From positions 1-53,445 of the forward strand of contig CAMYXA010000004.1 in the NCBI GenBank assembly GCA_947302975.1: a stretch of 53,445 bases of DNA, in the 5' to 3' direction. Every line of letters starts with the position of its first letter. Position 1 is the first letter of the stretch. Made by a program: the position numbers and the translations under genes. The notes under the pieces were generated by a model, which was not told where the DNA came from, ran no database searches, and was given only the letters and a program-made list of their open reading frames with translations. Positions 1 through 53,445 of this stretch are shown here, piece after piece. This DNA comes from an uncultured Candidatus Saccharibacteria bacterium (GTDB lineage: Bacteria; Patescibacteriota; Saccharimonadia; Saccharimonadales; Saccharimonadaceae).

Positions 1-52
1 TCTGACCTCGTCTACGTCAAAGACGCGCTCTAGCCAACTGAGCTAACCGCCC
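1..52 (-). tRNA. tRNA-Val(GAC), truncated by window start
   Basis: Reverse complement GGGCGGTTAGCTCAGTTGGCTAGAGCGCGTCTTTGACGTAGACGAGGTC: acceptor, D-arm, anticodon stem CGTCT/AGACG with loop TTGACGT (anticodon GAC). 3' part lies outside the window. Confidence 0.9.
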
Positions 53-194
53 AAATTGTTAAATATGCCTTATCTTTTAATTATACCACAGATTCGGCAT
101 TTTGTAAATAAGGGGTCAAAATCCCCGAACATTTCGATTATAGCACGATTGAATAAAAAATCTAGAGCATTTCTCGTGGTATAATAAGATTAAG

Positions 195-1430
195 ATGAAA
201 CATCTCAGTATTTTTCTTGGCAAAAGCGTCCAAAGACTCACGAGTCTAAAGAAGACTGGTGGCTCCGCTTTGCCTGGTCTTATTGTCGAAAAAACCGACC
301 CAAAATTCATCGGCAAAATTCTCTCGAAACTTCCATACGGAGTCGTTGTTGTCTCTGGTACGAACGGAAAAACCACCACCACGAAAGTTATCTCCGAACT
401 TTTCGAAAAGAACGGCCTCAAGGTCTTCACGAATAAAACCGGCAGCAACTTTGTACGCGGCGTAATCTCGGCAATCCTAAAAAACATCAAACTAACCGGA
501 AAATTTGACTATGACATTGCTGTATTGGAACTTGACGAAGCCCATGCCGTGAAATTCAGTGAAGTTGCACCAATCGATTATGCTTTGCTCCTAAATGTCC
601 AGCGCGACCAACTCGATCGCTTCGGCGAAATCGATCACACCGCTGACCTCCTTCAGAAAATCGCTTCAAAAACCAAGAAAACCACTATCTTAAATCGCGA
701 AGATCCGCGTGTTTCGAAAATTAAAGCCAAAAACACGAAATTCTTTGGTCTCTCCAAAGAAATGCTAGATAAATTCCCGTCCGACGATGACCTGATCGAA
801 AAATCTGAGATTAAAGTTTCGGATCAGCCTGCTGCGGTAATCTTGAAAAACCTAAAAGGTAACACCGCAACCTATCAAGTCGGCGAGGAATCGGAATCTG
901 TCGAGCTGGAACTAAAAGGCATCTATAACGCCTATAATGTTGCCGGCGCCCTGGCGCTTGTCGCAGAGGTTTTAAAAGATAAAAATCCAAAAGAACTAGT
1001 CGGGGAACTAAAAGATATTAAATCGGCTTTTGGCCGCGGTGAAGTTCTGAAGGTGGGCGACACTGAAGTCGAAATTTTGCTCGTCAAAAATCCGTCTGCC
1101 TTTCAGCTTAGCCTTGCTTCGTTCGCGGACAAAGATCATGATTATATGATCGCCATAAACGACAACATCGCAGATGGTCGTGATGTTTCCTGGCTCTGGA
1201 ATGTAGATTTTAGCGGCCTCAAAAATGTCAAAGTCGTTTCCGGAATTCGTGCTACGGACATGGCGCTTCGCCTAAAGTATGACAACGTTGAATTTGGCGA
1301 AGTTGAGGAAGATCTCGAAAAGGCTATCAAGAAGCTTGTAAAGTCTGGCCCAAACAAAAAGCGCATCTTTACGACCTACACTGCCATGCTTGAAATCCGC
1401 AAAATCATCTCAGGAAGGAGTTTGCTATGA
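195..1430 (+). CDS. murT: MurT-like Mur ligase (lipid II isoglutaminyl synthase subunit)
   Basis: Mur ligase P-loop VVVVSGTNGKTTTTK, DUF1727-like C-terminus, followed directly by a GatD-like gene; TATAAT 10 nt upstream of ATG. Confidence 0.88.
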   Translation: MKHLSIFLGKSVQRLTSLKKTGGSALPGLIVEKTDPKFIGKILSKLPYGVVVVSGTNGKTTTTKVISELFEKNGLKVFTNKTGSNFVRGVISAILKNIKLTGKFDYDIAVLELDEAHAVKFSEVAPIDYALLLNVQRDQLDRFGEIDHTADLLQKIASKTKKTTILNREDPRVSKIKAKNTKFFGLSKEMLDKFPSDDDLIEKSEIKVSDQPAAVILKNLKGNTATYQVGEESESVELELKGIYNAYNVAGALALVAEVLKDKNPKELVGELKDIKSAFGRGEVLKVGDTEVEILLVKNPSAFQLSLASFADKDHDYMIAINDNIADGRDVSWLWNVDFSGLKNVKVVSGIRATDMALRLKYDNVEFGEVEEDLEKAIKKLVKSGPNKKRIFTTYTAMLEIRKIISGRSLL

Positions 1431-2140
1431 CAATCAATATCCTCCATCTCTATCCAAAAGAAATGAATCTTTATGGTGACCACGGCAACATTTTGGCCCT
1501 AACTCGTCGCCTCGAGTGGCGCGGCCACAAAACAAACGTAATTCATTATGAGCCGGGTATGGAAATTCCAAAAGACGTCGATATTATTTTTGGCGGCGGC
1601 GGCCAGGATTCCGGGCAGGGAAAAATCGAGAAAGATTTAAAGAAAATCGCCAAAGTTCTGAAAGAGAAAATCGAAGCTGGCGTGCCAACGCTTCTTATCT
1701 GCGGCCTCTATCAGCTCATGGGTAAATACTTTGAAACCGCCGAGGGTCAGAGAATCGAAGGAACCGGCGTACTCGACCTATACACCAAGGCCGGACCGAC
1801 TCGCCTCATTGGTAACATCGTCATAGACTCAGAAGTATTTGGCGAAGTTGTCGGCTATGAAAACCACTCTGGGCTCACCTATCTTGGTGAGGGTCTAAAA
1901 CCGTTCGGCGAAGTAAAAATTGGTGACGGCAACAACGACAAAGATTCTGGCGAAGGAGTCAGATATAAGAACTGTATCGGTACCTATCTTCACGGTCCAA
2001 TCCTGCCAAAGAATCCAAAAGTTACGGATTTCTTAATCAAGACTGCCCTAAAAAACAAGGGTGAATCCATTGACTTGAGGCCGCTAGACGATGCGGTTGA
2101 AAACAAAGCCCATAAAGTCGCCGCTTCAAGACCACGCTAA
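1427..2140 (+). CDS. gatD: GatD-like glutamine amidotransferase (lipid II isoglutaminyl synthase)
   Basis: CobB/CobQ-type class I amidotransferase: LHLYPKEMNLYGDHGNILAL, LLICGLYQLMG, late His in GTYLHGPILPKNP; overlaps murT stop. Confidence 0.88.
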   Translation: MTINILHLYPKEMNLYGDHGNILALTRRLEWRGHKTNVIHYEPGMEIPKDVDIIFGGGGQDSGQGKIEKDLKKIAKVLKEKIEAGVPTLLICGLYQLMGKYFETAEGQRIEGTGVLDLYTKAGPTRLIGNIVIDSEVFGEVVGYENHSGLTYLGEGLKPFGEVKIGDGNNDKDSGEGVRYKNCIGTYLHGPILPKNPKVTDFLIKTALKNKGESIDLRPLDDAVENKAHKVAASRPR

Positions 2141-2196
2141 TCTTGACTTTTTATACCTCTTATGCTATGTTAGACATAGATAAAGGTCATACAAAA

Positions 2197-3738
2197 ATGA
2201 AAAAACAAACAAAAAAATCTTTGGCACTTGCTGCTTTAGCAATTCCTTTTGCTATGTCTAGCAGCGCCTTTGCCGAAACCTCCGGCACCACAACTGTCAA
2301 CATCGAGGTTGACGAAACTCTGTCACTAGTTCTCAGCACGGACAACATTAATTTTAATGCTATCGGTGGCGAGCTCATGACGAACAACATGACGATTACC
2401 GGCTCGACCAACTCCGCCGCTGGCTACTCTATAAGCGTGAACACGAATAATGATTATACCGAGTTGAAGCATTCCAATACGAATGTCTCAGCTTCTGTTC
2501 CAACCTTGTCTTCTGCAACAACCATGGCTTCATTCCCGGACATTGCCTGGGGTTACACTAATTCTCTAGCTAATGCAAGCGACATAGTTTCAAACGACAC
2601 GACCTTTAATCCAATACCGGCAGTAGCTACAAAGATTTTCCAATCTTCAGCAAACGGTTCATCGAACCATATTTTCACAACCGGCATCAAGGCCAACAAT
2701 AGCCTTCCAGCCGGTACCTACTCAAATGACCTTCTCTTTACAATCGTTGCAAATCCAGTACCACAAAACAATATCGAAACCGGAATGAATGATGATGGTG
2801 TTGAACCAATCATTGATCCAATTTCTGGTAATCCTTACTTCCCAATGCAGGGTATGACCCCAGAAATCTGCCAAGCTGCAACCCTCGAGGAGCAAGTTCA
2901 ACTCATCGATATCCGCGATAAGAAACTTTACTGGGTTACAAAACTCGCTGACGGAAATTGTTGGATGACGCAAAACCTTGACTTCGACATTCCTTCTACT
3001 GCGCTTTCGTCGACCACTACAAACTTAACTCAATATGGTGTTGATGGATATACAGCCAGCGAAGGGTATAGCAAGGACGGGGATATTATCTATTGGACGC
3101 CAAACAGTGCCACCATTCCAGCATCAGCCATTGGCACTACTGGCACCATTTCTGGCTGGCAAGTAGATCATGATCATCCGTACTCAGCAGACCCAGGCAC
3201 TTGGTATAGTACAGATACCTGGTATGACAATGACACTGAAACTAATTATCTAGCAGGCAACCAAGGCGATAAATTCTCTAGAACCCCATACTCTGGGAAT
3301 GGTGCTCACGGGCATGTGGGTAACTATTATAACTGGTCTGCCGCGATTGCGACAAACGATGCTTCTGGCTACACTAGCTCGACATATCAAAATTTATCAG
3401 AGAATCCGAAGAACTCTATCTGTCCAAAAGGCTGGAGATTGCCAGTTATAGCTGAATACTCAAATGGTGAATTGGGTGCCAATGAATTCTACAACCTGGG
3501 TTATAGCTATGGCAGCACGAGCAATGATGAGCATATTTCTGGAAGTCCAGTCTGGTTAATCCGCACCGGTTGGGTTACTGGCGGCCTAAGCAGCGCCGGT
3601 AGCAACGGTTTGTATTGGTCTAGCACTGTCGCCAACGAGATGAGTGCGCACGATCTCTACTTCCATCACTGGGGCTTTAATCCAAAAAACTACTACGGCA
3701 AAGGTAACGGTGCATCCATTCGCTGCGTCGCCGAGTAA
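2197..3738 (+). CDS. Secreted surface protein with FISUMP (Fibrobacter succinogenes major paralogous) domain, paralog 1
   Basis: Signal peptide MKKQTKKSLALAALAIPFAMSSSAFAE; C-terminal WMTQNLDF...SICPKGWRLP...YWSST...SIRCVAE. Start moved from 2143 to the ATG after AAAGG at 2197. Confidence 0.85.
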   Translation: MKKQTKKSLALAALAIPFAMSSSAFAETSGTTTVNIEVDETLSLVLSTDNINFNAIGGELMTNNMTITGSTNSAAGYSISVNTNNDYTELKHSNTNVSASVPTLSSATTMASFPDIAWGYTNSLANASDIVSNDTTFNPIPAVATKIFQSSANGSSNHIFTTGIKANNSLPAGTYSNDLLFTIVANPVPQNNIETGMNDDGVEPIIDPISGNPYFPMQGMTPEICQAATLEEQVQLIDIRDKKLYWVTKLADGNCWMTQNLDFDIPSTALSSTTTNLTQYGVDGYTASEGYSKDGDIIYWTPNSATIPASAIGTTGTISGWQVDHDHPYSADPGTWYSTDTWYDNDTETNYLAGNQGDKFSRTPYSGNGAHGHVGNYYNWSAAIATNDASGYTSSTYQNLSENPKNSICPKGWRLPVIAEYSNGELGANEFYNLGYSYGSTSNDEHISGSPVWLIRTGWVTGGLSSAGSNGLYWSSTVANEMSAHDLYFHHWGFNPKNYYGKGNGASIRCVAE

Positions 3739-3744
3739 AACCTA

Positions 3745-4050
3745 GGCTTTTTACGGTATAGCCGAAAGCGGATTCCAAAAACACCAAGGGGGTTGATTTT
3801 GGAGCCCTATATGCTAATAATCTCAGCGGGTTGGAGAAAATTTTAGTTGTTCTGTCTGTGGGGCCCGTTAATTCCAAATGGGAATATTTGGACGTGGTGG
3901 TAGGGGTCTCACTGAACGGCAGTCAGGAATGTTAGAGACTCCTGGGAAGGAGATTATGAGCTTAGAACTTAAGATATTGAAGTTCAAAATCAAACTTTCT
4001 GTAAGAAGATCAAAAACTAAAAAAGTGACTAGCAGGAACTAGTCACTCCA
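3745..4050. ncRNA. Candidate structured non-coding RNA region, strand uncertain
   Basis: No credible ORF; several helices: CCAAAA/TTTTGG (3775/3797), 8-bp GGGGTCTC/GAGACTCC (3903/3935), ACTG/CAGT (3911/3920), CTCCT/AGGAG (3939/3948), AGTGACTAG/CTAGTCACT (4024/4039). Confidence 0.4.
4010..4047 (-). terminator. Intrinsic terminator reading on minus strand
   Basis: Minus strand AGTGACTAG-TTCCTG-CTAGTCACT followed by TTTTTTAGTTTTT. Confidence 0.6.
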
Positions 4051-4188
4051 ACACAAACACCGCGTCATCACCCTGAGGGTGATGCGGTTTATGAAATCAT
4101 TATATCACAAAAAACCACAATCTTCAATAGTAAAGGGGGCTCCGGGACGCTCACTTCGTTCGCTAGCCGTCACCACACAAAAAAAACA

Positions 4189-4213
4189 AAAAATAACCCT
4201 CTGGGTTATTTTC
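4189..4213 (-). terminator. Terminator downstream of tRNA-Phe
   Basis: AAATAACCC-TCT-GGGTTATTT inverted repeat flanked by A/T runs. Confidence 0.7.
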
Positions 4214-4225
4214 TTGTTTTTTGCT

Positions 4226-4301
4226 TGGTGGCTCCGGTCGGACTTGAACCAACGACACAAGGCTCTTCAGGCCTCTGCTCTACCAACTGAGCTACAGAGC
4301 C
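4226..4301 (-). tRNA. tRNA-Phe(GAA), CCA encoded
   Basis: Reverse complement GGCTCTGTAGCTCAGTTGGTAGAGCAGAGGCCTGAAGAGCCTTGTGTCGTTGGTTCAAGTCCGACCGGAGCCACCA; anticodon loop CTGAAGA. Confidence 0.95.
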
Positions 4302-4409
4302 AAGCTTAGATAATTATATCATGCCGAGCAGAAAATACAACCATCTCTTTGTGTAAGTGCCTCGATTGACTTCGCATCTCCCTTATGCTAATCTTGAAAG
4401 AGAAAAGTT

Positions 4410-6065
4410 ATGCAAAAGGTGAGAGGAAATTTAAGCAAAACTTTTATACTCGTATTGTTTGCAATTATTTTTGCTACTCCAGATTTGGCTCATGCTGAAA
4501 CCTCTAGCTCCTCAACGATTTCTTTTGATGTTGGTGAAACCATTTCAATAGTCCTCGGTTCGGAATCTATCAATTTCTCTAGCACAGACAACGAACTTAT
4601 GTCTCGTAATATGACCGTGACTGGCTCAACGAACTCTGCTGCTGGCTACACGATTTCTCTTAACACGAGCAACAACTATACAGATTTGAAACATACGAAT
4701 CCAGGTGTCCAGGCTGTCATCCCGACCATCTCCGAGGATACCTCAGTAGCGAATTTCCCGTCCAATTATTGGGGCTACACGGAAGGCTTATCAACAGCAA
4801 ATTCTGTGCCAACCAACGAAACGATCTTTAAACCAATCCCACTAAATCCAACCAATATCTTCGCAACGGCCGAAAACGGCGATGCCACCCACATTTTTAC
4901 TACCGGTATTAAGACAGATAGCTCGCTTCCGGCCGGTCTGTATTCTAACGAGTTGGTCTTTACAATTGTTGCAAAAATAGTCCTTCCGACTCCGCCAGGG
5001 ACCGAAGGCGGTAGTATTAATGATCCGGGCGGCGGAAACTCTGGCCAAGTCTATCCAGCAAATTCGCTCGCTCGCGCATTTGAGCTTGCCTATGTCTCAG
5101 CTGGTAAGCCAATATATGTTAGCGACTCAGACGCAGCTATCGGTTGGCGCCCAATGGTTGAAAATGAAGATATTACTGGCCGTAGTGTTCGTTTTGCTAT
5201 CCAAGACATTGACCTTACATTCACGGATGGCCTCGTAACCCATAGTGTTTGCGAGTGGGCTGCTCAATCCACTAATGCATTAGCCATTGATTTGCGTGAT
5301 GGTACATCATATAGAGTTGGTAAGCTCAAGGATAATCGATGCTGGATACTAGATAACCTGGCGCTCAACCCAACCTTGCAGACCGCAAAAACCCGCATGG
5401 TCGGAAACACCAACGGTAGTGACGCCGCGGTAAATAATTTCATTAACGGCGGTGGTGGGCAATCCGGATGGTCTACCGGTGCTGTAGCGTACGAGGGCAG
5501 TTCTAGTGTTTATAATCAACCACGCATCCAGACGGGCAGCATGAATAGCTTGCCGCAGGGCAACGATCCACTCGCTGCTGAAGTTGCCGCAGGGGGATGG
5601 AAAACCGGCGTCTATTATAACTACTGTGCTGCTACCCTGGGAACATATTGCTATGGCGAAAACAGCGGTATTGATAAGAACCCAAATTCCGCAATTGATG
5701 CCGAATTCGATATTTGTCCAAAAGGGTGGAGATTGCCAACTGGTGGGCCAATATCCTCTGTTGGAACCAATGCTGGTGGAGGCGAATGGCAACTTGCATA
5801 TGATGCTTATGAGAGCGAAGGTGATAGTGACGCGCAGTACTTTGCTTTCAGGAGGGCCCATCAATTGCCTCTGGGTGGATACTATAGCTGGGGTGGCGCC
5901 TATCAATCTGGTGTAAGCTTGTCGGTGTGGTCTTCGACTTTTTATGACAGCAACTATGCATATTACCTGACCATGTTTTCTAACGATAGCGAGGGCAACG
6001 TAGCTAGGCTGCAGAACGCCAACTATCGCACTGGTGGCCGTTCGGTGCGCTGCGTAGCTAAATAG
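4410..6065 (+). CDS. Secreted surface protein with FISUMP domain, paralog 2
   Basis: Signal peptide MQKVRGNLSKTFILVLFAIIFATPDLAHAE; same N-terminal module as paralog 1 (MTVTGSTNSAAGYTISLNT...); DICPKGWRLPTGG...VWSSTF...SVRCVAK. Promoter TTGACT...TATGCTAAT upstream. Confidence 0.83.
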   Translation: MQKVRGNLSKTFILVLFAIIFATPDLAHAETSSSSTISFDVGETISIVLGSESINFSSTDNELMSRNMTVTGSTNSAAGYTISLNTSNNYTDLKHTNPGVQAVIPTISEDTSVANFPSNYWGYTEGLSTANSVPTNETIFKPIPLNPTNIFATAENGDATHIFTTGIKTDSSLPAGLYSNELVFTIVAKIVLPTPPGTEGGSINDPGGGNSGQVYPANSLARAFELAYVSAGKPIYVSDSDAAIGWRPMVENEDITGRSVRFAIQDIDLTFTDGLVTHSVCEWAAQSTNALAIDLRDGTSYRVGKLKDNRCWILDNLALNPTLQTAKTRMVGNTNGSDAAVNNFINGGGGQSGWSTGAVAYEGSSSVYNQPRIQTGSMNSLPQGNDPLAAEVAAGGWKTGVYYNYCAATLGTYCYGENSGIDKNPNSAIDAEFDICPKGWRLPTGGPISSVGTNAGGGEWQLAYDAYESEGDSDAQYFAFRRAHQLPLGGYYSWGGAYQSGVSLSVWSSTFYDSNYAYYLTMFSNDSEGNVARLQNANYRTGGRSVRCVAK

Positions 6066-6135
6066 ACGCCTAATCATCTCTTGACAAAATCCCAGTTTTC
6101 GCTTATACTTATTTACAGATAAAGGTCAAACAAAA

Positions 6136-7749
6136 ATGAAAAAACACACATACAAATCTATTGCACTTGCTACGTTGGCAGTTCCTTTCGCCATGTCTAG
6201 CAGCGTTTTTGCAGATACATCCGGCTCTGCAACAGTTAATATTCAAGTAGACGAAACTCTGTCTATCGTTTTAGGCTCAGAGTCTATAAACTTTTCTCAG
6301 GCAGATAATAGCCTCATGTCTCGAAGCATGACTGTGGCCGGTGCGACCAATGCTGCAGCTGGTTACACGATCTCTTTTAGTGCGAACAATGAATATACAG
6401 ATTTGAAGCATACAAATTCAAATGTTAATGCTAGCATTCCGACTCTTTCTGAAAATGTTTCTGCTGCTAGCTTCCCGATCAATCACTGGGGCTACGCAGA
6501 TAGTTTGACCTCTGTTGGCGCCGAACCAACCAACGAAACAACCTTCAAAAAAGTTCCTTTGAACCCAACAAATGTCTTCGCGACGGAAACGAATGGTGAA
6601 AGCACTCACATATTCACAGTTGGCGTTAAGGCTGACAACAATATGGCATCCGGTACTTACTCGAATGACCTTCTCTTTACAATCGTTGCAAACCCAGTGC
6701 CAAGAAACGGCATTGAATCCGCAATGATTGACGCCGGAGTTTCACCAATTGCCGTTGATGTCGTAGATCCAGTGACTAGCGCAGTATCTCATGAATCTTA
6801 CTACCCAATGCAAGCTATGTCCTCATCAATCTGTGACTCCGCAGCTGTTAATGAACAATTCCAGCTCGTCGACTCTCGCGACAATAAGGTCTACTGGGCT
6901 GCAAAACTTGCTGACGGCCACTGCTGGATGACCCAAAACCTTGACTTTGACCTCAATTCTGCCGTAACACTTACTTCAGAAAACACCAACCTGAAATACT
7001 ACGACACTGGCGCAGGCTATGCCGCAAACGGATTTGACTATGTTATGTATAGTTCACAACATGGATATAGTTATGATGAACAAACCGGCGTCATCTCCTG
7101 GACGCCAGATTCCAGCACGATCGATATGACCGCCGGCAATTACGGCGATTGGGTAAAGAGCTATGCTCTACCTATTTCCGCTGACCCTGGAAACTGGTAC
7201 TATGCCGATCAATTCTTAACCCCAGCAACCAAAAATTATATGACTGGCAATGGCGGTGACTACTTTAGTCAAACTCCATTTGCTGGCAATGGTATGCACG
7301 GACACGTCGGAAACTATTACAACTGGACTGCCGCTGCTGCTTCAAATGTTAACAGATGGACCGATGCTAGGGGTGGCACCTACAGCAACATAGCAGACAA
7401 CCCGCAAAACTCTATCTGTCCAAAAGGCTGGAGACTTCCTACTATCTCTGGCGACTCTGCCGACGTTGCTGGCAGTACGAACGAATTTGCAAGGTTGAAT
7501 ACTCTATATAATGGCGGTTTGCTTAATACTTCTGCAGGCCTTGAGGGCGCCCCATTCTATCATGTCCGCGCTGGCGTTATATCGTCCGACAACTATGTAT
7601 ATAACATGGGTAGAGGTTCAAAATACTGGTCATCGACCGTCGTTCATAGTATGACGCACTACGTTGCTGATATTGAGGGTGGCTCAGTCAACACGGCCTA
7701 TAGCAACGACAACTACTACGGCTTCAACGTACGCTGTATCGCTGAATAA
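6136..7749 (+). CDS. Secreted surface protein with FISUMP domain, paralog 3
   Basis: Signal peptide near-identical to paralog 1; SICPKGWRLPTISGD...KYWSST...NVRCIAE. Promoter TTGACA...TATACT upstream. Confidence 0.86.
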   Translation: MKKHTYKSIALATLAVPFAMSSSVFADTSGSATVNIQVDETLSIVLGSESINFSQADNSLMSRSMTVAGATNAAAGYTISFSANNEYTDLKHTNSNVNASIPTLSENVSAASFPINHWGYADSLTSVGAEPTNETTFKKVPLNPTNVFATETNGESTHIFTVGVKADNNMASGTYSNDLLFTIVANPVPRNGIESAMIDAGVSPIAVDVVDPVTSAVSHESYYPMQAMSSSICDSAAVNEQFQLVDSRDNKVYWAAKLADGHCWMTQNLDFDLNSAVTLTSENTNLKYYDTGAGYAANGFDYVMYSSQHGYSYDEQTGVISWTPDSSTIDMTAGNYGDWVKSYALPISADPGNWYYADQFLTPATKNYMTGNGGDYFSQTPFAGNGMHGHVGNYYNWTAAAASNVNRWTDARGGTYSNIADNPQNSICPKGWRLPTISGDSADVAGSTNEFARLNTLYNGGLLNTSAGLEGAPFYHVRAGVISSDNYVYNMGRGSKYWSSTVVHSMTHYVADIEGGSVNTAYSNDNYYGFNVRCIAE

Positions 7750-7776
7750 ACCCGCACATTGTGCTAAAATGAGGTA

Positions 7777-8670
7777 ATGAAAACCGAAAAATCATTACTT
7801 ACTGCATTTATCCTGAATCTATTCTTCGCAGCCTTTGAATTCATCGGCGGAGCAATTTCTGGCAGTATCGCCATCTCCTCCGATGCAATTCATGACCTCG
7901 GCGACTGCATCACTCTTGGCATCGCCTACGCTCTTGAGAAAAAGAGCCACTCCGGCCCAGACAAGAAGCATACTTACGGCTATTCGCGCTACTCTACGCT
8001 TGGCGCGCTGATTACGACCACAATCCTCATCGCAGGCGCTATCTTCATTATCTCGGAAGCAGTCGAAACTATTCTTTCTGGGGGAGAGCCGGAAATTGAA
8101 GGCGACATCATGTTGATCTTTGCTGCCGTCGGTCTCGTCTTTAATCTTGTTGCCATGTTTGTGACTCGTCGTAGGCACAATGCTAATGAGCGAGCTATTA
8201 ATATTCATATTCTTGAGGATGCCCTCGGTAATTTGTTGATTCTGGTTGGTGCAGTCGTGATTAATCTCACTGGCCTCACTATTCTCGACCCGATCATGTC
8301 CATCGCCGTTGCTTCGCTTATTATAATTATGTCGATTAGAAACATTCGCCCTGTCAGCATTGTTTTTCTCGAGATGACGCCGGACCATCTTTCGGTCGAA
8401 AAAATCCGCAAAGAACTTCTTGAGAATCCCGAAATAGAAGATGTCCATCATCTCCACTTCTGGAATATCGACGAAGAGCACATCTATGTCACTTTGCATG
8501 TCGTGACAAACAATCCAATCAAGGCTAAGCATGAAGTTCGCGAAATCTTGGAGCGCCACAAAATTAATCACGTCACTATCGAAACTGAAACCGCCAAAGA
8601 AGCTTGCGAAGATCACGACCATACTGTCGATGCTCCGAGTGTCCGTCACCACCACCATCACCATCACTAG
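7777..8670 (+). CDS. Cation diffusion facilitator (CDF) family transporter with His7 C-terminus
   Basis: CDF signature SSDAIHDLGDCITLGIAYALEKKS, multiple TM helices, C-terminal RHHHHHHH. Confidence 0.92.
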   Translation: MKTEKSLLTAFILNLFFAAFEFIGGAISGSIAISSDAIHDLGDCITLGIAYALEKKSHSGPDKKHTYGYSRYSTLGALITTTILIAGAIFIISEAVETILSGGEPEIEGDIMLIFAAVGLVFNLVAMFVTRRRHNANERAINIHILEDALGNLLILVGAVVINLTGLTILDPIMSIAVASLIIIMSIRNIRPVSIVFLEMTPDHLSVEKIRKELLENPEIEDVHHLHFWNIDEEHIYVTLHVVTNNPIKAKHEVREILERHKINHVTIETETAKEACEDHDHTVDAPSVRHHHHHHH

Positions 8671-8687
8671 TGTGATATAATATTCTC

Positions 8688-9983
8688 ATGAAAAAGATTA
8701 ATACTTCACCAATCTCTGGAACCCAAGAGCTACTTCCGGGTGCCCAGGCCATCTTCGATAGTATCAAAGCTAAAATTAGTGAAGTATATCATGCCCACGG
8801 TTTTATAAGGATTGAGACTCCAATTATTGATCGCGCTGAAATCCTTTTTGCGAAAGCCGGTGGCGACACTGAAAAACAGGTTTACCGCGTATTCAAGACT
8901 GCCGAAACTGCTGAAAAAGCCGACGAGGCTCTTCGCTTCGACCACACCGTCCCTCTAGCTCGCTATGTCGTCGAACACGAAAATGACCTAAGCTTCCCAT
9001 TCAAGGCTACTCAAATCGGTCGCAACTTCCGCGGTGAGCGTGCCCAAAAAGGTCGCTATCGCGAGTTCTATCAGTGTGATATTGATATTATTGGCCGAAA
9101 CAGTCTCCCAATTAGCTACGATGCTGATATTATCTCGACTCTTCTTGATGCCTACGGCACCTTCCTTGAGACGCCAGTCGTTGCGCGTATCAACAACCGC
9201 AAAATCCTTTCTGGCCTCATCAGCGCCCTCGGTTTAGTTGAAAAATCTGCCGATATCTTTGACATCATTGACCACGCCGAAAAAGTCCCACTCGAAGCCA
9301 CGAAAGAACGCTTCGAAAACATCGGTCTTTCTGAAAACGAAATCAACAAAATGGTAGCCTTCACGAATCTTCACGGCTCCCGTGATGTCGTTATTGGTAA
9401 TCTCTCGAAGTTAGATCTAAACAATGAAACCTTCACAGAAGGCGTCAATGAGCTCGACCAAGTCTTGAAACTCCTCGAAGCTGAAGGTTATGCTGGAAAA
9501 TACGAAGCCGATATGAAGATTGTTCGCGGTCTAGATTACTATACTGGCACGGTTTTCGAATTTAACCTCCCAGAGCATAAAGAGATTGGCTCCGTTGGTG
9601 GCGGCGGTCGCTATGAAAACCTCGCTGGCAACTTTACCGACCAATTCCTTCCAGGCGTTGGTGGCTCCATCGGTCTCACCCGTTTGTTCTATGTTTTAAA
9701 CGAGAACGGACTTCTAAAATCTGACGCCGAGAAACTCATCGACTACGAAATCATCCCTGTTTCCGAAAACGAAAACGGCTACGCCATGGGCCTCGCTAAG
9801 AAACTTCGCGAAAAAGGCTTCGTTGTTGACGTCGTTTTGACTGACAAAAAGCTTGGCGACAAGATGACTTACGCCGCAAAAATCGCCAAGAATGGCGTTG
9901 TGGTCGGCGAAACCGAAATTGTGACTGGCAATCTGAAAGTCAAGAACTTCGCTACTGGCGAAACATCCGACCTTATCATCTAA
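8688..9983 (+). CDS. hisS: Histidyl-tRNA synthetase
   Basis: Class II aaRS motifs; VRGLDYYTGTVFEF and GGGGRYENLAG HisRS signatures; TATAAT 6 nt upstream of ATG. Confidence 0.96.
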   Translation: MKKINTSPISGTQELLPGAQAIFDSIKAKISEVYHAHGFIRIETPIIDRAEILFAKAGGDTEKQVYRVFKTAETAEKADEALRFDHTVPLARYVVEHENDLSFPFKATQIGRNFRGERAQKGRYREFYQCDIDIIGRNSLPISYDADIISTLLDAYGTFLETPVVARINNRKILSGLISALGLVEKSADIFDIIDHAEKVPLEATKERFENIGLSENEINKMVAFTNLHGSRDVVIGNLSKLDLNNETFTEGVNELDQVLKLLEAEGYAGKYEADMKIVRGLDYYTGTVFEFNLPEHKEIGSVGGGGRYENLAGNFTDQFLPGVGGSIGLTRLFYVLNENGLLKSDAEKLIDYEIIPVSENENGYAMGLAKKLREKGFVVDVVLTDKKLGDKMTYAAKIAKNGVVVGETEIVTGNLKVKNFATGETSDLII

Positions 9984-9984
9984 T

Positions 9985-10542
9985 ATGCGAAATCCCGAAC
10001 TCTCTCAACATTTCCTACGTTCGCCGAGACTGGCGTTAATGTTGATTGGTCACTCAAACCTCAAACACCGCGACACGGTCGTGGAAATCGGTGCTGGCTC
10101 CGGCGTTATTACGAGTGCCCTCTCGAAGCGCGTGACCAAGGTCATCGCCATTGAACCAGACCGCGAAACCGCGAGGAAACTCCGTGAAAACCTCGAAAAA
10201 CGGGGAATCGAAAACGTAGAAATCGTTGAAAAGGATTTCATGGATTTTGAATTGCCAGATGGCCCCTACAAAGTTTTTAGTAATCCGCCATTTCATCTTA
10301 GCTCAGCCATTGTCCATAAATTAATCGAGAGCAAGAATCCGCCAGAATCCTTCTATCTCATTCTTCAAAAGCAATTTGCTCTAAAACTTCTAAATACCGA
10401 CCGTCACTACACTTCTCAGCTCGGCCAGGAATTAATCACGAAATATCAAACCAAAATCAAATATCCTCTAAAACCAACCGACTTCACCCCGCCACCGGCG
10501 GTTCCAACGGTGCTTTTTGAAGCTAAAATAATCAAAGGCTAA
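9985..10542 (+). CDS. Erm-like rRNA adenine N-6 methyltransferase (short form)
   Basis: QHFLRSPRLA, VVEIGAGSGVITSAL SAM motif, SNPPFHLSSAI catalytic motif; distinct from ksgA at 13250; lacks much of the C-terminal domain. Confidence 0.75.
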   Translation: MRNPELSQHFLRSPRLALMLIGHSNLKHRDTVVEIGAGSGVITSALSKRVTKVIAIEPDRETARKLRENLEKRGIENVEIVEKDFMDFELPDGPYKVFSNPPFHLSSAIVHKLIESKNPPESFYLILQKQFALKLLNTDRHYTSQLGQELITKYQTKIKYPLKPTDFTPPPAVPTVLFEAKIIKG

Positions 10543-10543
10543 C

Positions 10544-11245
10544 TTATTTGTTTCTGAGACCCTTGTCAAAGTAGTGTTTTTTGGCATAACTCCAGTCCCA
10601 AGATGGATCAAAGCCAGAGGATTCAAATTTATTGAACTTGAAATATGGCAGTTGGCCCTTTGTGACATCGAAGGTTTTCCTAGCGTTTTCAATTAATTCG
10701 GCGAGGGTTTTGTCCTCGTTAACGCAGGTATCAAAATCGCCACTCAAACCAATTTGGTGGCCGAGATCAATCCAAAATGCCTTATCAAGGGAATTCATCA
10801 TTGAGAAGGCGGATTTGCCATAGGTGGCGAAGTAGTTGTTCCAGATCGTCGCAATCGCGAGTCTATAATAATCCCAGAAACGGCCCTCATCTCGTGCACA
10901 AAGCGTAGCCTCAGCAGAGTAACGCGAGTTAATCGGCCTGGCTTCACCATATTCATACAAGAAATCCGAGAGTTTGACCTCGAATAAAACATCATTTTCT
11001 TCGAGGTATTGTTTGAACTCTTCCTCGTTATTAATAATAGCAACCTCAAAGGCGACGCAATATGGACACATCATGTCGGTATAAGTCACAAAGTAATTCT
11101 CGGCATCCATCGAGCCAATCGTCGTACGCTCATCCCAGACTTTTTCGGAATTCGGGGTCTTTTTATTTGCCGCAATCACGCCAAAACCAAGTACGCCAAG
11201 AATCAAAACAATCGCGACAATCCTAATTATTTTTCCCGCTTTCAC
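10544..11245 (-). CDS. Membrane-anchored DsbA-like thioredoxin-fold protein
   Basis: N-terminal TM; YVTYTDMMCPYCVAFE CPYC active site; DsbA-like helical insertion. Confidence 0.8.
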   Translation of the reverse strand: MKAGKIIRIVAIVLILGVLGFGVIAANKKTPNSEKVWDERTTIGSMDAENYFVTYTDMMCPYCVAFEVAIINNEEEFKQYLEENDVLFEVKLSDFLYEYGEARPINSRYSAEATLCARDEGRFWDYYRLAIATIWNNYFATYGKSAFSMMNSLDKAFWIDLGHQIGLSGDFDTCVNEDKTLAELIENARKTFDVTKGQLPYFKFNKFESSGFDPSWDWSYAKKHYFDKGLRNK

Positions 11246-11840
11246 GTGCCTCCTTTTTCTTTAAATATCTTTCATTGACGATTATAACATACGTCTCTTC
11301 ACCGAGCCTCTTCATGGCTAAAACCGCCACGATAATAGCAATAACCGTTACAGCGGTCGAGATCGCACCAGTCATGGCTAGGCCACTGGTCGAGAATAGC
11401 GTTCCGAGAAGTGGCGTAAGAAGTGTTGTTCCGCAAGTTGGGCAGCCAGCGCCTAGTGCAATGAGTCCGGCCACAATTCCGGCCTTCTCGACGTTGGCGG
11501 AGTTCTGGCCACGCTTCTTTTGCCAGAGAAGGACGATCAATCCAATCAAGATACTCTGGAGAACTGTAATTGAGAATATTGGTAGCCAATCGAAGAAGAT
11601 CTGGTTAACGCCGAAAATGGCCAGGAATGCATCTCTTAAGATCTCCATCGCAGTTCCAAAAGATTCACCCATCAGGGAGAACTTCGAAAAACCACCTGAT
11701 AATAGATTCATTAGCGTTCCGAAGAATGCGAAGGAAATCAAAAAGCCAATCCAGAACTTGCGCTCCTTTGTCGCCATCAAAATACCTTTGCCGGCCAAAT
11801 TAAAGCCATCCAGCCATTTTGCAATGTTCGGTTTTTTCAT
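11223..11840 (-). CDS. Multi-pass membrane protein with intramembrane CPTC motif
   Basis: About 4-5 TM segments; LIALGAGCPTCGTTLLTPLLG; overlaps the DsbA-like gene start. Confidence 0.65.
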   Translation of the reverse strand: MKKPNIAKWLDGFNLAGKGILMATKERKFWIGFLISFAFFGTLMNLLSGGFSKFSLMGESFGTAMEILRDAFLAIFGVNQIFFDWLPIFSITVLQSILIGLIVLLWQKKRGQNSANVEKAGIVAGLIALGAGCPTCGTTLLTPLLGTLFSTSGLAMTGAISTAVTVIAIIVAVLAMKRLGEETYVIIVNERYLKKKEARESGKNN

Positions 11841-11995
11841 TTTCCTCCACGTTTACTAGTTCTATATTAGCATAAAAACTACCAAAATTTAAAATAATAT
11901 CACAAAATAATCTCGCGAAAAATCAATAGTAAAACCCCGACCCACCCCTGTGAAGCATAAGGATATTAGAACATAAAGAATTTTAAAAATCAATG

Positions 11996-12023
11996 TTGAC
12001 ACACAATGTGCCTATGCTAAAAT
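11996..12023 (+). promoter_or_regulatory. Extended -10 promoter for sRNA candidate
   Basis: TTGACA (11996-12001), 16-nt spacer, TGCTAAAAT (TAAAAT at 12018-12023). Confidence 0.7.
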
Positions 12024-12029
12024 AGAATC

Positions 12030-12153
12030 AGAATTCGGGTAAAGTTGAGAGATACCGGAATTCGGGTGGAGAGTGTAGAGTTATCTTGGCAAAGGATTTC
12101 CCACCTAGAAATTGAGAAAATAAAGGGCACACGCAAGCGTAGTGCCGTTTTTT
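12030..12153 (+). ncRNA. Orphan sRNA candidate of about 125 nt
   Basis: Starts about 7 nt after a promoter; hairpin GAATTCgGGTA/TACCgGAATTC, stem GGGTGG/CCCACC, ends in a GGCAC..GTGCC terminator with T6; the downstream gene has its own TATAAT. Confidence 0.6.
12125..12153 (+). terminator. Intrinsic terminator
   Basis: GGGCACACGC-AA-GCGTAGTGCC followed by GTTTTTT. Confidence 0.8.
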
Positions 12154-12174
12154 GTATGATATAATACTCTACGT

Positions 12175-13260
12175 ATGAGGATTTCGAAAAAGTTCGATTA
12201 CTCTCTTATAGGAATTACCGGGTTTTTATTCGGCCTTGTTTTTGTAAGCTTCCTCTGGCATCAAGCCGCTGACTCTTTCGCCGAATCCGATCAGATTGTC
12301 GTAAAAGACTCTTATTACGTGACCATCTTCGACGACGGTGAGAAAACCATTATCAAGACCACTCCAAAAACCGTTTCCGAAGTTCTAAATAATCTCAAGA
12401 TCATCATTAATCCAAATGACCGCGTTGAGCCATCTCTGGATACAGTGATCGATGTCGATAACTACTTTGTGAATATCTACCGTGCCCGCCCAGTCATTAT
12501 TAGGGAAGGTTTCAAGGAACGCTACGTCAATACCGCCAGTCGCGACGCTCGCACTATCGCAAAAGATGCTGGCATTACAGTCTGTGATGGTGACAATTTT
12601 GTTCTAGTTCCGAACAGCCACTTCCTCGAGACCGGCATCGCCGCAGTTTATGAAATTAACCGCAACGGCGACTGTATCTCAACCGAAACCGTCGAAATTC
12701 CGTTTAGTGAAAGAAAAATCAAGGATTACAATATCACCCCAGGTGCAACCGAGATTCGCCAGCTTGGCGAAGTTGGACGAAAAGAGGTCGTTATTAAGAC
12801 TACATACAGGAACAACGAGGAAATCTCTCGCGAAATCATCTCTGAAGCTGTGGTTAAGGAGCCAGTTGAGCGCATCATCGCAGTCGGAGTTAGTGAAATC
12901 GAGCGCCATCCGCTCACTCCAGGTATGGGGCGCAATCGCTACACCGTAAAACGCGACGACGGCGTCGTTATCGAGCGCCAAGAAACCTATTACGACCTCA
13001 ATATGAGCAAGGTTATGCAGAACGCTATGCGTTGGAGCGGTTGTAACCACAGTGGTCACTACTCTGTCCGCGATGACGGCGCCAAGGTTGACGATGATGG
13101 CTATGTCTTAGTCGCTGCCGAACTCTCACGCTATCCGCGCTGTTCTGTCGTCGAGACCTCGCTGGGGCTTGGAAAAGTTTATGACACTGGTTCGTTTGCC
13201 GAGACGAATCCAGAGCAATTTGATTTGGCAACAGATTGGACTAATAGAAATGGCTCTTAA
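12175..13260 (+). CDS. DUF348/G5/3D-domain protein (YabE/Rpf-like cell-wall enzyme)
   Basis: N-terminal TM; DUF348-like repeats (VTIFDDGEKTIIKTTPKTVSEVLNNL); G5-like (REIISEAVVKEPVERIIAVG); 3D-like C-terminus (GYVLVAAELSRYPRCSVVETSLGLGKVYDTGSFA). Confidence 0.75.
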   Translation: MRISKKFDYSLIGITGFLFGLVFVSFLWHQAADSFAESDQIVVKDSYYVTIFDDGEKTIIKTTPKTVSEVLNNLKIIINPNDRVEPSLDTVIDVDNYFVNIYRARPVIIREGFKERYVNTASRDARTIAKDAGITVCDGDNFVLVPNSHFLETGIAAVYEINRNGDCISTETVEIPFSERKIKDYNITPGATEIRQLGEVGRKEVVIKTTYRNNEEISREIISEAVVKEPVERIIAVGVSEIERHPLTPGMGRNRYTVKRDDGVVIERQETYYDLNMSKVMQNAMRWSGCNHSGHYSVRDDGAKVDDDGYVLVAAELSRYPRCSVVETSLGLGKVYDTGSFAETNPEQFDLATDWTNRNGS

Positions 13261-14005
13261 AAACAACAAATCACTAGGTCAACACTGGCTCAAAAACCGC
13301 GTCATCTTGGACGATATCGCTGATTTCGCCGTAAAAGAAGGGGTGGAAAACTGCCTCGAGATCGGTCCAGGTCTTGGCACCTTAACTAGCTCGCTTCTTA
13401 AGCGATTCAAAAAGGTTACCTCTGTTGAATTTGACGAAAACCTAGCCAAAAATCTGCCGAAATCCTTCCCGGGCAAGAATCTTGAAGTTATCAATGCAGA
13501 CTTCTTAAAATTCGATCTAAACACCGTAGAAGGCCCCTACAGCGTTGCTGGAAATATACCTTACTACATCACCAGTCCGATCATTGAACGCCTCCTACTA
13601 GCCGAGAATAAGCCAGAGAGGATAGTTCTTCTCATTCAGAAGGAAGTTGCCGAAAGAATCGCCGCTGAAGACGGCAAGCAATCTGTTTTGTCTCTGTTCG
13701 TCCAGAACCGTGCTGACGTCGAACTTGGCCCAGTGGTTGTAAAAGGCGAATTTACTCCTCCACCAAAAGTTGATAGCGAAATCATTATCCTGAATCCAAA
13801 AGCTCCAGAAATCAAAGAAGAAGTTTTTAAGCTTATCAAAACCGGCTTTAGCTCCCCAAGAAAGAAATTAATCGCCAATCTTGCCGGGCCAAAATCTAAG
13901 GAAGAACTAAAAAATCTCTTCGAAAAACTCGGTCTTGATGAAAACGCCCGCCCAGCTGATCTCAGTCTAAAAGACTGGGAACGTCTCCATGAATCTATGC
14001 TATAA
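13250..14005 (+). CDS. ksgA: 16S rRNA (adenine1518/1519-N6)-dimethyltransferase
   Basis: KSLGQHWLKN, CLEIGPGLGTLT, NIPYYITSPI, FTPPPKVDSEI. Start moved to MALKNN. Confidence 0.95.
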   Translation: MALKNNKSLGQHWLKNRVILDDIADFAVKEGVENCLEIGPGLGTLTSSLLKRFKKVTSVEFDENLAKNLPKSFPGKNLEVINADFLKFDLNTVEGPYSVAGNIPYYITSPIIERLLLAENKPERIVLLIQKEVAERIAAEDGKQSVLSLFVQNRADVELGPVVVKGEFTPPPKVDSEIIILNPKAPEIKEEVFKLIKTGFSSPRKKLIANLAGPKSKEELKNLFEKLGLDENARPADLSLKDWERLHESML

Positions 14006-14015
14006 TGAAAGTATT

Positions 14016-15266
14016 ATGCTAGATATAAACTTCATCCGCGAAAACCTCGATTTGGTCCAAAAGTCAGCCAAAGAGAAGGGTTACACAATTGACATCAAAA
14101 AAGTTATTGAGCTGGATGATTCCCGAAAGTCCGTTCTTCAGGAGACTGAAGAGCTTCGCCGCAAGCGCAACGAAATCGCTGCCCAGATGAAGGGTGGCAA
14201 GCCTGATCCGAAGCTTATCGAAGAGGGAAAAACCGTCAAGGAACAGCTCGTCTCCCTGGAAGAGAAGCTTGCTTCTGCTGAAAAAGAATTGAAAGCAGCC
14301 GCAAAATCTATTCCAAACATCATTTTTGATGATGTCCCTTTGGGTGGCGAAGAATGCAGTGTCGAAGTTGCCTCTTGGGGTGGTAAAAAACCAGCCGAAG
14401 AAGGTGTCGACCATCTCGACTATGCTATCTCTCGTGGCTGGGTAGATTTTGATCGCGGCGCAAAAGTTGCTGGTGCAAAATTCTATTACCTCAAAGATGA
14501 ACTCGCACTTCTTGAAAACGCCCTCATTCAATACGGTATCAAGAAAGTCACCGAAAAAGGATTCCATTTTATCACTGTTCCAGATCTCGTCAGCTCCAAG
14601 GTTCTCGAAGGTACTGGCTTCTGCCCACGCACTTCAGAACAATCTGATGAATACTATATTGAGGGTGAAGATCTAGCTCTTATTGCAACCGCCGAAATCG
14701 CCCTCACCGGTTATCACATGGATGAAATCATCGACGAAAAAGATCTTCCAATCTGCTACGCTGGCCTTTCAGCTTGTTTCCGCAAGGAAGCTGGTTCCGC
14801 TGGAAAGCATACTCGTGGTCTCTTCCGTGTTCATCAATTCAATAAGCTCGAAATGTATGTCTTCTGTCTCCCAGAGAAGTCCAAAGAAATGCACGAAACT
14901 ATCCGCGGGATCGAAGAGGAAATCTGGCAAGAACTCGGCATTCCATACCATGTCATCAATAACGCTGCTGGCGACCTCGGTTTCCCAGCCGCTAAGAAAT
15001 ATGACATTGAATACTGGTCTCCAGTTGATCAAACCTATCGCGAAATCACCAGCTGTTCTAACTGTACCGATTTCCAGGCGCGCAACTTGAACATTCGTGT
15101 CCGCCGCGCCGATGGCAAGATTGAAGTTTTGCATACTCTAAACGGTACTGCCGTCTCTCTAGCACGCACCATGGTTGCTATGATTGAAAACTACGCAAAA
15201 ATGGGTGAAAAAATGAAAGTTCCAGAGGCCTTGAGGCCATATCTAAACAACAAGGAGGAAATCTAA
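14016..15266 (+). CDS. serS: Seryl-tRNA synthetase
   Basis: MLDINFIRENLDLVQKS; class II motifs FRVHQFNKLEMY and ISSCSNCTDFQARR-like; TATAAT upstream of the ATG at 14016. Confidence 0.96.
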   Translation: MLDINFIRENLDLVQKSAKEKGYTIDIKKVIELDDSRKSVLQETEELRRKRNEIAAQMKGGKPDPKLIEEGKTVKEQLVSLEEKLASAEKELKAAAKSIPNIIFDDVPLGGEECSVEVASWGGKKPAEEGVDHLDYAISRGWVDFDRGAKVAGAKFYYLKDELALLENALIQYGIKKVTEKGFHFITVPDLVSSKVLEGTGFCPRTSEQSDEYYIEGEDLALIATAEIALTGYHMDEIIDEKDLPICYAGLSACFRKEAGSAGKHTRGLFRVHQFNKLEMYVFCLPEKSKEMHETIRGIEEEIWQELGIPYHVINNAAGDLGFPAAKKYDIEYWSPVDQTYREITSCSNCTDFQARNLNIRVRRADGKIEVLHTLNGTAVSLARTMVAMIENYAKMGEKMKVPEALRPYLNNKEEI

Positions 15267-15267
15267 T

Positions 15268-15630
15268 ATGATCGAGAAGATCGAAATTACTGGCAGTAAC
15301 TACAAAGTTGAGGAAACATTCAAAAAATATGCCACTAAGCGCATCGGAAAACTCGATCGCTATCTTCCACGCGCCACCAAAAAAGATGTCGTTGTTAAGA
15401 TTATGGTTACCAGCACCGAGCGTGCTCATGGTGAAAAATTTGAAATTTCTGTCGCTATGGATATTCCAGGTGGCAAGGTTATTGCTGCAAAAGATGAGTG
15501 CTCAAACGTCTTTGCTGGCATCGATTTAGTCGAAGCTAAGCTTACCGGCCAAATCCGCCGTTTCAAGCTTGAACAAACCCCACACATGCAGAAAAAATCG
15601 TTCAGGAATCTCTTTATTAAGAGAAAATAG
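15268..15630 (+). CDS. hpf: Ribosome hibernation promoting factor / RaiA family (short form)
   Basis: IEITGSNYKVEETFKKYATKRIGKLDRYLPRA; typical short HPF length. Confidence 0.88.
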   Translation: MIEKIEITGSNYKVEETFKKYATKRIGKLDRYLPRATKKDVVVKIMVTSTERAHGEKFEISVAMDIPGGKVIAAKDECSNVFAGIDLVEAKLTGQIRRFKLEQTPHMQKKSFRNLFIKRK

Positions 15631-15676
15631 TGTGCTAGAATTAAGAGAAGATAAATAATTTCCGTTGGAGGTCTAA

Positions 15677-18484
15677 TTGGCTATGGCTAAGAAACACGTC
15701 GAGTCTAAAGGTGCGGTGGCGAAAAAAGTTAAAGAGAAAAAACCTACAGACAAGCTTGCAGACAAAACTGCAATGACTAAGTTTTTACAGGGTATTTTTG
15801 GTGATGCGCAAAAGAAAATTTTGAAGCGCATGTGGAAGAAAGCTCAAGAGATTAATGCTCTTGAAGAGAAATATGAGAAGATGTCTGACGAAGATCTCGC
15901 CGCTCAGACTGAAGTCTTCAAGAAGAAGATCAATAAGGCCCTTAAGAAATCCTCCACCGAAGAAGCCGCTCAAAAATCCTCCAAAAAAGCTAAAAAAGCT
16001 TTGAAAAAGCTCAACAGTGATTCGAAAATCCTCGACGAAATCCTTCCAGATGCATTCGCAGTCGCCCGCGAAGCCTCAAAACGCGTCCTCAAGATGCGCC
16101 CATACGATGTCCAGCTTATCGGTGGTATTGCTCTTCACGAAGGCAATGTTGCCGAGATGAAGACTGGCGAAGGTAAGACCCTCGTTGCTATGCTTCCAGC
16201 CTACCTCAACGCTCTTACCGGCCGCGGTGTCCACGTTGTGACCGTAAACGACTATCTCGCCCAGCGTGATGCTGGTTGGAATGGCCCAATCTATGATTTT
16301 CTCGGCATGAGCGTCGGCGTTATCATCAACAACGCCTCATTCGTCTACGACAAGACTTACGAAAACGAAGAACACGACGATGAACGCTTCCGTCACTTGA
16401 GACCAGCCACCCGCAAGGAAGCCTATAATGCTGATATCACCTACGGCACCAACAATGAATTCGGCTTCGACTACCTCCGTGACAATATGACCTCAGAGGT
16501 TCAATATCTTCGTCAACGCGAGTTAAACTTCGCTATCGTCGATGAGGTGGACTCCATCTTGATCGATGAGGCCCGCACCCCGCTCATCATCTCAGCTCCA
16601 GCTGGCGATAATCCAGATGCCTACTATCAATTTGCGAAAATCGCTAATCGTCTCACCGAAGAAGACTACGTCTTCGATGAAAAGCGCCGTTCTGTCACCT
16701 TGAGCGACAAGGGTATCGAAAAAGTTCAAAATATCCTCGGCGTCGACAACCTTTATTCGACCAAAAACACCCGCCTTGTTTACCACATGGACCAAGCTCT
16801 TCGCGCCGAAGTCGTCTTCAAACGTGATAAAGACTATGTCGTAACCAACTCTGGCGAAGTTATTATCGTCGACGAACACACTGGACGTCTCATGCAAGGT
16901 CGCCGCTACAACGAAGGCCTCCATCAGGCTATTGAGGCCAAGGAAGGCGTTGTGGTGAAAGAGGAGTCCATGACTCTTGCTACCATTTCATTCCAGAACT
17001 TCTTCCGTCTCTATCGCAAGCTCTCTGGTATGACTGGTACTGCATTTACCGAGGCTGAGGAATTCCAACAAATCTATGCCCTCGATGTAATCCAAATTCC
17101 ACCAAACAAGCCAATCGCCCGTGTCGATAAGGACGACCTGATCTATAAGACCAAAGCCGCCAAACTCAAAGCTATCGCTTCCGAGATTAAGAAATATCAC
17201 GCTAAAGGCCAACCAGTGCTTGTCGGTTCTGGTTCAATCGCCAATAACGAGGAAATCGCTCGCTATCTTGATGCTGAGCACATTCCATACGAAATCTTGA
17301 ACGCTAAGAACAACGAACGTGAAGCTGCTATTATCGCCAAAGCTGGCGAAAAAGGCGCCATCACACTTGCTACCAACATGGCCGGTCGTGGTACCGATAT
17401 TAAACTTGGCGAGGGCGTCAAGGAACTTGGTGGTCTCGTTGTGATTGGCTCTGAACGTCATGATTCACGCCGCGTCGACAACCAGCTCCGTGGTCGTGGC
17501 GGCCGTCAGGGTGACCCAGGAACCACTCAATTCTTCGTCTCTTGCGAAGATGACCTTATGCGTATCTTCCAAGGCGATCGCGTGAAGATGCTCATGACCC
17601 GTCTCGGTGTTGCTGATGATCAGCCAATTCAAACCCGCGCCATCTCAAGAACTCTTGAATCTGCTCAGAAACGCATTGAAGGTTTCAATTTCGACTCCCG
17701 CAAGAACGTCGTTCAATACGATAACGTCATCAACCGCCATCGTAAAGTCGTCTACATGATTCGCCGCAAGATTCTCGAAGGTGAGGATATCTTCTCTGAG
17801 ATTAAACGTCTCATGCGCGACGAGGCCGAAACTTTGACTGTCCAATCTTCTCGTGTCAATAAGAACTTCGACGAAGAATTCAAAGCTGTCTTCGATTTCG
17901 ACGATGATTTGATCCACGGAATCGGTCTCATCCGCAAGGAAAACGAGCGCAAGAAGCTTGCTCTCGAAGCTATCGAAGAAGCATATCACAACAAAGAGCT
18001 CGAATTCGGCGAAGATGTTATGCGCAAAGTCGAGCGTGAAGTTTACCTCAAGGTTCTCGATACTCTCTGGATGCAACACCTTGAGAATATGCAACACCTC
18101 CGCGAGGGAATTCACTGGCGCTCTGTTGGTCAACGTGATCCACTCGTTGAATATCGTTCTGAATCTCAGAAGCTCTTCGATGGTCTCCAGCGTAGCCTCC
18201 GTGAGGAAGTCTTGAAGATTCTCCTTTCGATTACTCCAGCTGAAGCTCGTGCCACCGATGTTATTGACGGCGAATCCTACGATTCAGACCTTACCAAGAT
18301 GGCTGAAACTGCAACCGAAAAAGGCGTCAATGAAATCAGTAAGGGCGACAAGAATCTCGATTCCGAGTTCAAGAAATCCTCTGGCACTAAGACTACTGCA
18401 AATGCTCCAAAGAAATCTCGCAAGAATGAGATCAAGAAAAAGAAGAAGCAGTCTCGTCAAAACAAGAAAAAAGGACGTCGTTAA
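15677..18484 (+). CDS. secA: Preprotein translocase ATPase SecA
   Basis: MKTGEGKTLVAMLPAYLNAL, VDEVDSILIDEARTPLIIS, GRGGRQGDPG; TTG or ATG(15683) start; Lys-rich C-terminus without a CXC zinc motif. Confidence 0.97.
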   Translation: MAMAKKHVESKGAVAKKVKEKKPTDKLADKTAMTKFLQGIFGDAQKKILKRMWKKAQEINALEEKYEKMSDEDLAAQTEVFKKKINKALKKSSTEEAAQKSSKKAKKALKKLNSDSKILDEILPDAFAVAREASKRVLKMRPYDVQLIGGIALHEGNVAEMKTGEGKTLVAMLPAYLNALTGRGVHVVTVNDYLAQRDAGWNGPIYDFLGMSVGVIINNASFVYDKTYENEEHDDERFRHLRPATRKEAYNADITYGTNNEFGFDYLRDNMTSEVQYLRQRELNFAIVDEVDSILIDEARTPLIISAPAGDNPDAYYQFAKIANRLTEEDYVFDEKRRSVTLSDKGIEKVQNILGVDNLYSTKNTRLVYHMDQALRAEVVFKRDKDYVVTNSGEVIIVDEHTGRLMQGRRYNEGLHQAIEAKEGVVVKEESMTLATISFQNFFRLYRKLSGMTGTAFTEAEEFQQIYALDVIQIPPNKPIARVDKDDLIYKTKAAKLKAIASEIKKYHAKGQPVLVGSGSIANNEEIARYLDAEHIPYEILNAKNNEREAAIIAKAGEKGAITLATNMAGRGTDIKLGEGVKELGGLVVIGSERHDSRRVDNQLRGRGGRQGDPGTTQFFVSCEDDLMRIFQGDRVKMLMTRLGVADDQPIQTRAISRTLESAQKRIEGFNFDSRKNVVQYDNVINRHRKVVYMIRRKILEGEDIFSEIKRLMRDEAETLTVQSSRVNKNFDEEFKAVFDFDDDLIHGIGLIRKENERKKLALEAIEEAYHNKELEFGEDVMRKVEREVYLKVLDTLWMQHLENMQHLREGIHWRSVGQRDPLVEYRSESQKLFDGLQRSLREEVLKILLSITPAEARATDVIDGESYDSDLTKMAETATEKGVNEISKGDKNLDSEFKKSSGTKTTANAPKKSRKNEIKKKKKQSRQNKKKGRR

Positions 18485-18514
18485 CGTCGCAAAAATCCAA
18501 GTAGAGTCTGGATA

Positions 18515-19786
18515 ATGAAACATTCTGTTGAAGAAATAACGTTGAAAAATGGCGCTAAGGGTCTTCTTATTGATGTTCCTGGCGCCAGTGTGATGGCTAC
18601 GCGCATTCAGTTCCGCGCTGGTATGCGCTATGCCAAAAGCCCAGAAGTTTATGAGATTCCACACATCGTGGAACATCTTGCTTTTGGTGCCAACGCCAGA
18701 TACAAAGACGAGCAAGCCTTCGAAGCCGACTTCACCAAAAACGGCGCCTATCACAACGCTTGGACCTCAGATATTTCTGTCTGCTATGAAACCGAATGTG
18801 CTGATTTTGAATGGGATCGCATCATGGATCTTCAAGGGGTTTCGATTTGCGAACCACGCTTCAATGAGGAAGAGCTGAAAGCCGAAAAAGGCAACGTCCG
18901 CTCCGAACTTACCGGGTATATGAACAACTATTATCGTTTGCTTTGGCCACGCCTTCAGCGTGAAGTTGGTGAGGATATCTTGGATCTCCAGGAACGCATC
19001 AAAACCATCCCGAATATCGAGCTAAAAGATATTCGCGAGCACTATCGCCGCACCCACACCGCCAAGAATATGTCATTTATCGTCGCCGGCAAGGTGCACT
19101 CCAGGAAGCATGAAATCATCAAGATGCTCGAAGATTGGAAGCTTAAGGAAGGCTATAAATTCACGATCCCAATGGATGAGATGCATTCTGCGGAAGCTGT
19201 TTCTATCCGTCGCAAGGATGCCTCAAATATCACCTTTGGTTTTTCTCTTATTACCAAGCGCCATCTTGAGCCAAACGAAGTTTTCGCTATGAATTGTCTC
19301 AATCATATTTTGAACGGAACCACGAACTCCAAGATTTTTGGTGCCGCCAGAAAACGTGGCCTCATCTATGGGATGGGCTCATCAGTTTCTTCGAACGCCC
19401 ACTGTTCGTATTGGGATTTTGACGGCGAAGTTAACGTTGAAAACGCTGAAGAACTCTTCAAATTGATCCAAAAAGAGCTCACGAAGGCATTGAATGGTGA
19501 GATTTCTGATAAAGATTTCGAAGCCGCCAAATCTTATGCCACCGGTCGCTTCCAGATGGGTGCTCAAACTGTGGGCCAAATCGCTGACTATTATGCCGAA
19601 AACTATTTCTTAAACGGCGATATCGAAAAATATGAAGACATTCCAAAAGCCATTCAGTCTATCGATAAAACCAAGATGATCGAGCTTGCTCGCGAATTTG
19701 CCGACTCTGGTGTCCGCGCCCTCGTGACGGTTTCAAGCGTCGAAAAATCCGTTATTTCCGGCCTCGAAGCGTATCTAAACTTCTAA
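18515..19786 (+). CDS. M16-family zinc peptidase
   Basis: HIVEHLAFG (HxxEH) with downstream EELKAEKGNVRSEL. Confidence 0.88.
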   Translation: MKHSVEEITLKNGAKGLLIDVPGASVMATRIQFRAGMRYAKSPEVYEIPHIVEHLAFGANARYKDEQAFEADFTKNGAYHNAWTSDISVCYETECADFEWDRIMDLQGVSICEPRFNEEELKAEKGNVRSELTGYMNNYYRLLWPRLQREVGEDILDLQERIKTIPNIELKDIREHYRRTHTAKNMSFIVAGKVHSRKHEIIKMLEDWKLKEGYKFTIPMDEMHSAEAVSIRRKDASNITFGFSLITKRHLEPNEVFAMNCLNHILNGTTNSKIFGAARKRGLIYGMGSSVSSNAHCSYWDFDGEVNVENAEELFKLIQKELTKALNGEISDKDFEAAKSYATGRFQMGAQTVGQIADYYAENYFLNGDIEKYEDIPKAIQSIDKTKMIELAREFADSGVRALVTVSSVEKSVISGLEAYLNF

Positions 19787-21079
19787 TTAAATTTCAGTGA
19801 AATTTTTTACGAAATCCTGCACCGGATATTCGTTTTTGTAGCTAAAACCTTGTGGGGCTGGCACTTCAAGAGGAAGATCAGCATATCCCTCGAGCTTTTT
19901 GTGATATGCCTCGCGAAGTTCGTTGACTTCACCCACACATTCAAACGGTTTTTCGGCTCCATCCACCCCAAGAAGACCTTTAAAATCGTTGATAAGTTTC
20001 GGGTTCTCAAATAAATCATTTCCAAACAGAATAGTAAGTTCGCTAGCCGGCACAAATGGCGCAAAAACTAGGAATGAGTTGGCACACTTGGCACATTCGC
20101 CGCACCAAGTTAGCTTGGTGTTATTAACTTTTTGGCGATAGTTGGCGACGTTGCAGGAGCTAAACGAGTGACCGTATTTTTCCCAGCACTTTTCGGCGAA
20201 AAGCTCGGCGATTCTAAGCTCGGAATAACCCCTGATTAATGACCCAACTTGTATCTCGGAAGAAACATAGCGATGTACATATTCGGCAAAATACTTTTCG
20301 GCGGTCCAGGTCTTGCTCCACTGGTGGTTAACGGCTAAATCGCCCGCCTCGGAATCAGCAATAATCGAATGTGGCTCCTCGCCCTCGTGTCCGATACTGG
20401 TGATAACTGTGCTGCGATGATCCAAGACCGCTTGGATAAGTGCATAGCTCATCAAGATATAGGTAACTGGAACGTGACCATTGAGATATCCAGGCTTAGA
20501 CGAAGCTTCGTTCAACCCCTTAATATCCACCTCGCGAATCACGTGGTCAACCGCAGGACTAATCTCGTCAATCACCTCTGGATGGTTAGCGGTGCTGCCA
20601 GCATAAAACGCCACCCAATCTTTTTCTTCTTCATCGAGTAGTGTTGCGGTGAGAATCGAATCCTTGCCGCCAGATTGCAGCGCCAAAACGCGGCCCTTGC
20701 CAAACGGCAAAGCCACCTTGGTCAAATTCTCCTCAAGTGAAGGCTTAAACGAGACCAAATCCTTCCTTGAAAGATGATTCTCAAAGGCAAACTGCGAAAG
20801 CCCCTCGTTATAAACTAGATTCAAAAACTTGGCCGTGAACCTGTCGATCTCAAAAGGCAAAATTGCGCCCTTTGTTGGATGAGCCTTATAATAAGAGGTT
20901 CCAGCCAAAAGAAAGCTAAGCTTCAAGGCTCGGTCCAAGATCTCGTCGAGAGCTGATGAATATTCGATATTCTTCTTGAAGTGCACAGTTTCGGTGAAAA
21001 GAAGTCCCTCCGCGTCGGTATAGCGAAAGTTCGCTACGAACGTATTTTTATCAAAATCATAGCCCACGAAACGAAACAT
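19787..21079 (-). CDS. murL: MurL-like UDP-MurNAc-L-Ala-L-Glu epimerase (PP-loop family)
   Basis: VLALQSGGKDSILTATLL PP-loop; WCGECAKCANSFLVFAPFVPASELTILFGNDLFENP; next to a MurD-type ligase. Confidence 0.72.
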   Translation of the reverse strand: MFRFVGYDFDKNTFVANFRYTDAEGLLFTETVHFKKNIEYSSALDEILDRALKLSFLLAGTSYYKAHPTKGAILPFEIDRFTAKFLNLVYNEGLSQFAFENHLSRKDLVSFKPSLEENLTKVALPFGKGRVLALQSGGKDSILTATLLDEEEKDWVAFYAGSTANHPEVIDEISPAVDHVIREVDIKGLNEASSKPGYLNGHVPVTYILMSYALIQAVLDHRSTVITSIGHEGEEPHSIIADSEAGDLAVNHQWSKTWTAEKYFAEYVHRYVSSEIQVGSLIRGYSELRIAELFAEKCWEKYGHSFSSCNVANYRQKVNNTKLTWCGECAKCANSFLVFAPFVPASELTILFGNDLFENPKLINDFKGLLGVDGAEKPFECVGEVNELREAYHKKLEGYADLPLEVPAPQGFSYKNEYPVQDFVKNFTEI

Positions 21080-22305
21080 TATTTTAGTCCTTCTACGTAT
21101 TTATGGAACAATTCGCCGCGTTCGCTGAAGTTTTTGAACATATCGAACGAGGCAGCACCAGGGGACATCAAAACGATGGCCGGCTTTTTGAATTCTTCGG
21201 CGAGAACCTGAGCGCGTGAGACTGCCTGCTCGAGAGTGTCGGCAAACTCATATTTGTCTTCTGGCTCACCCTCGGAAAGTTTTCCGCGAGTTTCACCAAT
21301 CAAAATCGCCTTTTTCACGTTTGGACTCTCAAAAATCACCTTTTTGTTTGGCGTGAGGTCGAGTCCACGGTCTTTGCCGCCGGCAATCAAGATGGTTGGG
21401 TAATCTTTAAACACCTTCACAGCAACATCGAGCGAAGGATAAGTTGCGGAGTAATTATCGTCATAATATTTAACGTCACGAAGTTCGCGCACGAACTCTA
21501 CGCGATGTGGCAAGCCGCGGAAATTCTCGAATGCATTCTTGATCTTGGCGAAATTCTTATCCACAAAATCGTTCACATCCATATCATAGTAGCAAGCAGC
21601 CGCGACCAACGCTGCCTTCGCGTTTTCTTTGTTATGATCACCCGGAACGCCTAGGGAATCGACTAGCTCAGTAATTTTGTCGCTCTCGACCGGATAACCA
21701 ATCTTGGTTCCTGGAGAAAGCTGCGCAAGGCGCTCAGAATTTTCGTTAAACTTGTAATAAACACAATAATCTTCAGGCGATTGGTAAGCCGCGATGTGTC
21801 CCTTAGCATTCCAATAATCTTCAAGGCTATAGTGGCGATCGAGATGATCTTGCTCGACGCGGACGAGAACTGCAATATGTGGTGACTTCTCGAGATCCCA
21901 AAGCTGGAAGCTGGACATTTCGTAAACCACAACATCGTCTGGCTTTAATTCATCAAGCACGGAAATTGACGGAATTCCGATATTCCCAACTAGATGCACG
22001 CTAGCGCCTACGGCCTTCAAAATTGCTACTGTGAGGCAGCAAGTGGTGCCTTTACCCTTGGTACCGGTCACGCCGATAATTGGGCATGGACAATGATCAA
22101 AGAAATACCTGGTCATGCTGGAAGCGCCCGGAAGCGGCCTAACCGAAGGGCTTCTAAGCACCAAATCAAACTCAGACAAATCTTCCTTGCGGATTTCTTC
22201 ATCTGTGAAATGATCAAAAACCTTAAATTCGGCATTAAACTTCTTGGAAAAATATTCTTCAGAGGCTTGGCCTTCTTTGCCATAGCCTAGCAATGCGATT
22301 TTCAT
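21079..22305 (-). CDS. MurD-type UDP-N-acetylmuramoyl-L-alanine-glutamate ligase (possibly MurD2)
   Basis: GVTGTKGKGTTCCLTVAIL Mur ligase P-loop; VEQDHLDRH; VKYYDDNYSATYPSLDVAV. Confidence 0.85.
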   Translation of the reverse strand: MKIALLGYGKEGQASEEYFSKKFNAEFKVFDHFTDEEIRKEDLSEFDLVLRSPSVRPLPGASSMTRYFFDHCPCPIIGVTGTKGKGTTCCLTVAILKAVGASVHLVGNIGIPSISVLDELKPDDVVVYEMSSFQLWDLEKSPHIAVLVRVEQDHLDRHYSLEDYWNAKGHIAAYQSPEDYCVYYKFNENSERLAQLSPGTKIGYPVESDKITELVDSLGVPGDHNKENAKAALVAAACYYDMDVNDFVDKNFAKIKNAFENFRGLPHRVEFVRELRDVKYYDDNYSATYPSLDVAVKVFKDYPTILIAGGKDRGLDLTPNKKVIFESPNVKKAILIGETRGKLSEGEPEDKYEFADTLEQAVSRAQVLAEEFKKPAIVLMSPGAASFDMFKNFSERGELFHKYVEGLK

Positions 22306-22327
22306 ATCTTAATTATATCACCAAAAA

Positions 22328-22356
22328 AGAATTAGCCCTAAAAGAGCTAATTCTTT
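22328..22356. terminator. Bidirectional terminator
   Basis: AGAATTAGC...GCTAATTCTTTT. Confidence 0.7.
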
Positions 22357-22362
22357 TAACGG

Positions 22363-22620
22363 TTATCTTTGTGTGAGGTGCCAAGAGAGGTCGATCGAGT
22401 TAAACTCGAGACGAAGCCTTTCTCGTCCAGCCAAGACATCGAAGATGTGGAGAGTTGCTTTGCCCGCAAAGCGAATATGCGTGCGGAGCAGCTCGGTGAT
22501 TTCGGTTTCGACTCCGCCAGGTCGCTTAAAGGTAAGCGGCTGGCAAGGCGTCATTTCGTAACCGAAAAGTGCCATCACCTCGACCCGTTCGTCTTGGTTA
22601 TTAAGAATTGTATTTTTCAT
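22363..22620 (-). CDS. Small hypothetical protein (85 aa)
   Basis: AAGGAG 7 nt upstream of ATG on minus strand; promoter TATAAT about 140 nt upstream; no known motif. Confidence 0.65.
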   Translation of the reverse strand: MKNTILNNQDERVEVMALFGYEMTPCQPLTFKRPGGVETEITELLRTHIRFAGKATLHIFDVLAGRERLRLEFNSIDLSWHLTQR

Positions 22621-22800
22621 AAAGACTCCTTGAAATTATTAAAAGAGTCATTTATGCGAGCCCGATTTATTGGCTCCTGGCTACGGTCATAAATGACGAT
22701 AACCGCAGCTTTTAGCTTTTCTCTATGCCAGTGACCGAAGTATAGCTAGAGATACCCTTATTATACCAAAAACGGCTCATAAGCGTGATACAATAAAAGT

Positions 22801-23520
22801 ATGAAAAAAATCGTTGAAGTAAAAAACTTCAAGATGAGCTTTAATGGAAAAACCGTCATTAAAGATCTCGATTTTGAAGTTAACAAAGGGGAAATTTTCG
22901 GCCTTCTCGGTTCCAATGGCTCCGGCAAGACCACAACTATCCGCACGCTTTTAAATCTCTACGAACCGACCGGCGGCGAGCTGCTCGTCGATGGTAAAAG
23001 ATTCGACGCCAACTCTGACGTAACCGTTGGTTATCTCCCAGAAGAGCGTGGCCTCTACAAGAAGGAAACCGTCATCGACACCATGGTCTATTTCGGAAAC
23101 TTGAAGGGCCTCAAAAACCCATATGAATGGTCCAAAAAATATCTCAGTCGCGTCGGCCTTGCCGATAAGCTAAACGAGAAGACCGAAAAACTTTCCACCG
23201 GTCAACAGCAAAAAGTTCAGCTCGGTATCTGTATTATGAATAATCCAGAGCTCTTAATTCTTGATGAACCAACCAAGGGTTTCGACCCGGTCAACCGCAA
23301 GCTCCTCATGAATATCATCGATGAGCTCCATCAAAAGGGAACCACAATCATCCTGATTACCCACTACATGGACGAAGTCGAACGTCTCTGCGACCGCGCT
23401 GTTCTTCTTAAGGATGGCGTTGCCCACGCTTATGGCACTATCTCAGAAATCAAGAAAAAATTCGGCAATAAGTCACTCGATGAAATCTTTGTCGAGGTTT
23501 ATGGAGGTATCGATGAGTAA
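22801..23520 (+). CDS. ABC transporter ATP-binding protein (NatA-like)
   Basis: Walker A GLLGSNGSGKTTTIRTL; LSTGQQQKVQLGI; LLILDEPTKGFDP. Confidence 0.95.
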   Translation: MKKIVEVKNFKMSFNGKTVIKDLDFEVNKGEIFGLLGSNGSGKTTTIRTLLNLYEPTGGELLVDGKRFDANSDVTVGYLPEERGLYKKETVIDTMVYFGNLKGLKNPYEWSKKYLSRVGLADKLNEKTEKLSTGQQQKVQLGICIMNNPELLILDEPTKGFDPVNRKLLMNIIDELHQKGTTIILITHYMDEVERLCDRAVLLKDGVAHAYGTISEIKKKFGNKSLDEIFVEVYGGIDE

Positions 23521-24724
23521 AATTGGTATAGTCTTTAAATTTGAAACCATCCGTCAGCTCAAGAAGCCATCCTTCTGGATTTCTCTCTTGCTTCTTCCAG
23601 TAGCGATTTTGTCCATTTTTGGTCTCTCCGCTCTCCAGAGTACCAGTATTGAAGATAATATCTCTGGCACGGATTTTAGTGAGAAAAAAGTCGGTCTCAC
23701 CGATGAAGCCGGCATCTTCTCCGAAGAAAACCCGATGTTCGTGAAGGTTGAATCAGAAGAAAAAGGTATCGAAAGCATCAACAATAAGTCTCTCGACCTC
23801 TATTACTATGTTCCGGCCAACTTCGCGAGCCAGGCTTCGGTCAAAATCTACGATCGCGCTGAAGATACTCGCCTCATGTCCTTCAACCAGATTCCATTTG
23901 CGAGCGCACTCAAGGCCGAGATCTATAAGCACATCGATCCAAAAGATATTGCTATCATCGAAAACAACGTTCAATACGAAACTATTGATCTAGATGAAGA
24001 GGGTAAACCAACCAGTGTCATGGGGCGCGCGATTATTCCGCTCGCCATCTTGGTTGTGTTCTACATCCTAATCTGTGTCTTCGGTAACCGTCTCACTATG
24101 GCACTCGTCGAAGAAAAAGAGAACCGCATTTCTGAGATGATTCTAACCTCAATTTCGGCCAAAAGCCTCGTGATTGGGAAAATCCTTAGCCTCATCGTGC
24201 TCGGCTTCGTCCAAATTGCCGTGTTTGTGATCCCAATTATCGCCGGCGTCATCATCTATCGTGACAATCCGATGGTTGCAAGCATCCTTTCGTCGATCCA
24301 ACTCGACCCATGGGCTATTATCAGTAACCTCTTGCTCCTCGTCTTGTCCTACTTCCTCTTTGCTGGAGCTTGTACCCTTACTGGCTCACTCGTTCCAACC
24401 GCCCGCGACGCCTCGCAATATATAGGTATCGCAATAATGGGTACGATTATGCCACTCATATTCTTCCAGAACTTCTTCTCAACCGATCCAAACATCGTCA
24501 CCTACATCCTTTCATATTTCCCACTCTCGGCCCCAATCGCCTTGATGCTTCGAAATGCAGTTGGCAGCTTGCCAACCTACGAGCTCATCCTTGGCATTCT
24601 GGACCTCGCTATTTCGTCCTCCGTCATCCTCTGGCTCACCGTGAGAAGCTTCCAAAAGAACGCCATCAACTTCTCTGTTGTGAAACCACATTTCGGTAAA
24701 CGAAAAAGCTGGAAACGCGCCTAA
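23513..24724 (+). CDS. ABC-2 type transporter permease (NatB-like)
   Basis: Starts MSKIGIVFKFETIRQLKKPSFW; overlaps the ATPase gene by 8 nt; multiple TM; LVEEKENRISEMILTSISAKSLVIGKI. Confidence 0.92.
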   Translation: MSKIGIVFKFETIRQLKKPSFWISLLLLPVAILSIFGLSALQSTSIEDNISGTDFSEKKVGLTDEAGIFSEENPMFVKVESEEKGIESINNKSLDLYYYVPANFASQASVKIYDRAEDTRLMSFNQIPFASALKAEIYKHIDPKDIAIIENNVQYETIDLDEEGKPTSVMGRAIIPLAILVVFYILICVFGNRLTMALVEEKENRISEMILTSISAKSLVIGKILSLIVLGFVQIAVFVIPIIAGVIIYRDNPMVASILSSIQLDPWAIISNLLLLVLSYFLFAGACTLTGSLVPTARDASQYIGIAIMGTIMPLIFFQNFFSTDPNIVTYILSYFPLSAPIALMLRNAVGSLPTYELILGILDLAISSSVILWLTVRSFQKNAINFSVVKPHFGKRKSWKRA

Positions 24725-24725
24725 C

Positions 24726-24755
24726 AAAAATGCCGGCCTAGAGCCGGCAATTTTT
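24726..24755 (+). terminator. Intrinsic terminator
   Basis: TGCCGGC-CTAGA-GCCGGCA followed by ATTTTTG. Confidence 0.75.
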
Positions 24756-24771
24756 GTGTTATAATATAAAA

Positions 24772-25728
24772 ATGAATATTTGGCAAGAGCTACCGAAACC
24801 ATTTCTCATCCTCGCCCCAATGGAGGGTGTAACAGATATGGCTTTTCGCCAGGTGATCGCAAAAGCTGGTCGCCCAGACCTTTTTTATACCGAATTCACG
24901 AACGTCTCTAGCTTTGCTTCAGAAAAAGGTCGCCACAACGCCCTTGAGCGCCTTAAAGTTGCCGACACAGATGCGCCAATTATTGCTCAGATTTGGGGTA
25001 AAAACCCTGATCATTTTTCGGAGCTCAGCTCAGCGCTTGAGTCGCTTGGCTTCTCAGGCGTGGACCTAAACTTCGGCTGCCCAGACAAACACGTCAACAA
25101 GGCTGGCGGTGGCGCCGCCATGATCAAAACTCCAGAGCTTGCCGTCGAATGCTACCGCAAGGTCAAAGCCGCCACAAATCTCCCAGTTTCGATCAAAACC
25201 CGCCTCGGGTTCACCTATCTTGACGAATATAAAACCTGGCTCCCAACTCTCTTAAACGAGCACCCAGCCGCGCTCACGGTCCATCTTCGCACCCGCAAGG
25301 AAATGTCGAAGGTCGCCGCGCACTATGAACTGATCCCAGAAATCCTCAAAATGCGCGCTGAAATCAGCCCGGAAACCAAGCTCATCATCAATGGCGACAT
25401 CAAAGATCGTGCCGCCGCGCTCGAGCTTCATCAAAAGTTCCCAGAGGTGGATGGCTTTATGATTGGCCGCGGTGTCTTCCAAAACCCATACTGTTTCACA
25501 GATCACATCGGCACCCACGACGAATTGATGGAACTCTTGAAGCTGCACCTCGATTATTACGAAGCGATGTTTAGCGCCTCGGACGAAACTCACTACCCGT
25601 ACGAACCCCTCAAGCATTTCTACAAAATCTACATCAATAATTTCCCGGGCGCCTCTGATCTCCGCGCAAAATTGATGGAAACTCACTCCATCGCCGAAGC
25701 TCGAGAAATCTTGAAGGCCCAGCTCTAG
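24772..25728 (+). CDS. dus: tRNA-dihydrouridine synthase
   Basis: LAPMEGVTDMAFR; GVDLNFGCPDKHVNKAGGGAAMI; SIKTRLGF; GFMIGRGVFQNPYCF. Confidence 0.94.
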   Translation: MNIWQELPKPFLILAPMEGVTDMAFRQVIAKAGRPDLFYTEFTNVSSFASEKGRHNALERLKVADTDAPIIAQIWGKNPDHFSELSSALESLGFSGVDLNFGCPDKHVNKAGGGAAMIKTPELAVECYRKVKAATNLPVSIKTRLGFTYLDEYKTWLPTLLNEHPAALTVHLRTRKEMSKVAAHYELIPEILKMRAEISPETKLIINGDIKDRAAALELHQKFPEVDGFMIGRGVFQNPYCFTDHIGTHDELMELLKLHLDYYEAMFSASDETHYPYEPLKHFYKIYINNFPGASDLRAKLMETHSIAEAREILKAQL

Positions 25729-25756
25729 AGAAATTGACAAAACACGAGCAATATGC

Positions 25757-25795
25757 TATAATTAGATAAATATGGCCTTTGCCATTGTTTTTTAA
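25757..25795 (+). promoter_or_regulatory. Promoter -10 with TSS-proximal hairpin/U-tract and possible 7-codon uORF
   Basis: TTGACA...TATAAT (25757-25762); ATGGC-CTTT-GCCAT-TG-TTTTTT; ATGGCCTTTGCCATTGTTTTTTAA = MAFAIVF*. Confidence 0.5.
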
Positions 25796-25826
25796 CAGAC
25801 GTGCAACTAGAAATGGAGGGAAAGCT

Positions 25827-26459
25827 ATGAGTAAATATTCGGATGTACTGGAAAAATTCGGAGATCTTAAGAGGAAGTATGATGATGAGCGGAATACTGA
25901 TGAGAAAGAGAAGATTCGCGAAGAAGCAAAGGTGTACGCAGAGGACTTTTTAAAGACAGGCTTTGACCCGGAATCGCTCATCAATGTGCTGGGGTTTGAG
26001 TGTGTCTTAGATCACTTTGATCTGGCCGACGAGGATGTTCTTGATCTGGCCCGCAAGGAGTGGGTAAAAAAGAATATCAAGGGCGTTTTCAAGCAGAATT
26101 TTGAGAACCTGCTCTACGGTATCACCCCAACCTTCGTGGCAAAGAACTGTGACAAGACTCATCTCCATGATCTCGCCTCCGACGGAATGCTGGTCAAGTT
26201 CTATGTAAACAAAGGTGGCGACCCTGATGCTTTATTTAACAGGGTAGTCGATATCTACGGATATGAAGACTATGATGTAGTCTCAATTATCATTAGCTAC
26301 GGATTAGTCTCCGAATTTGATGAGGAGAAGTTGAGAGAATCCTTTGCGGCAGCAGAGCTGAATGATACCGATAAGGGCTACTACGTAAGCCTGCTGAAAG
26401 CTACTGGCTTCTGGGATTACGAGGGTGCTGAGAATCTTGTCAGCGGAAAACTCTTCTAA
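25827..26459 (+). CDS. Hypothetical protein (210 aa), orphan
   Basis: GGAGGG Shine-Dalgarno upstream of ATG 25827; CTG/CGG/AGG-rich codon use unlike neighbours; helical acidic protein without recognised motif. Confidence 0.8.
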   Translation: MSKYSDVLEKFGDLKRKYDDERNTDEKEKIREEAKVYAEDFLKTGFDPESLINVLGFECVLDHFDLADEDVLDLARKEWVKKNIKGVFKQNFENLLYGITPTFVAKNCDKTHLHDLASDGMLVKFYVNKGGDPDALFNRVVDIYGYEDYDVVSIIISYGLVSEFDEEKLRESFAAAELNDTDKGYYVSLLKATGFWDYEGAENLVSGKLF

Positions 26460-26469
26460 GCACGTCAAA

Positions 26470-26500
26470 GAGCGCTCGATCAAAAGTCGGGCGCTTTTTT
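26470..26500 (+). terminator. Intrinsic terminator
   Basis: AGCGCTCGA-TCAAAAG-TCGGGCGCTTTTTT. Confidence 0.8.
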
Positions 26501-26534
26501 GCGCGAAACTCTTGTTTACGCTATAATTGGCACT

Positions 26535-27608
26535 ATGCAAGATTCACTAAAACGCCTCGAGACATTGTCTGAAAATGTGGCTGCCGCCTGGGAAAAACTC
26601 AAGATGGCAGATAAACTCGCGTCTCTTAAAAAGCTCGAGGAAGAGGTGAATGAACCTGAACTTTGGCAAAATCCAGATCGCGCCAGAGAAAAGAATCAGG
26701 AACTCGCAAAACTTACCGACGAGGTCCAGCCTTGGCAACTCTTGAAGACGCAAACCGAAGACCTAAAAGAGCTCCTCGCGCTTGGCGACGAAGAGTTGAA
26801 AGATGAGCTAGACTCCCAGATTTCGGCCATGGAAGAAACTTTTGCAAACCTCAAAAAAGCCCTGAGGTTTAACAGCCCTTACGACAGCAAGGACGCAATT
26901 TTAAGAATAACCGCCGGCGTCGGCGGAACCGAAGCTATGGACTGGTCTGGCATGCTCGAACGCATGTATCTCAGATTCGCTGAGCAAAACGGCTTCAAGG
27001 CCACCCAAATCGAGCGCCAAGAAGGTGAGGAAGCGGGTATCAAAACCGGTGTCTACGAAATCTCCGGCCCAAACGCCTATGGCACATTGAAATCAGAGCA
27101 CGGCGTTCATCGCCTAGTTCGCCTCTCGCCATTCAATGCAAACAATCTTCGCCAAACTTCGTTCGCTCTCGTCGAAATTCTCCCTGTTATCAAAGCTGAT
27201 ACAGACGTTAAAATCGACGAAAAAGACCTCCGTATCGACGTCTATCATTCCGGTGGTCATGGTGGCCAATCCGTTAACACAACCAACTCCGCCGTCCGCA
27301 TCACCCATCTTCCAACTAACACCGTCGTCGCAATCCAAAACGAGCGCTCCCAGCTCCAAAACAAAGAGAAAGCCATGGAAATTCTCCGCGGCAAACTCGT
27401 CCAGATGCAACTCGAACAGCACGCCGCCACGATCGGCGAGCTCCGCGCTGGTGAATCCGCCGGCTGGGGCCAGCAAATCCGAAACTACGTCCTCCAGCCA
27501 TATCGTCTCGTCAAAGACACCCGCACCGGCCACGAAGAAACCGACACCGACGCCGTCCTAGACGGCAAAATCGGCAGCTTTATCGACGCCTACCTCGAGA
27601 GTCTCTAG
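26535..27608 (+). CDS. prfB: Peptide chain release factor 2
   Basis: YHSGGHGGQSVNTTNSAVRITHLPT (GGQ); RF2-type N-terminus; start moved to ATG 26535, 7 nt after TATAAT. Confidence 0.95.
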   Translation: MQDSLKRLETLSENVAAAWEKLKMADKLASLKKLEEEVNEPELWQNPDRAREKNQELAKLTDEVQPWQLLKTQTEDLKELLALGDEELKDELDSQISAMEETFANLKKALRFNSPYDSKDAILRITAGVGGTEAMDWSGMLERMYLRFAEQNGFKATQIERQEGEEAGIKTGVYEISGPNAYGTLKSEHGVHRLVRLSPFNANNLRQTSFALVEILPVIKADTDVKIDEKDLRIDVYHSGGHGGQSVNTTNSAVRITHLPTNTVVAIQNERSQLQNKEKAMEILRGKLVQMQLEQHAATIGELRAGESAGWGQQIRNYVLQPYRLVKDTRTGHEETDTDAVLDGKIGSFIDAYLESL

Positions 27609-27649
27609 GCCAAAAATCGCCACCACTTGAATTTCAAGAGAAAAAATGT

Positions 27650-27692
27650 TATAATAGAAGATGTAGTGGGTGTCCATTAATTTTTTTCTCAT
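27650..27692 (+). promoter_or_regulatory. Promoter -10 plus TSS-proximal hairpin/U-tract
   Basis: TATAAT (27650-27655); TAGTGG-GTGT-CCATTA then ATTTTTTTC. Confidence 0.45.
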
Positions 27693-27709
27693 AAAAGGAG
27701 GTGGCTTAT

Positions 27710-28117
27710 ATGAGAAGACCAAGAGAACTGAACGGTGATATAGTTTTTATAGGCAGAACCGGAAAGATGATGCGACCGGCAGCGGAAAACGAGGTTCGTT
27801 TTCACTTTAAGCTCTATGATGAAATAACGAATTCAATTTCATATTTCACTGCTGTTCTAACCATCGTGGGCTATGACGTCGAGACCGAAACGCTCATCCT
27901 CGCAGCCTATAAGAATAGTGGCATCAATATCGTTACGGCCGCATCGGCTGCAAAAGCGTTTCTTCGTCATACTGGAAGTATCGCAACCGCGAAGAACTAT
28001 CTCGGCCTCAATGTAAAGGAGGTAGTAAGAAACGTCCAGATCATCCTCGTCGAGGAAGAAACATCCATCACCATGCCGAAACACATTTCGGTTTCAGGAC
28101 TTAAAGCGCAGGGTTAA
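27710..28117 (+). CDS. Hypothetical protein (135 aa), orphan
   Basis: AAAGGAGG Shine-Dalgarno before ATG 27710; no recognised motif. Confidence 0.78.
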   Translation: MRRPRELNGDIVFIGRTGKMMRPAAENEVRFHFKLYDEITNSISYFTAVLTIVGYDVETETLILAAYKNSGINIVTAASAAKAFLRHTGSIATAKNYLGLNVKEVVRNVQIILVEEETSITMPKHISVSGLKAQG

Positions 28118-28134
28118 TCCCTGCGCTATTTTTT
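28105..28134 (+). terminator. Intrinsic terminator overlapping stop codon
   Basis: AGCGCAGGG-TTAAT-CCCTGCGCT-ATTTTTT. Confidence 0.8.
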
Positions 28135-28219
28135 GCGCAAAAAATCACGAAAAATCCTCAAATTTTAAGATAAAAACCCTTGTAAATCACCAAGAAACGT
28201 GATAAAATAGCTGTGTTAT

Positions 28220-28266
28220 CTAGACGAAGGAGTAGGTCCACCCCTGGAAACCACTCGTAGGTCTAG
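28220..28266 (+). promoter_or_regulatory. Long hairpin in rplC operon leader
   Basis: CTAGAC/GTCTAG, GAGT/ACTC, GG/CC, TCCA/TGGA stacked with a GAAG/GTAG internal loop, right after promoter TTGTAA-N17-TAAAAT. Confidence 0.65.
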
Positions 28267-28305
28267 TTTTAATAGTGTTAAAAAATTTAAGGGAAAGGAA
28301 ATAGA

Positions 28306-28926
28306 ATGCAAGTCATTCTCGGCACCAAAATTGGTATGACCCAGATCATCGGCGCAGATGGCGTTGTAACTCCTGTTACAATCCTTCAAGCCGGCCCAGC
28401 CACAGTGACTCAGATTAAAACCGTCGAAACCGATGGTTATAACGCTGTGCAGGTGGGTTACGGTCAGGGTAAGAATCTGAGCAAGTCGGTTTCCGGCCAC
28501 CTCAAAAAGGCTGGAGAAAATATCAACCCTAAGGTCCTTAAGGAATTCCGCGTTGAGGAACTTCCTGAAGGCATGAAACTTGGTGACGTTATCACCGTCG
28601 AAAGCTTCAACCTTGGTGATAAGGTCGCTGTGACCGGTATCTCAAAAGGTAAAGGCTTCGCTGGTACCGTCAAGCGCTGGAACTTCCAGGAATCCCGCAA
28701 TACCCACGGCTTCAAGGGTGACATTCGTAAAGTCGGTTCTATCGGCTCAATGTACCCACAAAAAGTCTTCAAGGGTAAAAGGATGCCAGGACGTATGGGC
28801 CACGACCAAGTTACTGTTAAAAATCTTGTTGTCGCCTACATCGACAAAGAAAACAACCTCCTTGGCCTCAAGGGCGCTGTCCCAGGTCCAAAGAACGGCA
28901 TCATAAGCGTGGAGGGAAAGGACTAA
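28306..28926 (+). CDS. rplC: 50S ribosomal protein L3
   Basis: ILGTKIGMTQI; GKGFAGTVKRWNF; GSIGSMYPQKVFKGKRMPGRMG. Confidence 0.96.
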   Translation: MQVILGTKIGMTQIIGADGVVTPVTILQAGPATVTQIKTVETDGYNAVQVGYGQGKNLSKSVSGHLKKAGENINPKVLKEFRVEELPEGMKLGDVITVESFNLGDKVAVTGISKGKGFAGTVKRWNFQESRNTHGFKGDIRKVGSIGSMYPQKVFKGKRMPGRMGHDQVTVKNLVVAYIDKENNLLGLKGAVPGPKNGIISVEGKD

Positions 28927-28927
28927 T

Positions 28928-29530
28928 ATGGCTACATTAAACAAAGATGTCTTCGGCCTCTCAGTCGAAAACCACGAACTTATCAAACTCGCTTATGACG
29001 CATACCTCGCAAACTCACGCAGCTCTCATGCAAAAACCATGACCCGCGCAGAAGTTAGCGGTGGTGGTAAAAAACCATGGAAACAAAAAGGTACTGGTCG
29101 CGCACGCTTCGGCTCATCCCGCAACCCTATCTGGCGCCATGGTGGTGTTGCCTTCGGTCGCACCGGTGAAGAAAACTTCACCAAGAGACTTAGCAAAACC
29201 GCTAAGAAAGTCGCTATTCGTCAGGCTCTCAGCCTTAAGAATGCCGACAAAGCTATCATCACTATCGAAACCTTTGCTTGCCCTAAAGGCAAAACCAAAG
29301 AAACTATCGAAATGTTGAAAGCTAACAAAATCGCTGAAAACGCAAACGTTCTCTTGGTAGTTTCAGAAAAAGACGAACTCGTCCTTCGCGCAACCAACAA
29401 CGTTGCTAACCTCAAGGCTGTTCGCCCAACTTACCTCAACGTTTTCGATATCATGAACGCAGACAAAATCGTTATTACTGAAAAAGCTTTGCCAATGATC
29501 AAAGATTGGCTAATCGGAGAGGAGAAGTAA
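28928..29530 (+). CDS. rplD: 50S ribosomal protein L4
   Basis: GGGKKPWKQKGTGRARFGSSRNPIWRHGGVAFG. Confidence 0.96.
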   Translation: MATLNKDVFGLSVENHELIKLAYDAYLANSRSSHAKTMTRAEVSGGGKKPWKQKGTGRARFGSSRNPIWRHGGVAFGRTGEENFTKRLSKTAKKVAIRQALSLKNADKAIITIETFACPKGKTKETIEMLKANKIAENANVLLVVSEKDELVLRATNNVANLKAVRPTYLNVFDIMNADKIVITEKALPMIKDWLIGEEK

Positions 29531-29531
29531 T

Positions 29532-29954
29532 ATGGCAACCAAAGAAACCAATATCAAACTCCACCTCTTGGAACCACGCGCAACCGAGAAAACCTATCGT
29601 GAACAAGCTAAGCGCACCTATGCTTTCGTCGTCAAAAAGACCGACACCAAGCAAGCAATCGCAAAGCTCGTTGAAAAAGAATTTGGTGTTACCGTCACCG
29701 ATATCCGCACTTTGATTCGCGACGGCAAGAAAACCAAATTTAGCAAAGGCAAACACGCTTATCCAGGCATCACTCATCGCCAGGACAAGAAAATCGCCTA
29801 CGTTACATTGAAAGATGGCGACTCAATCAAAGTATTTGAAGAGCCAGAAGCTGATAAAAAGGCTGAAAAAGCCGTAAAAAGCGACGCAAAGGAAGCCAAA
29901 AAAGCTGAAAAAGCTAAAAAGGCAGACAAGAATGCCGCTAAGGAGAATAAATAA
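29532..29954 (+). CDS. rplW: 50S ribosomal protein L23 with Lys/Ala-rich tail
   Basis: Position between L4 and L2; EKTYREQAKRTYAFVVKKTDTKQAI; tail KKAEKAVKSDAKEAKKAEKAKKADKNAAKENK. Confidence 0.92.
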   Translation: MATKETNIKLHLLEPRATEKTYREQAKRTYAFVVKKTDTKQAIAKLVEKEFGVTVTDIRTLIRDGKKTKFSKGKHAYPGITHRQDKKIAYVTLKDGDSIKVFEEPEADKKAEKAVKSDAKEAKKAEKAKKADKNAAKENK

Positions 29955-30790
29955 TGAGTATTAAAGCTTATCGCCCAACTACTCCAGCCCAACGTCAAAA
30001 AACGACTGAGGACTACGATCAAATCACGACCAAGAAGCCTCTAAAATCCCTTCTTCAATCCAAGAAGCAAATGGCTGGTAAAAACAATGCTGGTCGTATC
30101 ACCGTCCGCCATCGTGGTGGTGGTGTCAAACGCCATTATCGTATCTTGACTCACAACCTTCCAAAGAATCTTACTTTGACCGTTGAAGAGATCGAGTACG
30201 ATCCAAACCGCAGCGCACGTATCGCTCGTGTTAAGGATCAAAACGGTGTTTATTACTATGTTATTGCTGACACCAAGATGACTAAGGGTACCACCTTCTC
30301 AACTGGTGACGAAGCTTCTGTTGAAGATTCCAACCGTATGGCTCTCGAAAACATCCCAGTCGGTACCTTCGTTTACGCAATCGAAATCACCCCAGGCCGC
30401 GGCGCTCAAATGGTCCGCGCAGCTGGTGCTTCTGCTCAGCTCATGGCAAAAGAGAACGGCTATGCCACTCTTAAGATGCCATCTGGCGAAGTTCGCAAAG
30501 TTCTCGCAACCTGCGAAGCTTCTATCGGTGTAGTTTCCAACCTTCAGCACCAAAACGTTAAGATCGGTTCAGCTGGTCGCCGCCGCCGCAAAGGCATTCG
30601 CCCAACGGTTCGTGGTGTCGTTATGAACGCAACCGACCACCCACACGGTGGTGGTGACGGTGGTCGCCACGGTACTGGTAAAGCACCACGTACTCCATGG
30701 GGCCAACTCACTCTCGGTTATCGTACCCGTCATAATAAGAAAACTAATAAAATGATCGTGCGCAGTCGCCACGAAGGAAAGAGGAAATAA
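29954..30790 (+). CDS. rplB: 50S ribosomal protein L2
   Basis: [43 protein letters not shown]. Confidence 0.97.
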
Positions 30791-31083
30791 TGTCTCGTAG
30801 CCTTAAAAAAGGTCTATTCATAGACTACAAACTCGCAAAGAAAGTTGCCGCTCTCTCCGCCGAAGACCGCACCGTTATTAAGACTTGGGCTCGCCAGTCA
30901 ACCATCTCTCCAGAAATGGTCGGCCGCACCATCGCCGTTCACAACGGTCGCATGCATGTCCCAGTTTTCATCTCGGAAAATATGGTCGGTCACAAGCTTG
31001 GTGAATTCGCGCCAACTCGTAAATTTAAACGCCACGGTGGTAAAAAAGCTGCTGAGGCCGCTGCTGCGAAAGGAAACAACTAA
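30790..31083 (+). CDS. rpsS: 30S ribosomal protein S19
   Basis: [42 protein letters not shown]. Confidence 0.96.
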
Positions 31084-31085
31084 TT

Positions 31086-31460
31086 ATGACTACTACTCAT
31101 TTCGCACACGCATATGAAAAAGGTATCGACAGCCAGCCAAGGAAAACTAGCGTAGTCGCTAGCCTCGTCCGCGATCGTTATGTCGCCGACGCTGTCGTCA
31201 TCCTTGAAAACACCCCACGCCGCGCAGCTAAAGCTGTCCGCAAGGCTATTGAATCAGCAAATGCAAACCTCTTGAACAACTCAAAGGTTTCCATTGATCC
31301 AAAAACTGTTCGTATCTCACGCATCTCAGTAACTGCAGGCACACGCATGCGTCGTTATGTCCCAGCTTCTCGTGGTCGCGCTTTGCCATACGAAAAGGTA
31401 TCAAGTAACATCTTTGTCGAGGTCGCCGGCGAAGAAAAAGTAAAGAAGGAGAACAAGTAA
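31086..31460 (+). CDS. rplV: 50S ribosomal protein L22
   Basis: RISVTAGTRMRRYVPASRGRALPYEK; operon position. Confidence 0.92.
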   Translation: MTTTHFAHAYEKGIDSQPRKTSVVASLVRDRYVADAVVILENTPRRAAKAVRKAIESANANLLNNSKVSIDPKTVRISRISVTAGTRMRRYVPASRGRALPYEKVSSNIFVEVAGEEKVKKENK

Positions 31461-31461
31461 C

Positions 31462-32091
31462 ATGGGTCAGAAGGTTAATCCCATCTCTTACCGTCTCCAA
31501 GTCAGCAAAGACTGGTCTTCCAAATGGTTTACTTTGAAGAAGTCCGACTTCCGCAAGTACTTGGCCGAAGACGCTAAGATCCGCGAAGTGGTCGAAAACC
31601 GCTTCAAGGCTCGCCCGACTATTGCTAAGGTCAATATCGAGCGCTCCGCCAACCTTACCACCGTTATCATCTTCACCGCTAAAGCTGGTGCAGTGATCGG
31701 CAAGCAGGGTGCAGGCATCAACGAACTCAAAAAAGAGCTCGAAAAAATCGTTGACACCCCAATTCGTATCAACGTTGAAGAAATTAAAAAACCAGAACTA
31801 AACGCCAAACTCGTCGCTGAAAACATCGGTTTCCAACTCGGAAAACGTATGAACTTCCGCCGCGCAGTCAAGATGGCACTTCAATCAACCATGAACGCTG
31901 GTGCAAAAGGTGTTCGTATCGAAGTTTCTGGACGTCTTAACGGTGCTGAAATGTCCCGCCGTGAAAAGTTCATCGAAGGCTCAGTGCCTCTACATACTCT
32001 TCGCGCCGACATCGATTTCCACTGCTTCCACGCTCCAACCATCGCTGGTATCGTTGGTGTTAAAGTTTGGATCTACAAGGGAGAGAAATAA
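31462..32091 (+). CDS. rpsC: 30S ribosomal protein S3
   Basis: MGQKVNPISYRL; KH domain; VSGRLNGAEMSRREKFIEGSVPLHTLRADIDF. Confidence 0.97.
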   Translation: MGQKVNPISYRLQVSKDWSSKWFTLKKSDFRKYLAEDAKIREVVENRFKARPTIAKVNIERSANLTTVIIFTAKAGAVIGKQGAGINELKKELEKIVDTPIRINVEEIKKPELNAKLVAENIGFQLGKRMNFRRAVKMALQSTMNAGAKGVRIEVSGRLNGAEMSRREKFIEGSVPLHTLRADIDFHCFHAPTIAGIVGVKVWIYKGEK

Positions 32092-32093
32092 TT

Positions 32094-32513
32094 ATGGCTA
32101 TTTTACTTCCAAAGAAAACTGCACACCGCAAGGTTCGCAAAGGTAAAAACGAAGGCGTCGCAACCCGCTGTAACACGGTTGCTTTCGGTGATTACGGTCT
32201 CATGTCTATGGACAACGAGCGCGTAACTAGCCGCCAAATCGAAGCTGCCCGCCAGGCTATCACTCGTTACATCAAACGTGGTGGTAAAATCTGGATCCGC
32301 ATCTTCCCACACACCCCAGTCACCAAGAAGCCTCTCGACGTTAAAATGGGTTCCGGTAAAGGTGAACCACAATTCTTCGTCGCTAAGGTCAAAGCTGGCA
32401 CAGTTATGTTTGAAATCGCTGATGTTACTGAAGAGCAAGCCAAAGAAGCCCTTCGCTTGGCTTCCCACAAGCTCCCAGTACGCTGCAAAATAATTAAGAA
32501 AGAGGAGTTCTAA
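32094..32513 (+). CDS. rplP: 50S ribosomal protein L16
   Basis: LLPKKTAHRKVRKG; GGKIWIRIFPHTPVTKKPLDVKMGSGKG. Confidence 0.95.
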   Translation: MAILLPKKTAHRKVRKGKNEGVATRCNTVAFGDYGLMSMDNERVTSRQIEAARQAITRYIKRGGKIWIRIFPHTPVTKKPLDVKMGSGKGEPQFFVAKVKAGTVMFEIADVTEEQAKEALRLASHKLPVRCKIIKKEEF

Positions 32514-32514
32514 T

Positions 32515-32814
32515 ATGGCACACACATTAGCAGGGATCGTTACCTCGGACAAGCGTGATAAGACCATTACCGTCTCCATCGCCAGCCGTGAAACACACCC
32601 TCTCTATCGCAAGCAATATACTCACACTCGTAAGTACACTGCTCACGATGAAAGCAACGAAGCAAAACTCGGCGATCGTGTCGAGATCGTAGAATGCCGC
32701 CCATTCTCAAAGACCAAATCCTACAAATTGGTTAAGGTCCTCGAGCGTGCTCACGGCACCGTCGAACTAAAAGAAGAAGTCACCGACGTTCTCCCAGAAA
32801 AGGAGGAAGCATAA
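32515..32814 (+). CDS. rpsQ: 30S ribosomal protein S17
   Basis: [55 protein letters not shown]. Confidence 0.95.
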
Positions 32815-32815
32815 T

Positions 32816-33184
32816 ATGATACAACAGGAAACCCGTCTTAAAGTAGCCGACAACAGCGGCGCCAAGGAACTTGGTGTCATCCGCGTTCTCGGCGGTACCC
32901 GCGCCCGCTACGCACATGTTGGCGATATCGTCACTTGTAGCGTTAAAGACGCTGATCCACATGGCAACACCAAGAAGAAAGCTGTCGTTAAGGCAGTTAT
33001 CGTCCGCACTGTTGCTCCAATTCGCCGTCCTGATGGATCAACCATCCGCTTCGATGAAAACGCCGCCGTCCTCGTGAACGACGATAAGACTCCAAAAGGC
33101 ACCCGTGTCTTTGGTCCTATCCCACGTGAACTTCGTGACCTCGGCTTCAACAAGATTATCAGCTTAGCACCGGAGGTACTCTAA
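32816..33184 (+). CDS. rplN: 50S ribosomal protein L14
   Basis: [27 protein letters not shown]. Confidence 0.97.
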
Positions 33185-33185
33185 T

Positions 33186-33464
33186 ATGGCACAGAATTTG
33201 AAAACCGGTGATAAGGTTATGATCATTGCAGGCGCCAAAAAAGGCACTTCCGCCAAGATCGTTAAGGTCAAAGACGGCAAAGCTTGCCTCGAAGGCATCG
33301 GCATTCGCGAACGTCACATGAAGAAATCTTATTTGAACCCACGCGGTGGCAAGAAAGATATTCATGTTGGTATCGATCTCTCAAACTTGAAGCTCGTTGA
33401 AGCTGCTAAGTCAGAGAAGAAAGCTGAGAAAAAATCCGCTAAAGCTAAGAAAGGAGCTAAATAA
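33186..33464 (+). CDS. rplX: 50S ribosomal protein L24 with Lys/Ala-rich tail
   Basis: KTGDKVMIIAGAKKGTSAKIVKV KOW motif; operon position. Confidence 0.93.
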   Translation: MAQNLKTGDKVMIIAGAKKGTSAKIVKVKDGKACLEGIGIRERHMKKSYLNPRGGKKDIHVGIDLSNLKLVEAAKSEKKAEKKSAKAKKGAK

Positions 33465-34036
33465 TGGCAGATGCTAAATATGTACCACGCCTAAAGGAGC
33501 TCTACACTAAAGAGCTTAAGGCGAAACTCATGAAGGAACTCGATATCAAGAACGTTAGCCAAGTTCCTGAACTTAAAAAAGTTATCGTTTCTTGCGGTGT
33601 TGGCAAAAAACGTGAAGATAAGAAATTCACCGAGACTGTCGAGCTTACTCTCGCCAAAATTACTGGCCAAGCTCCAACCTCACGCCTCGCTAAGAAATCA
33701 ATCGCAACCTTCAAAATCCGTAAAGGCATGGGTGCCCCAGTTGGTTACCTCGTGACCCTTCGTAACGACAAGATGTACGAATTTGTCGATCGTCTTATCA
33801 ATATTGCACTTCCACACGTTCGTGACTTCCACGGCGTTTCTAAGACTGCATTTGATAAACAAGGTAACTACAACCTCGGTCTCAAAGAACAAACCGTCTT
33901 CCCAGAAATCACCTTCGAAGATGCTTCAGTTCTTCACGGCCTTGAAGTAACATTCATTATTAAAAATGGTTCAAAGGAAGGAAGCCTAAAATTGTTAGAA
34001 CTCTTCGGAATGCCGTTTGTTAAGGAGGAAAAGTAA
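33464..34036 (+). CDS. rplE: 50S ribosomal protein L5
   Basis: [49 protein letters not shown]. Confidence 0.96.
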
Positions 34037-34037
34037 G

Positions 34038-34307
34038 ATGGCTAAGAAATCTGCAGTCCTCCGCGACGAAAAACGCCGCAAAATGTACGAAAAATACGCT
34101 GCAAAGCGTGCTGAGCTTAAAGCTGCTGGTGACCAAGAAGGTCTCCAAAAGCTCCCAAAGAACAGCTCAATCACTCGTCTCAAAAACCGTGACCTCCTCG
34201 ATGGTCGTCCACGTGGTTATATGCGCCGCTTCGGTATGAGCCGTATTACCTTCCGTGAAAAAGCAAGCAAGGGCGAAATCCCTGGTGTAACAAAGAGTAG
34301 CTGGTAG
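34038..34307 (+). CDS. rpsN: 30S ribosomal protein S14 (zinc-independent type)
   Basis: [44 protein letters not shown]; no CXXC. Confidence 0.95.
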
Positions 34308-34322
34308 GAGAAAGGAAAAGAT

Positions 34323-34724
34323 ATGTCATTACAATCAACAGATCAAATCGCTGACCTCATCACCCGCATTCGTAACGCTGACATGGTCGGCAAAAAAGAA
34401 ATCCGTGTCGCTACCTCCAAGCTAAAAGTTGCCGTTATTGACACCCTCGTCAAAAATGGCTACCTCAAGAGTTACGATGTTGAGGAAGGTAAACCACGTG
34501 GTATTCTCCACGTTGTGATTGCTGACGCTAACGAAGCTTCTCGCATCAATGAAATCGAGAAAGTTTCTAAGCCAGGTCGCCGTGTCTACACTGCCGCCGA
34601 AGATATCCCAACCATCAAATCTGGTCGTGGTATCGTCATCATCTCAACCTCCAAAGGTTTGATGACCGGCAAGGAAGCCAAGAAGAATCGTCTTGGTGGC
34701 GAAATCCTCGTCAAAGTTTGGTAA
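34323..34724 (+). CDS. rpsH: 30S ribosomal protein S8
   Basis: DQIADLITRIRNADMVGKKEI; GRGIVIISTSKGLMTGKEAKKNRLGGEILVKVW. Confidence 0.96.
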   Translation: MSLQSTDQIADLITRIRNADMVGKKEIRVATSKLKVAVIDTLVKNGYLKSYDVEEGKPRGILHVVIADANEASRINEIEKVSKPGRRVYTAAEDIPTIKSGRGIVIISTSKGLMTGKEAKKNRLGGEILVKVW

Positions 34725-34743
34725 AAGTTTGACCGCTTCACGA

Positions 34744-34774
34744 AAATATCTCCCTTCCACGGGAGATATTTTTT
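34744..34774 (+). terminator. Terminator after rpsH
   Basis: AAATATCTCCC-TTCCAC-GGGAGATATTTTTT. Confidence 0.85.
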
Positions 34775-34838
34775 GCGCCGCTCTAACAGGGGTAAAACTT
34801 TACAAATTAGCATAAACGTGATATAATAAGAAAATAGT

Positions 34839-35057
34839 ATGAAAATCACCGTCATCGTAAAAACCGGCTCGAAAAAAGGCCCTCTCGTGGAGCCTGTTTC
34901 CGACACTTCGCTTCGAGTCTATCTTCGCGAAAAGCCGCACGATGGCGAGGCCAACGCGGCCCTCATGAAGCTCCTGTCAGACCACTTAAACGTTCCAAAA
35001 ACTTCAATCAAAATCGTGGCTGGCGCAAAATCTCACGTCAAAATTATAGAGTGCTAA
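34839..35057 (+). CDS. DUF167/YggU family protein
   Basis: VYLREKPHDGEANAALMKLLSDHLNVPKTSIKIVAGAKSHVKII; TATAAT upstream of ATG. Confidence 0.88.
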   Translation: MKITVIVKTGSKKGPLVEPVSDTSLRVYLREKPHDGEANAALMKLLSDHLNVPKTSIKIVAGAKSHVKIIEC

Positions 35058-35079
35058 TCTTAAAAATTAGCACTTTTTT
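35051..35079 (+). terminator. Intrinsic terminator
   Basis: GTGCTAAT-CTTAAA-AATTAGCAC-TTTTTT. Confidence 0.8.
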
Positions 35080-35143
35080 GTGCTTGCGCTTTTATTCGAA
35101 ACCGCATATACTTAAATAAGAGTAAAAGAGTAAGGAGTTAAAA

Positions 35144-37759
35144 GTGGAGGACACTAAGAGAAGGTTTCTCATTATGGCCTGTGCGTCAATTGGCGTGATG
35201 GCTATTTTTGGTGCTGTTTATGGCATCATCAACAATAACAACGCGGATCAGAACGTTCCGGAAACTGCCGTTCAGACCAAACCAAACAAAAACACTAGAA
35301 TTTCAATCCCAAAAACCTCAGCAGACGAAGAATCTGAAGAGGAAACAGCGGAAACCACACTCCCATCCGATGAACAAATCGCAGCTTATGTAAACCAACA
35401 TACCTATGATGGTGTCGCTCAGAACACTGGCGTTCCATCAAATTCTGGCACGGACACCCCAACCAACCCAGAAAATCCAACCAATCCAGAGAATCCGACT
35501 AACCCGACCGAGCCAGAAACCCCAGCTGAACCAGATCCAACTAATCCAGACGACCCAACCTACGGCGACTATATTCACGAAGGCGACGGAGTTGAACTTT
35601 CTGACGAAGTTGTCTATATGCAGAACTTCGAATACAGCCGCTTTGGCGAGATGGAATACGACACTGAATATGAAATTGTCGACGCTCGCGATGGCAAAGC
35701 CTACACGATCAAAAAGGTCCAAATGAACCGAAAAGACCATGTTGTCATGGTTGAAGACTTGCAACTCGGCTCAACCGAGAAACCAATGGTTTTGACTCCA
35801 ACCTACTCAAATGTCAAAGAAACCACCATCCTTCCGAAGAGCTCTGATATCGCGGAACTCGACGAAAACTCTACCGAGCCAAATAACTCCATCAACATCG
35901 ATGGCGACACTTATCTCTACTCTCCAATCGCCGCCCTCGCAGGCCAAGATGACTCCTCCAAATTGGAAGCATATAACGACTATAACGGCGAAGTCTCAAT
36001 CTGTCCAAAAGGTTGGCGCCTACCGGCCGTCATGGAAGACTATGTCTATAGGGGCTACGACACCGAAACTGATTTCTCAGAAGAGACCCATGCGGTAAGT
36101 AATGGCTATGGTGATGAAACACATTATGCTTCTTCAACTTGGCGTAGATTTGTCAATAACGACGCCACCATCTATGCCCATGCAAGTGATGGCTTTCATG
36201 AACGCTCGGTGGCCGATCCTCAAAACGTCCATGTACGCTGTATCTTCGGTGCACCACTCTATGAACACGCAATCGTAACATATGACGGCAATGGCGGCAC
36301 TCTTGAATTTGCCGGCAAAGAGGGAATGGACAGGATCTCAGTCGGTCAATCTTATTCAAAAGCATCCAATGACTACTGGGAAGCAATGTATCCATCACTC
36401 GCGGTCTACCATCAGATGCCATATCCAAAGTTTGAGGTTTCTAACTGGGATGGCCCATCACCAACCCGTGAAGGCTACGTCTTCTTTGGCTGGGCTCTAG
36501 ATAAAAACGCCACCACGCCAGACTATACAGTCGATAGCTACATTGGATTTAATGAGGATATCACGCTCTACGCCGTTTGGCTCTCCGAGAATGACACTGT
36601 CACCATCACTAGGAATAGTAATGGCTACGTTGAACCTGTTGATTCAGAAACAATTTACGGCGGACGCGAAGTTGTTGAAATTAATCAGAATGACTTCACT
36701 AAGCTCGACGGCAACGTCTATATCGCCAAGATCAATGCGCACGGCGTATGTGAGTATAGCAACTCTACTGTCATGAGAATCAACTACAATCTTGCTGCCG
36801 GGGACAAGCTTTATATCTACAATACCTATGAAGAAGCAGAGTGGTTCAGGGATGATGAAGTGGCAATCGAAGCGAACGGTCTATATGTGGATATACTAAC
36901 CGGTTCTGGAACCATTAATCTTGATATGAACACGGAGTCTTCGGTCGGTCTCATTCTCGTAAAGAGCGGCAATTCAACCTTGAATATCAAGGCAATTGGT
37001 GGCCGCTGCGAAATTGAGCCAAGCAAACATTGGTGGAACCAAGGTGGATTTGAATCCCAGGGTTATCGTCTACTAGGTTGGTCGACTGATCCGAACGCTA
37101 CCGAGCCAACGTATGGGGCATGGCTATACGACAACGACGATCTTCTCCCACTCGATTTCATCACGGAAGATACGACACTCTATGCAATCTGGGAACAGCC
37201 AAGTAGCATAACTTTGAACGTCGCTCCATCTAACTTCTCGGATGGCAGCACAACTAGGACCTTCAGATACTTCCCTTCAAGCGATGCTCATGCTGAAGTC
37301 TTCACTACAGACGACGATGAAGTAAAGCGAGAAGTCCATTATCGCGGTGGACCAAACTACGCATTCGTCAAATTAACCGAAGAGCAGGAAGATGCTGGCG
37401 CAAGAGTCTGCGTTATTGAAGGTACTCTTCCAGACATTCCGATGGTACGCGCTTGTTCTGGAGCTTCAATCGATACCAACAGGGGTGGCACGAATTCAGT
37501 ATTTAAGGCTGACATAATCACTGTCTTTGTTGACTTCGGAGATCTCCCAGCGGGTTCCGAGATTGAAGTCTATGTGAGCGGCGACGTCGACTGGGTTGAT
37601 GATGGCGACATGGAGTTCTACCCTCAGGATCAAGATTCATTCGTCGGCTGGTCAACTACCCCTAATACCGCCACACCAGAATTCTTGCCGGATGAATTAC
37701 GATACTACATGATGTTCGGGCCGAAAAACGCAACCCTTTACGCAGCCTACGCTGAGTAA
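35144..37759 (+). CDS. Membrane-anchored surface protein: Pro-rich stalk, FISUMP domain, InlB_B-like repeats
   Basis: GTG start after AAGGAG; TM FLIMACASIGVMAIFGAVYG; NPENPTNPENPTNPTEPETPAEP stalk; SICPKGWRLPAV...VRCIFG; REGYVFFGWALDKNATTPDY...ITLYAVW, GYRLLGWSTDPNATEPTY...TTLYAIW, SFVGWSTTPNTATPEF...ATLYAAY. Confidence 0.85.
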   Translation: MEDTKRRFLIMACASIGVMAIFGAVYGIINNNNADQNVPETAVQTKPNKNTRISIPKTSADEESEEETAETTLPSDEQIAAYVNQHTYDGVAQNTGVPSNSGTDTPTNPENPTNPENPTNPTEPETPAEPDPTNPDDPTYGDYIHEGDGVELSDEVVYMQNFEYSRFGEMEYDTEYEIVDARDGKAYTIKKVQMNRKDHVVMVEDLQLGSTEKPMVLTPTYSNVKETTILPKSSDIAELDENSTEPNNSINIDGDTYLYSPIAALAGQDDSSKLEAYNDYNGEVSICPKGWRLPAVMEDYVYRGYDTETDFSEETHAVSNGYGDETHYASSTWRRFVNNDATIYAHASDGFHERSVADPQNVHVRCIFGAPLYEHAIVTYDGNGGTLEFAGKEGMDRISVGQSYSKASNDYWEAMYPSLAVYHQMPYPKFEVSNWDGPSPTREGYVFFGWALDKNATTPDYTVDSYIGFNEDITLYAVWLSENDTVTITRNSNGYVEPVDSETIYGGREVVEINQNDFTKLDGNVYIAKINAHGVCEYSNSTVMRINYNLAAGDKLYIYNTYEEAEWFRDDEVAIEANGLYVDILTGSGTINLDMNTESSVGLILVKSGNSTLNIKAIGGRCEIEPSKHWWNQGGFESQGYRLLGWSTDPNATEPTYGAWLYDNDDLLPLDFITEDTTLYAIWEQPSSITLNVAPSNFSDGSTTRTFRYFPSSDAHAEVFTTDDDEVKREVHYRGGPNYAFVKLTEEQEDAGARVCVIEGTLPDIPMVRACSGASIDTNRGGTNSVFKADIITVFVDFGDLPAGSEIEVYVSGDVDWVDDGDMEFYPQDQDSFVGWSTTPNTATPEFLPDELRYYMMFGPKNATLYAAYAE

Positions 37760-37760
37760 T

Positions 37761-37788
37761 AAAAATCCCGCGAAAATGCGGGATTTTT
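37761..37788 (+). terminator. Intrinsic terminator
   Basis: AAAATCCCGC-GAAAAT-GCGGGATTTTT. Confidence 0.85.
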
Positions 37789-37846
37789 CTTGTATTTTAA
37801 GGGGCGATATGGTATAATTACCAAGATATTAACAATAAGGGAAAAT

Positions 37847-38383
37847 ATGAGTCGTATCGGAAAACAACCTATCGATATTCCGGCAGGAGTGACAATTACG
37901 GTCGGCGACAAAGAGATTACTGTCGCAGGACCAAAAGGTTCACTCGTTGTCCCGGTTCAACCTCAGACCGAAACTAAGGTCGAAGGTACTCAAATCGTCG
38001 TCACTAGAAAAGATGACGAACCAAAATCTCGTGCTTGGCATGGCCTTCAGCGCGCATTGCTCAACAATGCCGTCCAAGGTGTAACCAAAGGTTTCGAGAA
38101 AAAACTAGAAATTAATGGTGTCGGCTTCCGTCTATCTGGCGGTGGCAAGTCCATCGAAATGGCCCTCGGTTTTTCACACCCAGTGAAATACGAAGCTCCA
38201 GAAGGTGTCGAACTCACCACTAACAAAATGGAAATCACTGTCTCTGGCATCGACAAACAAAAGGTCGGCCAAGTTGCAGCTGAAATCCGTAGCCTTAAGA
38301 AACCAGAACCATACAAGGGTAAAGGTATCAAATATGTTGATGAAGTTATCATCCGTAAGGCTGGAAAGGCAGGTAAGAAGTAA
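37847..38383 (+). CDS. rplF: 50S ribosomal protein L6
   Basis: MSRIGKQPIDIPAGVTI; PEPYKGKGIKYVDEVIIRKAGKAGKK. Confidence 0.96.
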   Translation: MSRIGKQPIDIPAGVTITVGDKEITVAGPKGSLVVPVQPQTETKVEGTQIVVTRKDDEPKSRAWHGLQRALLNNAVQGVTKGFEKKLEINGVGFRLSGGGKSIEMALGFSHPVKYEAPEGVELTTNKMEITVSGIDKQKVGQVAAEIRSLKKPEPYKGKGIKYVDEVIIRKAGKAGKK

Positions 38384-38712
38384 TGAAAGCTGAATTTAGA
38401 GCTAATCGTACTCGTGCGAAGATTCACGGTACTGCAGAACGCCCACGCCTAAGCGTGAATTTCTCAAATCTTCACATCACTGCCCAAATCATCAATGATG
38501 ACAAAGGTGTTACCCTCGCTTACGCCACCACCGTTGGCCAAAAGCTCACTGGCACCAAAACCGAGAAAGCTGCCGAAATTGGTAAGCAAATCGCAGCCAA
38601 AGCCAAGAAAGCAAAAATCTCCAAAGTCGTCTTTGATCGTGGCTCAAAACTATATGCTGGTCGCATGTCCGCTCTTGCTGACGCTGCCCGCAAGGAAGGA
38701 TTGGAATTCTAA
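38383..38712 (+). CDS. rplR: 50S ribosomal protein L18
   Basis: RTRAKIHGTAERPRLSVNFSNLHITAQIINDDKG; VVFDRGSKLYAGRMSALADAARKEGLEF. Confidence 0.95.
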   Translation: MKAEFRANRTRAKIHGTAERPRLSVNFSNLHITAQIINDDKGVTLAYATTVGQKLTGTKTEKAAEIGKQIAAKAKKAKISKVVFDRGSKLYAGRMSALADAARKEGLEF

Positions 38713-38714
38713 TC

Positions 38715-39335
38715 ATGGCCGAAGAAGCAAAAGTTATTAACAAAGCTGGTACTCTCAAAATGACCGACGAGGTCGCTGCAAAGAAAGATACCAAAGACAT
38801 CAATGGCAAACGCATTGATCGCCGCAATCGCCGTGATCGTGTCAAAGCCGATGTTGCTCCAAAAGAATTCGACGAAATCACCATCGCTGTCGATCGCGTT
38901 TCTCGCACCGTCGCTGGTGGTCGCCGCATGCGCTTCAAAGCACTTGTTGCTATTGGAAATCACAAGAACAAAGTTGGTATTGGCGTAGCCAAAGGTAACG
39001 ACGTTACCACCGCTGTCGCAAAAGCCACTTCAAAAGCTAAAAAGACAATGATTACCTTCGCTATGGATGGTGAAACTATCTGCCACGAAGTCGAAGCCAA
39101 GGTCACTGGCGCAAACATCATCATGAAGCCAGCTGCTCCTGGTACCGGTATTATCGCCGGCGGTACCGTCCGTTCTATCATGGGTCTCACCGGAGTCAAG
39201 AACCTCATTTCTAAATCTCTCGGTTCAACCAACAAGGTAAACATTGCTTACGCTGTTATTGAAGGTTTGAAAGCTCAAGTTCCTCGCTCTGAGTGGACTG
39301 GTGCTAAAAAAGCCGCCAAAAAGGAGACTAAGTAA
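38715..39335 (+). CDS. rpsE: 30S ribosomal protein S5
   Basis: VSRTVAGGRRMRFKALVAIGNHKNKVGIGVAKGNDVTTAVAKA. Confidence 0.96.
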   Translation: MAEEAKVINKAGTLKMTDEVAAKKDTKDINGKRIDRRNRRDRVKADVAPKEFDEITIAVDRVSRTVAGGRRMRFKALVAIGNHKNKVGIGVAKGNDVTTAVAKATSKAKKTMITFAMDGETICHEVEAKVTGANIIMKPAAPGTGIIAGGTVRSIMGLTGVKNLISKSLGSTNKVNIAYAVIEGLKAQVPRSEWTGAKKAAKKETK

Positions 39336-39799
39336 TGAAATATAATGATTTAGTTGTTGAGAGAAATTCTCGCCCAACCCGCAAGGGTCGTGGTATCTCC
39401 GCTGGCCAAGGTAAAACCGCTGGCCGTGGTACCAAAGGTCAAAAAGCCCGCACCGGTCACCGCAAAATGGCTGCCGGATTCATGGGTGGCCAACGTGCCA
39501 TCATGCAAGCTATTCCAAAGCTCAAAGGCTTCAAGAGCTTGCACGCTAAGGCTGAAGTCGTCTACACCGATCGTTTGAACGATCTCAAAGGCAACGTCGA
39601 CAACTTCGTCCTCGCAGATAAGAATCTTATCTCAACCCCATACACCAAAGTCAAGGTTATCACCCGCGGTGAACTCACTGCTAAGATCGACCTCGAGACT
39701 CAATTCGCTTCCAAAACTGCAATCGCAGCATTGAAAAATGCCGGTGGTAGCTTCAAAAAAGTTCCTACCCCAATGCGCCCAGCCAAGAAAGCTGAATAA
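39335..39799 (+). CDS. rplO: 50S ribosomal protein L15
   Basis: KGRGISAGQGKTAGRGTKGQKARTG; GGSFKKV C-terminus. Confidence 0.95.
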   Translation: MKYNDLVVERNSRPTRKGRGISAGQGKTAGRGTKGQKARTGHRKMAAGFMGGQRAIMQAIPKLKGFKSLHAKAEVVYTDRLNDLKGNVDNFVLADKNLISTPYTKVKVITRGELTAKIDLETQFASKTAIAALKNAGGSFKKVPTPMRPAKKAE

Positions 39800-39804
39800 T
39801 TATA

Positions 39805-39833
39805 AAAGATGGTCCTTCGGGGCCATCTTTTTG
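39805..39833 (+). terminator. Terminator after rplO
   Basis: AAAGATGG-TCCTTCGG-GGCCATCTTTTTG. Confidence 0.8.
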
Positions 39834-39880
39834 TTGGGAAAATGTAGTATAATTAAGAGAGTAAAAAGTGGAGAAAACCT

Positions 39881-40597
39881 ATGAATCAGGACGCGCTGAA
39901 AACCAGCACTAAACAAAGAATTATTATCGCTCTCATCGCGATTGTGATGCTTGGCTCAATTATTGCCTCATATGCTGCAATCGTCATTGGCGGCAACGGC
40001 TCATCAAAGAAAACTAGCCAAACTAGCGACAACGAACTCGTCGAAAAAGCTCAAAAAGAATATGATGCTGCCGCAAACGAAATCTACGGTAACCAAGATT
40101 ATTTCAATGAATTCGTTGCAATGAAGAATAATGTCGTTGCCTTCAACGAAGTTTCCGCAAATGAAAACGGCTTGGTCGCAAAAGATTTGAAAGTCGGTTC
40201 CGGACGCGAACTCGCTGATGGCGATCTCAACTATGTCGCCTTCTATATCGGCTTCTGTGCCGACGAGAGCATCTTCGATTCGTCTCTCAACTCAACCACA
40301 AACCCAACCGCATTCAAGGGTGGTCTTGATGTCACCTCAATCGGCTCACTTATCGAAGGTTGGAACCTTGGTGTTGTCGGTATGAAACTCGGCGGCATCC
40401 GTGAAGTCACTATCCCAGGCGAACTCGCCTATGGCAGCGCCATGGAAATTTGCGGCGGTTTGAACAAGCCTCTCAAATTCATTATCATGGCCGTCGATCA
40501 AACCGATAAGCTCAATCTCGCCAGAACCAAACTTCAATACGCTCAAATGGGAATCGACTACGATAGTCTAAACGTCCAGTCTGGCGCCGAGGAATAA
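39881..40597 (+). CDS. Membrane-anchored FKBP-type peptidyl-prolyl isomerase
   Basis: N-terminal TM; LIEGWNLGVVGMKLGGIREVTIPGELAYG...PLKFIIMAVD. Confidence 0.9.
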   Translation: MNQDALKTSTKQRIIIALIAIVMLGSIIASYAAIVIGGNGSSKKTSQTSDNELVEKAQKEYDAAANEIYGNQDYFNEFVAMKNNVVAFNEVSANENGLVAKDLKVGSGRELADGDLNYVAFYIGFCADESIFDSSLNSTTNPTAFKGGLDVTSIGSLIEGWNLGVVGMKLGGIREVTIPGELAYGSAMEICGGLNKPLKFIIMAVDQTDKLNLARTKLQYAQMGIDYDSLNVQSGAEE

Positions 40598-41940
40598 TGA
40601 ATAAACAAACCTTCTTCTTTTACGATTTGGAAACGTCGGGCTTAAGTCCACGTGACGATCGTATTATGCAGTTTGCCGGTCAGCGCACCGATCTTGATTT
40701 AAATCCAATCGGTGAGCCAATCAATGTGCTCCTCAAAATCAACGACGACACGTTGCCAAGCCCAAGTGCCATCATGGTGACAAAGATTACCCCACAGAGC
40801 ACTCTTCGCGATGGCCTGACCGAAGCTGAATTTGCCAAATTCGTAACCGAAGAAGTTTTCACTCCAAACACAATCGCTGTTGGATATAACACAGTCCGTT
40901 TTGATGATGAATTTATGCGCCACCTATTTTGGCGTACATTCTACGATCCATATGAATTTGAGTGGAAAGATGGTCGCAGTCGCTGGGATCTTCTCGACGT
41001 AGTTCGCCTCACCCGCGCGCTTCGCCCGGAGGGAATTAACTGGCCGGTCACGGAAGATGGCAAGGCCACCAACCGTCTCGAACTCATCACGAAGCTCAAC
41101 AACATTTCTCACGAACACGCCCACGATGCCGAAGCCGATGTCCAGGCCTCAATCGATGTCGCAAGATTAATTCGCGACAAGCAACCAGATCTATTCAACT
41201 TCCTATTTAAGATTCGTGGCAAAAACGACGTCAAGAAAATTGTGAACCTAGAGAACAAAACTCCGTTCGTCTATGCTTGTGGCCGCTACTCGGCGGAGCA
41301 CGAAAAGACCACGGTCGCCTTTCCTTTGACGGCTGGCCAAAACGGCAACGTCATGGTTTTTGATCTTCGTTACAATCTCGAAGAAATGGACCCAGAAAAA
41401 ACCTATCCAATCGTCAAAGAACTTTGCCTCAACAAATGTCCAGCCGTGGCGCCACTTGGTGTTCTCGACAAAGCTGATGGTTGGAAGAAGATTGGACTCA
41501 CCAAGGAAACGGTCGATAAGAACCTCGAAATCCTTTTGACTCATCCAGAGTTTGCTGAAAAAATGCGCGAAAAAGTTGAGAATCATCCTGAATATGCTCC
41601 ATCTATCGATCCGGAATCAGCGCTCTATGACGGCTTCTTGAACGACCGTGATCGCATTCGTTGCGAAGCAGTCCGAAACGCCAAGGAAAACGAACTTGCC
41701 GACTTCAACCCAGAATTTGTCGACGAACGTCTCCCGGAACTTCTCTTGCACTACAAGGCCAAAAACTTCCCACGCACCCTGACTTCCGACGAAGAAGAAA
41801 AATGGCAAGCCTATCGCCACGCTCGCCTCGAGCGCCAGGCGCCAAAGTTCTTACTCGAGCTCGAAAAGGTAACCGACGATTACATCAAAGAAGAGCTAAG
41901 ACTCTACTATGAATCCCTAAACGACAGTGACTATTCATAA
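40597..41940 (+). CDS. sbcB: Exodeoxyribonuclease I-like (DEDDh exonuclease)
   Basis: FFFYDLETSGLSPRDDRIMQFAGQRTD; AVGYNTVRFDDEFMRHLFWR; SHEHAHDAEADVQASIDVARLI. Confidence 0.9.
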   Translation: MNKQTFFFYDLETSGLSPRDDRIMQFAGQRTDLDLNPIGEPINVLLKINDDTLPSPSAIMVTKITPQSTLRDGLTEAEFAKFVTEEVFTPNTIAVGYNTVRFDDEFMRHLFWRTFYDPYEFEWKDGRSRWDLLDVVRLTRALRPEGINWPVTEDGKATNRLELITKLNNISHEHAHDAEADVQASIDVARLIRDKQPDLFNFLFKIRGKNDVKKIVNLENKTPFVYACGRYSAEHEKTTVAFPLTAGQNGNVMVFDLRYNLEEMDPEKTYPIVKELCLNKCPAVAPLGVLDKADGWKKIGLTKETVDKNLEILLTHPEFAEKMREKVENHPEYAPSIDPESALYDGFLNDRDRIRCEAVRNAKENELADFNPEFVDERLPELLLHYKAKNFPRTLTSDEEEKWQAYRHARLERQAPKFLLELEKVTDDYIKEELRLYYESLNDSDYS

Positions 41941-41976
41941 AACTTATGCTAAAATAGTCTAAAGAAAGGTGGGCAA

Positions 41977-42924
41977 ATGTCGAATAAAGTAATGATTGTT
42001 GGTACTGGTAACGTTGGCGCGTCAATCGCCTTTGCTATTTTGAACCAACGTACCGCCGTGAACGAACTTATCCTGACAGATATCATCGCAAAAGATGCTG
42101 AAGGTGAAGCGATGGATCTTTCTGATGCTCTCGCCGTCGCTCCAAGCTACCTCAAGATTAAGAATGGAACCTACAAAGATGCCAAGGATTGCGACATTGT
42201 CGTGATTGCTGCTGGCGCTCCGCAAAAGACTGGCGAAACCCGTCTTAACCTCTTGAAGAAAAACGCCAACATCTTGAAGGGCATGGTCGACCAAATCATG
42301 GATTCCGGATTCAAAGGTATTTTTATTGTCGTCACTAATCCAATGGATGTTATGTCTTATCTCGTTTGGAAATTCTCCGGCCTCCCATCCGAAAAAGTTA
42401 TCGGCACTGGCACAATTCTAGATTCCGCCCGCCTTCGCGAGAGACTGTCTGAATATCTGAGCATTCATCCAAAATCCGTCCACGCTTATCAAATTGGTGA
42501 GCATGGTGATTCTGAATTCGCGCTTTGGTCTGCCGCAACCGCAGGTGGCCAAAAAATCACCACCATGCTAAAACCAGAAATCCTCGACGAAATCGAAGAT
42601 TATGTCAGAAACGAAGCCTACGCCATTATCAACCGCAAAGGTTCAACCCACTATGGAATTGGTGCCTGCGTGGTCCAAATCTTGAACTGCATCTTGAATG
42701 ATGAAAAGCGCGTTCTTTCTGTCTCTCACTATCACGACTTTGACGATGTTTATTACGGTTGCCCAGCAGTTGTCGGTAAAAACGGCATCATCCGCTCGGT
42801 CGACGTCGAAATGTCTGAGGGTGAGGGGATTAAACTCGCAAAAACTGTCGGAGTTTTGAAAAAAGCGATCAGCAGCCTAAAAGTCGAAGGCTGCCCTAAA
42901 CTTGACCGTCCTAAGCATAAGTAG
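41977..42924 (+). CDS. ldh: L-lactate dehydrogenase
   Basis: MIVGTGNVGASIAFAIL; GAPQKTGETRLNLLKKN; HAYQIGEHGDSEFALWS. Confidence 0.93.
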   Translation: MSNKVMIVGTGNVGASIAFAILNQRTAVNELILTDIIAKDAEGEAMDLSDALAVAPSYLKIKNGTYKDAKDCDIVVIAAGAPQKTGETRLNLLKKNANILKGMVDQIMDSGFKGIFIVVTNPMDVMSYLVWKFSGLPSEKVIGTGTILDSARLRERLSEYLSIHPKSVHAYQIGEHGDSEFALWSAATAGGQKITTMLKPEILDEIEDYVRNEAYAIINRKGSTHYGIGACVVQILNCILNDEKRVLSVSHYHDFDDVYYGCPAVVGKNGIIRSVDVEMSEGEGIKLAKTVGVLKKAISSLKVEGCPKLDRPKHK

Positions 42925-42971
42925 TAAAGTATTTAATAGTTATCGATAAAATATTAACTTAAAGGAACAAA

Positions 42972-44078
42972 ATGGATCCATTACTAAATAATACAACTCC
43001 AAAACCACCGGTCCCAGCACCAATGCCACCGACCGACAACATGCCAAACATCCCATCCGCAGGCGCTGCCCCAGCTCCAGCTGCTCCAGCTCCAGCTGCA
43101 GCACCGGCACCAGCACCAGCCCCGGCACCAGCCCCAGTCGCTGCTGCTCCAAGCATGGAAGCTGCTCCAGCTCCAGTTATGTCAGTCGAAAATGCCTTTG
43201 TGGGCACTCAGGCTCCATCTCCAATCTCTATGGGTGCAACCGAACCTTTGACTGAACCAGATCCAATCCCAGAACCAGATCCAATCGAAGAAGCTTTGAA
43301 GGCTCCAATTCGTGCAGCTGATCCTGTTCCTGGTTCAATTGGTAGCGCGGTTTCTGTTCCTTCCGACGCTCCAGCTGTTCCGGACAACATGATGCCACCA
43401 ATGGCTGGCGCTTCTGTCCCAACCACTCCACTAAACAATGTTGCCTTCAACACTGAGCCAACCAAAATGACGGATCCAATGGCCAAAAAGCAACAAAAGA
43501 ACCAAAAATCTATCATCATTATTGCAATCATCGGCGTCTTGCTTCTTGTTGGTGTTGGCGTTGCTATCCTCATTATGACTATGAACAACAAAAAGCCAGC
43601 CCCAGCTCCAGCTCCAGAACCAGTTCAGGTTATCGACAAAACCCCAGAAGCGGGAACTACGGTCTGTACTTATGAAGGAACCGACGATGAGCTCGCTCTC
43701 TACGAAGGTGCAACCAGCTTCTCAAAAGAAGTCAGAATGAAATTCGACAATAGCGATCTCTTGACCGAAATTAAATTCTCAACCACTGTTGGTTTTGATG
43801 ATATTGAATTCTCCGAAGCCATCAAGACTAAACTCGACAATGACTACAAAGAAGAATACGGATTCCTTGGCTTTGAAAAAGACCCATATACTACCGAAAT
43901 CCTAACCAACGAAGACGAAATTGTTCTTTCGTTTGGTACAGACGACGTGGATGATATTGACGACAATAGCAAGGATCTTATGTCTCTCATCAATGACGAA
44001 GATGGCAACATCGACCTCACCTACGAAACAATCACCGGAACCTACGCTGATCTTGGTTTCACCTGCGAAGACAAATAA
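42972..44078 (+). CDS. Pro/Ala-rich single-pass membrane protein
   Basis: AAPAPAAPAPAAAPAPAPAPAPAPVAA low-complexity; one TM (SIIIIAIIGVLLLVGVGVAILIM); second PAPAPAPEP tract; acidic C-terminal domain. Confidence 0.82.
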   Translation: MDPLLNNTTPKPPVPAPMPPTDNMPNIPSAGAAPAPAAPAPAAAPAPAPAPAPAPVAAAPSMEAAPAPVMSVENAFVGTQAPSPISMGATEPLTEPDPIPEPDPIEEALKAPIRAADPVPGSIGSAVSVPSDAPAVPDNMMPPMAGASVPTTPLNNVAFNTEPTKMTDPMAKKQQKNQKSIIIIAIIGVLLLVGVGVAILIMTMNNKKPAPAPAPEPVQVIDKTPEAGTTVCTYEGTDDELALYEGATSFSKEVRMKFDNSDLLTEIKFSTTVGFDDIEFSEAIKTKLDNDYKEEYGFLGFEKDPYTTEILTNEDEIVLSFGTDDVDDIDDNSKDLMSLINDEDGNIDLTYETITGTYADLGFTCEDK

Positions 44079-44084
44079 TTGAGA

Positions 44085-44113
44085 AAAGCCGGGCATGGGG
44101 AGCCCGGTTTTTT
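44085..44113 (+). terminator. Intrinsic terminator
   Basis: AAGCCGGGC-ATGGGGA-GCCCGGTTTTTT. Confidence 0.8.
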
Positions 44114-44149
44114 GTTGCAAAAACATCGAAAAGATTGTAAAATTATTTC

Positions 44150-45586
44150 ATGTCAAAGATATATCTAACAACGGCAATCCCATACGTAAACGGCGCCCCA
44201 CATATTGGCCACGCTATGGATTATATTATTGCCGATTCTTATTCTCGCTATCATAAGTTGCTTGGCGACGATGTCCGCTTCCAGGCTGGGACCGACGAGC
44301 ATGGCAACAAAATCTACCGCAAGGCTGCGGAGAACAATCTCCCAGTCCAAGAATATGTAGATGGCAACGCTCAGAAGTTTAAAGATTTCATCAAAAAACT
44401 CGACGTTGAATATACCGACTTTATCCGCACTACTAACGAGGATCACATGCGTCGCTGCCAAAAGATTTGGGAAAAACTTAGCGACCATATTTATTCATCT
44501 CGCTACGAAGGTTGGTATTGCGCTGGCTGTGAAGGCTACGTTACCCAGACCGAATATGACGAAAACGGCGGCATCTGTCCAGATCACCAAAAATCATACG
44601 AAAAGCTTTCTGAAGAGAATTATTATTTCCGCATTTCCGATTTCAAAGATCAAATCCGCGAAAAAATCGAAAACGACGAAGTGAAAATCCTTCCAGAATT
44701 CCGCAAGAGGGAAATGTTGAAACTTCTCGAAGATTCTCCAGATGTCTCTTTCTCTCGTCCAACTTCTCAGCTCACTTGGGGTGTGCCAGTTCCTGGCGAC
44801 GAATCTCAGGTTATGTATGTCTGGATTGATGCACTTTCAAACTACATCACTGTCCTCGGCTTCCCGGAAGAAGACATTTCCGAATGGTGGCCAGCAGCTG
44901 TCCAGTTTGTCGGAAAAGACATCTTGCGTTTCCACTCAATTATTTGGCTCGCAATGCTTATTGGCCTCGACTTGCCACTTCCAAAAGTGATTTGTTCACA
45001 CGGTCACATTTTGGCGAACGGCCAAAAGATGTCAAAGTCGATCGGCAACGTGGTTGATCCAAACGAAGCAATCGAAAAATACGGCATCGATGCCTTCCGC
45101 TACTACTTCCTTCGTCATGTCGACACCTTCACCGATGGCGACTTCACTTGGGAAAAATATGAAAGCGCCTACAAAACTGAACTCGCAAATGATCTTGGCA
45201 ACCTCGTTCAACGCCTCGCTACTATGGCTCACAAAAACGGCGTGAAATATGATATTTCCGACAAGGATTCTGCAAACGAAATCCTGAAAGACAACCCAGA
45301 CTATAAAGTCATGATGGATAATTTTGAATTCTCGAAAGCTTTCGATTATGCCTGGGAAAAAGTCCAGAACATCAACAAACGTATTGATGATGAGAAACCA
45401 TGGATGCTTGCAAAAGCCGGCGAAACCGAAAAACTCGAGGACGTGCTGAAATCTCTCGTTCGCGACATGATCGCTGCAAACACGCTTCTTGTTCCATTCC
45501 TTCCATCCGCAACTGAAAAGATTAAAGCTGTCTTCGAGGCAGAAGAAATTCTTCCACCAAGCACGCCACTCTTTCCAAAAGACTAA
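44150..45586 (+). CDS. metG: Methionyl-tRNA synthetase
   Basis: TAIPYVNGAPHIGHAMDY; CAGCEGYVT zinc knuckle; NGQKMSKSIGNVVDP. Confidence 0.97.
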   Translation: MSKIYLTTAIPYVNGAPHIGHAMDYIIADSYSRYHKLLGDDVRFQAGTDEHGNKIYRKAAENNLPVQEYVDGNAQKFKDFIKKLDVEYTDFIRTTNEDHMRRCQKIWEKLSDHIYSSRYEGWYCAGCEGYVTQTEYDENGGICPDHQKSYEKLSEENYYFRISDFKDQIREKIENDEVKILPEFRKREMLKLLEDSPDVSFSRPTSQLTWGVPVPGDESQVMYVWIDALSNYITVLGFPEEDISEWWPAAVQFVGKDILRFHSIIWLAMLIGLDLPLPKVICSHGHILANGQKMSKSIGNVVDPNEAIEKYGIDAFRYYFLRHVDTFTDGDFTWEKYESAYKTELANDLGNLVQRLATMAHKNGVKYDISDKDSANEILKDNPDYKVMMDNFEFSKAFDYAWEKVQNINKRIDDEKPWMLAKAGETEKLEDVLKSLVRDMIAANTLLVPFLPSATEKIKAVFEAEEILPPSTPLFPKD

Positions 45587-45619
45587 AAAATACGCTACCA
45601 ATTCGGTAGCGTATTTTTT
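45585..45619. terminator. Bidirectional terminator
   Basis: AAAAAATACGCTACC-AATTC-GGTAGCGTATTTTTT. Confidence 0.85.
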
Positions 45620-45629
45620 GTTTGCTTAA

Positions 45630-46547
45630 TTAAGCGTTCTTTTCGCCAGAAAGTTTGCTAGCAAAGTCGGCAATGTAAGCACCGAGGATGCCACCAATCA
45701 TTGGGAAGAGAGCGTAGGTAGCGAGAGCGGAGCAGACACCACCAAAGATTTCGCCAAATCCTTCACCAGCGGTTGGGAAGATTTGATACATCAAAGCAAC
45801 TGCAGGGTTGAAGGCGAAGTTGTTGCTGAGGCCAAGGAAGGCAGCAGAAACGACATAGCCGATAACGACAGCAGTGATGATACCACCAGCAACGACAGCT
45901 GCAGAAGTGAATGCACTGCGCTTGTAGGCGGTTGCGCGAGTTGCAAAGAAGCCGATGATAGCAGCACCGAGGAACTCGACGGCGGTAACGATGCCGAAGT
46001 TACCTTCAGCAACAGCAGCCATAGCTGGCATTGGATAGGCGGAATCGCCACCAGCAAGGCAGAAGGCGTTGAAGATCATCCAACCAAGCCATGCACCGAT
46101 GATTTGAGCGATGATATAAAGAACACCGCGGATCACGGACATACGGCGGGTAGCCATCATACCGGCAGTAATGATTGGGTTGAGTTGTGCACCAGAGATG
46201 CCATAGACAACGATAAGAATTGCAATGACTGCAAAGGTTGCATATTGGCTAATGGTCACAGGACCAAGCATAGAAATAGCGAAGAGAACGAGGGTAAGAA
46301 GCATCGTTCCAAGAATTTCACCAACAAGAGCGCCATAAAGGGTAGGCTTCTTGAAGATGGTTAGGATGCTTTCGTTTTCTTCATATTTTTTACCAAAGAA
46401 TCCTGAGAAGATTCCTTTTTTCTCCACCGTTTTTGTTTCAACCGGAGTTGCGACTGGCTTGACGGTCTTGACTGTCTTTTTTGCAGCAGCAGTTTTCGGT
46501 TTTGCAGCAGTTTTCTTTGCCGCAGTCTTTGGCTTTGTTGTTGCCAT
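45630..46547 (-). CDS. MIP-family aquaporin/glycerol facilitator with Lys/Ala-rich N-terminal extension
   Basis: ISGAQLNPIITAGMMATRR and FAFNPAVALMYQI (NPA-type boxes); six TM; N-terminus MATTKPKTAAKKTAAKPKTAAAKKTVKTVKPVA. Confidence 0.88.
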   Translation of the reverse strand: MATTKPKTAAKKTAAKPKTAAAKKTVKTVKPVATPVETKTVEKKGIFSGFFGKKYEENESILTIFKKPTLYGALVGEILGTMLLTLVLFAISMLGPVTISQYATFAVIAILIVVYGISGAQLNPIITAGMMATRRMSVIRGVLYIIAQIIGAWLGWMIFNAFCLAGGDSAYPMPAMAAVAEGNFGIVTAVEFLGAAIIGFFATRATAYKRSAFTSAAVVAGGIITAVVIGYVVSAAFLGLSNNFAFNPAVALMYQIFPTAGEGFGEIFGGVCSALATYALFPMIGGILGAYIADFASKLSGEKNA

Positions 46548-46611
46548 TATGACCTCCTTTAATAATAATGCTTTTATTATAACACAATATTTCTATGATA
46601 TAATGAAAAAC

Positions 46612-46839
46612 ATGGGTATCATCGTAAATAAAGACGAAGAAAAAAACAGTCGCCTGACCGACCGCATCAATGCTGACCTTCGTGAAAAAATGTCAGAAAC
46701 TTCAAAAATTGCTACTGATCCGGATCTCGCGGAAGACTCCGAATATGTAAAAGATATGAAAAAGACCGGAAAATTCGGCTGGGTTTGGATTGTTTTGATC
46801 GTCCTTGCGATCATCTCTCTTGTCGTGATTCTAATCTAG
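46612..46839 (+). CDS. Small C-tail-anchored membrane protein (75 aa)
   Basis: ATG 46612 lies 7 nt after TATAAT; cytoplasmic charged N-term and C-terminal TM GWVWIVLIVLAIISLVVILI. The listed ORF start at 46351 overlaps the promoter and the antisense gene. Confidence 0.75.
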   Translation: MGIIVNKDEEKNSRLTDRINADLREKMSETSKIATDPDLAEDSEYVKDMKKTGKFGWVWIVLIVLAIISLVVILI

Positions 46840-46885
46840 TTTCGCCCTGGAAAAAACCACAAGCATCATATATAATATATGGTAT

Positions 46886-49800
46886 ATGGCTACCCCTGCT
46901 AGTGGTGCAAAACCTACTAATGCCTCACAGGCCATTAAGGGTTCAGAAAGAAGTTCAATGAGCCCTGAATTTTTGAGTGGAGACAAGAATAGTAAACAAG
47001 ACGCCGCCAAAAAAGGACTAAGAAATCTCGAGCAGGAAAGCACCGAGGGTGGATTTTATAATAACGGCGCCGGCGAAGACGCAGGCGACGTAGATACTAG
47101 CCGTTTCTCCGAAAATAACCCGGACTCCGGCTACACAAACGCAGTTTCTGGATATGACGACGATGACGAAGATGATGAAGAAGAGGCCCCTTCCCGTGCA
47201 AGAAAAGGCCCACTAATTGCGATACTTAGTGCAATCTTGGGACTTGGCGCCATCATGGGCGGCTCACAAGCGATGCTCCCATTCAGTCTTCTCGAACAGC
47301 TAAAAAGCACGTATGATTCTATTTCGACATCAATGCAATCGCGTTCGAGAGTCTTCTTGCGAAAGCAATTAAACAACGGAAATTTGGAAGACCCGATCAA
47401 GAAGAAATATTTTGGCTTCATGAAGGGCTCCGGCGCAACCTTTTCACTATCTGAAAAGCAGAGGACCAAGCTCGAAAGTGAGGGTATTCATACCGCAGAC
47501 ATTAAAGACGCTAACGGCAATACTAGAACTATCATGCTATTCGATGATGGCTCTGGAAGTCTCAAAGTTGTCACTCCTGATGCGGATCTTGCGGAGGACA
47601 TCAGTGCCGGGAGGGTCACGATCGGCGATGATGTTACTTTTGATGGAATGCGCGTCGACACGAGCGGCACAATGGATTTTGAAACCAAGTTTTCCGACTC
47701 CGCCGACTTTAGAAATGGTTACATCAAAAGCTCCCGCACCTGGCGTGGCGCCATCGGGGCGTGGTTCGATACAATGACTGTTAGATTCCTTCAAAGTAAC
47801 AACCTAACTAGAAACCGCTTCAAAGATTTTCAGGACCGCGTTAATGCCGAATCTGAAGGTAATACTAGGGGGAAAATTATTGCAGACATGATGCGCACCG
47901 GGAAACAGGATGTGGATATGGAGAGTGGCGAAAGGGAGGTTAAAGCTACTGCTGAAGGACAAGATGCTAATGGAAATACTGTCAGAACCAGTATCGAGGA
48001 TATTGACGCGGATGGTAATTATCTCGGGACCGCTTCGGGCGAAAGAATAAGGCTGAATAGCGGGACTGTAGAAGTATCGAGTGAACCAAACCTTAGTACG
48101 GCCAAAATGGATATCAATGATGCGGAAGGAAACTTTAAAAAAATTGTAAGTAAGCAAAAAGCTGAATCATCAAAAGGTGGCAGCTCAGTTGCAAATATGG
48201 CTGTGAACAGTATCTGTGCAGTCACTGCATTTATTGGTACCGTCCAAGTAGCAATTGCTGCCCAACAAGGTCTCCAGTTAATACAGCTAGTGAGCAGCTA
48301 TTTTGAAGCAATCGATAAAGTCAAAGCAGGCGATGGTGTTGATTCTCCGATAAACGAGATGTCGACTTGGCTTACCCAGCCAGCTGATGTAGTAGTTGCT
48401 GAGCAGGCCGACGGTTCTATTGAGAACATGGAGAATGAATCTTTCTACGACATGAAGGATGTTACGAAAAAGACCGGCACGACAGCGATGCAATCTGAGG
48501 GGATAGCATACCTCTATGGTGGCGGAAGGATAAATCCCAGCGATCCGAGCGTAGGAAACTTTAATATCGCCTCCAAAATTGAAGGCGTAATGAAGGGGAT
48601 TGGTGCAGGTATGTCGACCTTTGCGGCGTGCGCCGCGGCAAAAATGACTACGGCAATAATTGGCGCGATTACGGACATGGTCGAGCTTTTTACATGTCTC
48701 ATTCCGGGCGTTGGGTGGGCGAAATGCTTGTTTGATCTAGGGGCGAAATTTGTTGGGAGCGTGGGCTCTAGTATTGCTATTGCGACCGCCATATCGTCAG
48801 CGGCAAAAGTGTTGGCTCCAATATTTATCTCTGCGTTCACAAAAGATCTTTTGTCCGGGATAGCTGGGGAAGATTTAGGTAACGCACTAGTTTCTGGTTC
48901 AAATATCTTTATGTCGGCAAACGCTAGGAATGGCGGACAAGCTGTTGCTTCCCGTGATGCGTATATTGCTTATCGGGTAGAGCAGGAAAAGGTCCTTGCA
49001 GAAAAAGCAAGATATGAAAGAGAGACATTAAGTCCGTTCGACGCTTCATCTCCGAATACTTTTCTTGGAAGTCTCACGAATCAGTTGATAAAGTTTAGCA
49101 CTACTACGAGTGCCCCGGCAAATATCATTTCCTTTGCTGGAGGAATAGTATCTAGTGCCTTCAAATCACTGCTTCCTACCGCATCGGCAGTTGATATTTC
49201 AGAAGATATTATGACCGAGGAAGAGTTTGAAAACCTTTGCCCAACGCTTGCATCAATTGGTGCAATTGGTGATGCTTATTGCAATCCATATGTTATTACT
49301 GATACCAGTACACTCGGAATGGATCCTGAGGATGTGGTCGACAAGATTAAATCACAACTAATCGACAATGGCGATGACGATCCGGAAACCGGAAAGATTA
49401 AGAAGTATTCGAACCTTGCGAATTATATATTATACTGTGATGGAAGAAGCTCAACGTTCGGTGTTGCAGATACGAACATTGCTCAACATTTTGAGAAACT
49501 CACCCTAAATATCGATCCGAATACGGGAACAGCAGTAGGGGATTATGCAGTTGATACTTTATCAAACTCATTCAATGCGGCAGTTGGTGCAATTCCTATT
49601 GTCGGAGATGCGGTAGATATTATTTCGAACGGCAATCAACTTTATAACATGGGATGGATCTCTGGTGAGTCCTGCGTCATCGGTAATACCGCTGCCACGA
49701 CAATCGACGCGAGTGTAAATTCAGAATTGAAGGACAAAATCGACGACCATGGTCGCTCGATAGACTGGGAAGAAGCAAAATACTACCAGCGATTTGTTGA

Positions 49801-50149
49801 AGATCAAAGACTCCTCGAGAGTATGGATAGCGACTATAAATCCGTTGTCTCAGTATTCCTAGATGAATATTACGAAGAGAACCCACTAGATGATAGCTAT
49901 GAGGGCATTTTGGCTAGGGCATCGGGTCTAAGCAAAGAGACAATTGTTGCGATGTTAGACTATGTCAATTATCAAAACTATATAGCAAATTATGACCCTG
50001 GGACACGATATTCGTTCGTAGATACAGAGGACGGTGATAGTGTTAGGTATAACATCCAAGAAGAAGAGATGGATATACCAGCTCCATTCATAGCAGTTAT
50101 CAGAAATACTAATTACGGAATGACGAGAACCGCAAATATCACAGCATAA
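46886..50149 (+). CDS. Large membrane-associated protein (1087 aa) of unknown function
   Basis: Acidic tract GYDDDDEDDEEEAPSRARKGP before a TM; several Gly/Ala-rich hydrophobic segments in the middle; soluble C-terminus; TATAAT 9 nt upstream. Confidence 0.8.
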   Translation: MATPASGAKPTNASQAIKGSERSSMSPEFLSGDKNSKQDAAKKGLRNLEQESTEGGFYNNGAGEDAGDVDTSRFSENNPDSGYTNAVSGYDDDDEDDEEEAPSRARKGPLIAILSAILGLGAIMGGSQAMLPFSLLEQLKSTYDSISTSMQSRSRVFLRKQLNNGNLEDPIKKKYFGFMKGSGATFSLSEKQRTKLESEGIHTADIKDANGNTRTIMLFDDGSGSLKVVTPDADLAEDISAGRVTIGDDVTFDGMRVDTSGTMDFETKFSDSADFRNGYIKSSRTWRGAIGAWFDTMTVRFLQSNNLTRNRFKDFQDRVNAESEGNTRGKIIADMMRTGKQDVDMESGEREVKATAEGQDANGNTVRTSIEDIDADGNYLGTASGERIRLNSGTVEVSSEPNLSTAKMDINDAEGNFKKIVSKQKAESSKGGSSVANMAVNSICAVTAFIGTVQVAIAAQQGLQLIQLVSSYFEAIDKVKAGDGVDSPINEMSTWLTQPADVVVAEQADGSIENMENESFYDMKDVTKKTGTTAMQSEGIAYLYGGGRINPSDPSVGNFNIASKIEGVMKGIGAGMSTFAACAAAKMTTAIIGAITDMVELFTCLIPGVGWAKCLFDLGAKFVGSVGSSIAIATAISSAAKVLAPIFISAFTKDLLSGIAGEDLGNALVSGSNIFMSANARNGGQAVASRDAYIAYRVEQEKVLAEKARYERETLSPFDASSPNTFLGSLTNQLIKFSTTTSAPANIISFAGGIVSSAFKSLLPTASAVDISEDIMTEEEFENLCPTLASIGAIGDAYCNPYVITDTSTLGMDPEDVVDKIKSQLIDNGDDDPETGKIKKYSNLANYILYCDGRSSTFGVADTNIAQHFEKLTLNIDPNTGTAVGDYAVDTLSNSFNAAVGAIPIVGDAVDIISNGNQLYNMGWISGESCVIGNTAATTIDASVNSELKDKIDDHGRSIDWEEAKYYQRFVEDQRLLESMDSDYKSVVSVFLDEYYEENPLDDSYEGILARASGLSKETIVAMLDYVNYQNYIANYDPGTRYSFVDTEDGDSVRYNIQEEEMDIPAPFIAVIRNTNYGMTRTANITA

Positions 50150-50175
50150 AAAATCGCCCGCTCGGGCGATTTTTT
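50148..50175. terminator. Bidirectional terminator
   Basis: AAAAAATCGCCC-GCTC-GGGCGATTTTTT. Confidence 0.85.
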
Positions 50176-50190
50176 GAATGGAATCTCGGA

Positions 50191-51132
50191 TTAATTCCAG
50201 TTGGAAAGGCCATTCCAATCTAGGGCGTCGGATGCATCGTATGCAAAGTGATCAAAAGCATCAATTCGGGATTCTACGGAATTAAAGTCGTCGGTAGTCC
50301 AAATTTCGTCATCAAACTCAATGTTTGCAGTTTGGCCGGAATTATCGCCGCGATACATATACGACAGCTCGCCTTCGTTTTCGCTCGCATTGTCGTGATA
50401 TCTAATGCTGCTATCATTCGGTCTAATGCCAATTTGGACATAGCTTGTAACATTGCCTCCGGCGTCTCTGAACTGGAAAGAGAACACACTGTCTCCTTCT
50501 AAGTGCTTGTATCCTAACGCTGCAGCATAATCGTCCAAATGGAACGTGTCGCCTTCCCAATAGTCATCACGGTTGACTCGGTTCTCATTTTCATTATCAT
50601 CGATAACGTCGATATCCCCATCAACTCCACCATCAATGATCTCACCATTGCCACCATCGGTATTGCCATGGTCAATCGTGACATTTCCATCATCGTCGAT
50701 GTCGACCGTGATATTTCCACCATTGTTATTATCAAATTCGTCGTCTAGGTCGATTTGATCATCCTGGTCCTCGATGTCGACTGAGTTCCCAGGTTGATTG
50801 TTGTCGTCATTAACTCTGCCACAATTGGCAAGGAGTGCAACGGTGCCAGCCATGGCAACGGCTGCAATCGCAGCGCGAGCAATATTCTTCTTGGATTGAG
50901 CGGAATTCTTAAGTTTTTCGGAGATTTTTTGAATCAAATTTTGCTTAGAAACTTCAGTTTCGTCTTTGACGGCGTCGCCAAATCTTTCTTGGTCATTTGG
51001 TGTGCCAGCGCGGAAGCTTTCGAAAGCCTCGTTTTCGCTAATGACTGGCTCAACGTCTTTGAGCTGATCGGAAGCGTCGCTCACCGCCTCATTATTTCTT
51101 TGATCACGTGGGAAAATTCCAAAATTCGTCAT
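50191..51132 (-). CDS. Membrane-anchored Asp/Asn-rich protein (313 aa)
   Basis: TM IARAAIAAVAMAGTVALLANCG; linker DIEDQDDQIDLDDEFDNNNGGNITVDIDDDGNVTIDHGNTDGG; C-terminal ~110-aa domain. Confidence 0.8.
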   Translation of the reverse strand: MTNFGIFPRDQRNNEAVSDASDQLKDVEPVISENEAFESFRAGTPNDQERFGDAVKDETEVSKQNLIQKISEKLKNSAQSKKNIARAAIAAVAMAGTVALLANCGRVNDDNNQPGNSVDIEDQDDQIDLDDEFDNNNGGNITVDIDDDGNVTIDHGNTDGGNGEIIDGGVDGDIDVIDDNENENRVNRDDYWEGDTFHLDDYAAALGYKHLEGDSVFSFQFRDAGGNVTSYVQIGIRPNDSSIRYHDNASENEGELSYMYRGDNSGQTANIEFDDEIWTTDDFNSVESRIDAFDHFAYDASDALDWNGLSNWN

Positions 51133-51133
51133 A

Positions 51134-51307
51134 TTACTCCTCGTCCAATGCTTTCTTAGCGACCTCGGCGGCGCTAATATTAAATTCTTTCATAAGCTCT
51201 TTGGCTTGTTCTTCACTCACCTCGCCAGCATCAAGCATGGAATTGAGTTTTTTGAGGCCCTCTTCCGGCAAAAGATTGAGCAGGGCATCGACAAATTTGT
51301 CTTCCAT
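51134..51307 (-). CDS. Small acidic helical protein (57 aa), absent from supplied ORF track
   Basis: AAGGAG SD before ATG; MEDKFVDALLNLLPEEGLKKLNSMLDAGEVSEEQAKELMKEFNISAAEVAKKALDEE; stop TAAT-ATG abuts the 50191-51132 gene. Confidence 0.75.
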   Translation of the reverse strand: MEDKFVDALLNLLPEEGLKKLNSMLDAGEVSEEQAKELMKEFNISAAEVAKKALDEE

Positions 51308-51420
51308 TTTATTCTCCTTAAGTTAAATTAATTTTAAGCTTAAACTGAAGAAATAGCAAGAGCACTTTGAGGTGATTTTGTGGTTTTACGTATCTTATAG
51401 AAGGTGATATAATATATGCT

Positions 51421-52377
51421 ATGCAAGATCTTGAGAAATTAAAAGCTAATTTAAAGGCGCTGAACGCTGAATACGCCAAAATTAAAGACGTTCCGGCCGA
51501 GAAACGCGCCGAGTTTGGTCGTGAAATCAACGAAAAGAAAATGGCCATTCTTGAACAAATCAAAGCCGCTGAAGAAGCTGCGCTTGAGTCTGAAGTCGAG
51601 CCACTCGATATCACTGCTCCTGTCGCTCCAAACCAGAAAATGCCTGAATTTATTTCTTCCGAAAATGGCTCTGCGCATCCGCTCATGACTGAGTTGGATC
51701 GCGTGATCGAAATCTACCAAATGATGGGTTTCGATGTCGTCGAGCCTCGTCAACTTGATGACGAATTTCACATGTTTGATAGCTTGAATTTCTCCAAAGG
51801 TCATCCGGCTCGCGATGGCTATGATACTTTTCGCACCGAAGAAGGTTTCATTCCTCCAGCCCACACTTCAACCATGCAACACCGCGTTCTCAAGGCTTAC
51901 AAAAAGAATCTCGAAGAGGGGAAAGATATTGCTGTCGTGGTTCCTGGTCGCGTATTCAGAAACGAAGATGTCGACGCCACCCACGAACACACTTTCTATC
52001 AGTGCGAAGGTGTCTATGTCTCAAAAGATTGCACCATGGGTAACATGCTCGGAATCTTGCGTGAATTCTTTGAAAAATACTACGAGCAAAAACTCGATAT
52101 TTCGACTCAACCGGGTTACTTCCCATTCACCGAACCATCTCTCGAATTCAAGATCGAAAAACCAAAAGCGCTCGGCGGCAAAAAAGGCGAATTCATCGAG
52201 ATGCTTGGTTGTGGCATGATTCATCCAAATGTGCTCAAAATGGCCGGCATCGACCCAACCGTTTATCATGGCTTCGCCTGGGGCGGTGGCATCGATCGCC
52301 TCGTCATGCTCCGTTATGGACTTAAAGATGTCCGCAATTTCGAATCCGGCAAACTTAATTTCTTGAAGGAGTTTTAA
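51421..52377 (+). CDS. pheS: Phenylalanyl-tRNA synthetase alpha subunit
   Basis: HPLMTELDRVIEIYQMMGF; PPAHTSTMQHRVL; HEHTFYQCEG; GFAWGGGIDRLVMLRYGLKDVR. Confidence 0.97.
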   Translation: MQDLEKLKANLKALNAEYAKIKDVPAEKRAEFGREINEKKMAILEQIKAAEEAALESEVEPLDITAPVAPNQKMPEFISSENGSAHPLMTELDRVIEIYQMMGFDVVEPRQLDDEFHMFDSLNFSKGHPARDGYDTFRTEEGFIPPAHTSTMQHRVLKAYKKNLEEGKDIAVVVPGRVFRNEDVDATHEHTFYQCEGVYVSKDCTMGNMLGILREFFEKYYEQKLDISTQPGYFPFTEPSLEFKIEKPKALGGKKGEFIEMLGCGMIHPNVLKMAGIDPTVYHGFAWGGGIDRLVMLRYGLKDVRNFESGKLNFLKEF

Positions 52378-52378
52378 A

Positions 52379-53445
52379 ATGAGAATTTCACTAAATTGGC
52401 TCAAGAAATTCGTCAATATTAATATCGACAACGCCGAACTCGAAAAAATCATCGATTCGCGCCTTGTTGAAATCGAAGAGGTTATTGATGAATCCAAAAA
52501 ATACGACAACATTTTTGTCGCTAAAGTTATTGAATGTGAAGGTATTCCAGAAACTCACCTTCATCTTTGCAAAATCGACGCCGGAGACCACGAACTAGCT
52601 GATGAAGACGGACTAGTCCAAGTTGTTTGTGGTGCACCAAACGTCCACGCCGGCATGCTTGCGGCCTGGATTGCTCCTGGCGCCATCGTCCCACAAAGTG
52701 TTCATGAAGACGCTCCATTTGTTATCGGTAAGCGCAAAATGCTCGGCCAATACGATTCGTTCGGCATGCTTGCCGGTGCCGATGAGCTCGACTTTGGCGA
52801 CGACCATTCCGGAATTGTCGAAATCGATCCAGAAATGGCCAAACCTGGCGACAAACTCGCCGATGTCTTTGAATTAAATGACACGATTCTCGACATCGAA
52901 AACAAATCCTTGACGCACCGCCCAGACTGTTTCGGTATTATCGGCTTCGCTCGCGAGGTTGCCGGCATCCTAGGTCAACAATTCAATACTGAAGGGGCGA
53001 ATGCTAGGTTCTTAGCGCAACCCGCAGGCTACGGCCGAGGATTAGGAGCCGAGCCCCGTAACGACGGGCGCGAGGACTCCGGCGATAAGAACCTTAACAT
53101 CGCCACTTCTGGCATTGTCATTGCTGACTCTGCCCTTTGTCCTCGCTACTCAGCTCTCGTTCTAAAGAAACACGGTGAACTCAAGAAGAAATACCTCACC
53201 TGGGTCGACACCATGCTCTCAAAATCTGGCATGCGCCCAGTTGATCCAATCGTCGATGCCACCAATTTCTTGATGCTTCTAACTGGCCAACCACTTCACG
53301 CCTTTGACTACGACAAATTCCTCGCTGTCGGCGGAACCACGGAACCAAAAATTGGAGTTCGCCTAGCTGAAAAAGGTGAGAAATTAACCTTGCTTGATGA
53401 TACCGAAATTGAACTTATCGATACCGACATTGTTATTACGAGCAA
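52379..53445 (+). CDS. pheT: Phenylalanyl-tRNA synthetase beta subunit, truncated by window end
   Basis: MRISLNWLKKFVNINID; tRNA-binding domain VVCGAPNVHAGMLAAWIAPGAIVP; LTHRPDCFGIIGFAREVAGI; open to the last base. Confidence 0.95.
   Translation, partial: MRISLNWLKKFVNINIDNAELEKIIDSRLVEIEEVIDESKKYDNIFVAKVIECEGIPETHLHLCKIDAGDHELADEDGLVQVVCGAPNVHAGMLAAWIAPGAIVPQSVHEDAPFVIGKRKMLGQYDSFGMLAGADELDFGDDHSGIVEIDPEMAKPGDKLADVFELNDTILDIENKSLTHRPDCFGIIGFAREVAGILGQQFNTEGANARFLAQPAGYGRGLGAEPRNDGREDSGDKNLNIATSGIVIADSALCPRYSALVLKKHGELKKKYLTWVDTMLSKSGMRPVDPIVDATNFLMLLTGQPLHAFDYDKFLAVGGTTEPKIGVRLAEKGEKLTLLDDTEIELIDTDIVITS
52995..53094 (+). repeat. In-frame GC-rich palindromic insertion in pheT
   Basis: Inverted repeat AGGTTCTTA (53006-53014) / TAAGAACCT (53086-53094) with inner GCCCcGT/ACGGGC hairpin; codes for ANARFLAQPAGYGRGLGAEPRNDGREDSGDKNL. 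Confidence 0.55.

What the first reader, a model, noticed from the sequence alone, without database searches (positions are those of the whole stretch)
34744..37846. Surface-adhesin cassette inside the spc ribosomal operon
Between rpsH and rplF, normally contiguous, lie a DUF167 gene and a 2.6-kb gene for a membrane-anchored FISUMP/InlB_B-like surface protein with a Pro-rich stalk. Each unit is bounded by its own promoter and terminator (34744, 35051, 37761), and rplF has its own TATAAT. This insulated insertion into one of the most conserved operons may exploit high, growth-linked expression or proximity to the origin.
Basis: partly seen in the sequence, partly recalled or inferred. Interest (0 to 1): 0.72.

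Follow-up and report, generated by a model that had tools for sequence, protein, structure and literature searches.

The report
Surface-gene hotspot inside a ribosomal operon
In one genus of tiny bacteria (Saccharibacteria), an otherwise nearly invariant ribosomal-protein operon is split at one exact joint, and that joint holds a different set of mostly cell-surface genes (adhesins, capsule clusters and others) in most species.

Summary
Between rpsH (ends 34724) and rplF (starts 37847) lie a DUF167 gene and an 871-aa anchored surface protein, each with promoter- and terminator-like signals. In 102 genus genomes with both genes on one contig, 87 have 0.5-55 kb between them and 15 have 185 bp or less. 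In 62 genomes of other genera of the order (two in the same family) they are always adjacent (278 bp or less). Seven other junctions of the same operon stretch are never opened. Cargo turns over fast: surface or secreted proteins (Cna_B/VWA, Big, ricin-lectin, FISUMP-like), whole capsule clusters, PGA_cap, arginine deiminase and others; at least 31 class changes on the tree. The rplF half has a conserved extended -10 promoter even in nearly all 'empty' species. Best reading: a cell-envelope diversity locus at a transcriptionally separable joint, with cargo probably exchanged by recombination in or near the flanking ribosomal genes (one fossil rpsH stub; not proven). The 'high expression' rationale is not supported. 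No earlier report was found in the open-licence papers searched.

The parts
34323..34724 (+). rpsH (ribosomal protein S8): left flank of the hotspot, last gene of the upstream half-operon
   Evidence: PF00410 133.9 bits; rplN-rplX-rplE-rpsN-rpsH tight in every genome checked
34744..34774 (+). rho-independent terminator-like hairpin after rpsH
   Evidence: sequence; equivalent hairpin in 69 of 76 occupied relatives, 47 of 380 shuffles
34799..34827 (+). promoter-like site (TTTACA-17-TGATATAAT) of the DUF167 gene
   Evidence: 11 of 12 matches, extended -10
34839..35057 (+). DUF167/YggU family gene, 72 aa; part of the cargo (found in this gap only here and in G161)
   Evidence: PF02594 and TIGR00251 above cut-off; distribution
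35048..35076 (+). terminator-like hairpin overlapping the end of the DUF167 gene
35084..35112 (+). weak promoter-like site (TTGCGC-17-TATACT) of the surface gene
   Evidence: read from the sequence; not in the list, so weak
35144..37759 (+). surface protein, 871 aa, GTG start with AAGGAG upstream: N-terminal membrane anchor (aa ~9-31), acidic and Pro/Asn-rich stalk (aa ~100-140), FISUMP-like region (aa 178-296), List_Bact_rpt/InlB-B-type repeat (aa 438-480), long C-terminal part
   Evidence: dN/dS 0.10 against G161
37761..37788 (+). terminator-like hairpin after the surface gene
37790..37818 (+). promoter-like site of the downstream half-operon (TTGTAT-17-TGGTATAAT, 28 nt before the rplF ATG)
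   Evidence: extended -10 at this place in 86 of 91 genus members, most 'empty' ones included, and in none of 3 outgroups
37847..38383 (+). rplF (ribosomal protein L6): right flank of the hotspot
   Evidence: PF00347 116.8 bits

Best explanation
The rpsH|rplF junction of the spc operon is a genus-wide, fast-turnover locus for cell-envelope genes in this Saccharibacteria genus. Shown by sequence: rpsH is usually followed by a terminator-like hairpin and rplF carries its own extended -10 promoter, so the operon looks like two separable units, and of the joints tested only this one accepts DNA. Shown: the occupant changes between close species, among giant anchored surface proteins, complete capsule clusters, PGA_cap, arginine deiminase and others, and is sometimes absent. 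In the window the occupant is DUF167 plus an N-anchored FISUMP/InlB-B-like surface protein under purifying selection. Inferred: cargo enters, leaves and is swapped by recombination of imported DNA in the conserved ribosomal genes on either side, or illegitimately at the joint, rather than by a site-specific integrase; selection for a changing surface (host-cell attachment, phage or predator escape) keeps the turnover high. The protein itself probably acts as an adhesin on the epibiont's host bacterium or on glycans; this is inferred from anchor, stalk and domains only.
For: Gap in 102 genus genomes: 15 at 185 bp or less, 87 at 538 bp to 55 kb. 62 genomes of other genera, including two of the same family: all 278 bp or less (Fisher p 3e-31, but genomes are not phylogenetically independent). 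Seven other junctions of the same stretch: none above 296 bp. Cargo: 331 ORFs in 140 families, 95 of them singletons; Pfam envelope functions; at least 31 class changes and 15 occupied/empty changes by parsimony, and close species without shared cargo such as G125/G128, G107/G189, G000/G132. CpsB lies at this joint in 34 genomes, 24 of them with cpsB within 500 bp of rplF. Membrane or secreted proteins make up 140 of 253 gap ORFs against 8 of 39 in the rest of the window. 217 of 253 ORFs run with the operon. Fossil: in G026 an 81-bp in-frame rpsH 3' stub with its own terminator sits 5.3 kb behind the full rpsH. No integrase or transposase among the 48 cargo proteins scanned and no direct repeats at the ends of the window's insert.
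Against: Distance matrices of rpsH and rplF are no less correlated with each other than those of other gene pairs, so recombination tracts into the flanks are not visible. Only one fossil stub in 79 gaps. Five genomes carry an rpoBC-leuS-rnc-rpsP segment there and 34 have the halves on different contigs or rearranged, which points to general rearrangement at the joint as well as cassette exchange. Not all cargo is envelope (ADI, NUDIX/GNAT, Fic). Against a second background (flanks in named relatives) the membrane enrichment is modest (p 0.04). Promoter and terminator function is predicted only.
Confidence: 0.75

Rival explanations
1. The joint is simply a neutral breakpoint: once the genus had a promoter at rplF, any DNA could land there, and the surface bias reflects only that envelope genes are the main accessory genes of these small genomes.
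For: Housekeeping segments (rpoBC cluster in five genomes), ADI, secY (G155) and split halves also occur there; the promoter is present in nearly all 'empty' genomes; enrichment over a second background is modest.
Against: Capsule clusters of one layout, ending in Wzz-CpsB close to the rplF promoter, recur in scattered clades, and giant anchored proteins recur in 31 genomes, which suggests a preferred address rather than random landing.
Confidence: 0.35
2. Site-specific mobile element (integrase-type island or transposon) using the rpsH 3' end as attachment site.
For: The rpsH 3' stub in G026 is what integration into a gene end leaves behind.
Against: No recombinase among the scanned cargo, no end repeats in the window, a stub in 1 of 79 gaps, and inserts of 0.5-55 kb without common ends apart from terminator and promoter.
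Confidence: 0.1
3. Selection for high, growth-linked expression or origin proximity of the adhesin.
For: The location in the operon and co-orientation of 86% of cargo ORFs.
Against: Separate terminators and promoters; mid-range codon adaptation of the adhesin (0.57, 14th of 30 non-ribosomal genes); a weak -35 box.
Confidence: 0.1
4. Assembly chimera in the MAG.
For: MAG with 18 contigs; no reads were available here.
Against: Same arrangement in the separate genome G161 with diverged cargo and open joints in 87 genomes.
Confidence: 0.02

Closest known systems
Capsule/surface-antigen exchange loci with conserved flanks (pneumococcal cps between dexB and aliA; Klebsiella K locus) - recalled, not tested here
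   Same: Variable envelope genes between conserved flanks, whole-cluster replacement between close lineages, and the Wzz/CpsB/LCP gene set itself
   Different: Flanks are the two halves of the spc ribosomal operon; the cargo switches between capsule clusters and unrelated giant surface proteins; homologous exchange is not demonstrated
Cell-wall/surface genomic islands such as that of Haloquadratum walsbyi (PMC4535781, title and abstract start seen)
   Same: A variable cell-wall island with many versions
   Different: Within one archaeal species there; here across a bacterial genus and inside an operon of essential genes
Broken spc operons elsewhere (Corynebacterium spc insertions, recalled; Fusobacterium nucleatum nucleatum marked '-' for the spc cluster in the table of PMC1924603)
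   Same: spc gene order is not absolute in bacteria
   Different: No variable surface-gene cargo or genus-wide turnover was described in what I read
Listeria internalin B B-repeats (PDB 2y5p, 1m9s)
   Same: aa 439-482 match the InlB B-repeat (E 0.004) and the Pfam/NCBIfam repeat models
   Different: No leucine-rich repeats or GW domains found; a single clear repeat; N-terminal instead of C-terminal anchoring

Membership tests
Integrative mobile element / integrase-type genomic island | Encodes a site-specific recombinase or transposase | tested here: not met
   None in the window's insert or among 48 cargo proteins scanned against Pfam; the remaining cargo proteins were not scanned
Integrative mobile element / integrase-type genomic island | Direct repeats / att sites at the ends | tested here: not met
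   No repeats at 34725 and 37846; one rpsH 3' stub, in G026 only
Variable surface-antigen/capsule locus with conserved flanks | Constant flanks, lineage-specific interior | tested here: met
Variable surface-antigen/capsule locus with conserved flanks | Interior codes for cell-envelope functions | tested here: met
   60 of 76 occupied gaps classed as surface (43), capsule (14) or PGA_cap (3); Pfam on representatives
Variable surface-antigen/capsule locus with conserved flanks | Exchange by homologous recombination in the flanks | tested here: inconclusive
   No distance-matrix signal; one fossil stub
FISUMP (Fib_succ_major) domain protein | TIGR02145 / PF09603 above curated cut-off | tested here: not met
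   24.4 of 41.65 bits; 14.1 of 33.9 bits; a protein at the same joint in G109 does pass (43.8 bits)
List_Bact_rpt / InlB B-repeat protein | PF09479 / TIGR02543 above cut-off | tested here: met
   30.9 of 27 and 34 of 20.95 bits
DUF167 (YggU) | PF02594 / TIGR00251 above cut-off | tested here: met
   68.4 of 30.9 and 68.6 of 35 bits

The most novel reading that the evidence does not exclude
In one epibiont genus the spc operon has become a surface-cassette exchange platform: an autonomous promoter at rplF turned the rpsH|rplF joint into a landing pad, and naturally imported DNA with ribosomal-gene ends swaps entire surface phenotypes (adhesin to capsule) in one recombination step between species, changing which host bacterium can be attached.
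Probability: 0.3. Interest if true: 0.88.

Novelty: new variant of a known kind. Interest (0 to 1): 0.74.

Why it matters
Ribosomal-protein operon order is used as a near-universal anchor for synteny and phylogeny; here one genus keeps fast-changing surface genes in the middle of it. That gives a simple marker (the rpsH-rplF interval) to read surface type in uncultured epibionts, a direct way to link surface cargo to host range, and a case in which splitting an essential operon made an evolutionary hotspot.

Tried and rejected
Structure of the FISUMP-like region: AlphaFold2 with 11 sequences gave mean pLDDT 52, too poor for a fold search. Rfam on 28000-41000: no match. Recombination test by gene distance matrices and pairwise per-gene distances: no signal either way. 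LPxTG-like sortase motifs in cargo tails: rare (G006, and the PPDTG of G026), so most C-anchors look like membrane tails. rplF fragment in G010 as a fossil: rejected, it ends at a contig end. The best PDB match of the adhesin (V8 protease chains) is to the Pro/Asn-rich stretch, i.e. low complexity. Literature: no paper found on such a hotspot in Saccharibacteria; the library holds open-licence papers only, so absence is weak evidence.

Full report
What is in the window. The order is rplN-rplX-rplE-rpsN-rpsH, then a DUF167 gene and an 871-aa surface gene, then rplF-rplR-rpsE-rplO and an FKBP-type isomerase. Terminator-like hairpins follow rpsH (34744-34774), DUF167 (35048-35076) and the surface gene (37761-37788); promoter-like sites precede DUF167 (34799-34827, strong), the surface gene (35084-35112, weak) and rplF (37790-37818, extended -10). 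The surface protein has an N-terminal anchor, a Pro/Asn/Glu stalk, a FISUMP-like stretch below the curated cut-offs and one InlB-B-type repeat above them. It is one of about six proteins with such repeats in this genome.

Is it an artefact? No. Genome G161 has about 100% identical ribosomal proteins and the same two genes at the same junction, while the surface protein is 93.2% identical with 26 gap positions (the longer G161 start used there accounts for part of these) and dN/dS 0.10. The gene is kept by purifying selection.

The wider pattern. I located rpsH and rplF in the genus (174 genomes held). In 102 genomes both lie collinear on one contig. The distance is 185 bp or less in 15 and 538 bp to 55 kb in 87; the median of all 102 is 4.5 kb. 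In 33 genomes they are on different contigs and in one they are rearranged. In 62 genomes from other genera of the order, including two other genera of the same family, they are always adjacent, at most 278 bp apart. So adjacency is most likely ancestral and the opening is a feature of this genus. The seven other junctions from rplN to rplO are closed in all 76-90 genomes in which each could be measured, none above 296 bp. The joint is therefore singular within this stretch. One locus outside the genus, L104 (67% rplF identity), also has no rpsH before rplF; by my reading of the sequence a trigger-factor gene lies there, so the joint may have opened elsewhere too.

What fills the joint. 331 ORFs fall in 140 families, 95 of them singletons. 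Among 91 genomes the classes are: 43 surface or secreted, 14 capsule, 3 PGA_cap, 4 arginine deiminase, 5 rpoBC segment, 7 other, 15 empty; these classes rest on a simple hydropathy rule and protein clustering, with Pfam on representatives. The rpoBC segment was named from protein lengths and recognisable sequence starts, not by a family search. Pfam finds Wzz with a kinase-type NTPase domain, CpsB_CapC, LytR_CpsA_Psr, UDP-glucose dehydrogenase, epimerase, flippase and glycosyltransferases; PGA_cap in the window's nearest clade; Cna_B, VWA, SpaA and FctA giant proteins, a ricin-lectin protein, Big domains and FISUMP-like proteins. The capsule gene cpsB is found at this joint in 34 genomes, in a few of them with rpsH on another contig, and elsewhere in about as many, the window's genome included (G068 in that list lies upstream of rpsH and is not counted).

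Turnover. On a tree of ribosomal proteins the cargo class changes at least 31 times and occupied/empty at least 15 times by parsimony; several branches are weakly supported, so these numbers are approximate. Species less than 0.05 changes per site apart share about three quarters of the cargo; at 0.05-0.10 three of six pairs share none. The window (surface protein) and its nearest clade G132/G139/G152 (PGA_cap) share none. A distant relative, G033, has a 30%-identical homologue of the window's protein at the same joint.

Why this joint. 86 of 91 genus members have an extended -10 promoter about 20-47 nt before rplF, including nearly all empty ones, and none of three outgroups has it. 69 of 76 occupied genomes have a terminator-like hairpin right after rpsH against 12% of shuffles. 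DNA placed between them should leave both halves of the operon expressed. Whether the promoter came first or with an early insertion cannot be decided here.

How cargo moves. No recombinase was found in the scanned cargo and no end repeats in the window. G026 keeps an 81-bp 3' stub of rpsH with its own terminator between a surface gene and a capsule cluster (the difference from the full gene was read from the sequences printed). That is what would remain when a second cassette arrives with its own rpsH end. It is a single case. Distance matrices show no excess conflict next to the joint. I take homologous or homology-assisted exchange as the most likely mechanism, not as shown.

Nothing indicates that the adhesin profits from ribosomal expression: it is separated by terminators, has a weak promoter and mid-range codon adaptation. 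Selection for changing the cell surface in a host-attached organism explains the variety of cargo better; that this genus is epibiotic is inferred from what is known of the phylum, and gut association from the goat-gut origin of named relatives. A neutral-breakpoint reading, in which the joint merely tolerates whatever lands there, remains the main rival.

Noticed in passing
L073:7305-7385 (G026): 81-bp in-frame 3' stub of rpsH with its own terminator, 5.3 kb behind the full rpsH, between a PPDTG-anchored surface gene and a capsule cluster
   Followed up: partly
L058, L235, L238, L239, L242 (G007, G143, G138, G109, G086): A clade of five genomes carries what looks like leuS...rnc, rpsP, rpoB-rpoC between rpsH and rplF, so rpoBC now precedes the distal spc half
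   Followed up: partly
window 39799-40597: The operon stops at rplO; an FKBP-type isomerase follows in the window and many relatives, and secY is not there; in G155 (L225:6909-8315) secY lies inside the rpsH-rplF gap
   Followed up: no
L104:1-3352: A locus outside the genus (67% rplF identity, labelled Nomurabacteria) has a trigger-factor-like gene and others instead of rpsH before rplF
   Followed up: partly
G016 contig C6: rplF lies 72 kb upstream of rpsH on the same strand: the two spc halves are rearranged
   Followed up: no
window 34323-34724 against G161: rpsH has higher dS (0.25) than the other upstream r-protein genes (0.07-0.11) between two near-identical genomes
   Followed up: no
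L240, L243, L233 (G100, G085, G173): Nearly identical ribosomal backbones but capsule clusters re-assorted, several genes on the other strand in G085
   Followed up: no
L061, L227, L229, L214 (G013, G195, G192, G194): Arginine deiminase operon (OTC, ADI, DcuC-type carrier) at the same joint in one clade
   Followed up: no
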